Source of the DNA: Desulfobulbaceae bacterium
GTDB taxonomy: Bacteria > Desulfobacterota > Desulfobulbia > Desulfobulbales > Desulfobulbaceae
DNA: 61,197 nt
Direction: 5' to 3'
Assembly (NCBI GenBank): GCA_023544645.1
Contig: JAMJFO010000014.1
Span: forward strand, 1-61,197
Positions 1 through 61,197 of the stretch are shown here, piece after piece (the stretch's first letter is position 1; each line of letters starts with the position of its first letter). Position numbers and translations under genes: made by a program. A model generated the notes under the pieces. It made no database searches. It saw only the letters and a program-made list of their open reading frames with translations, and was not told where the DNA came from.

Positions 1-689
1 TCAGGATCCTGCTGGACAAGATAAAACCCTGATGCCGGCTCAACTGTACCGGCGGCAAAGGTGATTATTGCCGTCTCACCATCAAAAAGTTCAAAATCCC
101 AGCTTTTAGCTAAAGCCGCGTCCTCTATGGGCGGCTCAAGCCCCTGCCCTGAAAAATCGTTATAAAATATTAGATTGTCCAGCAATGAACTGGGAGGTAT
201 TTGATGTCCGGAGTCGACAAAATTGTTAAAAATATTTCCTGAATAAGGAATGCCTGCCGTGCCCGGGCTTTCGAGCAAACCCCAACCGATCTCATCTATC
301 TCCCACGAAAGACCTGGAACCGGTGTACCGATCCTGTTTCCAGTCTCATTCACGAAGCCGTTTATGGAGAAATCTATGTCGTAATTGAGATACACCGATA
401 CGGAATGTTCTCCCGAGCCGGTGATGGAGACCGCAAGAACCCCTAATCCGGTATTGGTGCTCCAGTCATCGGTCAGATCAAAATCAGAGTAATCTATGGA
501 AGGCGGCAGATCAGCAAGGCTAGTCAATAAGCCTGCAGTAAAAAAATCGTAATCACAGGGACCTTCAAGACAATATGTGGTGCCGTCGATATTGATCCCC
601 CAATCCCACAGATCTATCTCAGCATGCACATGCGAACTCCATAGTAGCAGAAACCACGAACACAGTATTACGAAACAACCTTTTTTCAT
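1..689 (-). CDS. Exported protein of unknown function, 3' end cut off by the window edge
   Basis: The reading frame opens at an ATG at 689-687 behind a purine-rich GAGGGGAAGA ribosome site and stays open to base 1, giving about 229 residues without a stop. The first ~23 residues (MKKGCFVILC..., ending in HVHA) form a typical Sec signal peptide, so the product is exported. The mature part has a CLEGPCDYDF stretch and is rich in aromatic, glycine and acidic residues, with segments such as HSVSVYLNYDIDFSI, GLSWEIDE and SGFYLVQQDP. These remind me of exported proteins that often carry a C-terminal PEP-CTERM sorting signal; that end is missing here, so this cannot be checked. It is probably a surface or secreted beta-rich protein. 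Function unknown. Confidence 0.7.
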   Translation of the reverse strand, partial: MKKGCFVILCSWFLLLWSSHVHAEIDLWDWGINIDGTTYCLEGPCDYDFFTAGLLTSLADLPPSIDYSDFDLTDDWSTNTGLGVLAVSITGSGEHSVSVYLNYDIDFSINGFVNETGNRIGTPVPGLSWEIDEIGWGLLESPGTAGIPYSGNIFNNFVDSGHQIPPSSLLDNLIFYNDFSGQGLEPPIEDAALAKSWDFELFDGETAIITFAAGTVEPASGFYLVQQDP

Positions 690-1077
690 TCTTCCCCTCA
701 TTCTGGAAACAACAGGTGCAGCCCTTTTTTTACCTGAAGTAAAGACAGCGTTTTTTTACCACGTCACAACCTTGTGAAAAATTCGAGAGAACAATACGGC
801 TTGACATTGATCAGACGACAAACTGTGCGAAGTCAGTTTAAACTACCGGACCAAATTTATTCCCCGGTGTGATTTCTCTTTTTCCCCAACATTTCAGCAT
901 GGCCTGTTTTGCTTCACGGCAACCTGACGAGAAAATGTTCCCTGCGGATGTTATTCGCAATTTTTCAAAAGCAATTGAAGTAAACTGACAGTCGACGACT
1001 GTTTGTCTTGAATAATACAAGTCCGGGGAGCACGTTAAATTGCTCCCCGGACGTATTGTGCATTAAAAAAATAAGGA
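690..1077. other. Intergenic stretch without a supported gene
   Basis: This stretch separates two leftward genes. It holds the hairpin terminator at 1021-1052 and presumably the promoter of the exported protein at 1-689. A 60-codon frame at 838-1020 on the minus strand has no ribosome site, begins inside the transcribed tail of the cytochrome gene and has no recognisable composition, so I do not call it. Confidence 0.6.
1021..1052 (-). terminator. Hairpin terminator of the octahaem cytochrome gene
   Basis: A perfect 12-bp GC-rich stem, GTCCGGGGAGCA (1021-1032) with TGCTCCCCGGAC (1041-1052), encloses an 8-nt loop. Read on the minus strand it is followed by the U-rich TTGTATTATT. It starts 26 bases after the cytochrome stop codon. 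Confidence 0.8.
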
Positions 1078-2541
1078 TTATCTGCGCGGTCTTATCGAAC
1101 GCGTTCTATCCATATCCTGGCCCCAGATTGAGTTTACAGTAACGGTGCTCGGACAGGCGCTGCAGGTTGCGGTAATTTTAGTGTCTGTCCAGCTTCTTAC
1201 CGTACAGTCCACCTCATTTCCGCTCAGGTCAACAGCCACCAGGCCCGTACCGGAATTAAGAGCATCAACATACTGGGAGTAGCCGGTTCCCGTAATAGTG
1301 ATGCTGTTTTTTCTGCACAGTATGTTCTGGTTTGCCATGGCCGGGACAATTGACAGATTGACAGCGTTGCTCATCTTGTCAGCTTTGGCCACTCGAAAGG
1401 CATAATTTCCCGCTTTCAGATCTGCAGGCAGAGTAACAGTCAAAGAATTTGCGGTAATTACTGATGGAAGCAATTCAAATTCACGTCCTTCGGAATTGGT
1501 GAGGACAACCATTGATGTCAGCTCAATTTCTTGTCCTTCAAGACCGGCAACCACGTTCACAAAACCATTCCCCGTGGCGGTAATAACGGCAGCTGTCCCT
1601 TCGGTTACATTGGAGAAGCTCAGAGCTGATAAATCGGGAACAACTGGTCCGGAATAAGGGGCTGCCGCAGACATGGCAGTAAACCCATGGCATCCGTAGC
1701 AGTCGTCATTATGACCGATATGACCCCAGTAGGGATTCTCCCCCCCCGGAACTATTGTATCAGGATTATCAGGGTTGTCCGAGTTCACTTGGATATTATG
1801 AAGAGAAGCTACACCATGACACGCCTCACATTTGCGTATGGTTTCATCAGGGGGCACATCAAAATCATGACACCAGAAACATTGATTACTGTCATTGAGC
1901 CCCAGACCGGTGCTGTGGTGGGTCTGGTTGTTGGTGAGGACAAGTAGCCCTGAGCCTGCATCCACACCTGATTCATGACAGAAGACACATTGGCCTTCGC
2001 CGTTTTCTCCCGGATTGGGTTTACGGCTTGGCCACGGTGTAACCAGGCTCGGCGCATATGTGGGAATATAATGGCCGTCATCAGGGTTATCGATTGGACC
2101 ATGGCAGGCTTTGCAATTCTGTGATTGAGCAAGATTGGTCAGATGATGTACGGATGCTTCGCCGGCAATCTGCTCATGACAGAACAGGCAATCCCTGAAT
2201 GAAACAAATACATATGAACTGGTGGCGGAATCCCATTCCTGCTGATGACAGGAGAGACACTGATACACTGTATCACCAGTTTGTACGAATGGAGCAGCGG
2301 TCGGATCCGCCAGAGTCGTATTCACAAGCAGATGGTGGCGGTCGGGAAGAGTTCCCGGGTTAACAATATCTTGATCTTCATGGCAAACCCGGCAATCAGG
2401 TTCGCTCAGATTATTAAAAGATGAGTCCGGAATTCCGATAAGCTGATTAACAGGTGGCGGTGGATTGTTTGCCCAACTTGTCGCAGACACGGCAAAAACA
2501 AGAAGCGCGGACAGAATCAATTGTTTTTTGGTGTGAACCAT
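1078..2541 (-). CDS. Exported octahaem c-type cytochrome with C-terminal TIG-like domains
   Basis: The 487-residue protein starts with a signal peptide (residues 1-24, cut near SWA-NN). Eight CxxCH haem attachment motifs lie between residues 50 and 285: CRVCH 50, CLSCH 95, CLFCH 118, CKACH 143, CVFCH 185, CFWCH 221, CEACH 238 and CYGCH 281. Many extra histidines could act as distal ligands. Residues ~303-400 and ~405-487 contain no haem motif and look like two beta-sandwich IPT/TIG-type domains, the second with three cysteines. The likely role is periplasmic or outer-surface electron transfer in respiration; the partner is unknown. The gene stands alone, with its own terminator downstream and ~870 bases of non-coding DNA upstream. 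The haem count is read directly; the TIG assignment is inferred from sequence style. Confidence 0.88.
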   Translation of the reverse strand: MVHTKKQLILSALLVFAVSATSWANNPPPPVNQLIGIPDSSFNNLSEPDCRVCHEDQDIVNPGTLPDRHHLLVNTTLADPTAAPFVQTGDTVYQCLSCHQQEWDSATSSYVFVSFRDCLFCHEQIAGEASVHHLTNLAQSQNCKACHGPIDNPDDGHYIPTYAPSLVTPWPSRKPNPGENGEGQCVFCHESGVDAGSGLLVLTNNQTHHSTGLGLNDSNQCFWCHDFDVPPDETIRKCEACHGVASLHNIQVNSDNPDNPDTIVPGGENPYWGHIGHNDDCYGCHGFTAMSAAAPYSGPVVPDLSALSFSNVTEGTAAVITATGNGFVNVVAGLEGQEIELTSMVVLTNSEGREFELLPSVITANSLTVTLPADLKAGNYAFRVAKADKMSNAVNLSIVPAMANQNILCRKNSITITGTGYSQYVDALNSGTGLVAVDLSGNEVDCTVRSWTDTKITATCSACPSTVTVNSIWGQDMDRTRSIRPRR

Positions 2542-3409
2542 TTATTAACCCCCCTTTGTAATTTTAATGGTTTTAACTATAAAATATAGCGATCAAAGAC
2601 CGCGCGATGACATTTGTTCAATTCTTTAAGCTGTTCACCTCCTTTGCAACCTCCACATGGAAAAATTACTACTCAACTAACTATTTTTCTATTACTTATA
2701 GTTAATCTGCACCTTATTCATCTATTATCCAAAGCAAACAAAACCCATTCAGGCCGGTCTTCCTTGATCAGCCCTTCTGCCAAGAATAATTCTAGTTTTT
2801 AAAACAGAAACAAAAGGCCGGCGCAAATCGCAAAATCATCATTGATAAAACCTGGAAAGTATCTGTTATCAAACAGTTTTTGACCTGAACACTCCATACT
2901 CCCCCTCAGGGCATGGAGCGATTACATCCCGTAATAACGGATCGTAATCTATATTATTGACATTGTTCATGTCAAGCAAATAAATGAGAGCTCATTCATT
3001 TTCTCCACCCGGGGCGGCGTTAGATCATTTAATCTAATATTTATATTGGCAGAAGTGCAGTATTTTATTCAACCCGGAACGACAGTGTGTATAAATATGG
3101 CAGGGTTCAAGAAAAAACGAGACTGTTGCTCCAACCGGAGGGAAACAACAGAGGCAAAGAAACCGCTGGTTTACCCCGAAAAGCAAGGGCGGCAAATCAG
3201 TTAAATGCACCTACTGCCGGCGTCAAAAACCTGGAAAATAAATGGTATGGGCGGCGACACTCGCTATCGCTGAGATACTCCCGGCAGGACGGACCTTATC
3301 CACGACGAAGCCACGTCTCCGATCAGCAGAACAAAAAAGACCCACTCACGAAATGGTTCATCGCGACCTGATCGCCCCCCTGTTTCTTAAGCTTATACGG
3401 GAAAAGGAC
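2542..3409. other. Long intergenic region, no confident gene
   Basis: These 868 bases hold only short frames. A good Shine-Dalgarno-like AAAGGAGGTGA lies on the minus strand near 2638-2648, but the frame behind it stops after six codons. Around 3097-3240 several overlapping short frames on the plus strand are rich in Lys/Arg, one of them ending in a CTYCRRQ motif without a start codon; they may be debris of a lost gene. CTCCAT/ATGGAG arms near 2893-2918 form a weak hairpin. I see no tRNA, riboswitch or insertion sequence. Confidence 0.5.
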
Positions 3410-4171
3410 TCACTCTTTTTTCTGCACAAACGCATACAGCAAATCTATAGGCAGCGGAAAGATAACTGTTGAGCCGTTCTGGCTTGATATGTCACTCATG
3501 GTCTGCAGATAACGAAGCTGCAAAGCCTGGGGGTTCTCAGCAATGACATTGGCGGCGGCAAGCAGTTTTTCCGAGGCCTGCAACTCCCCTTCGGCATGGA
3601 TTACCTTAGCCCGCCGTTCACGCTCCGCCTCGGCCTGTCGCGCTATGGCCCGTATCATGTTTTCATTGAGGTCGACATGCTTGATCTCGACATTGGACAC
3701 CTTGATGCCCCAGGCATCGGTCTGTTTGTCGATGATTTCCTGCAGGTCGGCATTCATCTTTTCCCGTTCGGTCAGCATTTCATCCAGATCATGCTGCCCC
3801 AGCACGGAACGCAGGGTGGTCTGGGCCAGCTGGCTGGTGGCGTTAAAATAATCTTCAACCTGGATTATCGCCTTTTCCGGATCAATCACCCGGAAATAGA
3901 GCACGGCGTTCACCCGCACCGTGACATTGTCCCGGGAGATGACATCCTGGCTCGGCACATCCATGACGATCACCCGCAGGTCGACGCGCACCGCCTGTTG
4001 AATGCCCGGCACGACAATCCGCAGCCCGGGCTTCTTGACCATCTGGAATCGCCCGAAGAAAAAAACCACCAGCCGCTGATATTCCGGAACAATTTTAAAG
4101 GTGAGGATAATAAAACCAACGACCAGAGCAAGAAGAACAGCATACGAGGCTAAAAATTGCGGCATAATCAT
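3410..4171 (-). CDS. Slipin (stomatin/prohibitin-like SPFH membrane protein)
   Basis: The 253-residue protein has one N-terminal membrane segment (residues ~7-27) followed by an SPFH/Band-7 domain recognisable from [28 protein letters not shown], the [14 protein letters not shown] segment, and [19 protein letters not shown]. An alpha-helical, charged region ([17 protein letters not shown], ~185-205) is typical of slipins. Such proteins oligomerise on the cytoplasmic membrane and organise membrane domains. It overlaps the upstream nfeD-like gene by four bases (ATGA), the classic nfeD-slipin operon in which the NfeD protease is thought to cleave or partner the slipin. The length is normal and all hallmarks are present. 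Confidence 0.93.
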
Positions 4172-5532
4172 GTCACATCCTCCTGTGATAACTTCACGTT
4201 CAATAGTAATCCATCCTGCGATACTACCCGGACCTTCTGACCCTTTTTAACCGGTTCCGGCGAGACGGCTCCCCATGATTCGCCGTGGATCCATATCCGT
4301 CCCTGAGCAGTAAAATCCTCCATGGCCTCGCCGATGGCGCCAATCATTTCCTCAGCCCCGGTGCGCACCTTTTTTTTGCCCATTGATATCAGCCTGCCGA
4401 TCAGCCACAGAAAAAAGGCGCCGGAAAAAAGTGCGGTGCCGATGATCAGGGGCAGGGAGATGCGCATGCTTTCATCATCCATCAGGATAATGGAGCCGAT
4501 GACAAATGCCACGAGTCCTCCTATCCCCAGAGCCCCGATGCTGGGCACAAAAGCTTCGGCAATCATGAATGTTATGCCCAGGGCAATCAAGGCAAGTCCG
4601 GCATAGTTGATCGGCAGAATATGAAAGGTATACAGGGCAAGGAGCAGGCAGATGGCTCCGGCGACGCCGGGGAGGAAAAATCCCGGATTGGCCAGCTCAT
4701 AAATGAGGCCGTAGATGCCGAGAAGCATCAGGATGTAGGCGATGTTGGGATCGGTGATCACCGACAGCAGCCTGGTGCGCCAGTCCGGATCAATCCGGAC
4801 AATGGACAGGTCAGCGGTGGCCAGCGTCAAGGTACGGCTCTCCATGACCACCTGCCTGCCGTCGATCTTGCGCAGGAGTTCGTCAATGCTGCCTGCGATC
4901 AGATCAATCACCCCGGCTTCCAGAGCTTCCTCCGCGGTCAGGCTTACCGCCTCGCGCACTGCTTTCTCCGCCCACTGCGCGTTTCGGCCGTGCCTGTTGG
5001 CCAACGCCTTGATATACGCGACGGCATCATTGACCATTTTGCGCTCCAGGGCATCCTTGGCAGCAGCCTGGCTGTCTTTCTCCTCTGCTTTTTCCGGGGA
5101 GGAAGGCTCTTCCTGGGGACTGCCCGGTAATCCGCCCACCTGGATAGGCGTCGCCGCTCCCAGATTTGTTGTCGGCGCCATGGCAGCGACATGGCTGGCA
5201 TAGAGAATATACGTGCCGGCGCTGGCCGCCCGGGATCCGCCGGGCGCAACGTATGTAGCCACCGGTACGGAAGAAAGCAGGATATGACTGATAATTTCCC
5301 GCATGGAAATGTCAAATCCGCCGGGAGTGTTCAATTGCAGAATAACGAGACGGGCATCCTCCTTTTCGGCCCTGGCAAGCCCCCGGATGAAATAATCCGA
5401 TACGGCGGGACCGATGGCGCCTTCAATATGAAGAACCACAGTGCTCCCCTGCCCTCCTGCCTTGGAAGAGCCAACCCAGTTGCCGGCAAGAAGGAGGATG
5501 AGTCCGATCAGGAAAATCGACCCGAACAGCAA
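4168..5532 (-). CDS. NfeD-family membrane serine protease (ClpP-class) with C-terminal NfeD domain
   Basis: The protein (454 residues from TTG 5532) has an N-terminal membrane segment, a ClpP/SppA-like protease domain with the nucleophile serine in SRAASAGTY (~103-111) and the probable general-base lysine in [16 protein letters not shown], a block of four to five membrane helices (~265-390), and a soluble OB-fold NfeD domain at the end ([18 protein letters not shown]). It is expected to cleave the hydrophobic C terminus of its operon partner slipin and to act in membrane quality control. The start is uncertain. TTG 5532 has no good ribosome site, while a strong GGAGGT at 5577-5582 lies five bases before an in-frame ATT at 5571; that start would add 13 residues and the arginines expected before a signal sequence. 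Confidence 0.92.
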
Positions 5533-5852
5533 ACCGGCACGGATAACATTTTGGGAGTTTTGACAACGAATAGCTTACCTCCACGAAACCTGTCTGATGG
5601 GTAATTTTACCAGATTTGCCACCGTAAAATACAGGAAAAAGTCGCATTTCTGACCAGCGGTGCGGGAGAAGAAGCTGCCAGACAACCATGGAAATGGACA
5701 TTTTCAATTAATTTCCTAAGTGCACAATATTACAGCAATACAAAAATATTCAATAAAATTAAATGGTTTCGACTTTTTTCCTGCGATATAATAGGAGAAG
5801 GAGCAATGGTCGGAAAGTTGAGTTCATCAAACAAGTCTGAAAGGAGGTATGT
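5533..5852. other. Divergent promoter region between nfeD and the pentahaem cytochrome
   Basis: These 320 bases lie between divergent genes. On the plus strand a perfect -10 TATAAT lies at 5787-5792, about 60 bases before the cytochrome start, but its -35 is poor. A good ribosome site AAAGGAGG lies at 5840-5847. On the minus strand the GGAGGT at 5577-5582 belongs to nfeD. No gene is seen. Confidence 0.5.
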
Positions 5853-7313
5853 ATGAAAAGCGCCATTACACTGCTGGCGGTTCTGCTTCTTACCGCGGGA
5901 GCGGCGGGCACAGGTTATTGCCAATCAAAGGTTTTCGATGTGGACCGGGACATGTATCCATATTATCCGTCACTGATCAAGTGGAACAAATCCCATGCCG
6001 GGTTCACTCCGCCGGAGGTGTGCGGTGAATGCCATGAACAGCAGTATGAGGAGTGGACAGGATCGGTTCATGCCCTTGCCTTCAAAGATCCGGTATACCA
6101 GGGTGAGCTGAACAAGGCGGTCAAGGCCATCGGCCATGACATCTCCAGGCAGTGCGAAGGGTGCCATTCGGCAGCCGGCGTGGTCACCGGTGAAATAAAA
6201 AAACCGGGCCTGGCCGGACTCAGCCCCATGGCCCTGGCCGGTGTTTCCTGTGACATCTGCCATTCCATCAGCGGAACCACCCACTGGCAGACACCCTCGC
6301 ATGAGCCGGAAAACGGCTCCATGATTCTGACGCCCGGCGTGGAGACCACCGAGGGCGGCGTGCTTATCAAACGCGGGCCATTTGCTCCTGATGAAGGATG
6401 CGGGGATGGCTTTCATCAATGTGAAGAGTCCTCGCTGCACCTGCGCGCCGAACTCTGCGCCTCCTGCCACCAGGTGTATCATTATGATGCCCATTTCCCT
6501 CTGGAGGCCACCTACCTGGAGTGGAAGCACGGTCCCTATGCCCAGAATGAGATTCTCTGCCAGGACTGCCACATGGTCGCCACAGAGACCTTTCTCCGCT
6601 CCGCCGACACCTTTACCAAACCGGAAAAAAGCGAATATCATCACTATTTCAATGGCGCCAACTACCTGCTCTACTTCCTGGCCGAACAGGCAGCCAACAA
6701 GGCAGGCGACAAGGCGCTGGCGGCAAACGTGCAGCAGAAATACGGGATGGCCGTCGATCGGCTGAAGGCAGCGGCTGATCTGGAGATAACACCGGTTTAC
6801 CGGGAAAACCGGCTGGCGGAAGTCAAAGTGCGGGTGAAAAATATCCGCGCCGGCCATAACCTGCCCACTTCCCTGACCAACGTCCGGCAGATGTGGCTGG
6901 AACTGACTGCCACAACCCCTGACGGCAAGGTTTTATTCAGCAGCGGCACAGTGGATGAGACGGGACGGCTGGCGGAAAATACCCGCCTGTTCAATTCCGA
7001 TGGCATGGGAGATGATTTTCATTTTGCCATTGATCCCTGGATCGTCACCGCCTTTTCCCGGCACGACACCATACCGCCGCGAGGCTACAAAGATGTCTAC
7101 TACGGCATCTCCATGCCTGACAACCTTGACAGCGTCAAGGTAGAGGCCAGGCTGCGCTACCGGCAGGCCGACCAGGCTGTGGCCGAGGCTCTGCTGGCCG
7201 CCGTCCCTGAGGACATGGACCTTGAGACAGTCTATGGCATCAAGGAAGTCCCGCAGCTTCCCATAGTGGATATGGTGGTCGTCTCAGCAGATCTTGCAGC
7301 AGTAAAAAAATAA
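5853..7313 (+). CDS. Exported pentahaem cytochrome, c554-like
   Basis: The 486-residue protein has a signal peptide (1-24) and five CxxCH motifs: CGECH 57, CEGCH 101, CDICH 133, CASCH 202 and CQDCH 236. The spacing and phrases such as CGECHEQQYEEWTGSVHA and LAGVSCDICHSI are typical of the cytochrome c554 family (a multihaem fold shared with hydroxylamine-oxidoreductase partners). Residues ~320-480 are haem-free and beta-rich (GHNLPTSLTNVRQMWLEL...), as is common in these proteins. It is probably a periplasmic electron carrier or multihaem oxidoreductase; the substrate is unknown. The start is fixed by AAAGGAGG seven bases upstream. It appears monocistronic and ends in a clear terminator. Confidence 0.9.
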   Translation: MKSAITLLAVLLLTAGAAGTGYCQSKVFDVDRDMYPYYPSLIKWNKSHAGFTPPEVCGECHEQQYEEWTGSVHALAFKDPVYQGELNKAVKAIGHDISRQCEGCHSAAGVVTGEIKKPGLAGLSPMALAGVSCDICHSISGTTHWQTPSHEPENGSMILTPGVETTEGGVLIKRGPFAPDEGCGDGFHQCEESSLHLRAELCASCHQVYHYDAHFPLEATYLEWKHGPYAQNEILCQDCHMVATETFLRSADTFTKPEKSEYHHYFNGANYLLYFLAEQAANKAGDKALAANVQQKYGMAVDRLKAAADLEITPVYRENRLAEVKVRVKNIRAGHNLPTSLTNVRQMWLELTATTPDGKVLFSSGTVDETGRLAENTRLFNSDGMGDDFHFAIDPWIVTAFSRHDTIPPRGYKDVYYGISMPDNLDSVKVEARLRYRQADQAVAEALLAAVPEDMDLETVYGIKEVPQLPIVDMVVVSADLAAVKK

Positions 7314-7322
7314 ATTCTAATC

Positions 7323-7345
7323 AAAAGGGGCACCTCGCCCCTTTT
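7323..7345 (+). terminator. Rho-independent terminator of the pentahaem cytochrome gene
   Basis: A perfect 9-bp stem AAAAGGGGC (7323-7331) / GCCCCTTTT (7337-7345) with loop ACCTC begins nine bases after the stop codon and is followed by a T-rich run (TTATTTATTTAT). Confidence 0.88.
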
Positions 7346-7366
7346 CACTCTTATTTATTTATGCCG

Positions 7367-7413
7367 GGGACAGAATGATTTTCGCACAAATGCCGCGAAA
7401 ATCATTCTGTCCC
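7367..7413. repeat. Perfect 19-bp palindromic repeat (REP-like)
   Basis: GGGACAGAATGATTTTCGC (7367-7385) is repeated exactly as its reverse complement at 7395-7413 with a 9-base spacer. It lies just behind the cytochrome terminator, between convergent genes. The GGGACAGAATGATTTT core resembles REP sequences mobilised by RAYT (REP-associated tyrosine) transposases. No such transposase is in the window, so the assignment is inference. Confidence 0.75.
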
Positions 7414-7523
7414 TTGAGGTTGACGAACAAAGTAAATCTGTTTCCCGGGTTAAGCTGAGTTTCGATGATAATCAGCTAAAAAAATATGGAGTGGCGACAA
7501 CCGGCTGCAACTTCCGCTGCCCA

Positions 7524-7991
7524 TTATTCTACTGCTTCGTAATAGACACCTCCATTGTGTTTTTCACCGTCAGGGGTTTTGAAAAGGATAATAAGCTGGT
7601 ACTTCCCCGGCTCGCCGAGGTCATAGGCGTTCATATACCAGTCGCCCATTTTCCGGAGAAGCTTGCTTTCCGATTTTCCATCGGGCGCAATAACCTTGGA
7701 GTTGACAACCGCATCATCGAGCACCCTGCCTTGCTCTTCGATCTTGATCATTAAATTATGGCTGCCTTCCTGTTCCGCTCCCGGGGCGGCCTTCATCACA
7801 TGAAAGGAGACGGTATACCCGTCTATCTCCTTTTCTTCCAGGAAGACTTCCTCCTCCTGCTGCATGTCCATACCGCTCATCCGGTCGCTTCCTGCTTCAT
7901 GGCCGCCGTTGCTTTCGGCGCCAAAGGCCTGGGCGCCAACCATCAGCAGGATGAAAATTGCTGCGAGTATGCTTTTTGAAATTTTCATCAT
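7524..7991 (-). CDS. Small exported YtkA/FixH-like protein of the copper efflux cluster
   Basis: The 155-residue protein has a signal peptide (cut near AFGA-ES), then a His/Met-containing acidic linker (GGHEAGSDRMSGMDMQQEEE) that could bind Cu(I) or Ag(I), then a beta-sandwich domain with phrases typical of YtkA-like proteins (HNLMIKIEEQGRVL, GDWYMNAYDLGEPGKYQL). It is the last gene of the leftward efflux cluster, 32 bases behind cusA. A periplasmic metal-binding or chaperone role is inferred from the methionines and the position; the domain family assignment is moderately sure. Confidence 0.75.
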   Translation of the reverse strand: MMKISKSILAAIFILLMVGAQAFGAESNGGHEAGSDRMSGMDMQQEEEVFLEEKEIDGYTVSFHVMKAAPGAEQEGSHNLMIKIEEQGRVLDDAVVNSKVIAPDGKSESKLLRKMGDWYMNAYDLGEPGKYQLIILFKTPDGEKHNGGVYYEAVE

Positions 7992-8023
7992 TCAAACTCC
8001 TTGGTAAAATTGTATTTTCAGAA

Positions 8024-11000
8024 TCAATCCTCATGTCGGTTTCGTTTTATTCTTTCCTGGCCCTGCAGGACAAGTCCGTAAATGACCGGCAGAACCAGCA
8101 GGCTCAACACGGTGACCGAAACCATCCCTCCCACCATGGGAGCAGCGATCCGCTGCATCACCTCGGAACCGGTGCCTGATCCCCACATGATGGGCAGGAG
8201 TCCGGCAATAATGGCCGTGGCGGTCATAATAATGGGCCTGACGCGCTCAGATGTGCCGTACAGGACGGCCTCCATTATTTCCTCACTGCCAAGGATTTTT
8301 TTCCCTGCCCTGCGCACCTCCAGCTCCTGATCGATAAAGGTCAGGACCAGGACCCCGATTTCCGCAGCCACTCCGGCCAGGGCGATAAATCCGACGGCGA
8401 CGGCCACCGAAAAATTGAATTCCAGCAGGTAAATAAGCCAGATACCGCCGATCAGCCCGAAGGGAATGGACAACATCACCACCAGCGGCTCAGTGAAATT
8501 GCGGAAATTGAAGTTCAGCAGGAGAAAAATCACCAAAAGGGTTGTGGGCAAAACGATGCGCAGCCGTTTCGCGGCCCTCTCCATATATTCAAACTGGCCG
8601 GACCAGCTGAGGGTATAACCGGGAGGCATCTGCACCTGACTGTCAACCGCTTCTTGGGCCTCCGCGACATAGCCGCCGATATCCGAAGTCCTGATATCCA
8701 CATAGACCCAGGCTGTTGCCCTGGCATCTTCAGTTTTAATTACCGGCGGTCCCCGGCGCAGCTCGATGGCGGCCACCATGCCCAGAGGAATATGGGCGCC
8801 GGTCGGGGTGGGGATCAGCACCCGCTTCAACTGCTCGGGATTGTCACGTAATTCACGGGGATACCGCACGTTGATCGGATATCGCTCCTGTCCCTCGACT
8901 GTCCGCGAAACATTCATCCCTCCTATGGCGGTCTGGATCACATTCTGGACATCTCCGACAGTGAGGCCGTAGCGGGAAGCTTCTTCCCGATCGATATCAA
9001 AATCAAGGAAATATCCTCCTGCCGCCTTATCGCCGAAGGCCGACAATGTTTCCGGCAGCTGTTTCAAGGTCTGTTCTATATCGTTTGCCAACTGTTCCAG
9101 CACCTTGAGATCCGGGCCGCTCACCTTCACTCCCACCGGGGTCTTGATGCCTGTGGACAGCATGTCTATACGGGTCTTGATCGGCATGGTCCAGGCATTG
9201 GCCAGGCCGGGAAAGCGGATAGCCCTGTCCATCTCGCTCATGAGTTCCTTGGTTGTCTTTTCCGGATCGGGCCACAGCTCTCTGGGCTTGAGGCGGATGG
9301 TGGTCTCAAGCATGGACAGAGGGGCTGGATCGGTGGCCGTTTCAGCCCTTCCGGCCTTACCGAACACGGTGCTTACTTCGGGAAAAGTGGCCAGGATCTT
9401 GTCGGTCTGCTGCAGGAGTTCTTTGGCCTTGGTGATGGACAGTCCGGGGTAGGTGGTCGGCATGTACAGTATATCGCCTTCATCCAGGGGCGGCATGAAT
9501 TCCGAACCGAGCCGCTGGAGGGGGTATACGGTGCAGGCAAGGAGAATGATCGCCAGCAGCAGGGTCAGCCAGCGCCACCTGATGACCAGGTGCAATACCG
9601 GTTTATGAAAAAAATGCAGGATCCTGTTTACCGGATTTTTGGCCTCGGGAAGTATCCGCCCCCGGATAAAATACCCCATCAGGACCGGCACCAGGGTGAT
9701 GGCCAGAAAGGCCGAGGCGCCCATGGCATAGGTTTTGGTAAAGGCCAGAGGTGAAAACATTCGCCCCTCCTGGGCCTGCAGGGTAAATACCGGCAGAAAG
9801 GAAACGGTAATGATGAGCAGGGAGAAAAACAGGGCGGGCCCCACTTCATGCGAGGCGATTCGTATCGCTTCCCACCGTTCGTCGTTGGTCAGTTTTTCAC
9901 CCGCTTTCCTTGCCGCGGCCTGTTCCAGTTTTTTGTGGGCATTTTCAATCATGACGATAGCCCCGTCCACCATCGCCCCGATGGCAATGGCGATGCCGCC
10001 CAGGGACATGATATTGGCATTGATCCCCTGCCAGTTCATGATGATGAAGGCGGAGAGGATGCCGATGGGCAGAGTAAGGATCGCCACCAGGGCTGAACGG
10101 GCGTGGAGCAGGAAAATGATACAGATGATACTCACCACAATGGATTCTTCCAGGAGCTTCTCCCTGAGATTGTGCACTGCTCTTTCAATCAGCGCTCCCC
10201 GGTCATAGACCGTGACGATTTCCACCCCCTCCGGCAACCCTTTTTCCAGTTCGTCAAGTTTGTGCCGGACCCGTTCAATGGTTGACAGGGCGTTCTCGCC
10301 GAATCGCATGACCACGATGCCGCCGACCACCTCCCCCTCCCCGTCCAGTTCGGCCAGTCCCCGGCGCAGCTCCGGACCGATCTGGATATGCGCCACATCC
10401 CTGAGCCGGATCGGGGTGCCGTTTTTGTCAACGCCGACCGGAATAACCTTTAAATCTTCCAGTGATTTAATATACCCCAGGCCGCGCACCATATACTCGG
10501 TTTCCGCCATTTCAATGATCTTGCCCCCTACCTCCATGTTGGAATGGATGATAGCGCTTTTCACCTTGGAGAGGGGGATATTGAGCATCCGGAGGGCATT
10601 GGGATCGACTTCAACCTGGTACTGCTTGACAAACCCGCCGATGGCGGCGACCTCGGCAACCCCCTTGACCGTCTGCAACGGATAGCGAAGATACCAGTCC
10701 TGGATGGAGCGAAGCTGCGCCAGATCATGCGTTCCGGTTCGATCAATCAGGGCGTATTCGTAAATCCAGCCGACCCCCGTGGCATCCGGGCCAAGCTCCG
10801 GCGACACCCCATCCGGCAGCCGGGAGCGCACATAGTTGAGATACTCAAGAACCCTGGTCCTGGCCCAGTACATATCCGTATCGTCTTCGAATATAATATA
10901 GACAAAGGAGAGTCCGAAAAATGAATAGCCGCGCACTATTTTTGTATTCGGCACCGAGAGCATGGCCGTGGTCAGCGGATAGGTGACTTGGTCTTCAACC

Positions 11001-11203
11001 ACCTGGGGCGCCTGCCCCGGATAATTGGTAAGAATCACCACCTGCACATCTGAAAGATCGGGAATCGCGTCCATGGCGATATTTTTTATTGACCAGATCC
11101 CGGCGGCAATCAGGACAAAGGTGGTGATAAGCACCAGCGATTTGTTGGACAGAGAGAGATCGATTATTTTTTTAAGCACCGGAACCTCACTCAAGATTCT
11201 CAA
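8024..11203 (-). CDS. cusA: Heavy-metal RND efflux pump, CusA type
   Basis: The 1059-residue protein is a full-length inner-membrane proton-driven RND transporter of the heavy-metal (CzcA/CusA) subfamily. The signature SLGGIAIAIGAMVDGAIVMIENAHK contains the membrane aspartate of the proton relay. The three methionines that form the Cu(I)/Ag(I) site in CusA appear to be kept: in LLYMPTT-like ILYMPTTYPGLS, in APLSMLETTI and in TRIDMLSTGIKTPVG. Monovalent copper/silver rather than zinc/cobalt is therefore the likely substrate. It overlaps the adaptor gene by 17 bases and works with it and the TolC-type channel to carry metal from the periplasm across the outer membrane. Twelve membrane helices are expected, with large periplasmic loops after helices 1 and 7. 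Confidence 0.95.
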   Translation of the reverse strand: MRILSEVPVLKKIIDLSLSNKSLVLITTFVLIAAGIWSIKNIAMDAIPDLSDVQVVILTNYPGQAPQVVEDQVTYPLTTAMLSVPNTKIVRGYSFFGLSFVYIIFEDDTDMYWARTRVLEYLNYVRSRLPDGVSPELGPDATGVGWIYEYALIDRTGTHDLAQLRSIQDWYLRYPLQTVKGVAEVAAIGGFVKQYQVEVDPNALRMLNIPLSKVKSAIIHSNMEVGGKIIEMAETEYMVRGLGYIKSLEDLKVIPVGVDKNGTPIRLRDVAHIQIGPELRRGLAELDGEGEVVGGIVVMRFGENALSTIERVRHKLDELEKGLPEGVEIVTVYDRGALIERAVHNLREKLLEESIVVSIICIIFLLHARSALVAILTLPIGILSAFIIMNWQGINANIMSLGGIAIAIGAMVDGAIVMIENAHKKLEQAAARKAGEKLTNDERWEAIRIASHEVGPALFFSLLIITVSFLPVFTLQAQEGRMFSPLAFTKTYAMGASAFLAITLVPVLMGYFIRGRILPEAKNPVNRILHFFHKPVLHLVIRWRWLTLLLAIILLACTVYPLQRLGSEFMPPLDEGDILYMPTTYPGLSITKAKELLQQTDKILATFPEVSTVFGKAGRAETATDPAPLSMLETTIRLKPRELWPDPEKTTKELMSEMDRAIRFPGLANAWTMPIKTRIDMLSTGIKTPVGVKVSGPDLKVLEQLANDIEQTLKQLPETLSAFGDKAAGGYFLDFDIDREEASRYGLTVGDVQNVIQTAIGGMNVSRTVEGQERYPINVRYPRELRDNPEQLKRVLIPTPTGAHIPLGMVAAIELRRGPPVIKTEDARATAWVYVDIRTSDIGGYVAEAQEAVDSQVQMPPGYTLSWSGQFEYMERAAKRLRIVLPTTLLVIFLLLNFNFRNFTEPLVVMLSIPFGLIGGIWLIYLLEFNFSVAVAVGFIALAGVAAEIGVLVLTFIDQELEVRRAGKKILGSEEIMEAVLYGTSERVRPIIMTATAIIAGLLPIMWGSGTGSEVMQRIAAPMVGGMVSVTVLSLLVLPVIYGLVLQGQERIKRNRHED

Positions 11204-12593
11204 GGGTCATATCCGACATATCCAGCTCTTCTTCCATATTCTCGAGCGACATGCCCGACATGTCCATATCGTCAGCCCCGGCCGGTTCCTCTTCCGGTGC
11301 GGAAGGGCCTGACTGCTGTGCCATCATTTTGGCGGTCGCCTCCCGCAGCTTGGATTCGGAGTCGATCAGGAACTGGCTTGAAGTCACCACCCGCTCGCCC
11401 TCTTCCACTCCGGCGAGAATCTGGGTCAGGCCGGATGCGGTTACGCCGATCTCCACCTCCCTCGGTTCGAATTTGCCTTTGCCGCGGCTGATAAAAACGA
11501 TCTCCCGCTCACCCGAGCGAACAACTGCCTCAGCAGGGATGACCACCGCTTCAACGTCCCTGCCCGCCTTGATGATCACATCGCCGAACATGTCGGGTTT
11601 CAGTAATCCTTCCCGGTTATCGAACTCCAGGCGCACTTTTACCGTGCGTGTTTCCTTATCCATGTAGGGATAAATATAGTCCAGCTTGCCGGTAAAAATA
11701 CGGCCGGGAACCCCTGCCAGCGTCATCTCCGCCGGATCGTTCTCCTCAATCCAGGGAAGTTCGAACTCATAGACATCAACATACGCCCATACCCGGGAAA
11801 GATCGGCCAGTGTATACATTTGGGTCCGGGGCGCCACCTTGTCCCCTTCGCGGATGTTTACGGCCAGAACGATCCCGGCATAGGGAGAGTGAATGTGGAG
11901 GCTTTTTTTCACCACGTGCTCCTCAATCAGCTCCTTGAGCTGATGGGGCGGCACATCCAGATATTCCAGCCGCTTCCTGGAGCTTTCCACCAACTCTTCG
12001 GCCCCCTTGCTGATATCTTCAATGGGACTGTTCTTGAGCGCTTCATAATTGTTGACGGCAATCAGATACTCCTGCTGGCCGGCCACCAGCTGGGGAGAAT
12101 AAATAGACAGCAATATTTCATCCTCTTTGACTCTCTGCCCGGTTTTTTTAACATACAGCTCTTCAATCCACCCCTCGACCTTGGGGTGGACGCGGTACAG
12201 CAGTTCTTCATCATAGGCTACCCGACCCACCGACCGGATCTCTCTGTTCAACACCTGCTTCTGCGCGACTGCCGTCCTGACCCCGATATTCTGCTCAACC
12301 ACCGGATCAATGGTCACTGTGCCGGCCGGTTCCCCGGCGGACCGGTCATCATCGGCATAGACGGGGATATAATCCATGCCCATCTCGTCCTTGGCCGGCC
12401 CGGGAGAGGTGATCGCCGGATTCATCGGATTGCGGTAAAACAGAACTTCAGGCTCACCCTCTGTGCTTTCGGTTTTCTCAACAGGGGCGGCAGGCTGCTG
12501 TTTATCGGAGGAAGCATACCAGTATCCGCCGGCCAGCCCTGCCAGCAAGGCGAGCACAATCAAAAATGGCACTACAGCTTTCTGTTTTTTCAC
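11187..12593 (-). CDS. cusB: RND efflux periplasmic adaptor, CusB type
   Basis: The 468-residue membrane fusion protein is anchored by an N-terminal hydrophobic segment (8-27). Residues ~49-80 are a heavy-metal-binding domain (EVLFYRNPMNPAITSPGPA, then EMGMDYIPVY), as found in CusB-family adaptors. Lipoyl/barrel-sandwich and alpha-hairpin regions follow (GWIEELYVKKTGQRVKEDE, SPQLVAGQQEYL). The C-terminal tail is rich in Asp and Met (DDMDMSGMSLENM, then ELDMSDMTLENLE), which could bind or hand over Cu(I). The last codons of the adaptor overlap the start of cusA, so the two are translationally coupled. It also overlaps the TolC-type gene by four bases. Confidence 0.94.
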   Translation of the reverse strand: MKKQKAVVPFLIVLALLAGLAGGYWYASSDKQQPAAPVEKTESTEGEPEVLFYRNPMNPAITSPGPAKDEMGMDYIPVYADDDRSAGEPAGTVTIDPVVEQNIGVRTAVAQKQVLNREIRSVGRVAYDEELLYRVHPKVEGWIEELYVKKTGQRVKEDEILLSIYSPQLVAGQQEYLIAVNNYEALKNSPIEDISKGAEELVESSRKRLEYLDVPPHQLKELIEEHVVKKSLHIHSPYAGIVLAVNIREGDKVAPRTQMYTLADLSRVWAYVDVYEFELPWIEENDPAEMTLAGVPGRIFTGKLDYIYPYMDKETRTVKVRLEFDNREGLLKPDMFGDVIIKAGRDVEAVVIPAEAVVRSGEREIVFISRGKGKFEPREVEIGVTASGLTQILAGVEEGERVVTSSQFLIDSESKLREATAKMMAQQSGPSAPEEEPAGADDMDMSGMSLENMEEELDMSDMTLENLE

Positions 12594-13885
12594 TGATCAA
12601 TGGCCTCCTCGCCAATAGCCGCTGCCAGGCGGGCTAATGCCTGATTGGCGCTGCTGAATGCTTTCCAGTATCGTGTTTCATAATTGTACAGGGAGGTCTG
12701 GGCCTGCAGCAGATTCAAAAAATCCACCTTGTTGACCTGATAACCGGCCAGCATGGAATCCAGGGTCTGCCTGGCCTGAGGAATGATGCCGCCATCCAGC
12801 AGTTCCATCTCCTCCTGATTTTTCCGGTAATCGCTGAATGCTGTCGCCACCCTGGCCATTATGGCATTTTCAGCGCTTTTTAATTTGTCGGTCTGCTGAA
12901 AAGCCTCGTGCCTGCTCTGGCTGACCGCTCTTTCCTTCTCTGCCCGGTTAAAAAAAGGCAGGTTCATGGTCAACCCCACGGTGGCAAAATCCGCCCGGTC
13001 CGAACCATTGGGATTTTCTCCCTCCCTGTATCCGTAGGTGGCGCCGGCCATGAAGTCGGGCGAGTATTTCATTTCCGCCAGACTGACCCGCCTTTCGGCG
13101 GCAGCAGCCTTGCTGCTCATATCCTGTATTTTGGGGCTGGCGCGCAGTGCGCGGTCAAACAACTGATCCAGGGCGGGAATTTCGGGAAAATCGACTTTGT
13201 CAATCCGGGGGAGGACTACTCCGGTATCCGCCTGCCGGTTCAGGAGGGTGTTCAGACGGATGATTTCATTCCGGCGCATGTTTTCCAGGGAAATACGGGC
13301 ATCCAGCAGTCTGGAGAGCTCCAGCCGGGCAAGGAGGACTTCCTGCTGCAGACCGCTGCCGACCTCGTATTTGGTCTGGGCGATGGAATTGAGCTGCCGG
13401 TACAATTCCTGATTCCGCTCCACTGTCTCCAGGGCCCGGTCAAGATAATAGATATTCCACCACACCGATTTCACGTCCTGGATCAGCAGCAACCGCTCCT
13501 CGGCTAAAGCAAAATCCGCCGCGCTGCTCTCCAGTTCGGCAATCTGCCGGCGCAAGGCCAGCTTTCCCGGAAAAGGAAGGGCCTGGGTAAGGGACACCTG
13601 CAGCTGGGTCATTGCTTCCTGATCAATGGCAAAGGTGTCCATCGGAAAGTTGGCGGCCCGGAGCGTCAACTGTGGATCAGCAAGCGACCCCTGCTGTTCC
13701 GGCATCTCCGCCATGGCAAGAGCCCGCGCCTTTACCGCCGAAAGATCGGGGTTGTTGCGTAAAGCCAGGCTGACAGCGTGCTCCAGGCTCAATGCCATGC
13801 CTGCATCATCGGCTGCAGCAGGAGCAGAACACCAAACCAACAGGCACACTGCCCAGGCCGCCACAACTCTCATCACACCGGGCAT
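12590..13885 (-). CDS. TolC-family outer-membrane efflux channel (CusC role)
   Basis: The longest frame opens at 13954, but the start at 13885 is preferred: it has GGGAG eight bases upstream and gives a proper signal peptide (MPGVMRVVAAWAVCLLVW..., cut at AAA-DD). That makes 431 residues, normal for the family. The protein has two long coiled-coil-rich repeats typical of outer-membrane efflux proteins, with the phrases LSLEHAVSLALRNNPDL, LTQALPFPGKLALRRQ and NLPFFNRAEKERAV. It supplies the outer-membrane exit duct for the CusBA complex. It lies 70 bases behind the histidine kinase gene and overlaps cusB by four bases. Confidence 0.93.
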   Translation of the reverse strand: MPGVMRVVAAWAVCLLVWCSAPAAADDAGMALSLEHAVSLALRNNPDLSAVKARALAMAEMPEQQGSLADPQLTLRAANFPMDTFAIDQEAMTQLQVSLTQALPFPGKLALRRQIAELESSAADFALAEERLLLIQDVKSVWWNIYYLDRALETVERNQELYRQLNSIAQTKYEVGSGLQQEVLLARLELSRLLDARISLENMRRNEIIRLNTLLNRQADTGVVLPRIDKVDFPEIPALDQLFDRALRASPKIQDMSSKAAAAERRVSLAEMKYSPDFMAGATYGYREGENPNGSDRADFATVGLTMNLPFFNRAEKERAVSQSRHEAFQQTDKLKSAENAIMARVATAFSDYRKNQEEMELLDGGIIPQARQTLDSMLAGYQVNKVDFLNLLQAQTSLYNYETRYWKAFSSANQALARLAAAIGEEAIDQ

Positions 13886-13955
13886 ATCACATCTCCCTTC
13901 CACAGGTATAAAAAACATTCCGGTCATGTCCTGTAATTCCCGCTTCCCAGCCAAC

Positions 13956-15026
13956 TCATTCCCTGGTCAACTGTGAATCGCCCTGCCCGCGGAAAACGGC
14001 CGCAACCGGATCCTGGGCAAGGGATTTACCCGCAGGCTCCCGCGGGACCGTTATAATGAATTCCGCGCCATTTCCCAGGGTGCTTTTTACTTTGATATCC
14101 CCACCCAAATCGTGGAGTGATTTGCGGCAACCGGCCAGGGCCAGCCCATGTCCATCCGGCTTGGTGGTAAAAAAAGGCGTAAATATCTTTTCCAGATGCT
14201 CGGGCTTGATTCCCGGCCCCTGATCCCTGATCGATACCGTACAATACTCGCCGCCCCGCCGAGAGGAGAAGCCAATGGTATCGCCGCTGCCTGACACCTC
14301 CATCGCGTTCTGAATTATCTTATCAAGCACCCAGCTGATCTTGTCCGGGTCTATCCAGGAGGGGCATCCCTCGGGATCAAGGCTGGTTTTAAGAATGATC
14401 CCTTTTTCCAGCGCTTCCTTTTCAAAGAATTTTACCCGATCCAGAACAACAACATTCAAGTCGTGTGAAAAAATTCTTCCTTTTTCAGGTTTTGCATAGG
14501 AGGACAGGATATCGACCATTTTATCCAGCCTTCCCAGTTCGGCTTCATAATCACGGTCATACTCATCCTGCTTGAGGCCTCCGGCCCTGCCGAACATGCT
14601 TTTCATTGCAGAGAGGATCTGCTTCATTTCATGAGATACCGCGGATGCAGCTCTCCCGAGAATTATCACATTATTGTCGGTCATTCTTTTTTTCTGCAGT
14701 TCTTTCTCCCTGTCCGCCAGCCAGCCGAGAATCGTGCCGATCAGGATAAAGACAAAAACCTGGGGAATGACCGTAACCATTCCGACATGGCCGCTCGTAT
14801 ATGCCAGGATGTACGACGCATACAAAAAACCGACAAGCAGGGAGACCATAAATCCCGCATTCATGCCGAACCAGAAAGCGCTCAGCAGAATCGGCAGAAA
14901 ATACAGCTCCCTGTGCAGAACATGCAGAGCCATGTTATTCCCGGAAGAGCCCAAGTGCAGAATCGTGATGATTATGACCAGCGCGCCGATCAGGATTTTT
15001 TTTGAAAAAGAAGTTACTTTTTTCAT
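13956..15026 (-). CDS. Membrane sensor histidine kinase next to the copper efflux genes
   Basis: The 356-residue protein has about four N-terminal membrane helices (residues ~10-103) with almost no periplasmic loop, then a short coiled linker. The phosphoacceptor His132 lies in a reduced H-box (SAVSHEMKQILSAMK). The ATPase domain has an N-box (IIQNAMEV), a G1 box DQGPGIKPEHLEKIF, an F-box FTPFFTTKPDGHG, and a G2 region HGLALAGCRKSLHDLGG. It resembles NtrB/ZraS-like kinases. No response regulator gene is adjacent; the only regulator in the window is the NtrC-type protein at 51564-52922, a possible but unproven partner. The position suggests that it controls, and is co-transcribed with, the efflux operon. 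Confidence 0.88.
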   Translation of the reverse strand: MKKVTSFSKKILIGALVIIITILHLGSSGNNMALHVLHRELYFLPILLSAFWFGMNAGFMVSLLVGFLYASYILAYTSGHVGMVTVIPQVFVFILIGTILGWLADREKELQKKRMTDNNVIILGRAASAVSHEMKQILSAMKSMFGRAGGLKQDEYDRDYEAELGRLDKMVDILSSYAKPEKGRIFSHDLNVVVLDRVKFFEKEALEKGIILKTSLDPEGCPSWIDPDKISWVLDKIIQNAMEVSGSGDTIGFSSRRGGEYCTVSIRDQGPGIKPEHLEKIFTPFFTTKPDGHGLALAGCRKSLHDLGGDIKVKSTLGNGAEFIITVPREPAGKSLAQDPVAAVFRGQGDSQLTRE

Positions 15027-15211
15027 GTTGCCTATCCTTCTTCATCAGCAGGTATAATTCAATCCCTTCTCAAAGGAAAAGGAAAAAACACTCGAATATT
15101 CTTACCGATGCAAAAAGCGCACCGGAAAATATTAAGCAGAGAAAAATTGAATAAAACAGACCCATTCACTGCCATTATGATTGCAGGGCGAATTATTTTC
15201 GAAATTTCTTC

Positions 15212-15239
15212 TTGACATACCCACCTGTTTTTTTATACA
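15212..15239 (+). promoter_or_regulatory. Sigma-70 type promoter of the Rrf2-cydAB operon
   Basis: TTGACA (15212-15217), a 16-base spacer and TATACA (15234-15239) lie about 47 bases before the Rrf2 start. The -35 is perfect and the -10 matches four of six bases. Rrf2-type regulators often repress their own promoter, so an operator may overlap, but I cannot define one. Confidence 0.6.
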
Positions 15240-15285
15240 AGACAACAAACATCTTATTTATCCTTATTAAAGGTTCTCTTTTTTT

Positions 15286-15783
15286 ATGCGACTAACACGG
15301 GCTGCAGAATACGCCATACGCTGCATCATCTACCTGGCAAAGCAGGGCCGGGGAGTACTGGCCAACAAGAACGACATTGCCGAACGGGCAGAAATACCTC
15401 CGCACTTCCTGGCCAAAATCGGCCAGGATCTGGCAAAGGCCGGATTGATAGAAATCAGGCAGGGCGCCAAAGGAGGTTTTGTGCTGGTGAAAGAACCCCG
15501 GGACATCACCCTGCTCGAGGTCGTGGAAACCATGATCGGGGAAATCTACCTGAACGACTGCGTGGCCAGACCCAGCGGCTGCAATGCCCTCAGCGCCTGC
15601 GGGGTGCATCAGGTATGGATCAGGGCCCGCAATCAACTGCGCGACACCCTGCGCCAGGCAACTTTTGACAAGCTCATCAAGAAAAAAATCTGTATACCGG
15701 TATCGGACGTGAAAAATCTGACCGGTCTAAACAACACCAGGGGCCGGGACAATTCCCCGGAACCTGTCAAAAACCTGCCATAG
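15286..15783 (+). CDS. Rrf2-family transcriptional regulator with three Fe-S ligand cysteines
   Basis: The 165-residue protein begins with the standard winged-helix of Rrf2 proteins (MRLTRAAEYAIRCIIYLA; DIAERAEIPPHFLAKIGQDL as recognition region; GAKGGFVL as wing). Cys92, Cys99 and Cys105 (NDCVARPSGCNALSACGVHQVW) match the three-cysteine cluster site of IscR/NsrR-type proteins, so it probably senses oxygen, NO or iron-sulphur status through an Fe-S cluster. It is the first gene of the cytochrome bd operon, 12 bases before the DUF4492 gene, which suggests control of the oxidase by oxygen or nitrosative stress. The start has a modest AAAGG site. Confidence 0.93.
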   Translation: MRLTRAAEYAIRCIIYLAKQGRGVLANKNDIAERAEIPPHFLAKIGQDLAKAGLIEIRQGAKGGFVLVKEPRDITLLEVVETMIGEIYLNDCVARPSGCNALSACGVHQVWIRARNQLRDTLRQATFDKLIKKKICIPVSDVKNLTGLNNTRGRDNSPEPVKNLP

Positions 15784-15795
15784 GTCCATCGCGCC

Positions 15796-16041
15796 ATGGA
15801 ACAGTCAACGGTTAAACAACCTGCCCTGATATTGCGGATCTTCAGATTGTATGTTGACGGCTTCCGCAGCATGACTGTTGGCCGCACCCTGTGGAAAGTG
15901 ATCATCATCAAACTGATCATAATGTTCGGCGTGCTCAAGCTTTTTTTCTTTCCCGATTTTCTGCAAACCAATTTTACAAACGATGCCCAGCGGGCGGATT
16001 ATGTCCTGGAACAGATAACCCGCCATGCCCGTGGGCAATGA
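15796..16041 (+). CDS. DUF4492 small membrane protein of the cytochrome bd operon
   Basis: The 81-residue protein has one hydrophobic segment (IIIKLIIMFGVLKLFFF, ~36-52) and the phrases RIFRLYVDGFRSMTVGRTLW and LKLFFFPDFL that mark DUF4492. Proteins of this family are repeatedly encoded just before cydA in other bacteria, so a role in assembly or function of the bd oxidase is likely, but no biochemical role is known to me. Its stop codon lies 25 bases before the cydA start. Confidence 0.85.
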   Translation: MEQSTVKQPALILRIFRLYVDGFRSMTVGRTLWKVIIIKLIIMFGVLKLFFFPDFLQTNFTNDAQRADYVLEQITRHARGQ

Positions 16042-16066
16042 AACACCATCAAGGAGGCAAGAGGAT

Positions 16067-17602
16067 ATGATTGAAAATGTGGATCTGACAATGGTCAATT
16101 GGGCCCGGGCCCAGTTTGCCCTGACTGCCATGTATCACTGGATTTTTGTCCCGTTGACACTTGGATTGGCCTGGCTTTGCGCCTTTTATGAAACAATTTA
16201 TGTTAAAACCGGCAATGAACAGTGGAAGAACCTGACCAAATTCTGGATGAAACTGTTCGGCATCAACTTTGCCATCGGAGTTGCCACCGGCATCATTCTC
16301 GAGTTCGAGTTCGGCACCAACTGGTCCAACTACTCCTGGATGGTCGGCGACATTTTCGGGGCGCCTCTGGCCATTGAAGGGATCGTCGCTTTCTTCCTGG
16401 AAGCCACGTTTTTTGCCGTTATGTTTTTTGGCTGGGACCGGGTCTCCAAACGATTCCACCTGTTCTCAACCTGGATGGTGGCCGTGGGCGCCAATCTTTC
16501 AGCCCTGTGGATTCTCGTGGCCAACGCCTGGATGCAGTACCCGGTCGGCCAGGCATTCAATCCCGACAGCGCCCGCTTTGAAATGCAGAACATCATGGAA
16601 GTCATTCTTTCACCGATCGCCATTTCCAAATTCACCCACGCAACTAGCTCATCCATGCTGTTTGCCTCCCTTTTCGTGATCTCGGTGACGTCCTGGTTTC
16701 TTCTCAAGGGACGGCATATCAAAATGGCCAAGCGGTCAATCATTGTTGCCGCGGTATTCGGCATCCTTTCCTCGGCCATGACCTTCTTTACCGGCGATGA
16801 GCATGCCTATGAAAGTGCCCAGCTTCAACCCATGAAACTGGCCGCTTTTGAGGGACTGTATGACGGCAAGAGAGGAGCTGAACTGGTGGCAATCGGCATC
16901 CTGAACAGCAACAAACAGCCCGGCGACTCCCAGGACCCCTTCAGCCTTGCCGTCAAGGTGCCCGGGCTGCTCTCGATTCTGGCCAACCGCTCTCCCGGCA
17001 CCTTTGTTCCGGGCATCAATGACCTGGTGTACGGCAACGCGGAAGAAAACATCATGGGCGTTACCGAGAAAATGGAAAGGGGCAGGCTGGCCGTTGAAAA
17101 CCTTGCCCGCTACAAAGCGGCGAAAAAAGACGGAGCGCAGGATCACGCCACCGCCGCTCTTGCCGTATTCAATGACAACAAGGAGTATCTGGGCTACGGC
17201 TATCTGGACAAACCGGAGGACGCGGTCCCTCCCGTGGGCCTGACCTTCTACAGTTTTCACATCATGGTCATCCTGGGCACCCTTTTTCCCCTGGTTTTCA
17301 TGGCCTACCTGTTTTTCATCTACAAGGACACCCTGGCCAGGCAACGCTGGCTCCTGGTTCCCGGCACGATCATGTTTTTTCTGGGCTTTATCGCTTCCCA
17401 GGCAGGATGGATAGTGGCCGAGGTCGGACGTCAGCCCTGGGCCATTCAGGACCTTCTACCTGTTACGATCGCCCGGTCAAATCTGACCACCGGCACGGTG
17501 CAGGCAACATTCTTTATGTTCCTGGCGCTTTTTACCCTTCTGCTTCTCGTCGAAATCAAAATCATGTTGAAACAGATCTCAATCGGACCGGAGGAAAACT
17601 GA
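16067..17602 (+). CDS. cydA: Cytochrome bd quinol oxidase subunit I
   Basis: The start at 16067 is chosen because AAGGAGG lies about 10 bases upstream and the protein then begins MIENVDLTMVNWARAQF, as in other CydA proteins; the frame stays open upstream to 16025. The 511-residue product has the haem ligand histidine in MYHW (His24), the second axial His in KFTHATSSS, the methionine in SFHIMVILG, the quinol loop motif QLQPMKLAAFEG, and the conserved GRQPW. About nine membrane helices are expected. It holds haems b558, b595 and d and reduces O2 to water with quinol, giving oxygen tolerance or microaerobic respiration. Confidence 0.97.
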   Translation: MIENVDLTMVNWARAQFALTAMYHWIFVPLTLGLAWLCAFYETIYVKTGNEQWKNLTKFWMKLFGINFAIGVATGIILEFEFGTNWSNYSWMVGDIFGAPLAIEGIVAFFLEATFFAVMFFGWDRVSKRFHLFSTWMVAVGANLSALWILVANAWMQYPVGQAFNPDSARFEMQNIMEVILSPIAISKFTHATSSSMLFASLFVISVTSWFLLKGRHIKMAKRSIIVAAVFGILSSAMTFFTGDEHAYESAQLQPMKLAAFEGLYDGKRGAELVAIGILNSNKQPGDSQDPFSLAVKVPGLLSILANRSPGTFVPGINDLVYGNAEENIMGVTEKMERGRLAVENLARYKAAKKDGAQDHATAALAVFNDNKEYLGYGYLDKPEDAVPPVGLTFYSFHIMVILGTLFPLVFMAYLFFIYKDTLARQRWLLVPGTIMFFLGFIASQAGWIVAEVGRQPWAIQDLLPVTIARSNLTTGTVQATFFMFLALFTLLLLVEIKIMLKQISIGPEEN

Positions 17603-17603
17603 T

Positions 17604-18737
17604 ATGTTTGGCAATCTTGAGTTAACAACCCTGCAGCAATTCTGGTGGCTACTCTGTTCAGTGGTCGGCTCGCTGTTTCTTTTTCTCACCTTTGTCCAGG
17701 GGGGACAGAGCCTGCTCTGGCAGGTGGCCAAAACCGATGGTGAAAAAGCCCTGATTATCAATTCCCTGGGCCGCAAATGGGAACTGACATTCACCACCCT
17801 GGTACTTTTCGGCGGCGCGCTCTTTGCCGCCTTCCCGAAATTTTATGCCACCTCCTTCGGCGGCGCCTACTGGGTCTGGATTCTTATCCTCTTCACCTTC
17901 GTCCTCCAGGCGGTCAGCTACGAGTTCCGCTCCAAACCGGGCAACCTGCTGGGGGCGAAAACCTTTGAGCTTTTTCTGTTCATCAACGGTTCGGTGGGAA
18001 TCCTCCTCATCGGCGCCGCGGTGGGCACATTTTTCACCGGCTCCAACTTTGTGCTCAGCGAATACAACCTGGTCACCTGGACCAATCCGCTGCGGGGGCT
18101 GGAGGCGGCCTTCAGCCTGTTCAACCTCTCCATGGGGCTGTTCCTGGTTTTCAACGCCCGCTGCCTCGGCGCCATGTACCTGGTCAACAATATCGACTTT
18201 TCGATCAATCCCGAACTGGAGGCCCGCCTGCGCAAATCAACCATGATCAGTTTTATCTGTTCACTGCCGTTCCTGCTCTATGTCCTGATCAGCCTGCTGC
18301 TCATGCAGGGATTCGGCGTGGACGAACAGGGAGTGGTCTCCATGGTTTCCCGCAAGTACCTGACCAACCTGCTGGCGGGTCCATGGATCCTCGGCTTACT
18401 TCTGGCCGGACTGGTTCTGGTGATCATCGGGGTCATCAATACCGCCCGAACCACCAGGACCGGCGGCATCTGGTTCGGCGGCCTCGGAACCGTGCTGGTG
18501 GGGCTGGCGATCTTTTTTACCGCCGGCTACAATAACACCTCCTTTTATCCGTCCAAGGTAGACCTGCAATCGAGCCTGACGATATTCAACGCATCGAGCA
18601 GCCACTATACCCTGACCGCCATGTCCTATGTTGCCCTGACCATCCCCTTTGTCCTGGCCTACATCTTTTATGTCTGGCGGGCCATGGATATGCGCAAGAT
18701 CAACGCGGATGATGCCGGCCGGAACGGGGCCTACTGA
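17604..18737 (+). CDS. cydB: Cytochrome bd quinol oxidase subunit II
   Basis: The 377-residue membrane protein of about nine helices begins one base after the cydA stop and has GGAGG (17589-17593) as ribosome site inside the cydA end. Hallmarks include LQQFWWLLCSVVGSLFLFLTFVQGGQSLL, GRKWELTFTTLVLFGGALFAAFPKFYA, the segment starting at SYEFRSKPGN, and the late NNTSFYPS motif. It forms the heterodimer with CydA. Confidence 0.96.
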   Translation: MFGNLELTTLQQFWWLLCSVVGSLFLFLTFVQGGQSLLWQVAKTDGEKALIINSLGRKWELTFTTLVLFGGALFAAFPKFYATSFGGAYWVWILILFTFVLQAVSYEFRSKPGNLLGAKTFELFLFINGSVGILLIGAAVGTFFTGSNFVLSEYNLVTWTNPLRGLEAAFSLFNLSMGLFLVFNARCLGAMYLVNNIDFSINPELEARLRKSTMISFICSLPFLLYVLISLLLMQGFGVDEQGVVSMVSRKYLTNLLAGPWILGLLLAGLVLVIIGVINTARTTRTGGIWFGGLGTVLVGLAIFFTAGYNNTSFYPSKVDLQSSLTIFNASSSHYTLTAMSYVALTIPFVLAYIFYVWRAMDMRKINADDAGRNGAY

Positions 18738-18782
18738 TATGTATTCCATGCAAACAACCATAACATCTGCAAGGAGTTAACC

Positions 18783-18875
18783 ATGACGACCTTTTTGCTT
18801 ATCAGCTGGATAGCGATCATTTTCATATCCTACAAGGTATCGGTCATAGCCCTGGACAAAGCCGGACTGCTTTGA
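18783..18875 (+). CDS. 30-residue single-helix membrane peptide, candidate small subunit of cytochrome bd (CydX/CydS-like)
   Basis: An ATG at 18783 with a good AAGGAG site (18771-18776) opens a 30-codon gene ending in TGA at 18873-18875. It encodes MTTFLLISWIAIIFIS, then a YKVSVIALDKAGLL tail: one membrane helix with a short charged end. It lies 45 bases behind cydB and just before the operon's hairpin. Size, topology and place are those of the CydX/CydH/CydS small subunits of other bd oxidases, although the sequence itself is not one I recognise. Functional identity is inference. Confidence 0.75.
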   Translation: MTTFLLISWIAIIFISYKVSVIALDKAGLL

Positions 18876-18902
18876 TACCGATTGATTAAACACACTGCAT
18901 AC

Positions 18903-18926
18903 AGGAGGGGGCGCCTGCCCCCTCCT
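18903..18926 (+). terminator. Hairpin at the end of the cytochrome bd operon
   Basis: A perfect 10-bp stem AGGAGGGGGC (18903-18912) / GCCCCCTCCT (18917-18926) with loop GCCT starts 27 bases after the small peptide's stop. Only TT follows, so termination may need help. A second inverted repeat, GCCTGCCCG (18981-18989) / CGGGCAGGC (19006-19014), lies further on. Confidence 0.7.
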
Positions 18927-19226
18927 TGGTCTGGCCGGATGTAAGCGGTCACAGGCGCCGCATTTTTTTGTCATCCATCGGCCTGCCCGCATACCTGATG
19001 CTCATCGGGCAGGCCCCTTCGCTGCCCCGTGGCCCCTATAACCGCAATAAATAAATGTCGGCCAAAACGCAATGCGTGATTGCTCCACCCCGCGAGTATC
19101 TATGTCCGGATTATCGTAAAAAATCCAAGACAGTCAAGGCAGCTGGAGTTCGTCCTTTCTAAGGCGGCAGGCCTTCCGGCTCGTTTCCCGTTGTTGACTT
19201 TCATAATCCGCAAGTCATATAATAAA
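18927..19226. other. Intergenic DNA before the riboswitch
   Basis: Apart from the inverted repeat at 18981-19014 no gene or RNA is seen. The promoter of the riboswitch transcript should lie in the AT-rich part near 19190-19226 (for example the TTGTTGACT and CATATAATAA stretches), but I cannot fix it. Confidence 0.4.
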
Positions 19227-19320
19227 AGCAACAATAGTATGATTTGATACCAGACAAAGCCAAACCTGCCGTGAGGCAGGGGCGGAAAACCACGGGTCTT
19301 ACGAGATAGCCGGGTTGCTG
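19227..19320 (+). promoter_or_regulatory. Cyclic-di-GMP-I (GEMM-I) riboswitch aptamer
   Basis: The segment 19253-19320 matches the GEMM-I plan: ACAAAGCCAAACC, then a stem CCTGCC/GGCAGG capped by the GNRA tetraloop GTGA, then GGGCGGAAAACC, ACGGGTCT and GATAGCCGGGTTGC. The base at the position called G20 in the Vibrio Vc2 aptamer is G (19259), the choice for c-di-GMP rather than cGAMP. Next to it the usual G-C pair is replaced by C-G (CC with GG), a compensating change. The closing stem P1 is probably AGCAAC (19227-19232) with GTTGCT (19314-19319), with a small extra GTAT/ATAC hairpin (19237-19250) in the linker. The alignment is from memory of the consensus. Confidence 0.88.
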
Positions 19321-19346
19321 TAACGATCAGCAACCCGTTTTTTTTT
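19311..19346 (+). terminator. Riboswitch-controlled rho-independent terminator
   Basis: CGGGTTGCTG (19311-19320) and CAGCAACCCG (19328-19337) form a perfect 10-bp stem with loop TAACGAT, followed by nine T (19338-19346). The 5' arm contains the 3' strand of the riboswitch P1 stem, so aptamer closure and terminator are mutually exclusive. Ligand binding should prevent termination, an ON switch for the gene at 19388. The exclusivity is seen in sequence; the direction is inference. Confidence 0.88.
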
Positions 19347-19387
19347 GCTCACGATCACCATAAATTAAATTGTGCGGGGGAAAAGGG

Positions 19388-22300
19388 ATGGCAGCCGAAA
19401 TCAGAAAGCTGGCACAAGTCATTGAGGACGAACATGAACTCATAAAAAAACGGCGAAAAAGGCTCTATCCCGAACTAAATAAATCCGGCGACTCCAAAGC
19501 AAATCTTGTCGGTCTGGCTCTTTCCGGTGGCGGAATCCGCTCAGGCATTACAAATCTCGGCGTCCTGTATGAAATGTCCCGGGTCGGCCTGTTCAGGATT
19601 GTCGATTACCTAAGCACGGTTTCCGGCGGCGGGTATATCGGCTGTTGCGCCTCCTCCCTTCTGTCACTGAAAAAACCCGATTCCGGCTCGATAACCGGCG
19701 ACAATGTATACACCTACGAGAATGGCGACAGCGACTTGTCTCTTTTTTCAGCAAGCTGGAGTTCGTTTCCCTTCCGCGACCTTCCCGTGGCCGGCAAAAA
19801 ATACCAGGCTGACGATCCCGCCCCCGGTTACAGCGAGGCCAATGCCTACTGCAGCAATTTCACCTCAAGAGACCAGGTCTTTCACCTCAGGGACCGGGCA
19901 AGCTATCTGATTCCCAGCTCACTCCCCTTTGGTTCTCATGTTATCAGGGCCATGGGGGCTGTAAGCGCCACCACCCTCCTCTCCCTCACCTGGTTTGCAA
20001 GTCTGCTTGTTTTCTTGACGACCATGTATATGCTCATCGCATTCCCGGCATGGAAAATCGACGGAACAGCGTTCCATCCGGCTTCCTCTCCACCGGTTGC
20101 CGACAGGCCGGCGTTAAAGGGCACACAACCGACGGATATAACCGTAAAGGGATTACCTGAAAAAACCGAAGACGGCGGAATCGTCAAGGGCATCATGGCG
20201 AGAGCCTCCAGGGCAATCAGCGATATAAAAGTCAGGCTGGCAGTCCAGGCAAAAGGTTTTTCAGAATTGGGCCCGAGCCGGCTGATCTTTTTGCTGTTGG
20301 GAATGGTCTGGGGTCTTGCGGCGCCTTTCTGCATGCATGCCCGGGGTAGAGCCATCAGGGCGAACAGGAGGATCGGCGAGGACAAGGAAAGCTTCGTAGG
20401 CAGGAAACAGTTGAAATGCATATCCCTGGTTACCATCGCCATGCTGTTCAGTGTTCTTGGAGTTTCCTACCAGCTTTTCAAGGGCACGTCCTCCTTCCCC
20501 GACGCCCGATTGTTATTCCCGGTGGTTTTTTCCATCGGCTGCCTGGCAGGCAGCCTCATATTGCTTTGCCTGCTGGCCGCTGATTTCTCCCCTTTGGGCC
20601 GCCGGAAAAAGGACAACCATACCGCTACCGGAGAAAAAGAGGGATACTGGCGCAGCCTGACATGGAATCGTATTTCCCGAGCGGAACTTTCCCTGTGCTC
20701 TGGAATTTTTCTCTATTGCCTGGCCGGAAGCTGTGTTTTCGCAGTCCTCCCCGCGTTTATTCTTTCCGGCAATGCCGGTTTTATTGCCCTGGTTCAGGCG
20801 GCAGTGATCATTGCGCTTCGTTACTACCTTTCCGGGAAAAAGAAAAAAACACCGGACATCAAACAGAGGAAGCTTACTGTTTTTCTGGCCAAAATAAACA
20901 AATGGCTGATGGGATTGTTGGCGCCTCTTTTCATTCTTCTGGCCGTCATAGGGATTGCCGCCTTTCTTGGGGGTTCGTTCTTCGGCGAAAACTGGCCCCA
21001 TACGATCATGCCCGGAAATATCACATGCGCATTATTCGTGCTGGCCCTGGCAGGATTGTTCGCGCTGACCCTGTCCCGGCTGAATTTCAACAACATATCT
21101 CCTCATGTATTCTACAAAGACCGCCTTGCCGAGGCTTTTCTGGCAACGTTCATGAAGTGCCCTCCCCAGGACGAAAACACCGGAAACATCCGGACCCGGA
21201 TGGATCTTGCCCGAAATTCAGTTGAAATGCACCTTGCCGACCTGCATGGAAACGAACCCCGCGAAAGAGGCACCAGTGCGAGCGCCTCGAGAGGGCCTTA
21301 TCTTCTTATCAACGCAACCCTGAATCTCACCGCTGCCAGGGACCTGCAGGGGTATCGGCGTCAATCTGAAAATTTTCTTTTTTCAAAATGCTATACCGGG
21401 TCGGAAAGAACCGGTTACCTGGCGACCAGCGCATACAACCCGCCCATTGAGCTCGGCAGGGCGATGACCATAAGCGGCGCCGCGCTGACCTCGGTCATGG
21501 GAGCCCAGGGGTCCCTGGCCGAATCATTTATCTGCACAATCCTGGGGGTCCGCCTGGGCTACTGGCTGCGCAATCCCGTGGACATGGCAAGAACGCTGAA
21601 GAAACGGACCTGGAACTGGAAGAACCTGTACTATGAACTTTTCCGCTATACCGATTCCCGGGACAGCCATGTTTACCTCAGCGATGGCGGTCATTGCGGC
21701 GACAACCTCGGCCTGCTCGCGTTGCTGCAGAGAAAAACCAAGCTGATCATCGCCTCGGATGCCGAATGCGACCCGGAGCATGTGTTTAATTCTCTCAACA
21801 ATTCCATTCGTCGCGCCTATGTTGATTACAACATCAAGATACATATTTCACTGGACGACCTGATACCCGATGAAAAAGGATTTACCCGAAGACATTTTGC
21901 CATCGGTAGAATCCTTTACCCGGACCGTCCCTGGCAAAAGAGCTGGCTGCTGGTCATCAAGAACACCATGACCGGGAAAGAAAGCACGCCGATCCTCAAT
22001 TATCGGAAAAAGAGTCCGGCGTTTCCCCACGAGACAACGGCCGACCAGTTTTTTACAGAGGAGCAGTTCGAGGTCTACAGATCACTTGGCCGTGAAGCCT
22101 GCATGGAAATATGGCGCGAAAACATCGATATTTTTCGCTCCGAAGAATGGTTGAAAAATCCCTGGTCCGGCATTGACAGGTTTTGCCAGAGTCTTGCGCA
22201 AGAACGCCACAAGTGGGATGATGTGATCAGGGCAATATGGAGTTCGGAAAGAGGTGATTTCAACACTTGGAGCGGTTTCCTGACCACCATCATAGAAATA

Positions 22301-22468
22301 AAGTCTTCCGGACCCAAAGACGACTCAACCATGGTAAAACAACTTCACGAACTGCACGGCTGGCTGAAAGAGAACAAGCGCCATTTCAAATGGCTGCAGG
22401 AAAAATTTGATGTTCCCAGAACCTGGAGCCAGTTTGAAGAAATCCGTTACCAGGTCGGCACCAGATAG
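19388..22468 (+). CDS. Large patatin-like phospholipase with internal membrane domain, under c-di-GMP riboswitch control
   Basis: The start at ATG 19388 (GGGGG at 19376-19380) gives 1026 residues; a TTG at 19370 is in frame but less likely. The N-terminal part has the patatin oxyanion motif SGGGIR (46-51) and the nucleophile Ser79 in STVSGGGYIG. The catalytic aspartate is in SDGGHCGDNLGL (Asp766), followed by LIIASDAECD. Between the two halves of the lipase, residues ~180-560 hold about eight hydrophobic segments, so the catalytic domain is split by a membrane region. The expected reaction is acyl-ester hydrolysis of membrane phospholipids or lysolipids. The family has soluble members; the insertion is unusual. 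Only one gene follows the riboswitch. Confidence 0.88.
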   Translation: MAAEIRKLAQVIEDEHELIKKRRKRLYPELNKSGDSKANLVGLALSGGGIRSGITNLGVLYEMSRVGLFRIVDYLSTVSGGGYIGCCASSLLSLKKPDSGSITGDNVYTYENGDSDLSLFSASWSSFPFRDLPVAGKKYQADDPAPGYSEANAYCSNFTSRDQVFHLRDRASYLIPSSLPFGSHVIRAMGAVSATTLLSLTWFASLLVFLTTMYMLIAFPAWKIDGTAFHPASSPPVADRPALKGTQPTDITVKGLPEKTEDGGIVKGIMARASRAISDIKVRLAVQAKGFSELGPSRLIFLLLGMVWGLAAPFCMHARGRAIRANRRIGEDKESFVGRKQLKCISLVTIAMLFSVLGVSYQLFKGTSSFPDARLLFPVVFSIGCLAGSLILLCLLAADFSPLGRRKKDNHTATGEKEGYWRSLTWNRISRAELSLCSGIFLYCLAGSCVFAVLPAFILSGNAGFIALVQAAVIIALRYYLSGKKKKTPDIKQRKLTVFLAKINKWLMGLLAPLFILLAVIGIAAFLGGSFFGENWPHTIMPGNITCALFVLALAGLFALTLSRLNFNNISPHVFYKDRLAEAFLATFMKCPPQDENTGNIRTRMDLARNSVEMHLADLHGNEPRERGTSASASRGPYLLINATLNLTAARDLQGYRRQSENFLFSKCYTGSERTGYLATSAYNPPIELGRAMTISGAALTSVMGAQGSLAESFICTILGVRLGYWLRNPVDMARTLKKRTWNWKNLYYELFRYTDSRDSHVYLSDGGHCGDNLGLLALLQRKTKLIIASDAECDPEHVFNSLNNSIRRAYVDYNIKIHISLDDLIPDEKGFTRRHFAIGRILYPDRPWQKSWLLVIKNTMTGKESTPILNYRKKSPAFPHETTADQFFTEEQFEVYRSLGREACMEIWRENIDIFRSEEWLKNPWSGIDRFCQSLAQERHKWDDVIRAIWSSERGDFNTWSGFLTTIIEIKSSGPKDDSTMVKQLHELHGWLKENKRHFKWLQEKFDVPRTWSQFEEIRYQVGTR

Positions 22469-22481
22469 AATGGAAAGTGGA

Positions 22482-22524
22482 AAGGGGATGGATTTATTTA
22501 ATACGGCAATAAACCCGTCCCCTT
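22482..22524 (+). terminator. Possible terminator hairpin of the patatin-like gene
   Basis: AAGGGGATGG (22482-22491) can pair with CCGTCCCCTT (22515-22524), with one G-U pair and a 23-base AT-rich loop; TTGTTCC follows. It starts 13 bases after the stop codon. The T-run is weak. Confidence 0.4.
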
Positions 22525-22535
22525 GTTCCGGTTAA

Positions 22536-22709
22536 CCCGCTTTTCTCACAAGGGTTGTCGCGAGAAGCCTTAAAGTGCTGTGGATACAAGGCGCTGTACC
22601 GAAAACATTCGCAGGCATACTGTGCGTATGTCGAGAATGTTTTCGGTGCTGCAACGCAGTAGACATGGTGCTTTCCGGTTTCGCAGCAGATTCTGGCGAG
22701 AAATGCGGG
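22536..22709 (+). mobile_element. 174-bp MITE-like element, copy 1
   Basis: The element runs from CCCGCTTTTCTCACAAG to CTGGCGAGAAATGCGGG, imperfect terminal inverted repeats of 17 bp. It is flanked by the 4-bp duplication TTAA (22532-22535 and 22710-22713). It has no coding capacity. Its centre forms a long hairpin around ACCGAAAACATTC and GAATGTTTTCGGT. A second copy of the same length in opposite orientation lies at 59722-59895. The terminal repeats here have decayed, so this copy looks older. TSDs TTAA and CTAG both fit YTAR, as used by some IS5-group transposases; 4-bp duplications also occur in IS1380. The mobilising family is unresolved. Confidence 0.88.
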
Positions 22710-22746
22710 TTAAGACAGTATTGACTCCTTTCTCGCGGAAATTATT

Positions 22747-24525
22747 TTATTCTTTAACTTTCACACCACACTCAGATTGTGCCGCTTCCGCAACCATCTC
22801 ATCCTTTTCGGCTTCGGTGATCAGGCCATCGAGCCAGAAACTCTCAACGGTTCTGGCAATACAACTCACATATGCTCCGTGGTTGCGCCATTGATTATCG
22901 CACGGACAAAGGTCCTGAGCGGAACATCCTGCACCATTAACCAACTGATAGGCGGCGGTGAAAGGACACTGATCGCCTTCAGCGATACCGTCACTATCCG
23001 CATCATTGTCGCAGACATTACCAATCCCGTCTCCATCAAAATCAGCCTGATCGCTGTTGTATTGCAACGGACAATTGTCTTCATTATCATCGATGCCGTC
23101 GTTATCCGCATCCGGATCACAGACGTTGCCCCAACCGTCCCCATCATCATCTGCCTGATTAGGATTAAACACTTCAGGGCAATTATCGACATCGCCACAC
23201 ACTCCGTCGCCATCACCATCGTTGTCCACGTCAGAAGGGCAGACATCACATGCATCTCCCATGATGTCGCCGTCTTCATCATACTGCATTGGATTAGGCA
23301 CTAACGGACAGTTGTCAACGTCGTCAGGATAACCGTCATCGTCACTATCCATTATGGCATCTTCACCATAAACGACAAAAGTGGTCAGGTGTTTGGTCCA
23401 GATGACCAGGTCATCACCGACAGATAAATATCCATCTTCAACACCGAGAGAATCGAGCAAAGATCCGTCATCCGCGCTCAGTTGCGTGGTTATTTCATGA
23501 TACACGTTGAGCCTTGACCATCCGACAGAACGCCCCGCTTCCCCGGGGATAAGTATCCGTACAGGAGCCGAGAAAGTCAGTTCTTCATCTTCCAGACCGA
23601 TTTCCAGAGCCAGGAGATATGGTGGCGTAACAGGCAGACCAAGTTCTACAGGATCAGGATATTCAACCACATAAGGGGCGTAAAAATTACCGGTAAAAGG
23701 CTGGCCGTTTTTATATATTACGAGGCCTGCAGGGAACTGCATGGTCACGTCACCTGCAGCCGTGCTGGTTGTCACGTTCTGCTGGTTGGATGGGGGGCCG
23801 AACCACTGAAGGTAATCACCGCCGTTTGGCACCTGCGGGTAAACAAGATTCGGCATGACCCCATCATAGTCATCGATGGTGACATTATCAAAAAAGAAGC
23901 CTGTATAACCGGAGGGATCGCAGGCAGAGCCTGTATGGTAGGGTCTGATACGATTGGAATCAATACGCCATCGGACACGAAAGTCGCTACCCACATAATC
24001 CGAACTTAAATTGGCGCTAGTATAGACTACCGAATAACAGGGAGATGACCCGGTGACCCTGCCCCCATAGGAGAAGTAGACATCGGTCCAGGTCATGCCG
24101 TTGTTGTTACTAACCTGCACTCGAACCGAATCTCCGGCATATGTCTGTATTGAGTGACGCCAGGCAAGAGTAAAGGTTTTGCCGGCAGATGAGCGGAGAT
24201 CAATCTTGGGGCTCATAGCATAACTGTGTTCACTTGTATAGCCACCTTCAAGGTAATAGGGATTATGCGTGCTGGTTCCCCAACAGTAATTATACACCGC
24301 TCCCCCGTCCGGGGAACCCATGACATTTGAATATCCGCATCGCCATGAACTGGTTGAACCACTCACCGTGCCGGATAAATAGCTCCCGCAGGTCGCCAAA
24401 AAGTTCTGATTATACACTCTGGCTGCTCCGGCATTTTCTGCAATGAGCAGCAGGAAGCAGCCGGACACTAAAGCTAAGCATGATATCGTCTGGATGAACA
24501 CCTTTCCCTTTTTGCGATCTCTCAT
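22747..24525 (-). CDS. Secreted protein with thrombospondin type-3 calcium-binding repeats
   Basis: The 592-residue protein has a signal peptide (residues ~8-35, ending AGA-AR). Residues ~36-215 form a beta-rich domain with paired cysteines. Residues ~225-370 are another beta-rich region (VVEYPDPVELGLPVTPP...). From ~385 to 535 it carries about seven Asp/Asn-rich thrombospondin type-3 repeats, such as DSDDDGYPDDVDNCP and DNDGIDDNEDNCP, each binding Ca2+. The final ~65 residues contain a cysteine-rich helical part (GCSAQDLCPCDNQWRNHG...). It is probably an adhesion or matrix protein outside the cell. The gene lies alone and ends 37 bases from the MITE copy. Confidence 0.85.
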   Translation of the reverse strand: MRDRKKGKVFIQTISCLALVSGCFLLLIAENAGAARVYNQNFLATCGSYLSGTVSGSTSSWRCGYSNVMGSPDGGAVYNYCWGTSTHNPYYLEGGYTSEHSYAMSPKIDLRSSAGKTFTLAWRHSIQTYAGDSVRVQVSNNNGMTWTDVYFSYGGRVTGSSPCYSVVYTSANLSSDYVGSDFRVRWRIDSNRIRPYHTGSACDPSGYTGFFFDNVTIDDYDGVMPNLVYPQVPNGGDYLQWFGPPSNQQNVTTSTAAGDVTMQFPAGLVIYKNGQPFTGNFYAPYVVEYPDPVELGLPVTPPYLLALEIGLEDEELTFSAPVRILIPGEAGRSVGWSRLNVYHEITTQLSADDGSLLDSLGVEDGYLSVGDDLVIWTKHLTTFVVYGEDAIMDSDDDGYPDDVDNCPLVPNPMQYDEDGDIMGDACDVCPSDVDNDGDGDGVCGDVDNCPEVFNPNQADDDGDGWGNVCDPDADNDGIDDNEDNCPLQYNSDQADFDGDGIGNVCDNDADSDGIAEGDQCPFTAAYQLVNGAGCSAQDLCPCDNQWRNHGAYVSCIARTVESFWLDGLITEAEKDEMVAEAAQSECGVKVKE

Positions 24526-25070
24526 ACCCCCCCCTTTTTTGTTCGCTTATTCAATGTCCTGAATCTGTAACGGCTTCCAGAGGCTGTATTGTACAACCAT
24601 CTGTTTTGACCCTTATTATGCCATTCAAATCCATATTTTTCGGAGACACCACCAAGCGGGTTGGCCGATTGGAATTTCAGACAACGCCATTTTTCCATAC
24701 GTCATATTTATCAGTTTGATATATGATATGAAAAAACTGTGCCAATAATTCTGCCCATTATGTAATTTTCCTTACCGGACCGTAATTTGTGTCCATCCAG
24801 AAACAAGGATTTTTGTTCGAGATCAAGGCATGCGAAAAAAATTGCCGCAGGCATATATCTGATATTCCGAGGATAATTTTTTGAGCATAACACAGAGATC
24901 GGGCAAAAAGACCGTTTCTGGATGGACATGTAGGGAAAGCAATAACAGGTTGAAGATATGGCTTCATTTGAAATCCGCATGGCAAGCTCAACCGCTCCCC
25001 GCTGCCAATGGGACGATATCGAAAGCTTACGGATTCAAGAAGATAACAGAAAATGTACAAGGACTTTTTC
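24526..25070. other. AT-rich intergenic region with an inverted-repeat element
   Basis: This region lies between divergent genes. It contains the 139-bp inverted-repeat unit described separately (24790-24928). Short frames inside are not supported by ribosome sites. The promoters of the flanking genes must lie here but none is clear. Confidence 0.5.
24790..24928. repeat. 139-bp unit bounded by 15-bp inverted repeats
   Basis: TGTCCATCCAGAAAC (24790-24804) and GTTTCTGGATGGACA (24914-24928) are exact inverted copies. The inner sequence is AT-rich and non-coding. I see no clear flanking target duplication. It could be a non-autonomous mobile element or a pair of REP-like sequences. Confidence 0.6.
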
Positions 25071-28000
25071 ATGACAAACCGCTCTTTTATTCACTTTCAC
25101 GCAATATTGATGACCGTTATGGCTCTTTTAACCTTTGCCGCCCTTGTGCCGGCATCTTCCTCTCATGCTGCAGACCGCGCCGACAATCCTGCGGAAAACA
25201 CCATCAACATCGCCTTTGATCCGGCCCGGTCATCCATGACCGGTACGTCCAGGATCACCCTGCCCCCGGATACTCCGCTCAAACTCTTTTGCGGCCCCCT
25301 GGAGATTACCGGAGCGATCCTGGAAATAGGCGGCAGAACCCCGCTCTCTCTGAAACCGACAACACAGAATATTCTCATCATTCCCGCCTCACCAACGGAA
25401 CAGGTCGTCTACGTCTCCTGGAGCCTTCTTGCCACGGGCAAGGACAACAACCTGATCAGCGACAAGGGCATAACCCTTGCCGGGTCCTGGCATCCGCTGC
25501 CGGATATTGATATGGTCTACCGGCTGGAGGCAAGGCTGCCCGAGGGCTTTACCGCCATCAGTGAAGGAGAAATCGTCACCTACTGCCTGGATAATTTGAA
25601 CAACAGGTATCTTACCACGTCCTTTGACCATCCCATCCGCTCCATCCATTTCGCCGCCGGACCTTATACGGTAAAAAGCAGAACCCTGCCGGGCGACATA
25701 CTCCTGTCGGCCTTCTTTTTTGAGGAAGACATCGAACTGGCCGAAGAATATCTGGATAAAGCCCAGTATTACCTGGAACTGTACCAGGAACTGTTGGGTC
25801 CGTATCCCTATAATCGGTACAGTATCGTTGAAAACCGGCTGCCGACGGGATACGGCATGCCGACCTACACCCTGCTTGGGCAGGCGGTGGTTCGCCTGCC
25901 CTTCATCAAGGACACCTCCCTCGGTCACGAAATACTGCATTCATGGTTCGGCAACAGCGTGTTGACCGCCGAGGACGGGGGCAACTGGAGCGAAGGACTG
26001 ACAACCTATCTTGGCGACCACTACTATGCCGAGCTGGCAGACCAGGGCGCGGACTACCGAAAAGGGCAGCTGCTGCGCTATGCATCCTATGTTCCGGCGG
26101 ACAATGATATGGCCCTCCGGGACTTCAACAATCCCAGCGACTCCCAGCCCATGGCCCGCCATATCCGGGCGGTGGGATACGACAAATCAGCCATGGTCTT
26201 CCACATGCTGCGGCAACAGCTTGGCGACGACCTCTTTTTCAAGGGACTGCGGGAATTCTACCGGAAATACCGTTTCACCCGAGCCGGATGGGACGAGATC
26301 GAAAAGAGCTTTACCGATGTTACAGGCACAGACCTGTCACCCTTTTTCGACCAGTGGCTGACCAGGCGGGACATACCGGAGCTGGACATCACTTCCATTG
26401 ATGTCACCCAGGTGAAAGGGCAGTCAACAATCTCATTTACCCTTCAACAAAATAGTGGTGAGCCCTATTCCCTGCTGGTGCCGGTCACGGTCAAGACCAG
26501 GACCAATACGGTGCAGCAGACTTTTCCCGTTTCCGAACAGAGCGTTGACATCGAGATGACCGTTGATGCGCTGCCGGTGGAAATGATCATTGATCCGGAC
26601 TATGACCTGATGCGGATGATCACCGTCGGCGAAACCCCGCCCATCTGGTCCCGGTTCATGGGCGCCGGTGAAAAAACCGTTGTTCTGCCCGTATCGGAAA
26701 AGGATGCGGAGATATACGCTCCCCTGCTCCCCATGCTTGAAGAGCTGGGATCTGAGATGATAGCGGCGGATGAACTTGCCAACGAGGATCTCGGCGGGGG
26801 CAGCTTTCTCTTTCTCGGCAGCTCCGAGCACACCCTCGGCCTGTTTGCCGGTCCATCCCATTCAGACCGTGGGGTGACTGTTGATGTGCGGGAAAACCCG
26901 CTGTCTCCCGCCCACGTCATGGCGATCATCACCTCGCCGGACAGGGAGCAGACCGGCCTGATCGCACGAAAACTCCGGCATTACGGCAAGTACAGTTTCC
27001 TCTATTTTGAGAACGGCCGGATCATCGAGAAAAATACCTCCCCGTCAAAGCAGGGCATGCGGGTCAATCTGTTTACCGAGCCTGAAGCTGTCCGGGTGCC
27101 GGACATCCGGAGCTTTGATGATATAATTGACGAAATACAAAGCAGCAGGGTGGTGTATGTAGGCGAAATGCACACTGATATGGGCAGCCATATGCTGCAG
27201 CTGCAGGTGATCCAGGCTTTGTACCAGGCCGACCCCGACCTGGCCGTCGGCATGGAAATGTTCCCCCGCTCATCCCAGGAAGCCCTGGACCGGTACATCA
27301 GCGGCGCCATTGATACGGAAAAGGAGTTCATCAAACAATCGGACTACTTCAACGTCTGGGGTTTTGATTACCGCTATTACCGGGATATCATAGAATATGC
27401 CCATCGCAACAAAATACCCATTGTCGGCCTGAATATTGAAAAAGCCATTGTCAGCAAGGTTTTCAAGGAAGGAAGTCTCGCCGGGCTTGACGAAGAACAG
27501 ATGCAGGTAATTCCCCCGGAGCGTAAACTCGATGCCCCGGGATACCGGGAGCGTCTTTCCCGGGCATTTTCCTCCCACGATCAACAAAATTTCACGGCTG
27601 ACAAGATCGGCGGTTTTATGCAGGCCCAGTCAATCTGGGACGAAGCCATGGCAGAATCCATTGTCAATTATCTTGCCGCCAACCCGGAGAAAAAAATGGT
27701 CGTTATTGCCGGCAACGGCCATATATACAAAGACAATGCCATTCCTCCCAGGGTGGTCCGGCGGATGGATATCCCCCAGAGCGTGCTCACCAGTATCCAC
27801 CAGGGAGGCACGGGCCTTGTCCCCGGCTACAAGGTGGACTACCTGGTCTACACCAGAACCATGGAACTTGAACCCTCACCCAAGGTCGGGGTGGTCCTTG
27901 AGGCGGAAAAAATCGACGACGATCCGGACCGAACCCGCCTGCGGATCAAGCAGATCAGCCCCCATGGCAAAGCCGGCGAGGCGGGTGTCAGGGAAAATGA

Positions 28001-28202
28001 CATTATCCTCTCGGTGGAGGGAGAAAAAATCGAAGACATCGAGGATCTGAAGATACTTCTCCTGGACAGGCATCCGGGCGATACCGTGACCATGAAGATC
28101 CTGCGGGAGCATACGCTGAGGCGGGATGAAGAGCTGGATCTTGAAGTGGAGCTTTCCCTGCCCATGCAATCCATGAGCATGCCCCCTTCGCATCCCCGGT
28201 AA
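25071..28202 (+). CDS. Exported M1-type metallopeptidase / ChaN-like / PDZ fusion protein
   Basis: The start at ATG 25071 is favoured by AAGGA seven bases upstream (another ATG lies at 25053), giving 1043 residues with a signal peptide (cut near SHA-AD). Residues ~40-440 are an M1-like gluzincin with the zinc motif HEILH (286-290) and the third ligand Glu308 in NWSEGL; the family's GAMEN exopeptidase motif is replaced around TGYGMP. Residues ~690-910 are a ChaN/DUF399 domain (VVYVGEMHTDMGSHMLQL, GMEMFPRSSQ, VVIAGNGHIYKDN) with its conserved GE-H and late GNGH motifs. Residues ~935-1025 are a PDZ domain (GEAGVRENDIILSVEG). It is probably a periplasmic peptidase linked to haem or metal handling. 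The fusion is read directly; function is inferred. Confidence 0.88.
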   Translation: MTNRSFIHFHAILMTVMALLTFAALVPASSSHAADRADNPAENTINIAFDPARSSMTGTSRITLPPDTPLKLFCGPLEITGAILEIGGRTPLSLKPTTQNILIIPASPTEQVVYVSWSLLATGKDNNLISDKGITLAGSWHPLPDIDMVYRLEARLPEGFTAISEGEIVTYCLDNLNNRYLTTSFDHPIRSIHFAAGPYTVKSRTLPGDILLSAFFFEEDIELAEEYLDKAQYYLELYQELLGPYPYNRYSIVENRLPTGYGMPTYTLLGQAVVRLPFIKDTSLGHEILHSWFGNSVLTAEDGGNWSEGLTTYLGDHYYAELADQGADYRKGQLLRYASYVPADNDMALRDFNNPSDSQPMARHIRAVGYDKSAMVFHMLRQQLGDDLFFKGLREFYRKYRFTRAGWDEIEKSFTDVTGTDLSPFFDQWLTRRDIPELDITSIDVTQVKGQSTISFTLQQNSGEPYSLLVPVTVKTRTNTVQQTFPVSEQSVDIEMTVDALPVEMIIDPDYDLMRMITVGETPPIWSRFMGAGEKTVVLPVSEKDAEIYAPLLPMLEELGSEMIAADELANEDLGGGSFLFLGSSEHTLGLFAGPSHSDRGVTVDVRENPLSPAHVMAIITSPDREQTGLIARKLRHYGKYSFLYFENGRIIEKNTSPSKQGMRVNLFTEPEAVRVPDIRSFDDIIDEIQSSRVVYVGEMHTDMGSHMLQLQVIQALYQADPDLAVGMEMFPRSSQEALDRYISGAIDTEKEFIKQSDYFNVWGFDYRYYRDIIEYAHRNKIPIVGLNIEKAIVSKVFKEGSLAGLDEEQMQVIPPERKLDAPGYRERLSRAFSSHDQQNFTADKIGGFMQAQSIWDEAMAESIVNYLAANPEKKMVVIAGNGHIYKDNAIPPRVVRRMDIPQSVLTSIHQGGTGLVPGYKVDYLVYTRTMELEPSPKVGVVLEAEKIDDDPDRTRLRIKQISPHGKAGEAGVRENDIILSVEGEKIEDIEDLKILLLDRHPGDTVTMKILREHTLRRDEELDLEVELSLPMQSMSMPPSHPR

Positions 28203-28275
28203 GCGTTAACATAAGCCATAAGGTTGAGTTAATAGCGATTACAGGATCCCGCTCCATCCTGACCCCGGCACCATC

Positions 28276-29289
28276 TCAGCCGTCGCGCACCGGCCACACA
28301 TGAAAATTCCTGTCTTTCTTGACGCCTACTCCCAGGGCGCCCTTGACCAGATACAGAGCCCAGGCCCAGTCGGTTTCAAAACAGCTGGTTGTTGACGACC
28401 AGTATACTTCCCTGACGGAAGTAAAGGGATTATCAGCCGGCAATGCCTGCGCGTGGTGCGAACAATCCACCAGCGACTCCAGTTCGTTGATATTGGGCAG
28501 GCGCCAGGGCCGGTCGGCTGCAGAGGCATCACGCTCATTCAAATCCCCGACCAGATCCACTGCTTCAGGCCAGCTGACCACTTCATCGGACAGTGAGGCG
28601 CGGCAAAGCCATTCCAGACCCGTCAGCCTGTCCAACACCGACGCATTGTTGACCAGGAATCGCCGGGACGGCCAGCTGACTCCTGTTGCCGATCCTCCAT
28701 CCTGCGCCGGGTCCTTTTCCTCAAGTACCGCTCCTTTTTCACTGTAACAGAGATGCTGCCCGGTTTCGGGCAGAAGACTGCTTGATCCCCTCACCGGCCA
28801 GACAAAGCAGTCCTGGGTTTTATTGCCGTAAAACATTCGTGCTCCGTCCAAGTGGACATACCACGCATAGGCCGTATTGATGGCAGCGGTGGTGGACGAC
28901 CAGTACCAGCCGAGAAAAACATTGTGAAAAGGGTGGTCCGCCGGCAGCGCGGGACGTTTAGTCTGGTAGGAAATCAGGCTCCGCAGTTCTCTCCTGTTCG
29001 GCAAACGCCAGTCGGCAAACCCGAAGGCTGACCGCGCGTTCATGTCCCGGACAAAATCCAGGGTCTCCTTCCAGGAGAGAGGGAATTCAGGCAGATTCGC
29101 GTTCAACGTCCAGGTCAGCCCGGTGAGCCGGTCATCCACTGTCTCCTCAGCGGTGACAAAACGGGGGGCAGGCCACTCAAGACCGCGGAGCAGTTCTCCA
29201 TCCTGCCCCGTGCCCCGGCAGGGAATTTCACGGCCATCCTGGTCATAACAGCCATGCTGGCCGGTTCGTTGAAAAGAGTGCAGATTCAT
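28276..29289 (-). CDS. DUF1566 (Lcl C-terminal type) protein with two domain copies
   Basis: The 337-residue protein consists of two similar halves. Each has a motif RLTGLTW or RLTGLEW, a WRLPN motif with an asparagine/arginine-rich follow-up (RRELRSLI; NINELESLV), the phrase YWSSTT, and an end block VWPVR. These are the marks of DUF1566, a C-type-lectin-like fold found in secreted and intracellular bacterial proteins. No signal peptide is seen (MNLHSFQRTGQHGCYDQDG), so it may be cytoplasmic. Function unknown; carbohydrate or surface binding is only a guess from the fold. It is a single gene. Confidence 0.85.
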   Translation of the reverse strand: MNLHSFQRTGQHGCYDQDGREIPCRGTGQDGELLRGLEWPAPRFVTAEETVDDRLTGLTWTLNANLPEFPLSWKETLDFVRDMNARSAFGFADWRLPNRRELRSLISYQTKRPALPADHPFHNVFLGWYWSSTTAAINTAYAWYVHLDGARMFYGNKTQDCFVWPVRGSSSLLPETGQHLCYSEKGAVLEEKDPAQDGGSATGVSWPSRRFLVNNASVLDRLTGLEWLCRASLSDEVVSWPEAVDLVGDLNERDASAADRPWRLPNINELESLVDCSHHAQALPADNPFTSVREVYWSSTTSCFETDWAWALYLVKGALGVGVKKDRNFHVWPVRDG

Positions 29290-29380
29290 GTTTTTTATTA
29301 TATTAGCGCTCTAGGGATGTTTTTAACAGCACTTGCAGGCGGTTACAGTTTGGTGCAGATCCGCAAAAGAGATCTGTCCG

Positions 29381-30202
29381 CTATCCGGTGCAATGGTGCA
29401 GTGCTGATGCAAGTTGCCGGGCCTGTCTGGTCAGCGGCACGTCATGGACCCGGAGAATGTCTGCCCCGGCCATCGCGCAGTAAAGAGAAAGCATGGCCGT
29501 GGCACAGTCCCGCCGGTCAACCTCCAGGTCAAGGATTCTGCCGATGAATGCCTTGCGGGAGTGGCCGATAAGGACCGGGCAGCCGGTCTCTTGAAACCGG
29601 GCAATATTTCTGACAATGGTTAGGTTGTGTTCCACGGTCTTGCCGAATCCGATGCCGGGATCAACGATGATCCTTTCCCTGGCAATACCGTTGGCTGCCA
29701 GCCAGTCTATCCTTTGCCGGAAGAAATCCATGATCTCGGCAATCACATCATCATAATGGGGATCAATCTGCATGGTGTCGGGCGTGCCCTGCATATGCAT
29801 GATGACCAGGGGACCGTTGTATTCCCGCGCAACCCGCACCATATCCGGATCATACCGCAGCGCGCTGATGTCATTGACCATGGTGGCCCCCGCAGCCAGG
29901 GCCTTTTCCGCCACTGCCGCCTTGGTGGTGTCGATGGATATCGGCAGGTCGGTCATCCGGCGGATGCGTCCGATGACCGGGATGACCCGGGCAAGCTCTT
30001 CCTGCTCGCTGACCGGTTCGGCAAAGGGCCTGGTGGACTCCCCGCCCACATCAAAAATGTCCACCCCGGCGTCAAGCATCCTGCTGATCTGCATGGTAAT
30101 CATTTCATCATCCATCAGCAGGCCGCCATCGGAGAACGAATCCGGGGTGATATTGAGGATCCCCATGATTTCAGGTGCTGTATCCACTGCCATGTTGTTC
30201 AC
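29381..30202 (-). CDS. folP: Dihydropteroate synthase
   Basis: The 273-residue cytoplasmic enzyme joins 6-hydroxymethyl-7,8-dihydropterin pyrophosphate and p-aminobenzoate to dihydropteroate in folate synthesis. Family motifs: MGILNITPDSFSDGG, DVGGESTRP, the SIDTTKAAVAEKAL strand, NDISAL, IIVDPGIGFGKT and LIGHSRKAFI. The frame opens with GTG 30202; an ATG three codons on (30193) is an alternative start. It follows ftsH, separated by the ftsH hairpin, so it is transcribed by read-through or from its own weak promoter. Confidence 0.97.
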   Translation of the reverse strand: MNNMAVDTAPEIMGILNITPDSFSDGGLLMDDEMITMQISRMLDAGVDIFDVGGESTRPFAEPVSEQEELARVIPVIGRIRRMTDLPISIDTTKAAVAEKALAAGATMVNDISALRYDPDMVRVAREYNGPLVIMHMQGTPDTMQIDPHYDDVIAEIMDFFRQRIDWLAANGIARERIIVDPGIGFGKTVEHNLTIVRNIARFQETGCPVLIGHSRKAFIGRILDLEVDRRDCATAMLSLYCAMAGADILRVHDVPLTRQARQLASALHHCTG

Positions 30203-30217
30203 TGATCCCGTTTTATG

Positions 30218-30250
30218 AAAAAAAAGGCACAGAGTGTGACCCTGTGCCTT
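30218..30250 (-). terminator. Terminator between ftsH and folP
   Basis: AAGGCACAG (30224-30232) and CTGTGCCTT (30242-30250) form a 9-bp stem. On the minus strand it is followed by eight T (30225 down to 30218). It begins 30 bases behind the ftsH stop codon and would reduce transcription into folP. Confidence 0.85.
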
Positions 30251-30280
30251 GGCGTTAATACCTTAAAGAGAAGATAGGAA

Positions 30281-32137
30281 CTACTGCTGCGCGGCCTCGC
30301 CGGCCGGACTGCTCTCCTGTGCCCCGGCAGCGGCTGCTTTCTGCTCTTCATGCTCCTTAATGATCCGGTCAAGATCTTCAAGCACGATGGTTTCCCTCTC
30401 CAGGAGTTCCAGAGCCACCGCTTTGAGTATATCAATATTCTCTTCCAGCAACTTGATCACCCGGTCCCGGGCCTCCAGGACTATCCTCTTGACCGCATCA
30501 TCTATCTTGCGGGCGGTGTCTTCGCTGAAATCACGATGCTGGGCAATCTCGCGGCCGAGGAAGATCTGCTCTTCCTTTTTGCCGTAGGTCAGGGGCCCCA
30601 GTTCATCGCTCATACCCCATTCGCAGACCATCCTGCGCGCCAGGTCAGTGGCCCTTTCCAGGTCATTGCCGGCGCCGGTGGTTATTTCATTAAAAACAAG
30701 CTGCTCCGCCACTCTGCCGCCGAAAAGGATGCAGATGGTTTTCTGCAAAAAGTCCTTGGAATGGGTATATTTCTCGTCAATGGGCAGCTGCATGGTCAAG
30801 CCGAGAGCCCTGCCCCGGGGAATGATTGTTACCTTGTGGATGGGGTCGGTATCGGGCAGCAGGCGCGCAACCAGGGCGTGGCCGGCCTCGTGGTAGGCCG
30901 TGACTTCCTTTTCCTTTTCACTGATGATCATGGACTTGCGTTCCGTGCCCATAATGATCTTGTCCTTGGCCATTTCAAGCTGCTCGGTGGTTACGTCCTC
31001 CGCTCCGGCCCGGGCTGCCATCAGGGCGGCCTCGTTGATCAGGTTTTCAAGATCCGCCCCGGAAAATCCGGGGGTGCCGCGGGCAATGACCGCCAGGTCG
31101 ACATCCTTGGCCAGCTTGGTCTTTTTGCCGTAAATTTCGAGTATTTTTTCCCGTCCCTTGATATCAGGAACAGGAACGATGACCTGACGGTCAAAACGGC
31201 CCGGCCTCAGAAGGGCCGGGTCAAGGACATCGGGCCGGTTGGTCGCGGCAATAATGATCACGCCTTCGTTGGCTTCAAAACCATCCATCTCCACCAGCAG
31301 CTGGTTGAGGGTCTGTTCACGTTCATCGTGCCCGCCCCCCAGTCCGGCGCCGCGGTGCCGGCCGACCGCGTCGATTTCGTCGATGAATATGATGCAGGGC
31401 GCATTTTTCTTGCCCTGGGTAAACAGATCACGAACCCTTGAGGCCCCGACACCGACGAACATTTCGACAAAATCGGAGCCGCTGATGGTAAAAAACGGCA
31501 CATCTGCTTCCCCGGCAATGGCCCGGGCAAGAAGAGTCTTTCCGGTGCCGGGAGATCCGGCGAGCAGGACACCCTTGGGAATCCGACCGCCCAGCTTGGT
31601 AAATTTCTGGGGATCGCGGAGAAAATCGATAATTTCCTCCAGCTCCGCCTTGGACTCGTCAATACCGGCGACATCCTTGAAGGTGACCTTGTGTTCACCG
31701 CTTTCACGCAGCTTGGCCCTGGTCTTGCCAAAGGAAAGCGCACCGCCCTTGCCTCCCATCTGCATCTGGCGCATGAAAAATATCCAGACACCGATCAACA
31801 GAATCATCGGAAACCAGGAGATGAAAATAGACATCCACATGGAATCCTTTTCCGGCTCCTTGACCGAAATATCAACGCCGGATTCACGCAGCATGGGGAT
31901 CAACTCCGTATCGTCGGGAGCAACCGTAATAAAGGGACTGCCATCACGGCCGGTACCCAGGATCTTCTCCCCCTGGATGGTAACTCGGTTTATAACCCCG
32001 GTCTCAACGCTCGACCAGAACTCGCTGTAGGTCATCTGGCTGCTCTGGCCCTGGGGTTTATTAAAAACATTGAAGAGCAGTATCATGGTCAGGCCGATCA
32101 CCAGCCACATGCTCAGATTCTTATAAAACGTATTCAA
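30281..32137 (-). CDS. ftsH: ATP-dependent zinc metalloprotease FtsH
   Basis: The 618-residue membrane-bound AAA+ protease has two N-terminal membrane helices (~7-25 and ~102-122) around a periplasmic domain. It has Walker A GSPGTGKT (194-201), Walker [12 protein letters not shown], the pore-loop region [17 protein letters not shown], the second-region-of-homology [21 protein letters not shown] and the zinc motif HEAGH near residue 417. It degrades unassembled membrane proteins and short-lived regulators. The tail is Ala/Glu-rich, as in many homologues. It follows carB at 80 bases. Confidence 0.98.
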
Positions 32138-32217
32138 TCAATCCTCCGAAAGGGAAAAATTCACCCGAAAAATCATATGTCTCTAGATAGTAATGCTTTT
32201 TGGCATAAAGTCCAGCC

Positions 32218-35200
32218 CTAGCAACCACCGGCCGGAGAAAATTCCTGCACCGTCTGCACGGACGCCTCCTCCCGGATCAAGGTTCCTATGGCCTGGGTCA
32301 TGGACAGGGCGCCGGTGATGGTCGTGGTGTACGGAATATGAAGATCAAGGGCGGCCCGGCGGATGGTATAGGAATCCTCGGTTGTCCGGGAGCCTGACGA
32401 GGTATTGATAATCCACTGGACTTTGCCGTCCTGGAGCTTGTCCAGGATGTGGGGCCGTCCCTGGGAAATCTTGTTGACCTCTTCGCACTGGATATCCGCT
32501 TCCCGCAATCTGGCGGCAGTGCCGCGGGTGGCCAGGATGGAAAAACCCAGCCCGACCAGCTCCCTGGCCACCTGGACCACAGCGTCCTTGTCTCCATGCC
32601 GGACGCTGACAAACGCCCGTCCGGACACCGGCAGCACCTGCCCGGCAGCCTGCTGGGACTTGGCAACGGCGAGACCGAGCGATGAATCGATGCCCATGAC
32701 CTCGCCGGTTGATTTCATTTCCGGACCCAGAAGCGTATCGACATTCTGGAAACGGTCAAAGGGAAACACCGCCTCTTTCACCGCCCAGTGCGTGATTTTC
32801 TTTTCTTCGGTGAAGCCCAGCTGCTCCAGGGTCATACCCATCATCACCTTAGTGGCGATCTTGGCCAGCGGCACTCCGGTTGCCTTGCTGACAAAAGGAA
32901 CGGTACGGGAGGCGCGCGGATTGACCTCCAGGACAAAAAGGGTTTCGCCTTTGACGGCGTACTGCACGTTCATCAGGCCCACCACACCGAGTTCTTCGGC
33001 CATGGCCCTGGTGGCCCGGGAGATCTCTTCGATCATGGACTCTTTGAGGGTGTGCGGCGGCAGCACACAGGCGGAATCGCCTGAATGGATGCCCGCCTCC
33101 TCGATATGCTCCATGATGCCGCCGATAACCGTGGCGGCGCCGTCCGAAACCGCGTCCACATCCACTTCAATGGCATCTTTCAGGAACTGGTCCAGAAGAA
33201 CCGGATGCTCGGACATGGCTATCCCCGGAAGGGCCATAAAATCGCGGATGCCCTGATCATTGTAAACGATCCGCATATCCCGGCCGCCAAGGACATAGGA
33301 AGGTCGCATAACCACCGGATAGCCGATCCTGTTGGCCGCTTCCAGGGCCTCCTCAAGGGTAAATGCGGTGTCGTTGTCAGGCTGCCGCAGACCGAGCTTC
33401 TGCAGAAACTGCTGAAATCTCTTGCGGTCTTCGGCCCGGTCAATGGCGTCGGGTGGGGTGCCGATGATCCTGACCCCTTTCCGGTCAAGGGGCACCGCCA
33501 GGTTCAACGGCGTCTGGCCGCCGAACTGGACGATGACTCCGTCCGGTTTCTCCCGCTCGATGATATCCAGCACATCCTCCCTGGTCAGGGGTTCAAAATA
33601 GAGCTTGTCCGAGGTATCATAGTCAGTGGAGACCGTTTCCGGGTTAGAATTGACCATGATCGATTCCACGCCGATCTCGCGAAGGGCAAATGACGCGTGC
33701 ACACAGCAGTAATCAAATTCTATGCCCTGGCCGATGCGGTTGGGGCCGCCGCCGAGGATCATTATCTTTTTCCGGTCCGACACCCGGACCTCGTCCTCCT
33801 GTTCATAGGTGGAATAATAATAGGGGGTGTAGGATTCAAATTCCGCGGCGCAGGTGTCGACAAGCTTGAAAACCGGTTCAATGTTGTTTTCCCTGCGCAA
33901 TTCACGGATATCGTCCTCGGAGGTGCCGGTCAGCTTTGCCAGCTGGTGATCGGAAAAGCCGAGCTGCTTGACTTTATACAGGTATTCACTGTCCAGGTTG
34001 GTAAAACCTTTGGCAGCAACTTCTTCACCCGCCACCACGATTTCCTGCAGATTGGTCAGGAACCAGGGGTCGATTTTAGTCAGGTCGTAGATATGTTCGA
34101 TGGTCATACCCCGGCGCAGCGCCTCGAACAGGAAGGCCACCCGCCTGGAGTTGGGCTTGGTCAATCCCAGCTGCAGGTCGTCGGTGTCCATATCCTGCAT
34201 TTCCTCCTTGCCGTCAAAACCAAAGCCCATCCGGCCCGTCTCCAGGGAGCGCATGCCCTTCTGGAACGCCTCCTTGAAGGTGCGGCCGATGGCCATGGTT
34301 TCACCCACCGATTTCATGGCCGTGGACAGGACATCCTCGGCCTCGGGAAATTTTTCAAAGGTCCAGCGGGGAATTTTGACCACACAGTAGTCAATGGTCG
34401 GTTCAAAGGCGGCGTAGGTTTCCCGGGTGATATCGTTTCTGATCTCGTCCAGGGTGTAGCCCACGGCAAGCTTGGCGGCAATCTTAGCAATGGGAAAACC
34501 GGTGGCCTTTGATGCCAGGGCAGAGGAGCGGGAGACCCGGGGATTCATCTCAATGATCATCTGCTCGCCGTTTTCCGGATTGACCGCGAACTGAACGTTG
34601 GAGCCGCCGGTCTCCACCCCTATTTCACGGATGATGGCAATGGCCGCGTCCCGCATTTCCTGATATTCGCGGTCGGTCAGGGTCTGGGCCGGGGCAACGG
34701 TAATCGAATCCCCGGTATGAACACCCATGGCATCCATATTCTCGATGGAACAGATAATGACCACGTTGTCATTCTTGTCCCGCATCACCTCGAGCTCGAA
34801 TTCTTTCCAGCCCAGCAGACTTCTTTCCAGCATGACTTCAGTGGTCATGGAAAGATCAAGTCCGGCAGTGGCCATCTCCTTGAGCTCCTTGCGGTTGTAG
34901 GCGACACCGCCGCCGGTCCCTCCCAGGGTGAAACTGGGCCGGACAATGATCGGGAAGCCGATTTTTTCAGCGGCGGTCATGGCGTCTTCCAGCGTATGGA
35001 CGATGGCGGATTCCGGGACCTTGAGGCCGATCTTCTTCATGGCCGCCCGGAACTCCTCACGGCCTTCGGCCTTGCGGATGACCGCAATGTTGGCGGCCAG
35101 CATTTCCACGCCGTATTTTTCCAGGATGCCGGTCTCGGCAACCTTGATGGCGGTGTTGAGCGCGGTCTGTCCCCCCAGGGTCGGAAGCAGCGCGTCCGGC

Positions 35201-35445
35201 CTTTCCCGCTCGATAACCTTGATGACGTATTCGGGCGTGATGGGCTCGATATAGGTGCGGTCCGCAAGTTCCGGATCGGTCATGATGGTGGCCGGGTTGG
35301 AGTTGATCAGCACTACCTCGTAGCCTTCTTCCTTCAAGGCCTTGACAGCCTGGGCGCCGGAATAATCAAACTCGCAGGCCTGGCTGATGATGATCGGTCC
35401 TGAACCAATAATAAGGATCTTATGGATGTCTGTACGTTTGGGCAT
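32218..35445 (-). CDS. carB: Carbamoyl-phosphate synthase large subunit
   Basis: The 1075-residue enzyme has the usual two homologous ATP-grasp halves ([20 protein letters not shown]; later [20 protein letters not shown]), the linking oligomerisation domain, and a C-terminal MGS-like allosteric domain ([15 protein letters not shown]). It makes carbamoyl phosphate from bicarbonate, ammonia channelled from CarA and two ATP, for pyrimidine and arginine synthesis. It lies 23 bases behind carA in the same operon. Full length, no missing motif. Confidence 0.98.
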
Positions 35446-35468
35446 GGTTATGCAACCTGTTTTTCAAT

Positions 35469-36605
35469 TTATCTACAATCAGTTTTTTTTTCGCTTTCGC
35501 TTTTCATCAGATCGATGAACCGGTCGAACAGATACTCGGCATCATGGGGGCCCGGCGCATGTTCGGGATGATACTGTACCGAGAAGGCCGGATATTTTTT
35601 GTGCCGCATTCCCTCAAGGCTGTTGTCATTGAGATTGATATGGGTCACTTCGACATCATCGGGCAGACTGGCGGGATCGACACAAAAACCATGGTTCTGG
35701 GAAGTGATTTCCACCTTGCCGGTGGTCAGATCCTTGACCGGCTGATTGCCGCCGCGGTGGCCGAATTTCAGTTTGTAGGTCGATCCGCCGTAGGCAAGTC
35801 CAAGCATCTGGTGGCCGAGGCAGATGCCGAAGATCGGCGCCTGGCCCAACAGTTGGCGGAGGTTTTCCACCACTCCGACAATACCGGCCGGATCACCGGG
35901 CCCGTTGGAAAGAAAAACCCCGTCCGGTTCCAGGGCCAGCACCTCCGAAGCCGCGGTGGTGGCCGGCACGACCTGGAGCGCGCATCCGCGGTCGGCAAGG
36001 AGCCGGAGCTGATTGTATTTGATGCCGTAATCAAAGGCCACGACCTTGAATTTGCCCTTATCACCGTCAGCAAACCCGTGTCCCGGGGCCGGACCGTTTT
36101 CCGTCCACCGGTAGGGAGCAGCGGTTGTCACCCGCTCGACCATGTCCCGGCCGACCAGTCCCGGCCACTGTTTGGCCCGGCGGACCAGGGAATCGCCGTC
36201 CAGGTCCTCGGTGGAGATGACTGCTTTCATTGCTCCGCGGGTACGGATAATCCGGGTAAGCATCCGGGTGTCGATGCCGGTTATGCCGAGAACGTTGTAC
36301 TTCCGCAGGAAATCGGCCAGGGTGGCGGTGGAGCGAAAATTGCTCGGAATCGCCTGGTATTCACGCATCAGAAACGCGCGGGGATGAACGGAATCAGATT
36401 CAATATCCTCTTCGTTGACCCCGTAATTCCCGATAAGGGGATAGGTCATGGTCACCAGTTGCGCTGTATAGGAGGGATCCATCAAGATCTCCTGGTAGCC
36501 GCTCATGCTGGTGTTGAAAACGATTTCACCGATTGCCTCGCCGCTGCCGGTAAAGGATTCTCCTGTGAGGACTGTGCCGTCCTCGAGACCGATCAATGCT
36601 TTCAT
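35469..36605 (-). CDS. carA: Carbamoyl-phosphate synthase small subunit (glutaminase)
   Basis: The 378-residue protein has the N-terminal CPSase small-chain domain (ALIGLEDGTVLTGESF) and a class-I glutamine amidotransferase domain with nucleophile cysteine in PIFGICLGHQML and the His/Glu pair in QYHPEHAPGPHD. It hydrolyses glutamine and feeds ammonia to CarB. Its start overlaps the end of waaA by four bases (ATGA), so translation is coupled. Confidence 0.97.
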   Translation of the reverse strand: MKALIGLEDGTVLTGESFTGSGEAIGEIVFNTSMSGYQEILMDPSYTAQLVTMTYPLIGNYGVNEEDIESDSVHPRAFLMREYQAIPSNFRSTATLADFLRKYNVLGITGIDTRMLTRIIRTRGAMKAVISTEDLDGDSLVRRAKQWPGLVGRDMVERVTTAAPYRWTENGPAPGHGFADGDKGKFKVVAFDYGIKYNQLRLLADRGCALQVVPATTAASEVLALEPDGVFLSNGPGDPAGIVGVVENLRQLLGQAPIFGICLGHQMLGLAYGGSTYKLKFGHRGGNQPVKDLTTGKVEITSQNHGFCVDPASLPDDVEVTHINLNDNSLEGMRHKKYPAFSVQYHPEHAPGPHDAEYLFDRFIDLMKSESEKKTDCR

Positions 36606-37921
36606 GAATTATCTTCTCGTTGGTTTTGTGCGCCGTCCGGCAAAAGGTTCAGTACCATTTCCGCCTGTCGACCGGCGGCGCCTCGTTGAAGCGAAACAGC
36701 ATGCGCTGCGTTCCGGCATGCCTGCGCATATATTTTTTTATCCCGCAGATGGCTGACAAGTGTTGCAGCAAGCGCATCAGCGTCCGCCACCCTGAAAGCG
36801 GCGCCGCTGTTTTCCAGGATCTCTGCGGCATCCAGGAAATCCTCGATGCTCGGTCCGTAATAGACCGGCCTGCCCCAGCGGGCAGCCTCCATTATATTGT
36901 GCCCCCGCTTTCTGACCAGGCTGCCGCCGACAAAGTTCACATCCCCGGCGCTGTACAGCTGCCCGAGGTCACCCATGGTGTCCACCAGAACAACCGGGGA
37001 CTTCCGTTCGCCATCCTTGAGATCCGAGTAGAGGTCGTGATCCAGATCAAAACGGGCAAGCAGTTTCCGCACCTCCTCAAGTCGCTGGAGGTGGCGCGGG
37101 GCAATCACCCACAGCACCCCTCCCTCACACTCTTTTTGCAGGGCCTTGAACACCGGGATCAGCATCTCCTCTTCACCGGTCCGGGTGGAACCGCAGACAA
37201 ACACGATCCGGTCGCCGGCCGCAAGCAGCTCCCGATGGACCCCTCTCATGGAGTCAACATCTTCGACCGGGTAATCGTATTTAATATTTCCGGTGACCCG
37301 GACAGTATCTGCCCGGGCGCCAAGGGCCTGGAAACGTTCCCCATCTTCCCGGCTGATCACGGCCAGACCTTCCAGAGTCCCGAGCAACCGGCCAATGAGC
37401 CCGCAGGCCATCCGGTACCGTTCGAGCGAGCGCCAGGTCATGCGCCCATTGAGCAGAACCGCGGGAATACCGGCCCGGTTGAGTTCAAGAAACATGGCCG
37501 GCCATAACTCGGTTTCCAGGCAGACATAGAGATCCGGTTTAATCGCAGCCAGAAAACGCCGGACAACTACAGGAACGTCCAGGGGCGCCAGGAAACAGGT
37601 TACTCCTGCCGGCATCTGGCTTCCGGCAACTGAACGACCCTGCCGCGTCATGGTTGAAAGAAAAAATTCGATTCCTTCCTGTTGGGCCAACAGTTCGGCA
37701 ACAAGAACTCTGGCTGCCTGCACCTCTCCCACCGATGCCGCGTGGATCCATATGCGTGTGAATCCGTTGACTGATTTTACCGGTCTGCGCGGATCAAGGC
37801 CATACCGTTGCCCCAATCCGTGAAGCGAACCTTCTTTGACGCGGCTGAAAAGCAATACAAAAGGAAATGACAGGAGAAAAAAAACAGTTCCAACAGACTG
37901 ATATATGTAATAAAGTACCAA
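36602..37921 (-). CDS. waaA: 3-deoxy-D-manno-octulosonic acid (Kdo) transferase
   Basis: The 439-residue protein has an N-terminal membrane anchor ([19 protein letters not shown]) and a GT-B glycosyltransferase fold. Marks of the family: [29 protein letters not shown], the [13 protein letters not shown] strand, [19 protein letters not shown], and [22 protein letters not shown]. It transfers Kdo from CMP-Kdo to lipid A precursor on the inner face of the cytoplasmic membrane, so the organism makes LPS. It is the first gene of the waaA-carA-carB run. Confidence 0.96.
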
Positions 37922-38106
37922 TTCTTCCTGTCCAGTTTTGCCGGTTGCGTAACGAGCACATAAATTTTATTATTAAAACAGGATTGCCCGGCCGCGTCAA
38001 TAGAGAAGCGCCCCCATTCCGACAAATATCGGGATGGTTTTTCTTGACAATGATATTGATGCTTTGTAAGCAGACGCAAACCATTATTCATTATATTGGA
38101 GGTCTT

Positions 38107-39141
38107 ATGCGCAATACATTTTTTTTCCTCCTGTTCACTTTCCTTTTCCTCACTATCGGAGATTCAATCATGGCACAGGACAAGCAACTGCCGGATGGCC
38201 TTTATGCAAAAATAAACACGGATAAAGGCGAAATTCTGCTCAAACTTCATTACAATGAAACACCGCTGACAGTCATCAACTTTGTCGGTCTGGCTGAAGG
38301 AACCCTGTCCCTTGGCGGTTCCGGCAAACCCATCTCCACCCCGTTTTACGACGGTCTCAAGTTTCACCGCGTGATCAAGGGATTCATGATCCAGGGGGGA
38401 TGCCCGCTGGGTACCGGCACCGGCGGACCCGGGTATAAATTTCCGGATGAAATCGACCCCTCGCTCAAGCATAACGGACCCGGAGTGTTGTCCATGGCCA
38501 ATTCCGGGCCTGATACCAACGGCAGCCAGTTCTTCATCACCCATGTAGCCACGCCCCACCTGGACGGCAAACACACCGTGTTCGGCAAAGTGGTCCAAGG
38601 ACAGGATGTGGTTGATGCCATCGAACAGTCCGACGTCATCAATAAGGTTGAAATCATCCGGATCGGCGAGGAAACAAAGGAGTTCAAGACCGACCAGCAG
38701 GCCTTTGACTCAGCCCTGGCCATGCTCAAGGCAGGCGAGGAAAAACAGCGGCAGGAAAATGCAGCCGGGATCGAAGAGCGTATAGCCGACAAGTGGCCCA
38801 ATGCTGTGAAAACAGCCTCGGGACTCCGCTACGTAATCAAGGAGGAAGGAACTGGAGAGTCACCCAGCCCGGGCAGCACCATTGCCGCCCACTACACCGG
38901 ACGTCTCCTGGAAAACAACAAAAAGTTTGACAGCTCATATGACAGGGGAGAACCCATCCGTTTCAAGGTCGGCACCGGCCAGGTCATTCCCGGCTGGGAC
39001 GAGGCCCTGCTGACCATGAAAAAGGGAGAGAAAAGAATCCTTATCCTGCCCCCGGAACTTGCCTACGGCTCCCGCGGGGCCGGCAATGTGATCCCCCCGG
39101 ATGCCTGGCTGCTGTTCGATGTGGAGCTGATCGATTTCTAA
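38107..39141 (+). CDS. Exported dual peptidyl-prolyl isomerase: cyclophilin-FKBP fusion
   Basis: The start at 38107 has TGGAGG (38097-38102) and gives a 344-residue protein with a signal peptide ([17 protein letters not shown]..., cut near IMA-QD); the frame is open further upstream without support. Residues ~31-190 are a cyclophilin with [13 protein letters not shown] and NGSQFFITH. Residues ~240-344 are an FKBP domain ([58 protein letters not shown]). The two unrelated isomerase classes in one chain make it a dual-family immunophilin in the cyclophilin-FKBP order. It probably assists folding in the periplasm. A bidirectional terminator follows. Confidence 0.94.
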
Positions 39142-39223
39142 ACGGAACCAGTCTCGGCTCGCCCGGGTCCAGACCAAGGCGTTCAATCACTTTGGCAAGA
39201 GCAGAATAAAGAGTTGAATAAAT

Positions 39224-39249
39224 AACCCCATTGATCCATTGATGGGGTT
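39224..39249. terminator. Bidirectional terminator between convergent genes
   Basis: AACCCCAT (39224-39231) and ATGGGGTT (39242-39249) form an 8-bp stem with a 10-base loop. TTTCTTTT follows on the plus strand, ATTTATT on the minus strand. It serves the isomerase gene and perhaps the phospholipase D-like gene. Confidence 0.82.
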
Positions 39250-39274
39250 TTTCTTTTGCCCTGCACAACCCTGC

Positions 39275-40717
39275 TCAGAACGTACACATACCGGTCCTCT
39301 CCAGGATCCGGTAGACAAAAAATCGAACCACTGATTCATCGGCATATTTTTCATAGGCCGCGCTGAAACGCCTGTGATCCGGATTTGTCCAGAGCAGCCG
39401 GAAATGGTTGCGGGCATCGCTGAAAATTTTTTCCTTTCCGCCTCCCCTTACCGCCACATCTGTTTCCAGGTTGAGATCATCCAGATTCCGGCGGGTGAGG
39501 TTGGCCGAACCGAGCAGCATGAAGTGTTTTCCCTGCCCCTGCTCCATCATCACCATCTTGGAATGCTGCTGCTCTTCACCGGTCAACGCCCACCTGACAG
39601 CGATATCCGCCCGGACCAGTTCAGCGGCCGCCTGCCTGTTGGGCATGCCGCTTTTGACCCGCCCGAAAGCGTCCTTATTGGGATCAAGAAGGATACGGAC
39701 CCCTGCCCCCTGCCGGCGCGCTTTTTTCAAGGCGCGAATTATATCACGGTCGGCGAGATAGAACATGATCATATCAATCCGGTCGCCCACTCCTGCATTG
39801 CGCAGCTGATCCAGAAGGACCTTTTTTATTTTTCCTTCGGTCAGGACCTGGACTGTCATCTCCGCGGCCTGCGGTCCATCGGGCGCCAAGACCTCAGGCA
39901 CGGTTGCTCCGGCCGCGCCCGGCACTGCCTGTTCGCTTTGCAGCAGGTCTCGCACTGCTGCTCCGGAAAACCACAGCCCGACGTTGCCATGCGCGCTGCT
40001 GCCGTCATGGGAATTGGCGGAAGTAACCAGCCCTGCATAGCCGTCCGGGCCATCGGCCACAACAACCTTGCGGTGATTGGCCTTGAAATTGAGCATCCGG
40101 AGATAACTGCGGACCGAAACCCGCCCGGGCCCGAACGGATTGGGAAGAACCCCGCCGGGCCCGTTGCCGGACCAGCTCAACAGGACCCGCCACAGGGGCG
40201 AATAGAAAAGATTGCTGTCCGGCAGTTCCTCCAGGCGGGTTTCGACCACCTCGACACCCGACTCCTTCAGCCGGTCCAGGTATGGATTGACCATCCCGCC
40301 ATACACGGTATTGACCGGATCGGTGATAAACACTATCCGCATATCCGGGTATTGCTGCTGCTGCTCGATCAGCGCCGTTGTCAATTCATGGGCAAGGGGG
40401 CGGTATCTGTCGCGGCGCCAGCCGGTGAAATCATTGAACAGGAACATGTCCAGCAGGATGAACCGGCGGGAAGAACGGATTATTTCCAGGAGAGCGTCAA
40501 AGATCTGCTGCTCGCATTGCCGCTGCCCCTGTTCATCCACCCAGGTGAGATCACGAAGAAAATGTATTTCACCAACAGGCCGTATTTTTCCGGCAAATGA
40601 AAGCCCGCCGGTAAGAGGCCGGTTGGCGTAATATATCCCGGCAACCAGGACAAGCAGCGCAATAACAGCGCTCATGGTCACCAACACGACTGTCAGGGTA
40701 TCCGGATCCAACATCAC
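39275..40717 (-). CDS. Membrane-anchored phospholipase D / cardiolipin synthase-like protein
   Basis: The 480-residue protein has one N-terminal membrane helix (~8-30) and two PLD half-sites. The first is canonical: HRKVVVAD (His215, Lys217, Asp222). The second, HSKMVMME (His385, Lys387), has Glu392 where Asp is usual, and is followed by GSANLTRRNLDDLN. Enzymes of this family make cardiolipin or cleave phosphodiesters in membrane lipids. Overall length matches cardiolipin synthases, but the exact reaction is open. The frame begins with GTG 40717, directly followed by ATG 40714. Single gene. Confidence 0.85.
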   Translation of the reverse strand: MMLDPDTLTVVLVTMSAVIALLVLVAGIYYANRPLTGGLSFAGKIRPVGEIHFLRDLTWVDEQGQRQCEQQIFDALLEIIRSSRRFILLDMFLFNDFTGWRRDRYRPLAHELTTALIEQQQQYPDMRIVFITDPVNTVYGGMVNPYLDRLKESGVEVVETRLEELPDSNLFYSPLWRVLLSWSGNGPGGVLPNPFGPGRVSVRSYLRMLNFKANHRKVVVADGPDGYAGLVTSANSHDGSSAHGNVGLWFSGAAVRDLLQSEQAVPGAAGATVPEVLAPDGPQAAEMTVQVLTEGKIKKVLLDQLRNAGVGDRIDMIMFYLADRDIIRALKKARRQGAGVRILLDPNKDAFGRVKSGMPNRQAAAELVRADIAVRWALTGEEQQHSKMVMMEQGQGKHFMLLGSANLTRRNLDDLNLETDVAVRGGGKEKIFSDARNHFRLLWTNPDHRRFSAAYEKYADESVVRFFVYRILERTGMCTF

Positions 40718-40919
40718 TCTTAGTCAACTGGTCACTGATTTAACAAAAACGCTTACCACGGATACCATAGTATCATGTTCAGGGCTTCTGCGCAGTTATT
40801 CATCATCTGGTGGTGGACATTACCGATAACTCCATGATAAGATGAAATATTTGAAAACGGTGAATCCTTTTTCACCGCGTCCGTTATATCCATGGCGACG
40901 TTGACAAGGAGTTTCCATT

Positions 40920-43900
40920 ATGCTGCCTGGCAGAATTATCCTGGTTATTCTCACCCTGCTCTCCTGCTTTGCTCCAGCCCAGGCGATCTCATCGCCGCCA
41001 ATCCCCGACCAACTGCTTCCCTGGAAGGACTGGGTCCTGTACGGCCATGAGGAGCAGATGTTCTGCACGCCCCAGGCAGATAATCCTGCGCGGATCCAGT
41101 GCGACTGGCCCTCTGAAATCGTCCTGGAACTCAATGATTCGGGCGGATCTTTTACCCAGACATGGCTTGTCCAGCATGAGCGATGGATCCAGCTGCCCGG
41201 GGACCATGAAAACTGGCCGGAAAGGGTCACGGTCAACGGCGAGCCCGCCCTGGTTATTGCCAGACAGGGGACGCCGCAGGTCAAACTTGCCCAGGGTGAA
41301 TACACCGTGAAAGGTGATTTTTCCTGGATGGCAATGCCAGAATACCTTACTGTCCCCGGCCACAGCGGGATTGTTTCCCTGGCCCTCCATGATCGAATCA
41401 TCCATTTTCCCGAGTTGGATGACCAGGGCCGGATATGGCTGCAGGCGAAAAAACAGAAGGAGGAAAAGATTGAGAACCGCCTGGCGGTCAAGAGCTTCAG
41501 GTTTATTGACGACCGGATACCGCTGCAAATGGATATTTTTCTCCAGCTGGACGTCTCGGGCAGCCCGCGCGAAGTTACCCTGGGACCGGTTTTTTCCAAG
41601 GACCGGTTCATCCCGGTATCAATGAAAAGCTCCCTGCCGGCGCGGCTGGAGCAGGACGGCCGCCTGCGCGTCCAGGTCCGCCCCGGACAATGGAACCTTA
41701 CCCTGACCGCCAGGCACATCGGCCAGACAACCTCACTGCGGTTCGTCAGACCGGAAGACGGGTTCTGGCCCGGGGAAGAGATCTGGGCCTTCAACTCGCA
41801 TCCCGACCTGCGGGTGGTCGAGGTTGAAGGCGTTCCGGCCATTGACCCGCTCCAGACATCACTTCCTCCGCAATGGCAGAAATACCCTGCCTTTAGACTG
41901 CTTGCCGGCGACACCATGCAGTTCAAGGAAATAAAACGGGGAGACCCGCGCCCGGCGCCGGACCGGTTGAGCATGAACCGCAACATCTGGCTGCGCTTTG
42001 ACGGGTCCGGCTACACCCTGCAGGACATGATCACCGGGGCCAAAACATCGGACTGGCGCCTGGAGATGAACCAGCCGATTCAGCTCGGCAGGGTGGTCAT
42101 TGACGAGGAGGAGCAGTTTATTACCAGACAGGAGAAAACCGGCAAAACAGGCGTTGAACTGCGCAAGGGGCAGCTCAACCTGGCAGCGGAAAGTATATAT
42201 AATGAAGACATTGCAACACTGCCGGCCACCGGCTGGGACCATGATTTTCAGCAGGTTCGGGCCAGCCTCTTTTTACCCCCGGGCTGGCGCCTGATCAACG
42301 CCTCAGGCGTGGACACGGTCCATGGGACCTGGGTTAAAAGGTGGACACTGCTTGACTTTTTCATAGTCCTGATCCTGACCATCGCCATTGCCAGACTTTT
42401 CTCAACACCACTGGCAGCGCTGGCATTCGCAACCCTGGTGCTCATGTATCATGAACCCAATGCCCCGCGCTGGATATGGCTGGCCATCCTGATCTGCGTC
42501 GCCCTGTTGCGCCATCTCCCGGAAGGACGATTCAAAAAAGGGATCAGGGCGCTGCAGATTATCAACATCCTCATCCTCATTGGTATTGCTGTTCCTTTTT
42601 CCATTGCCCAGCTGCGCACCGGCATTTACCCCCAGCTGGAAAAACCGTGGCAGTCCATGGACGCCAGGCAGCCCGTGCAGCCGGCTGCAGCTCCGGCACA
42701 GCAATACGGACAGGAACCGGCCAGGGATGAGGCGCCGGCAATAATGGAAAGCACAGGCAGACTGAGCAGCAAACTCGAGGTACGGAAAAAATCCCCGCTT
42801 CTCCAGTATGAAGGCGCAGCTGACAGCCGTGTTTACTCCTCTGCCGGCAAGGTTGCCCAGTACGATCCTTCCATGGTCAACCAGACCGGGCCGGGCCTGC
42901 CCAATTGGCAGTGGAACACGGTACCCATGAGCTGGAGCGGACCGGTCCGGCGCGACCAGGAGATACACCTGCTGCTCATCGGCCCCGGCCCAAACCTGAT
43001 CCTGTCGTTTGTCCGGGTGATCCTCCTGGTATTGCTGACCCTGGGAATTTTCAATATCCGTTTCCGCAGGGGCCATGGAAGTCCATTTGCTGACCTGAAA
43101 CCTCTTTTTCTGGTGCCTGCCGCGCTGTTATGCCTCCTCTCGCCCTTGCCCGGGCAGGCCGGCGACATACCTTCGCCGGAGATGTTCGAGGAACTGCGGA
43201 ACAGGCTTCTGGAACAAAATGACTGTTTCCCTGAATGCGCCGATATAAGCCGGATGGATATCAATATCACCCCGGAGCAGCTGCACATGGAGATGCGGGT
43301 TGCCATGCAGACCGATGCGGCCATTCCCCTGCCCGGCGATGCCAGGCACTGGCTGCCCGGACAGGCAACCATTGACGGCTCAAGGGCCGGGGGGCTGTAC
43401 AGGACCGGCAACCGACTGTGGCTCCTCGTGCAGCAGGGCGAGCATGTTGTGAGCCTCAATGGCCGGGTGCCTGACCGGAACAGTCTGCAGCTTCCCCTGC
43501 CGCTCAAGCCGCACCGGGTGCAGAGCACCGCCCTGGGCTGGACAGTCCAGGGCATTGATGAGAACGGCAAGCCGGACAACCAGATCCAGTTCAGGCGGAT
43601 CGTTGAAGAGGAGACCGTGACAAACCAGATCCTGGAGACCGGCATACTGCCGCCCTTTCTCATGATCGAACGGACCCTGCGTCTCGGCCTTACCTGGAAG
43701 ATCGAAACCACGGTCCGGCGGATCAGTCCCCCCGGTTCGGCGGTGGTGTTCGACTACCCTCTCCTTGCCGACGAATCCGTTGTTACCGAAGGCATAAGGG
43801 TCAAGGACAACCAGGCCCGGATAACGCTTGATCCGGACCAGAACCACCTGCAGTGGGAATCAGTGATTGATAAAGGCGGCGAAATCAAGCTCATCCATGC

Positions 43901-45026
43901 CGAGACAGACCTGTGGACGGAAATGTGGCAGGTGGATGTCAGCCCGATTTTTCACCTGGAGACCACCGGCATCCCGGTCATTCTGCACCAGCAGGGCAAC
44001 CGGTGGTACCCGACCTGGCACCCCTGGCCGGGCGAGGAGGTAACGCTGACCATTACCAGGCCGGCAGGAGTCCAGGGGCAGACCATGACCATTGACAGTG
44101 TCAAACTGGAAAACCAGCCCGGCCGGAGAACAACCAGCACCAGATTGACCCTTGCCCTCAGGAGCAGCCAGGGAGGGCAGCATACCATCACCATTCCCGG
44201 CAAAGCGCGTCTGCAGGAGGTGCGGATCAACGGCCAGGTCCAGCCCATTCGCCAGGAAGACAACAGGGTTCCCCTGCCCGTCAGACCGGGCAGGCAGGAA
44301 ATACTCCTGCAGTGGAACGAGGACGCCGGTATCACTTCATTGTACCGATCTCCGGAAGTGGACCTCGGCCTCGGCAGTGTGAACAATTCCATTGAAATCC
44401 AGCTCCCCGGCAACCGGTGGCCGCTGTTTACGGGTGGCCCGCTGATGGGGCCGGCCGTGCTTTTCTGGTCCGTGGCCCTTATCATCCTTGTCATTGCTTT
44501 CGGCCTGGCCAGGACCGGCCTGACACCGCTGAAATTCCACCAGTGGTTTCTGCTCGGCATCGGTATGAGCCAGAGCAATATCGTTGCATCCATACTTGTT
44601 GCGGCCTGGCTGATAGCTCTCGACCTGCGCCGCCGGACCAGTCCGGAAATGGACAAGACAACATTCAACCTGATGCAGACAGGCATTGCCGCCCTGACCC
44701 TCCTGGCCATGGGCTCACTGATCATGGCCATCAGCCAGGGCCTCCTGGGGCATCCGGACATGAACATCGTGGGCAACGGCTCCCACAGCGGCCTGCTCAA
44801 ATGGTACCAGGACCATAGCGCCGGGATCATTCCCCGGGCCTGGGTATTCTCCATCCCCATGTTCGTGTACCGCCTGGCCATGCTTGCCTGGGCCCTGTGG
44901 ATATCCTTCAGCCTGATCAGCCTGCTCAAATGGGGCTGGAACAATTATACGGAACCGGTTATCTGGCATAAAATCCCCCGGAAAAACAAATTGCGGCCAA
45001 AGACGAAAGAGGATAAAGATGCGTGA
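40920..45026 (+). CDS. Very large membrane protein of unknown function with internal duplication
   Basis: The 1368-residue protein starts behind AAGGAG and has a signal peptide (cut near AQA-IS). A long beta-rich periplasmic region (~25-465) is followed by a helix cluster (~470-590). A Pro/Gln/Ala-rich linker (~600-690), a helix (~715-735) and a second signal-like helix (~755-775) come next. A second periplasmic region (~775-1170) and five or so helices (~1185-1345) complete it. The two periplasmic parts look related: each has a two-cysteine segment near its start, and a block IQLPGDHENWPERVTVNG corresponds to IPLPGDARHWLPGQATIDG. I do not recognise a named family. An envelope scaffold or transport role is only a guess. 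It is followed by dgkA. Confidence 0.85.
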   Translation: MLPGRIILVILTLLSCFAPAQAISSPPIPDQLLPWKDWVLYGHEEQMFCTPQADNPARIQCDWPSEIVLELNDSGGSFTQTWLVQHERWIQLPGDHENWPERVTVNGEPALVIARQGTPQVKLAQGEYTVKGDFSWMAMPEYLTVPGHSGIVSLALHDRIIHFPELDDQGRIWLQAKKQKEEKIENRLAVKSFRFIDDRIPLQMDIFLQLDVSGSPREVTLGPVFSKDRFIPVSMKSSLPARLEQDGRLRVQVRPGQWNLTLTARHIGQTTSLRFVRPEDGFWPGEEIWAFNSHPDLRVVEVEGVPAIDPLQTSLPPQWQKYPAFRLLAGDTMQFKEIKRGDPRPAPDRLSMNRNIWLRFDGSGYTLQDMITGAKTSDWRLEMNQPIQLGRVVIDEEEQFITRQEKTGKTGVELRKGQLNLAAESIYNEDIATLPATGWDHDFQQVRASLFLPPGWRLINASGVDTVHGTWVKRWTLLDFFIVLILTIAIARLFSTPLAALAFATLVLMYHEPNAPRWIWLAILICVALLRHLPEGRFKKGIRALQIINILILIGIAVPFSIAQLRTGIYPQLEKPWQSMDARQPVQPAAAPAQQYGQEPARDEAPAIMESTGRLSSKLEVRKKSPLLQYEGAADSRVYSSAGKVAQYDPSMVNQTGPGLPNWQWNTVPMSWSGPVRRDQEIHLLLIGPGPNLILSFVRVILLVLLTLGIFNIRFRRGHGSPFADLKPLFLVPAALLCLLSPLPGQAGDIPSPEMFEELRNRLLEQNDCFPECADISRMDINITPEQLHMEMRVAMQTDAAIPLPGDARHWLPGQATIDGSRAGGLYRTGNRLWLLVQQGEHVVSLNGRVPDRNSLQLPLPLKPHRVQSTALGWTVQGIDENGKPDNQIQFRRIVEEETVTNQILETGILPPFLMIERTLRLGLTWKIETTVRRISPPGSAVVFDYPLLADESVVTEGIRVKDNQARITLDPDQNHLQWESVIDKGGEIKLIHAETDLWTEMWQVDVSPIFHLETTGIPVILHQQGNRWYPTWHPWPGEEVTLTITRPAGVQGQTMTIDSVKLENQPGRRTTSTRLTLALRSSQGGQHTITIPGKARLQEVRINGQVQPIRQEDNRVPLPVRPGRQEILLQWNEDAGITSLYRSPEVDLGLGSVNNSIEIQLPGNRWPLFTGGPLMGPAVLFWSVALIILVIAFGLARTGLTPLKFHQWFLLGIGMSQSNIVASILVAAWLIALDLRRRTSPEMDKTTFNLMQTGIAALTLLAMGSLIMAISQGLLGHPDMNIVGNGSHSGLLKWYQDHSAGIIPRAWVFSIPMFVYRLAMLAWALWISFSLISLLKWGWNNYTEPVIWHKIPRKNKLRPKTKEDKDA

Positions 45027-45081
45027 CCGATTGACCTTTCCGCAACCCGCCGGCATAGAAAGCTAACATGAGCATACAGGC

Positions 45082-45453
45082 ATGAAGACAACAAAAAGTC
45101 ATTCATCATGGCATATATATAAAGCCTTTTGCTGGTCGCTGAAGGGACTTCATTCAGCCTTTAAAAATGAAGTGGCTTTCAGGCAGGAATTTTTCTGTTT
45201 CCTTGTCCTCTTTCCCCTTGGCCTGTACCTGGGGAGGACGGCAACAGAAAAAGTTTTACTGACGAGCTCGCTGCTGCTTGTGCTGATCATCGAACTGCTC
45301 AACAGCTCCATCGAGGCGGCAGTGGACCGGACGGGCGAAGAAATCCACCCGCTTGCCGGCAGAGCAAAGGATATGGGGTCGGCGGCAGTATGCATTGCCC
45401 TTGCCAACGCAGCGCTGGTATGGGGGATTCTACTTTATGCCATGTTTATGTAA
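45082..45453 (+). CDS. dgkA: Diacylglycerol kinase
   Basis: The 123-residue integral membrane enzyme has three expected helices and the family signature ELLNSSIEAAVDR, with the catalytic glutamates, and then HPLAGRAKDMGSAAV. It phosphorylates diacylglycerol to phosphatidic acid, recycling lipid left by membrane-derived glycerophosphate transfer or LPS modification. It lies 55 bases behind the large membrane protein gene and may share its transcript. Confidence 0.96.
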   Translation: MKTTKSHSSWHIYKAFCWSLKGLHSAFKNEVAFRQEFFCFLVLFPLGLYLGRTATEKVLLTSSLLLVLIIELLNSSIEAAVDRTGEEIHPLAGRAKDMGSAAVCIALANAALVWGILLYAMFM

Positions 45454-45518
45454 AACGCCTGCCGCACCTCACGACAGGCCACCGGGCAATCCATGAAAGG
45501 CAGCCGGGAAGCCCTCTA

Positions 45519-45736
45519 ACTCAACTTTCTGACTTATGTTAACTTACTGTAAAGAAAAAGAATGTATGAGTCTTCAACTCGCTTATTGATCAGGCTGTAG
45601 GCTGAAGACTATTAGGCTACTTGCGAAAACCGCCCCTAAAGGCCTATAGCCTTAACAGCTAACAGCCTATTCCAACATAATTAATATATAAATACTTCAT
45701 GATTTCAGGAAAATAGATCAACTCAGAAAGTTGAGT
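45519..45736. mobile_element. 218-bp MITE-like element with CTCTA target duplication
   Basis: ACTCAACTTTCTGA (45519-45532) and TCAGAAAGTTGAGT (45723-45736) are perfect 14-bp terminal inverted repeats. They are flanked directly by the 5-bp repeat CTCTA (45514-45518 and 45737-45741). The inside is AT-rich, has short palindromes (such as AGGCCTATAGCCT) and no coding frame. It sits between dgkA and trpS, and the trpS stop codon lies in the right-hand duplication. The mobilising transposase is not in the window. Confidence 0.85.
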
Positions 45737-45738
45737 CT

Positions 45739-46707
45739 CTAATATTTCAGCCCTACCCGGTCCCGGACCAGATCAAGGGTCACCGTTGCTTTCTGCCGTG
45801 CTTTATCCGCTCCCCTGGCAAGGGTCTCGCGCAGGTAATCCTGGTTTGCCAGCAGCTCTTTTCGTTTGGTCCGCGCCTCGGCATAATAATCACGGATCAG
45901 CTCAAACAGCTCCTGCTTGATGTGGCCGTAGGCCGCGCCCCCGTTGACATACAGGTCATGGACTTCAGCGAGTCTTTCCGGGCCCATGAACAGCTTGAGC
46001 AGGGCATAGAGGTTGCAGGTGTCGGGATTCTTGGGTTCTTCCACCGGGGTCGAATCGGTCTGAATGGACATCACCAGCTTGCGCAGGGGTTTATCTTCGA
46101 TAAAGATCGGGATGGTGTTGCCATAGGACTTGGACATTTTCTGGCCGTCCAGTCCGGGTACTGTTGCCATGTTTTCGTTAATGGCCGGTTCAGGCACCAC
46201 GAATGTTTCACCAAAGGTGTTGTTGAATTTGACGGCTATATCGCGGGCAACCTCCAGGTGCTGCTTCTGGTCCTTGCCCACCGGCACAATCTCCGACTGG
46301 AAGAGCAGAATATCGGCAGCCATGAGCACCGGGTAGGAAAACAGGCCGTGGCTGGCGGCAATGCCCTTGGCGGTCTTGTCCTTGAAGGAATGGCAGCGCT
46401 CAAGCAGCCCCATGGGCGTAAGGGTGGAGAGTATCCAGGTCAGTTCGCACACCTCGGGCAGGTCCGACTGCACCCAGAAGGTACAGCGCTCCGGGTCAAG
46501 GCCCAGCGCCAGGAAATCCGCCGCAGCCTCCAGTGTTCCCTCCCTAAGACGCCTGGGGTCATGCACCGATGTCAGGGCATGCAGATCAACAATAAACACG
46601 TAGAGGTCTGCGCTCTCCATGTAGTCGATCATGGTCTTCATCATGCCGAAATAATTGCCTATATGAAGTTTTCCCGAAGGCTGAATGCCTGATAAGATTC
46701 TTTTCAT
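45739..46707 (-). CDS. trpS: Tryptophanyl-tRNA synthetase
   Basis: The 322-residue class-I synthetase has the HIGH-type motif in GKLHIGNYFGMMK and the KMSKS loop in GQKMSKSYGN. It charges tRNA-Trp. The start has AAGGA upstream. Its TAG stop codon (45741-45739) lies inside the target duplication of the neighbouring small element, which therefore inserted immediately behind the gene without changing the protein. Confidence 0.97.
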   Translation of the reverse strand: MKRILSGIQPSGKLHIGNYFGMMKTMIDYMESADLYVFIVDLHALTSVHDPRRLREGTLEAAADFLALGLDPERCTFWVQSDLPEVCELTWILSTLTPMGLLERCHSFKDKTAKGIAASHGLFSYPVLMAADILLFQSEIVPVGKDQKQHLEVARDIAVKFNNTFGETFVVPEPAINENMATVPGLDGQKMSKSYGNTIPIFIEDKPLRKLVMSIQTDSTPVEEPKNPDTCNLYALLKLFMGPERLAEVHDLYVNGGAAYGHIKQELFELIRDYYAEARTKRKELLANQDYLRETLARGADKARQKATVTLDLVRDRVGLKY

Positions 46708-46904
46708 GATTCCTTGTCCTGGTTTACAGCTGCCAGATTTTTCCGTACCGGCTGAACCATTGTACAGATCAATATCGCAGCAGGTGACGGTACAGCATTG
46801 TCAAAATCAGTCGCCACGTAGCGTGAAAAACAGCCGCCGAAATACCCGAATGGTGCGCCGTCTCTCAGATATGCGGTTACTCTATAACCGAAAATAAAAA
46901 AAAA

Positions 46905-46934
46905 GGGGAGAGCGGAATATACTCCGCTCTCCCC
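46905..46934 (-). terminator. Terminator of grpE-dnaK
   Basis: A perfect 12-bp stem GGGGAGAGCGGA (46905-46916) / TCCGCTCTCCCC (46923-46934) with a 6-base loop. On the minus strand a long T-rich run (complement of the A-run ending at 46904) follows. It begins about 20 bases after the dnaK stop codon. Confidence 0.9.
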
Positions 46935-46954
46935 TTGAATCAAGAAGAAAAAAT

Positions 46955-48880
46955 TTATTTCACTTCTTCAAAGTCGGCATCGACAACGTCATCGTCATCC
47001 TTACCGCCGCCGCTTTCCGGTCCGGCTCCGCCCTGTCCGGCATCTTCCGGACCGGCTCCGCCCTGCTGCGCCTTGTTGGACTGGGCATACATCAGTTCCG
47101 CGAGCTTGTGGGAAGCCTGGGTCAACGACTCGGTCGCCTTCTTGATATCGTCCACATTATCGCCTTCAAGGGCCTTCTTGAGATTGGCGATCTCATTCTC
47201 CACGTTGGACTTGGTCTCGGCGTCAATCTTGTCGCCAAGGTCCTTCAGGCTTTTCTCGGTCATATGGATCATTGAATCGCCGTTGTTCTTGGCCTCAACC
47301 AGCTCTTTGCGCTTCCTGTCCTCATCGGCGTGAAGTTCGGCGTCCTTTTTCATCCGCTCGATCTCTTCCTCGGAAAGGCCGCTGGATGCCGTGATCCTGA
47401 TGGACTGCTCCTTGCCGGTGCCCATATCCTTGGCTGAAACGTGCAGGATGCCGTTGGCATCAAGGTCAAAGGTCACCTCGATCTGCGGCACTCCGCGCGG
47501 GGCCGGCGGGATATCGGACAGCTCGAAACGGCCGATGGTCTTGTTGTTCTGAGCCATTTCACGCTCACCCTGCAGGACATGGATGGAAACGGCAGGCTGA
47601 TTGTCGGCGGCCGTGGAGAACACCTGGCTCTTCTTGGTGGGCACTGTCGTGTTTTTCTCGATGAGCTTGGTAAACACGCCGCCCAGGGTTTCGATACCCA
47701 GGGAAAGCGGTGTAACATCGAGCAGCAGGACGTCCTTGACATCACCCCTGAGGACACCGCCCTGAATAGCCGCGCCGATGGCAACAACCTCGTCAGGATT
47801 GACACCCTTGTGGGGCTCCTTCTCGAAAATCTTTTTAACTTTTTCCTGCACCTTGGGCATTCTGGTCATACCGCCGACCAGGATAACTTCATCAATATCC
47901 GAGGGGTTGAGACCGGCATCTTTCAATGCAGTCCGGCAGGGGCCTTCGGTACGGTCGATAAGATCTTCCACCAGGCTTTCCAGCTTGGCGCGGGAAAGTT
48001 TTATATTCAGATGTTTGGGGCCCGAGGCATCCGCCGTGATAAACGGCAGGTTGATGTCGGTCTCCATGGCGGTGGACAGTTCCATCTTGGCCTTTTCCGC
48101 TTCTTCTTTCAAGCGCTGCAGGGCCATCTTGTCGGTCCGCAGATCGATTCCCTGGTCCCGCTTGAATTCATCGGCCAGCCAGTTGACTATCCGCATGTCA
48201 AAATCTTCGCCGCCAAGGAAGGTGTCGCCATTGGTGGACTTGACTTCAAATACACCGTCGCCGATCTCGAGGATGGAAACGTCGAAGGTGCCGCCGCCAA
48301 GATCGAAAACAGCAATTTTCTCCTCGCCCTTCTTGTCCAGACCGTAGGCCAGGGATGCGGCGGTGGGCTCGTTGATGATCCGCTGGACGTTCAGGCCGGC
48401 TATCTTGCCCGCGTCCTTGGTCGCCTGGCGCTGGGCATCGTTAAAATAAGCGGGCACGGTAACAACCGCTTCGGTCACCGGCTCGCCGAGATATTCTTCC
48501 GCGGTTTTCTTCATTTTGCCAAGAATCATGGCAGAGATCTCGGCGGCGGTATACTGTTTGCCGTCCACCTCGACCACGGCGTCGCCGCCGGTTCCCTCAA
48601 CTATCTTGAACGGGCTGACCTCGACGGACTTCTTCACTTCCGGATCGGTGAATTTACGCCCGATAAGCCGCTTGATCGCAAACAGGGTTCTGGTCGGATT
48701 TGTCACCGACTGGCGCTTCGCCACCTGGCCGACCAGACGCTCCCCGCTGTCATTAAAAGCAACAATGGACGGAGTAGTTCTGTTGCCCTCGACATTTGCT
48801 ATAACCTTGGGGTCACCGCCTTCCATGATGGCAACGCACGAATTGGTCGTACCAAGATCGATCCCGATTATCTTGCTCAT
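46955..48880 (-). CDS. dnaK: Chaperone DnaK (Hsp70)
   Basis: The 641-residue ATP-driven chaperone is complete, from [20 protein letters not shown] through the NAPAYF-type [33 protein letters not shown], the [16 protein letters not shown] strand and the linker [15 protein letters not shown] to the acidic tail ending in DADFEEVK. It folds and refolds proteins with GrpE and a DnaJ that is not encoded here. It lies 148 bases behind grpE, ATG with GGGAGC upstream. Confidence 0.98.
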
Positions 48881-49028
48881 AATCTTTTGCTCCCTAATAT
48901 CTTATTAACAATAAAGTTGTGTATCATTTCAGCCGGTAACAGCTGTTATATTATGTAATATGTATAATGTGCACGATTCATTCAATGTCAAGGAAGACAT
49001 CGAACTTGAACAGTACAATTTTAAATTT

Positions 49029-49610
49029 TTATTCCTTGCCCCGCGAAACCACCACCTTGGCGGGCCGCAGCAGCCTGTCCTTGAAGCGATAGCCTTTGGC
49101 AAACTCCTGCAGAACATGGCTGGCAGGGACCTTGTCGCTTGCTTCCATGACCATGGCTTCGTGTTCATTGGGGTCAAACTGTTTGCCGGCGCTTTCCAGC
49201 GGCACTACTTCGAACTTTTCCAGTGTCGACAGCAACCCTTTCTGCGTCAACTCAACGCCTTCAAGCAGCGCGGCCAGTCTCTGGCCGTCATCGCCGGAAT
49301 CAGCTGTTCCCTGCTCAAGGGCGCGGTCAAGATTATCAACCGTTGTCAGCAGCTCCCGGAAAATATTTTCACCGGCGTACTTGACCAGTATTTCACGCTC
49401 CCGCTCCATCCGCTTTTTAAAATTCTCAAATTCGGCGGCAAGGCGCAGCAACTGGTCCCGCTTCTCGTCAAGCTGCTGCTGCAGCTGTTGGACATCCGGT
49501 TCTTCGCTCCCGCCCCGGGTTTCTTCCGAACCGTTCTCCTCGACGGTATCGTCAAACTGCGCAGCGTCTTCATCAACGTTGGAGTTCTGTTTTTTCACTT
49601 CTTCGGACAA
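49029..49610 (-). CDS. grpE: Nucleotide exchange factor GrpE
   Basis: The 193-residue protein starts with TTG at 49610, supported by AAGGAG eight bases upstream. An acidic, coiled-coil N-terminal half (RGGSEEPDVQQLQQQLDEK, then LRLAAEFENFKKRMERE) leads to the beta domain with PNEHEAMVMEASDKVP and VLQEFAKGYRFKDRLLRPAKV. It releases ADP from DnaK. Upstream no hrcA or CIRCE-like element is seen in the window, so the heat-shock control here is unclear. Confidence 0.96.
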   Translation of the reverse strand: MSEEVKKQNSNVDEDAAQFDDTVEENGSEETRGGSEEPDVQQLQQQLDEKRDQLLRLAAEFENFKKRMEREREILVKYAGENIFRELLTTVDNLDRALEQGTADSGDDGQRLAALLEGVELTQKGLLSTLEKFEVVPLESAGKQFDPNEHEAMVMEASDKVPASHVLQEFAKGYRFKDRLLRPAKVVVSRGKE

Positions 49611-49812
49611 AATATTCTCCTTGCACTCAATATGTATTCAAGGCCGTCTCCAGCCGGAGTTTCAACCGCAAAAAAACGAAAAATATCGTACTAATAGAGA
49701 ATTGCGGATCTGTTCATTCCAACTTTTGCCGAACATTAAGAATGGGCCTGTGCGTTGTCAAGGCATCAGCCTGAATATGGGGCGGGAAAAATAAAAAAAA
49801 CAAAACAAGGGA

Positions 49813-49856
49813 TTTTTTGCGGACCGGCAACGGAATAAATTGCCGGTCCGCAAAAA
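49813..49856 (-). terminator. Terminator of the aminotransferase gene
   Basis: GCGGACCGGCAA (49819-49830) and TTGCCGGTCCGC (49840-49851) form a perfect 12-bp stem, flanked by six T (49813-49818) and five A (49852-49856), so it can also work for the opposite strand. It lies right behind the aminotransferase stop codon. Confidence 0.9.
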
Positions 49857-49862
49857 TTCTGA

Positions 49863-51173
49863 TCAGGCAGAGGCGAGATATCTCCGTATGCTTTCAGCAA
49901 TGGTTTGGAATATTTTGATAAACTCCTCTTCATTCCTCTCCAGCAGGGTAATCCGGAACCCCTGGAGCTCGGTGGCAAAGGATGACAGCGGCACCACGCA
50001 CACCCCGGTTGAGGCAAGCAGATAATAGACAAAACGCTTGTCCGGGGCGACATCCGGGCCGGAAACCAGCTCCTGGACCGATCTCTGCACACCCACATCA
50101 TCAATGGGCAGCGTCTGCTTGTGGTTTAATTCACCCTGGAGAAACACGGCGCTCATATAAAAAGCGCCGTTGGTCCGGTTCACCTGCAGCCCCTTTACAT
50201 CCTTGAGGATGTCATAGGCGATGTTTGAAAACCGCTCATACCGTCTGATCCGTTCTTCAAGATAAACGGGGTATTCGGGGTGGGTCTGGATTTTCGGCAG
50301 CACCGCCTGGGGCAGTGTGGTGGAGCAGACCTCGACCATCTTGGCGTTGAGAATGGAATTGATATACTTTTCGAACATGGGGTCGCGGTGTCCGTTGTAG
50401 ACCTCGATCCACCCGCAGCGGCTTCCGGGCCAGGGCATTTCCTTGGATATGCCGCGCATGCTGATGGCCGGCACCCTGTCGCCGATGACCGTGCACAGCG
50501 GCGCCGCCTTGGTGCCGTTATAGGTCATGTTCTGGTATACCTCGTCACAGATGATGAACAGATCATTTTTCTCCGCAATATTGACAATTTCCCGCAGGAT
50601 ATAGTCCGGATAGACTGCTCCGGTGGGATTGTCCGGATTGATGATCAGTATTCCCGCCACTGCCGGGTTATACTTGATATGATTTTCAATATCCTCCAGG
50701 TTCGGATACCAGTTATGGTTGGGATCAAGAATATAGGTGACGGGCCGGTCCCCGGCATGGGCGGCTTCCGCCGATGAATGGGTCGTATAGCTGGGAGTGG
50801 GTACAATAACCCGGGCAGTGCGCTTCAGGAACCCGAAAATCTTGGAAATAGCATCACCCAGGCCGTTGAAAAAAATGATGTCATCGGCTGTAATCCGGAC
50901 GCCGCCCATTCTGTTAACCTGGTCGGCAATGTATTCCCGGGTGGAAAGAATCCCTCTGGTGGGACTATAGCCGTAGGTCAGATCATCCTGAACCGACTCG
51001 GCCACGATTTCCTTCATCCAGGCCGGTATCTTCTCCCCTTTGGCAATGGGATCGCCAATATTTTCCCAGTTGACGCGAACACCCATTCTCTGGAGCTTTT
51101 CGCCAACATTGACTATATTTCGAATTTCGTAGGTCAGCTCACCGGCGCCGATATGGACAATATCCGTCCGCAT
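49863..51173 (-). CDS. Class I/II PLP-dependent aminotransferase
   Basis: The 436-residue cytoplasmic enzyme has the fold-type I signature: NPDNPTGAVYP, the cofactor aspartate/tyrosine in IICDEVYQNMTY, and the Schiff-base lysine in MRGISKEMPWPGSRCGW. It resembles alanine or aspartate aminotransferases (AlaT/AspC-like) but is somewhat longer; the substrate cannot be read from the sequence. ATG has GGAGAC upstream. It is a single gene with a strong terminator. Confidence 0.92.
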   Translation of the reverse strand: MRTDIVHIGAGELTYEIRNIVNVGEKLQRMGVRVNWENIGDPIAKGEKIPAWMKEIVAESVQDDLTYGYSPTRGILSTREYIADQVNRMGGVRITADDIIFFNGLGDAISKIFGFLKRTARVIVPTPSYTTHSSAEAAHAGDRPVTYILDPNHNWYPNLEDIENHIKYNPAVAGILIINPDNPTGAVYPDYILREIVNIAEKNDLFIICDEVYQNMTYNGTKAAPLCTVIGDRVPAISMRGISKEMPWPGSRCGWIEVYNGHRDPMFEKYINSILNAKMVEVCSTTLPQAVLPKIQTHPEYPVYLEERIRRYERFSNIAYDILKDVKGLQVNRTNGAFYMSAVFLQGELNHKQTLPIDDVGVQRSVQELVSGPDVAPDKRFVYYLLASTGVCVVPLSSFATELQGFRITLLERNEEEFIKIFQTIAESIRRYLASA

Positions 51174-51563
51174 GCTTCAAGTCTCCGTTTATTCTTTTAT
51201 TTTATCAGGGGGCTGATTTCTGATGGTTATGTAAAGGTAAAGTAAAAAAAAATCCATCCCGGCCATTGCGGGGTGCGCAGCGACGCAGCCATCTATCATC
51301 ATTTCAGGCGGCTGCGGATTGCCGGGTTTCGCCGGCAATGGTGTTAACGCTCTTTGTTGACATTGAACAAGTCCGTCAACAAGAGATGAAAGATACAGCC
51401 TTGTGTTTCTACCACAGGCTTAAATCCCCATCAACCGATCTATAACGAAAAAAGATTTTTCCGGATTAAGCAATGAATTTTTCAGTATGCCGGCAAAAAA
51501 GCCGGGCGGAAAAATTGGAAGCGCAATGCCCGGCTGCTCTATCCTGTATGTAGTTACGCAAAT
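51174..51563. other. Intergenic region with several inverted repeats
   Basis: No gene is seen. A hairpin ATTGCCGG (51318-51325) / CCGGCAAT (51332-51339) and the CGCAGCGACGCAGCC stretch before it look like a REP-type dispersed repeat. TTGTTGAC (51354-51361) and GTCAACAA (51375-51382) form an exact 8-bp inverted repeat with a 13-base spacer, about 190 bases upstream of the aminotransferase start, which could be an operator. The terminator of the NtrC-type gene ends the region. Confidence 0.55.
51495..51535 (-). terminator. Terminator of the NtrC-type regulator gene
   Basis: AGCCGGGC (51500-51507) pairs with GCCCGGCT (51528-51535) across a 20-base loop. On the minus strand the stem is followed by six T (51500 down to 51495). 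Confidence 0.7.
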
Positions 51564-52922
51564 TCACTGGATATTATAATTCCTGATCTTGTTCAACAGC
51601 GTCTTGCGGGTGATCTGCAGCCGCCGGGCCGCCTCGCTTCGGTTGCCGCCGGTTTCCTCCAGCGTCTTGACAATCAGGATGCGCTCGGCGTCCTTGAGGG
51701 TGGCCGGTTCTTCCGGCTGTTCGGCCGAAACGTTTTCACCGGCCCAGCGCTGGAGCGCCAGGGGCATGACCCCGACATCCAGATACTCTCCCCGCATGAG
51801 GATCACCCCGCGCTCAATGGAGTTTTCCAGCTCCCGGACATTGCCCGGCCAGGGGTAGCGGACAAGCAGATCCATGCATTCAGGTGTGATGCCGGCAACC
51901 TGCCGTTTATTTCTGTGCGCGTAAAACTTGAGAAAATGCTGGGCCAGCAGCGGAATATCGCCATGTCTCTCCCTCAGGGGCGGCATGTGGAGGACCACCA
52001 CGTTCAGCCGGTAATAGAGATCCTCCCGGAAACGCCCGGACGCGACATCCTGCTCCAGATCCCGGTTGGTGGCGGCAATGATCCGAACATCCACCTTGAT
52101 GGTGTCCTGGCCGCCGACCCTCTGCACTTCATGCTCCTGGAGAACACGGAGCAGCTTTGCCTGCATTGCCGGCGCGGTCTCCCCTATTTCATCGAGGAAC
52201 AGCGTGCCGCCGTCGGCCTGGAGGAAGCGCCCTTCCCTCCTCCGGTCGGCGCCGGTGAAAGCGCCTTTTTCATGGCCGAACAGCTCGGACTCGAGAAGAT
52301 TTTCCGCCAGGGCGGCGCAGTTCACCTTGACCAACGGCCCGTTGACCCGCAGGCTTTGGTTGTGCAGGGCCGAGGCGATAAGCTCCTTGCCGGTGCCTGA
52401 TTCGCCGGTAATGAGGATACTCGCCTCGGTGGGCGCCACCTGGACCACCATGTCCAGGAGCTCCCGCATGGGCTTCGAGGCGCCGATGATGCCGGTATCC
52501 GCGCCTGCTTCCCGGAGTTCATCCGGCCTGCCCTCCTCCCCCTGCCGCTTGTGCTGCATGGCCACCTCAAGGGTCTGGCGCAGGCGGTCAAAATCAAGGG
52601 GTTTGGTCAGATAGTCATGGGCGCCCATCTTGATCGCTTCTACCGCGGAATCAACCGATGAATACGCGGTCATGATCACCACCGGAATGGCCGGGTTTAT
52701 GGCGTTGATCCTCTGCAGCGCCTCCATGCCGTCCATGGCGGTCATGCGCACATCCATCAGGATGGCGTCAAACGCGCCTTCCCGGACGGCGGCGACAGCG
52801 GTAATGCCGTCATCAGCCTCGGCTGCCTGCCATCCCCATTCCCTGAACAGGGAGGTCAACATGAAGCGGTGGACTTTCTCGTCATCGACCACCAGAATTT
52901 TTACATTTGTATTTTTCTTCAT
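51564..52922 (-). CDS. Sigma-54 dependent response regulator (NtrC/ZraR family)
   Basis: The frame is open far upstream (to 53342), but the receiver domain begins at ATG 52922, giving 452 residues; no good ribosome site decides it. Residues 1-120 are a receiver with phosphoacceptor Asp57 (AILMDVRMTAMDG) and KPLDFDRL. An AAA+ domain follows, with Walker A GESGTGKE, the sigma-54 contact loop GAFTGA, and Walker B GGTLFLDEIGE. The end is a Fis-type helix-turn-helix (GGNRSEAARRLQITRKTLLNKI). It activates sigma-54 promoters. No kinase gene is adjacent; the kinase at 13956-15026 is a distant candidate partner. Confidence 0.93.
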   Translation of the reverse strand: MKKNTNVKILVVDDEKVHRFMLTSLFREWGWQAAEADDGITAVAAVREGAFDAILMDVRMTAMDGMEALQRINAINPAIPVVIMTAYSSVDSAVEAIKMGAHDYLTKPLDFDRLRQTLEVAMQHKRQGEEGRPDELREAGADTGIIGASKPMRELLDMVVQVAPTEASILITGESGTGKELIASALHNQSLRVNGPLVKVNCAALAENLLESELFGHEKGAFTGADRRREGRFLQADGGTLFLDEIGETAPAMQAKLLRVLQEHEVQRVGGQDTIKVDVRIIAATNRDLEQDVASGRFREDLYYRLNVVVLHMPPLRERHGDIPLLAQHFLKFYAHRNKRQVAGITPECMDLLVRYPWPGNVRELENSIERGVILMRGEYLDVGVMPLALQRWAGENVSAEQPEEPATLKDAERILIVKTLEETGGNRSEAARRLQITRKTLLNKIRNYNIQ

Positions 52923-53078
52923 AAACAGCGAAAATACACAATTCATATATTTCTGTGTACCAAAATATGATGGCGTCGTAAAAAGTCCATCACACACTAA
53001 CAACGACCGGCGCCTCTCACCGTCACACTCTGGACCCATCATCGGATTCAGGATCCTTGAACAAATGGACATAACGAC

Positions 53079-54386
53079 ATGAACCATACCATACGTATTG
53101 AAAAAATCATTCACGGCGGCCAGGGGCTTGCCAGGCAGGACGACGGCTTTGTGATTCTGGTCCCTTTTGTCCTGCCGGGTGAACAGGTCCTGGCCAGGGA
53201 ACAAAAAAAACTGCGCGGCCATATTGAAGCCGAACCGGTGGAGATCCTGGAGCCCTCCCCGGACCGGGTTGTTCCGCCCTGCCCTTATTATATGCAATGC
53301 GGCGGCTGCGACCTGCAGCACATGAGCCCCGGCGCCCAGCACGCTGCCAAGGAAAGCATTGTCCGGGAATCATTGACCAGGGCCGGAATTGATCCCGGAG
53401 AGCATGTGTTCCGCCCCATTGTCCCGTCACCCGGATCATTTGGCTACCGGCACCGAATCCGCCTGAAGATCGATGCCGGGGGCGCAATCGGTTTTCACCG
53501 GGCCGGCAGCAACAGTATCGTCGATATCGAAAACTGCCTCGTCGCCACCGATCTTTTGAACAGGGCCCTGGACGAACTGCGGCGCTCAGGCCTGGCAAAA
53601 GCGGCTGCCCCGGCGGTGAAAGAGATCGAGCTGCTGCACAGCCCGGCTGATGACCGGGTATACTGCGTCCTGCATACTTCCGGGGACCCGGCCGGATCGA
53701 AAAAGATAATTGCGGACTGCATACCCGAGCTGGAAACCATTGCTGCCGTGACAATCATCGGCCGCACAAAGGCTGAACTGAAGGTCCATGGCCGGGATGA
53801 ATCCGTTCTGCGGCAGGATTTTGCCGGCATTGTCCCGGATCGGCCCTATTCGCTGAGCTGGACCCCCGGCTGCTTCTCCCAGGTCAATGCCGGCCAGAAT
53901 GTTCGGCTGGTCGAACTGGCCTGCCAGATGGCGGGAGAGGTCAAGGGGCGGGAAGCGCTTGATCTTTTCTGCGGCATGGGCAACTTTTCCATTCCCCTGG
54001 CCCTCAAGGGAGGCCTGGTCACCGGCATCGAGCGTCATCAGGAATGTATTGAACGGGCAAGGATCAACGCCGCCAGAGCGGATTTACCCGGCATCCGGTT
54101 CATTGACCGGGATGTAAACAAATGGATGCGCAAGGCGGTGAAACGATCGGCAAAGTATGATATGGTCCTGCTGGATCCGCCCCGCAAGGGAATGGGCAGG
54201 GACATAATCCAGGTTGCCGAATTATCCCCTTCCCGCATTATTTACATTTCCTGCGATCCCGCCACCCTGGCAAGGGACATTGCCTTGCTCCAAAATTGCG
54301 GCTACAGCCTTGCAAGCATCGCCCCGGTGGATATGTTCCCGCAGACCCATCACATTGAGACGGTCGTTATGCTTGAAAAAAATTGA
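53079..54386 (+). CDS. rlmD: 23S rRNA (uracil-1939-C5)-methyltransferase
   Basis: The 435-residue enzyme has an N-terminal TRAM domain (IRIEKIIHGGQGLARQDDGFVI, FVLPGEQVLA), cluster cysteines Cys68, Cys74, Cys77 and Cys153 for a [4Fe-4S] centre (CPYYMQCGGCDLQHM; VDIENCLVA), a SAM-binding motif ALDLFCGMGNFSIPLA, DPPRKGMG, and the catalytic cysteine in YISCDPATLARD. It makes m5U in 23S rRNA. The family also includes RlmCD and TrmA-like enzymes, so the exact target base is inferred from the TRAM plus cluster arrangement. Confidence 0.9.
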   Translation: MNHTIRIEKIIHGGQGLARQDDGFVILVPFVLPGEQVLAREQKKLRGHIEAEPVEILEPSPDRVVPPCPYYMQCGGCDLQHMSPGAQHAAKESIVRESLTRAGIDPGEHVFRPIVPSPGSFGYRHRIRLKIDAGGAIGFHRAGSNSIVDIENCLVATDLLNRALDELRRSGLAKAAAPAVKEIELLHSPADDRVYCVLHTSGDPAGSKKIIADCIPELETIAAVTIIGRTKAELKVHGRDESVLRQDFAGIVPDRPYSLSWTPGCFSQVNAGQNVRLVELACQMAGEVKGREALDLFCGMGNFSIPLALKGGLVTGIERHQECIERARINAARADLPGIRFIDRDVNKWMRKAVKRSAKYDMVLLDPPRKGMGRDIIQVAELSPSRIIYISCDPATLARDIALLQNCGYSLASIAPVDMFPQTHHIETVVMLEKN

Positions 54387-54469
54387 CATCAAGCGTTGTT
54401 CGCACTAATGATTAATGTTTTTTGTGAAAGCAAAACCACCTTATTGCACCATTCAGACGAGAAGTAAAA

Positions 54470-55567
54470 ATGACGAGTGATACCATCGGACGGTTTGCAG
54501 GCGACGGTCTTCCGGTTCTCATAGGCAGTTTGCCCCTGGACAGCCATCAGGAAGCACTGGACTGGATATTCGAGGCAACACCCGAGATCCCCCTCTGGCC
54601 GCAGCTCCCATCCAACCCCAGGGAACAGATGCTGCCGCAGTTTGCCGAGGGCATCCCCTGTATCCGGGAAGAAGACCCTGTCAATGCCACGGGCAGAATA
54701 TACTACGACACAGCATACGACACCTTTGCCGACGACATGCTGGCCTTCTATGAAGAATATATCGGGGTTGCGGAAAACATCAGCGACCTGGCCAACTCCC
54801 GCTTCACCACCAGCAGGGAAAGAGCGGCCGGGCTGTACGCCCTGGCGGAAAGACTTCCCGGAGCCAAAGACCTGCGGGCGGTGAAAGGACAGGTAACCGG
54901 CCCGTTCACCATGCTGACCGGCATCAAGGACACCCAGGGCCGCGCCGGTTATTTCGACGAAACGATCCGGGAAATGACCACCAAGGGAATCGCCATGAAG
55001 GCGGCCTGGCAAACATCCTTTCTCAGCGCAGGCAACGCCCCGGTTCTCATGTTCATTGACGAACCCGCCCTGGCCGGACTGGGTTCATCAGCCTTTATCA
55101 GTGTGACCACCGCCGAAATCCGGGAAATGATCAACGAAGTCGCCGGCGCCATCCATCTTGCCGGAGGGCTGGCAGGCATCCATGTCTGCGCCAATACCGA
55201 CTGGGAGCTTCTCCTTGATTCGGAAATTGATGTGCTCAGTTTCGACGCCTATGGTTTTTTTGACCGGATCGCCCCGCTGCAAAAAGAAATCAACGCCTAC
55301 CTGGACCGCGGCAACATTATCGCCTGGGGCGGAATCCCCACCTCAAGGGAGGAGGACATCCGCAAAGAGTCCGTCCAATCCCTGGCCGATCTCTGGAATA
55401 CCCAGATGGATGCCATCAGCGGACCCGGCCGCAACAAGGCTGACCTGCTGCGCCAAACCATCATCACCCCCAGCTGCGGCACCGGCTCCCTGAGCCCGGA
55501 ACTGGCCGGGAGGGTCCTGGAACTGACCAGGGCGGTGGCCATGGAACTCAGGAAACAGCACCTGTAA
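54470..55567 (+). CDS. MetE/UroD-like methyltransferase (short, core-MetE type)
   Basis: The 365-residue protein is a TIM-barrel of the cobalamin-independent methionine synthase / uroporphyrinogen decarboxylase superfamily. It has the MetE-like substrate motif FIDEPAL (196-202) and the zinc triad His238-Cys240 (GIHVCANTDW) and Cys336 (TPSCGTGSL), but lacks the N-terminal half of full MetE. This matches the short MetE proteins of anaerobes reported to take methyl groups from a corrinoid protein rather than folate. The reaction (homocysteine to methionine, or another thiol methylation) is inferred. It lies between rlmD and lysS in the same direction. Confidence 0.82.
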   Translation: MTSDTIGRFAGDGLPVLIGSLPLDSHQEALDWIFEATPEIPLWPQLPSNPREQMLPQFAEGIPCIREEDPVNATGRIYYDTAYDTFADDMLAFYEEYIGVAENISDLANSRFTTSRERAAGLYALAERLPGAKDLRAVKGQVTGPFTMLTGIKDTQGRAGYFDETIREMTTKGIAMKAAWQTSFLSAGNAPVLMFIDEPALAGLGSSAFISVTTAEIREMINEVAGAIHLAGGLAGIHVCANTDWELLLDSEIDVLSFDAYGFFDRIAPLQKEINAYLDRGNIIAWGGIPTSREEDIRKESVQSLADLWNTQMDAISGPGRNKADLLRQTIITPSCGTGSLSPELAGRVLELTRAVAMELRKQHL

Positions 55568-55608
55568 AAAACGAACGATTACCCCAAACCTTCACCCAAT
55601 AGATACCC

Positions 55609-57096
55609 ATGGATCAGACCAGCAATTTACTCAAGCAGCGCCGGGACAAGGCAAAACTCCTGGCGGAAAGCGGCGTCAATCTCTTCAGCAACAATTTCAA
55701 GGCCCCCAATCCCATCACCGACATTCTTCCCCAGGGCGAAACGCTTGCCGCTGAAGCCTTTGAAGACAACGGCAATACCTACCGGGTTGCCGGCCGCATC
55801 ATGTCCATGCGCAAATTCGGCAAGGCCGCTTTTTTTCACATCCAGGATGAAACCGGCCGCCTGCAGGTATATGCCAAACGCGACCTGCTGGGAGAGGAAA
55901 CCTACAACCAGTTCAAGAAATTCGATGTCGGCGATATCGTCGGCGCCCATGGCCGCCTGTTCCGGACCAAGACCGGCGAACTCTCCATTGAGGCCGCCGG
56001 GCTGCAGATGATCACCAAGTCCATGCGGCCGCTGCCGGAAAAATTCCACGGCCTCACCGATGTCGAGACCCGCTACCGCCAGCGCTATGTCGACCTCATC
56101 GTCAATCCTGAAGTCCGTGACACCTTCAGGAAACGGGTCGACATCATCAGGCTGATGCGTGAATTCCTGACCAACCGGGGATACCTTGAGGTTGAAACGC
56201 CCATGATGCAGCCCGTGCCCGGCGGCGCCACGGCCAAGCCCTTCAAGACCCATCACAAGGCCCTGGGCATTGACCTCTATCTGCGCATCGCGCCTGAACT
56301 GTACCTGAAGCGGCTGCTGGTCGGCGGTTTTGAAAAGGTGTTCGAGATCAACCGCAACTTCCGCAACGAAGGGCTCTCCACCCGCCACAATCCCGAGTTC
56401 ACCATGCTGGAGTTCTACCAGGCCTATGCAACCTATCACGACCTCATGGACCTGACCGAAGAGATGATCTCCTGGCTGGCCGACGAGGTCACCGGGTCCA
56501 TGGAGGTAATGTACCAGGGACAGCCGGTGGATCTCTCCCCGCCCTGGAAACGCTATACCATGGATGAGGCGCTGGTCGAGGTCGGCGGCGTTGCCCCCGA
56601 TCTCCTCAAGGATGACGCGGCGATCATGCGGCTGGCCCGGGAAAAGGGCATTGAACTGCAGCCCGAGGCCGGGCCGGGCAAGGCCAAGACCGAACTGTTC
56701 GAGCTGCTGGTCGAGGAGAAGCTCATCAACCCGACCTTTGTCACCTCCTATCCCACCGAGGTTTCACCGCTGGCCCGCGCCAATGAAGAGGATCCCAGCG
56801 TCACCGACCGGTTCGAGTTGTTCATCACCGGCCGGGAGATCGCCAACGCCTTCAGCGAGCTCAACGATCCCGATGCCCAGTTCAGCCGGTTTGAAAAACA
56901 GATCGCCGAACGCGGCGAGGACGAAGAGGTTCATCCCGAGCTTGACCGCGACTATATCCGCGCCCTGGAGTACGGCATGCCTTCCGCGGCCGGCGAGGGC
57001 ATCGGCATCGACCGGCTGGTCATGCTGCTGACCGACTCGCCGTCCATCCGCGATGTCATCCTGTTTCCGCACCTGAAACCGGAAGCAGGCCAGTAA
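55609..57096 (+). CDS. lysS: Lysyl-tRNA synthetase (class II)
   Basis: The 495-residue enzyme has an N-terminal OB-fold anticodon-binding domain (YRVAGRIMSMRKFGKAAFFHIQ) and a class-II catalytic core: motif 1 near FLTNRGYLEVETPMMQPVPGG, motif 2 FEINRNFRNEGLSTRHNPEF, motif 3 in GEGIGIDRLVMLL. It charges tRNA-Lys. It starts 41 bases behind the MetE-like gene and is followed 61 bases on by the Lol permease gene. Confidence 0.97.
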   Translation: MDQTSNLLKQRRDKAKLLAESGVNLFSNNFKAPNPITDILPQGETLAAEAFEDNGNTYRVAGRIMSMRKFGKAAFFHIQDETGRLQVYAKRDLLGEETYNQFKKFDVGDIVGAHGRLFRTKTGELSIEAAGLQMITKSMRPLPEKFHGLTDVETRYRQRYVDLIVNPEVRDTFRKRVDIIRLMREFLTNRGYLEVETPMMQPVPGGATAKPFKTHHKALGIDLYLRIAPELYLKRLLVGGFEKVFEINRNFRNEGLSTRHNPEFTMLEFYQAYATYHDLMDLTEEMISWLADEVTGSMEVMYQGQPVDLSPPWKRYTMDEALVEVGGVAPDLLKDDAAIMRLAREKGIELQPEAGPGKAKTELFELLVEEKLINPTFVTSYPTEVSPLARANEEDPSVTDRFELFITGREIANAFSELNDPDAQFSRFEKQIAERGEDEEVHPELDRDYIRALEYGMPSAAGEGIGIDRLVMLLTDSPSIRDVILFPHLKPEAGQ

Positions 57097-57157
57097 GGGT
57101 TTGCAGGGCAGCATTATCCAGAACAACGTGTCAGCAACCTGAGTCCGGAAGTATATT

Positions 57158-58381
57158 ATGTCATTTGAGTGGTTTGTCAGCAAACGCTACCTCCGGGCCA
57201 AACGGAAGCAGAAGTTCATCTCCCTGATCTCGGTCATCTCGATCCTCGGGGTCGCGGTGGGGGTCATGGCCCTGATTGTCGTCCTGTCGGTCTATACGGG
57301 ATTCACCGAAGCCCTGCGCGACCAGATCATCGGCATCAATTCGCACATCCTGGTCCAGCGCTACGGGGGCAATATAGATGAACCGGAAGCAATCGCCCAG
57401 CAGATCGAGTCGGTCAGCGGAGTGGTTGCGACAACCCCCTACATCTACAGCCAGGTCCTCATCTCCTCGGGACAGAATTCCAGCGGCATAGTCCTGCGCG
57501 GCATCGATCCCCAGAGCGCCGGGGAAGTCATCAATATCGGCAGGCAGATGACATCGGGCCAACTCTCGGACCTGGACCGCAGCGATACCCTGCCGGGCAT
57601 TGTCCTGGGCAAGGAGATTGCCCGACAACTGACCGTGGCCAGGGGCAGCAAGGTCCGGCTCATCTCGCCCAACGGCCCCCTGTCGCCGGTTGGCGTGCTC
57701 CCCAAGATCCGGACCTGCCGGGTGGCGGGCGTATTTGAAACAGGCATGTTCGAGTATGATTCCACCCTGGGCTTCATCAACCTGGAAACCGCCCGCAGCC
57801 TGAGCGGCGAAGCCGAAGGGGTCCACGGACTGGAGGTACGGGTAAAAAATGTCGAACAGGCCAATCGCGTTGCCGATGCCATCCGCAAGGAACTCGGCCC
57901 CGGCTTTTCCGCCAGGGACTGGATGCAGTTGAACCAGAACCTCTTTGCCGCCCTTAAACTGGAAAAAGCGGGCATCTTTATCGCCCTGGACCTGATCATC
58001 CTGGTCGCGGCCCTGAACATCATCAGCGCCCTGATCATGGTGGTCATGGAAAAAACCCGTGATATCGCCATCCTCAAGTCCATGGGCGCCACCACCGGTT
58101 CCATCATGCGCATTTTCTTCAACCAGGGAGCGGTCATCGGCCTGACCGGGACCTTCCTGGGCGTGGGCGGCGGACTTGGCCTCTGCTGGGTCCTCAAGCG
58201 CTACAAATTCATCGAACTGCCGAGCAATGTCTACCCCATGTCCACCATGCCCATCAAGGTCGTTCCCATGGATGTCGGGCTTATCGCTCTTTCCGCCATT
58301 CTCATCACCCTGGCCGCAACACTGTACCCTTCATGGAAAGCATCGAAGGTTCGTCCGGCGGAGGCGCTGACGTATGAATAA
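57158..58381 (+). CDS. Lipoprotein-releasing ABC transporter permease (LolC/LolE family)
   Basis: The 407-residue protein has the MacB/LolC layout: a first membrane helix (SLISVISILGVAVGVMALIVVL, with the lead-in WFVSKRYLRAKRKQKF), a large periplasmic domain (~45-270), and three helices at the end (ALDLIILVAALNIISALIMVV; GLTGTFLGVGGGLGLC; IALSAILITLAATLYP). It extracts outer-membrane lipoproteins from the inner membrane and hands them to LolA. Only one such permease is present, so the complex may be a homodimer (LolF-like). It overlaps lolD by eight bases. Confidence 0.95.
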   Translation: MSFEWFVSKRYLRAKRKQKFISLISVISILGVAVGVMALIVVLSVYTGFTEALRDQIIGINSHILVQRYGGNIDEPEAIAQQIESVSGVVATTPYIYSQVLISSGQNSSGIVLRGIDPQSAGEVINIGRQMTSGQLSDLDRSDTLPGIVLGKEIARQLTVARGSKVRLISPNGPLSPVGVLPKIRTCRVAGVFETGMFEYDSTLGFINLETARSLSGEAEGVHGLEVRVKNVEQANRVADAIRKELGPGFSARDWMQLNQNLFAALKLEKAGIFIALDLIILVAALNIISALIMVVMEKTRDIAILKSMGATTGSIMRIFFNQGAVIGLTGTFLGVGGGLGLCWVLKRYKFIELPSNVYPMSTMPIKVVPMDVGLIALSAILITLAATLYPSWKASKVRPAEALTYE

Positions 58382-59072
58382 CGGGACTGACGCCGGCCGG
58401 CCGCCGCTTTTACAGGGAACCGATATCTACAAGTCCTTCAAACAGGGGGTTACGGTTATCGAGGTCCTCAAGGGCATCAATATCGAAGTGGACACCGGGG
58501 AAATGGTGGCCATTGTCGGCGCCTCCGGGTCCGGCAAAACAACCCTGCTGCAGATCCTCGGCACCCTGGATGCACCATCCAGCGGCACGATCATCTTTGA
58601 CGGCCGGGATCTGGTCAAAGCCCGCGAGAAGGACTTGAGCAGGCACCGCAACGAAAACGTCGGCTTTATCTTCCAGTTCCATCACCTGCTGCCGGAATTT
58701 TCCGCCCTGGAAAACGTGATGATGCCCGGACTGATCAAGGGCAGAAGCAGCAGGGAACTTGAGGAAAGGGCCCGGAAGCTGCTGGACCAGGTCAATCTCT
58801 CGCACCGGGAAAACCACCGCAGCGGCGAACTTTCCGGCGGCGAGCAGCAGAGGGTGGCCCTGGCCCGGGCCCTGATCATGCAGCCTGCCCTGCTCCTCGC
58901 GGACGAACCCACCGGCAACCTCGATTCCACCAGCGGCAGGCAGGTTTTCGACCTGCTCAGGGAAATGAGCCGCTCCCTGTCCCTGTCGGTCATCATGGTA
59001 ACCCACAATCAGGAACTGGCCGCCGACATGGACCGCCGCCTCACCCTCAAGGACGGCCTGCTTACATCCTGA
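58374..59072 (+). CDS. lolD: Lipoprotein-releasing ABC transporter ATP-binding protein
   Basis: The 232-residue ATPase has Walker A GASGSGKT, the signature LSGGEQQRVALARAL, Walker B LLADEPTGNLD and the switch His in MVTHNQELA. It powers the permease encoded directly upstream, with which it overlaps by eight bases. The phrase FQFHHLLPEFSALENVMMP is typical of LolD. Confidence 0.96.
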   Translation: MNNGTDAGRPPLLQGTDIYKSFKQGVTVIEVLKGINIEVDTGEMVAIVGASGSGKTTLLQILGTLDAPSSGTIIFDGRDLVKAREKDLSRHRNENVGFIFQFHHLLPEFSALENVMMPGLIKGRSSRELEERARKLLDQVNLSHRENHRSGELSGGEQQRVALARALIMQPALLLADEPTGNLDSTSGRQVFDLLREMSRSLSLSVIMVTHNQELAADMDRRLTLKDGLLTS

Positions 59073-59137
59073 ACACCGTGTCATGGCAACACTGGTCCAT
59101 GAAACCGGCCCACGCCCTTGAACAATGCAGCGTTTGC

Positions 59138-60566
59138 TTATCCGTCCAGGGGACTGGTGACGCCGAGTATGTTTCGACCGGCGACATGGGTATATATCAT
59201 GGTGGTCTGGAGGTTCGCATGGCCGAGCAGCTCCTGGATGGTCCTGATATCGTACCCTTTTTCCAACAGATGGGTGGCAAAACTGTGACGAAGCGAATGG
59301 ACAGTGGCACGCGTAACAATCCCGGCAGAACGTACTGCCTGTTTGAATCGCCGTTGCAGAATGGAAACATGCAAATGATGACGCCGTATTTTTTTACTTC
59401 TGGGATCAGTTGAATACCCACCGGCCGGGAAAAGCCAGAACCATCCCCACTCCCTGCCGGCGTTTGGATACTTTCGCTCCAGGGCTTCCGGCAGCCAGAC
59501 GCCTTCGCTCACCCCCTCCGCGACATCGCGCTCATACAACCGCCGGACACCTTCGAGATGATCGTGCAGGTCATTCTTGAGCGATTCGGGCAGGACGGTT
59601 ATCCGGTCCTTGTCCCCCTTGCCGGAACGGATGGTAAGAGAACTCTGTTCGAAGTCGAGGTCATGGATGCGCAGACTTGCGCATTCCTGCACCCTGAGTC
59701 CGCATCCATAGATGAGTCTAGCCCGCATTTCTCACAAGAATCTACTGCGAACCCGGAAAGCACCATGTCTACTGCGTTGCAGCACCGAAAACATTCTCGA
59801 CATACGTACAGTATGCCTGCGAGTGTTTTCGGTACAGCGCCTTGTATCCACGTCACTTTACGGCTTCTCGCGACAACCCTTGTGAGAAATGCGGGCTAGC
59901 CATGAGGAGGCTTGCGCCGTCAAGTTGGCTGAAAATCCGCTGCACATCCTGTCTGCTGAGAACAACCGGAAGCCTTCGCCGCTTATTGGCTCGCACCGTA
60001 TCGGAGATATCGGTCAATTCGCGGTCCAGAACATTGCGAAAGAGAAAAAGCAAGGCGCTGAATGCCTGGTTCTGCGTGGAGGCGGACACTTTTCCCTCCA
60101 CAGCGATATGACTGAGAAATCTTTTGACATCGCGGGAATCGACCTTTCCGGGATGCTTGCCCTCCAGAAAGGAATAAAAGGAACGGAGCCATTTCAGGTA
60201 GGATTGCTCGGTGCGGATGGAACGGTGCCTGAGGCGGAGCGCTTCCTTCATCTGGTCAATGATCAGCTTCCAGGCGTCGTTGGCCTCCAGCGGCATAATG
60301 GTTTCCTGGACTTTTTTATCGCCGCGGGCAATGTAATAAAAAAATATCCGCAATGCCTCGCGGGCCTGCTTCACTTGCCACTCCTCGGTGGACTTGGCAA
60401 GCTGATGCAGAAACGGCTCGATCTCCCGGTCATCGGCAGGAACAACTTCCTGTTTTCCGATAAAAGTCAAAAACCTGGATACCCAATGAACATAAAATGG
60501 CCGCCTCTTTTGCGGAACGATTCCATTGGCTTCCAGATATTTTTCGAATACTTGAAGATCAGCCAT
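59138..60566 (-). pseudogene. Integron integrase (IntI-type tyrosine recombinase) broken by a 174-bp insertion
   Basis: Two frames, 60566-59853 and 59728-59138, are the halves of one protein. Without the element at 59722-59895 and one CTAG copy, the reading joins as ...[19 protein letters not shown].... The C-terminal half has the integron-specific insert ([20 protein letters not shown]) and active-site residues: Arg in GLRVQE, HSLRH, and Tyr in TTMIYTH. The N-terminal half has the usual SAM-like core-binding domain (RTEQSYLKWLRSFYSFLE) plus an extra ~100 residues resembling a second one. The start ATG 60566 has GGAGG upstream. Read through, the first half ends in SPHFSQGLSREAVK and lacks the catalytic domain, so the integrase must be inactive. 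Confidence 0.93.
59722..59895 (-). mobile_element. 174-bp MITE-like element, copy 2, inside the integrase gene
   Basis: CCCGCATTTCTCACAAG (59722-59738) and CTTGTGAGAAATGCGGG (59879-59895) are perfect 17-bp terminal inverted repeats. CTAG is duplicated at both sides (59718-59721 and 59896-59899). The element is the inverse of copy 1 (22536-22709), same length, with only scattered mismatches, and has the same long central hairpin. Perfect ends and a clean duplication suggest a recent insertion. It has no transposase and must be moved in trans. Confidence 0.94.
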
Positions 60567-60580
60567 GCATAATCCTCCGT

Positions 60581-60608
60581 TATCATTACATAGCGAGAGA
60601 TAATGATA
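60581..60608. promoter_or_regulatory. Inverted repeat upstream of the integrase start
   Basis: TATCATTA (60581-60588) and TAATGATA (60601-60608) are exact 8-bp inverted copies with a 12-base spacer. They lie just upstream of the integrase ribosome site (GGAGG, complement of 60574-60578), so they could be an operator or an mRNA hairpin. Integrases are often SOS-controlled; this is not a LexA box that I recognise. Confidence 0.45.
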
Positions 60609-60753
60609 TTTAATTATTGCAAATAAAGCTCATTTGCAAGATAATATTCCCATGTTAAGTATTTGGTATTTACAAACAACGAAAAAAACGCAACTTTGAC
60701 AAAAAAAGTCGCGACAGATAATAATATAGTTAGCTGTTTAAGAAATATATTCG

Positions 60754-60782
60754 TTCAAATTGAATGTTTTTATTCGTATAAT
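60754..60782 (+). promoter_or_regulatory. Outward-facing promoter candidate beside the integrase
   Basis: TTCAAA (60754-60759), a 17-base spacer and a perfect TATAAT (60777-60782) point away from the integrase toward the repeats. In integrons a promoter in this place drives the cassettes. The region is AT-rich, so a chance match is possible. Confidence 0.5.
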
Positions 60783-60992
60783 GTTTTGCAAGAATTAACT
60801 TGGCACTGAAGAATATTTCATGGTTTGAAAAAGCTCGAAAGATCATTGCTTTTTCAATATGTTAGCGAAAATAATAATTTATTATGGTGGGGTAAAACCA
60901 GGAATTGCTACATGAAAATGGTTGAAGCATTTTCCTTGTCTAAACCCCCAATGTTTAAGGTAACCACAAGGAAATACAATATAAATTCAGCT

Positions 60993-61047
60993 AACACTTA
61001 GAAGGCCTCCCCTTGTCAAGAAATAAAAGAGTTCGTTAACGGTAAAA
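60993..61047 (+). repeat. 55-bp direct repeat, copy 1
   Basis: Bases 60993-61047 (beginning AACACTTAGAAGGCCTCCCC, ending GTTAACGGTAAAA) are identical to 61143-61197. The period is 150 bp and the 95 bases between are unique. The repeat contains small palindromes AGGCCT, CTTGTCAAG and CGTTAACG. Confidence 0.9.
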
Positions 61048-61142
61048 ATCTTTTTTCCCGAGTCTGCGCAAGAGCAGCATGATCTTTGACAACTAAATTC
61101 CGTCTTGGGCTTCATATTCGGCGACAGACCCAGTCTGCACCA

Positions 61143-61197
61143 AACACTTAGAAGGCCTCCCCTTGTCAAGAAATAAAAGAGTTCGTTAACGGTAAAA
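61143..61197 (+). repeat. 55-bp direct repeat, copy 2, cut by the window edge
   Basis: This copy is identical to 60993-61047 over all 55 bases and runs to the last base of the window, so the real repeat may be longer. The unit is too long and too widely spaced for a CRISPR array. Confidence 0.88.

Follow-up and report, generated by a model that had tools for sequence, protein, structure and literature searches.

The window analyzed here is a stretch of 61,197 nucleotides from a Desulfobulbaceae bacterium. On its forward strand, a promoter-like site, a GEMM-I aptamer, a terminator that overlaps this aptamer, and a gene for a patatin-like membrane protein follow one another (Table 1). Upstream, the forward strand also carries cytochrome bd genes; downstream, the opposite strand carries a TSP3-repeat gene. 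A scan of 22400–22800, which takes in the 3' end of the patatin-like gene, returned no terminator-like site. Directly 3' of this gene is a 182-bp element (22532–22713) with 21-nt inverted ends (TTAACCCGC...GCGGGTTAA), which looks like a miniature inverted-repeat element; a second copy, 93% identical, lies at 59719–59898, and pieces occur in loci L041 and L005. At 25053–28202 (+), the window also encodes a 1049-aa protein that unites M1 peptidase, ChaN-like haem-binding, and PDZ domains, an unusual combination.

Table 1. Features of the riboswitch–patatin locus, in positions of the window.
Feature	Position	Strand	Basis
Sigma-70-like promoter, TTGACT-18-TATAAT, 25 nt 5' of the aptamer	19194–19223	+	11 of 12 consensus matches
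GUAU/AUAC hairpin of 4 bp, immediately 5' of the core	19237–19250	+	several minimum-energy folds; different pairing in others
GEMM-I aptamer	19249–19322	+	RF03167, RF01051, and R1 scores; residue map
Aptamer residues	G14 19253, G20 19259, C21 19260, G46 19285, A47 19286, C92 19318, U93 19319
P2 with GTGA tetraloop (19271–19274)	19260–19285	+	pair list
P3; 3' strand doubles as part of the terminator 5' arm	19288–19316	+	pair list
Intrinsic terminator, 10 bp, 7-nt loop, captures C92	19311–19337	+	folding
Nine T (U-tract)	19338–19346	+	sequence
Patatin-like protein, 1026 aa, with eight hydrophobic segments within residues 192–563	19388–22468	+	ORF, Pfam, motifs

A cmscan run over the whole window, in which the lower-scoring match of the same clan was left out, gave RF03167 (c-di-GMP-I-GGC) as the sole match above gathering, at 19250–19323 (+) with 69.9 bits (E 1.6e-14; gathering score 59); this was also the best-scoring Rfam model. 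An earlier note had assigned the RNA to the GEMM-I class and proposed a search with RF01051 (c-di-GMP-I) as the check, the lack of a match counting against the assignment. This search returned 19249–19322; the score, 64.2 bits, exceeds the gathering score of 35. Our own covariance model, R1, scored the aptamer at 79.7 bits, the window sequence being part of its seed. P2, P3, the tetraloop, and the contact residues are all intact; the ligand-contact residues G20, A47, and C92 are present in the residue map, and the GTGA loop, ACGGGTCT, and GATAGCCGGGTT can be read in the sequence as the note had it. We take the residue numbers to be those of Vc2, and P3 is presumably shorter than in that RNA. 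The leader (19229–19350) folds with a z-score of -3.1, and 0 of 200 shuffles folded equally well.

The class assignment can be refined by comparing single residues. The RNA shares G20, A47, and C92 with RF01051 but differs from it in its first P2 pair, which is C–G, not G–C; the pair found, C21–G46, is the GEMM-Ib state. RF03167 gives the top score, yet the consensus of this model has G at position 47, which we take to be the feature behind the name c-di-GMP-I-GGC, where the window RNA has A. In the Geobacter cGAMP aptamer, as described in PMC6274999, P1 ends with G8–C76, J1/2 spans A9–A14, P2 starts with C15–G40, J2/3 is A41, and J1/3 is G74–C75. The J1/2 of the window aptamer likewise has six bases, whereas the A expected of GEMM-Ib at the selectivity position (A14 in the Geobacter aptamer) is replaced by G at 19259. 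Judged by this residue comparison (PMC6274999, in part), the window RNA is best described as a GEMM-Ib scaffold with G replacing A at the selectivity position.

RF01051 was searched in 37 genomes, including that of the window, and 24 of them gave matches with an E of at most 0.001. We used 124 of the listed matches (33 as loci and 91 fetched) and left out two below the family cut-off. Our model R1, derived from 18 of these aptamers, then gave 131 rows. Of these, 126 were distinct: besides the 124, the same loci held two additional matches. Three low-scoring rows (24.9, 27.9, and 30.1 bits) were retained. G20, A47, and C92 occur together in 119 of the 126 surveyed aptamers. The first P2 pair is C21–G46 in 99, G21–C46 in 21, and another pair in six, so the C–G for G–C swap, which the earlier note had called a peculiarity, is rather the majority state, and it is also found, as C15–G40, in the Geobacter cGAMP aptamer (PMC6274999, in part). 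An exact pattern demanding the swap had 115 matches, 80 of which were aligned; among the matches listed, record titles named Desulfovibrio, Desulfobulbaceae, Sulfurovum, Methylomicrobium, and others. A C–G first P2 pair combined with G20 is thus the common type among the relatives of the window's genome. Three of these relatives (G006, G022, and G030) hold 25, 21, and 24 GEMM-I matches, respectively, versus five in the window's genome.

The survey also bears on the RF03167 label. Over 20 scanned loci, the top riboswitch label was RF03167 in 17 and RF01051 in three. Where the model consensus is G, alignment A1 shows A47 in each of its 18 aptamers and the survey shows it in 125 of 126. The label on the window aptamer is not taken as evidence for a different ligand. 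The label c-di-GMP-I-GGC falls on many aptamers that do not have the model's G47; given that RF03167 outscores RF01051 in 17 of 20 loci although none of the 18 aligned aptamers carries this G, automatic labels may mislead on the ligand.

The aptamer, its overlap with the terminator, and the order of the two folding energies were computed directly. The terminator, taken with the first five tail bases, has a z-score of -6.1. The earlier note had described a terminator whose 5' arm reuses an aptamer strand and is followed by nine T, which is what the sequence contains: the overlap includes nucleotides of six of the 18 aptamer-core pairs, as well as C92, which pairs with G19330. The mutual exclusion of aptamer and terminator, also proposed there, agrees with these shared nucleotides and with constrained folds, which gave -30.3 kcal/mol for the aptamer core and -38.6 kcal/mol for the terminator. 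In folds of the growing transcript, P2 and P3 are kept up to 19334, and the change comes at 19336. Support for the promoter is modest because the 801 bases scanned contain two such sites versus a mean of 0.9 (sd 1.0) after shuffling. The start codon of the patatin-like gene lies 50 nt downstream of the terminator stem, which suggests control at termination and not at the ribosome site.

Taken in order of transcription, polymerase would start near 19230 and transcribe the aptamer first. If a cyclic dinucleotide, most likely c-di-GMP, bound before completion of the terminator's 3' arm, C92 and the outer P3 strand would be kept in the aptamer, the terminator would not form, and the patatin-like gene would be transcribed. 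Without ligand, the 3' arm would capture C92 and the outer P3 strand, and transcription would end at the U-tract. A comparable arrangement has been described for the GEMM-Ib pilM riboswitch of Geobacter metallireducens, in which C75 is taken up by the terminator unless cGAMP keeps the terminator from forming (PMC9262584, in part). The two RNAs are alike in aptamer class, in having the ligand-pairing C (C75 in pilM and C92 in the window) captured by the terminator, and in ON logic. The window RNA differs from pilM in its selectivity position, which is G where pilM has A, in its weak P1, and in its target, which is patatin-like where that of pilM is a pilus gene. We read the leader as a GEMM-I riboswitch acting by transcription attenuation, predicted to be an ON switch and most likely to respond to c-di-GMP, and give this reading a probability of roughly 0.7.

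Stems that overlap the aptamer and precede a T-rich tail were also sought in the survey, and stems of at least 6 bp were found in 82 and of at least 9 bp in 63 of the 126 loci. When the downstream stretches were swapped between loci, the mean was 75.7 (maximum 82) for the shorter and 41.5 (maximum 45) for the longer limit; when they were shuffled, the means were 24.4 and 2.0. Stems of at least 6 bp are thus no commoner than in the swapped control, which counts against the switch reading, whereas those of at least 9 bp are. A 3' strand shared between aptamer and terminator is thus a trait of the whole group, with only the long stems exceeding the swapped control.

The real oddity of the window aptamer is its P1, not the C–G swap. 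G14–U93 is the single case among the 126 surveyed aptamers, 105 of which have G14–C93. In the modelled P1 columns, it is the only one of three pairs that is standard; across the survey, one standard pair is seen in 12 aptamers, two in 68, and three in 46. In some ligand-free folds, C92 pairs with a G in a P1-like stem. The extra small hairpin that the earlier note placed in the P1 linker does appear in some folds as a 4-bp stem, but it sits just 5' of the core and is missing from other folds. The weak P1 could possibly lower ligand affinity: the pilM aptamer with a shortened P1 bound at 18 uM, and the full aptamer 43-fold better (PMC9262584, in part). Together with the observation that the gene is unmatched in six congeners, these data could be read as signs of a decaying or nonfunctional copy, in which a degraded P1 would bind ligand poorly and the terminator would act as a plain attenuator. 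The intact P2, P3, tetraloop, and contact residues argue against decay, as do a terminator stem that is perfect over 10 bp despite U93 and the intact promoter-like site and reading frame. Moreover, when P1 flanks are ordered by duplex energy, the window ranks 72 of 126 and hence falls near the middle of the survey. We consider decay unlikely and a predicted ON switch the likelier reading.

The ligand was approached through the enzymes encoded in the window's genome (3.85 Mb, 153 contigs), which has nine GGDEF matches, six of them with an intact GG[DE]EF. The residue that follows GHxxG, or the equivalent sequence, is at what we take to be the Hypr motif position; it is D in seven and N in two of these matches, and a search of all nine for the Hypr serine found none. 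Hypr enzymes have serine at this position (PMC6456294; PMC8835794; both in part). A DncV family search of the genome gave no match, but it was uninformative because the control genomes gave none either. On the RNA side, an A20G change turned the Gmet_0970 GEMM-Ib aptamer from cGAMP to c-di-GMP (PMC6456294, in part). Conversely, C21–G46 and the six-base J1/2 are as in the Geobacter aptamer (PMC6274999, in part), and one Geobacter switch, that of the OmcST operon, was reported to be sensitive to both ligands (PMC6456294, in part); a switch sensing 3',3'-cGAMP, or both dinucleotides as in Geobacter GEMM-Ib, would also turn the gene on. However, position 20 is G, where the cGAMP aptamer has A (PMC6274999, in part), and with no Hypr serine in the genome's GGDEF matches we set cGAMP aside as distinctly improbable. 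Based on G20 and the nine GGDEF domains, we infer that c-di-GMP is the likelier ligand. The earlier claim that c-di-GMP should switch the gene ON agrees with the predicted logic, which was obtained by computation, and c-di-GMP is the probable ligand by G20 and the GGDEF residues.

As the earlier note had proposed, the first gene after the switch encodes a patatin-like membrane protein, with its ATG at 19388, the expected motifs, and eight hydrophobic segments. The motifs are GGGIR (residue 47), STVSGGG (76), and LSDGGH (764), and the Ser and Asp motifs (S-G-G and DGG) are invariant in four aligned homologues; we take this Ser and Asp to have the roles they have in patatin-like phospholipases. 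The protein shares GGGxR, S-x-V-S-G-G, and DGG with proteins annotated as members of the patatin-like phospholipase family (on Mesorhizobium, Rhizobium, and Sinorhizobium plasmids, among others), but differs from patatin-like phospholipases in that a membrane region separates its motifs, which stand some 690 residues from each other, and in that Pfam patatin stays below cut-off. PF01734 matched over its first 51 positions with 25.2 bits, and a 480-aa piece that begins earlier reached 27.4 bits, both below the cut-off of 27.7. A four-row profile matched VipD at E 0.016 and cytosolic phospholipase A2 with E values of 0.002 to 0.0028. At E 0.1, neither the NCBIfam nor the PADLOC models gave a match; a CBASS-type patatin effector, considered as the identity of the target, was rejected on the PADLOC result. 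By these motifs the protein is a putative lipase, and the link to lipid turnover that the earlier note suggested, which draws on the motifs, may hold.

GEMM switches are known to precede cytochrome, pilus, and polysaccharide genes (PMC6456294, in part). For comparison, we took the longest ORF starting at most 700 nt from each of 208 distinct aptamers, a mechanical rule by which some picks are surely wrong. This gave an ORF for 124 of the 126 relatives' aptamers, 111 of which were run against Pfam (the 13 left out were mostly short). The commonest of 116 families were cytochrome c7 (seven), cytochrome c3 (six), bacterial Ig (six), and cadherin-like (six), and by a crude rule 83 of the 124 ORFs have a hydrophobic N-terminus. 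By eye, the other four GEMMs in the window's genome precede genes for a TSP3-like repeat protein, a multiheme cytochrome, and a metalloprotease-like protein, and a CBS-domain gene. A blastp search of the window protein against the downstream ORFs for a second patatin returned only itself, the next best match having an E of 2.5. Among GEMM-controlled genes, the patatin-like target stands out. One candidate for a second lipase target, in Desulfogranum marinum (L130:201-575), a species that NCBI assigns to Desulfobulbaceae of the Desulfobulbales, is a 92-aa fragment after a GEMM that resembles the catalytic domain of the phospholipase Tle1; it is below the Pfam cut-off, ends in a stop, and was not counted. 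In the open-licence PMC literature, we found no report of a patatin, lipase, or phospholipase gene preceded by a c-di-GMP/GEMM riboswitch.

Whether the pairing recurs was assessed by whole-genome searches, since a pattern search for named relatives matched 14 stretches, none of which was confirmed. With the window protein as query, matches were found in its own genome and seven others out of 57, and none in six congeners (74 to 96% complete); when 257 genomes of the order were searched with a four-row profile, 20 had matches, its own included. Over 27 loci, the GEMM model returned the window's aptamer and a strong match (72.1 bits) at L276, from another family (genome G227), plus two further matches at chance level (E 0.48 and 0.87), and cmscan of 20 of these loci gave the same two aptamers. 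The L276 aptamer has, by eye, C14 and C93; it ends 110 nt before the ATG of the homologue, and an overlapping terminator lies 3' of it. The two proteins are 34% identical over 747 columns and 53% over 178 columns. Nine more stretches (five farther upstream of listed loci and four from 395 genomes of the phylum) contained no GEMM better than E 0.43. The combination of GEMM-I, terminator, and patatin-like homologue, again computed directly, recurs once, in another family of the same order.

In a tree of 22 proteins, the window protein forms a clade with L276, L310, L308, and L309 (support 100/100). L276 and L310 are sisters (99/99), and the joining of this pair to the window protein is weaker (86/87). 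Within the clade, the switch is present in the window and L276 and absent from L310 and L308, whereas L309 is cut by a contig end, which makes two of four assessable cases. Outside it, none of 16 homologues has the switch, each with at least 525 nt upstream covered, and a 17th, L278, is cut. Elsewhere in their genomes, G245 (L310) has 20 GEMM matches, G227 seven, and G589 and G431 none; that two of the four lack the switch, L310 in a genome with so many other GEMMs, counts against the switch reading. Either the pairing is old and was then lost, or gain or transfer happened repeatedly. Given 126 listed matches in 37 genomes, or about 3.4 per genome, a second pairing by chance among some twenty homologues is unlikely, as an estimate rather than a test.

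The kind of riboswitch is ordinary and known; the unusual part is the lipase-like target, for which no earlier report was found. Tentatively, and with considerable doubt, we suggest that a GEMM-I switch on a GEMM-Ib scaffold, tuned to c-di-GMP, may control a clade of membrane patatin-like lipases in Desulfobulbales and so connect c-di-GMP directly, through RNA, to the turnover of membrane lipids, and that the poor P1 of both patatin switches may set a high ligand threshold. If a patatin-like membrane target in two families of one order is true, membrane lipid hydrolysis would join the cyclic-dinucleotide programme of these bacteria.
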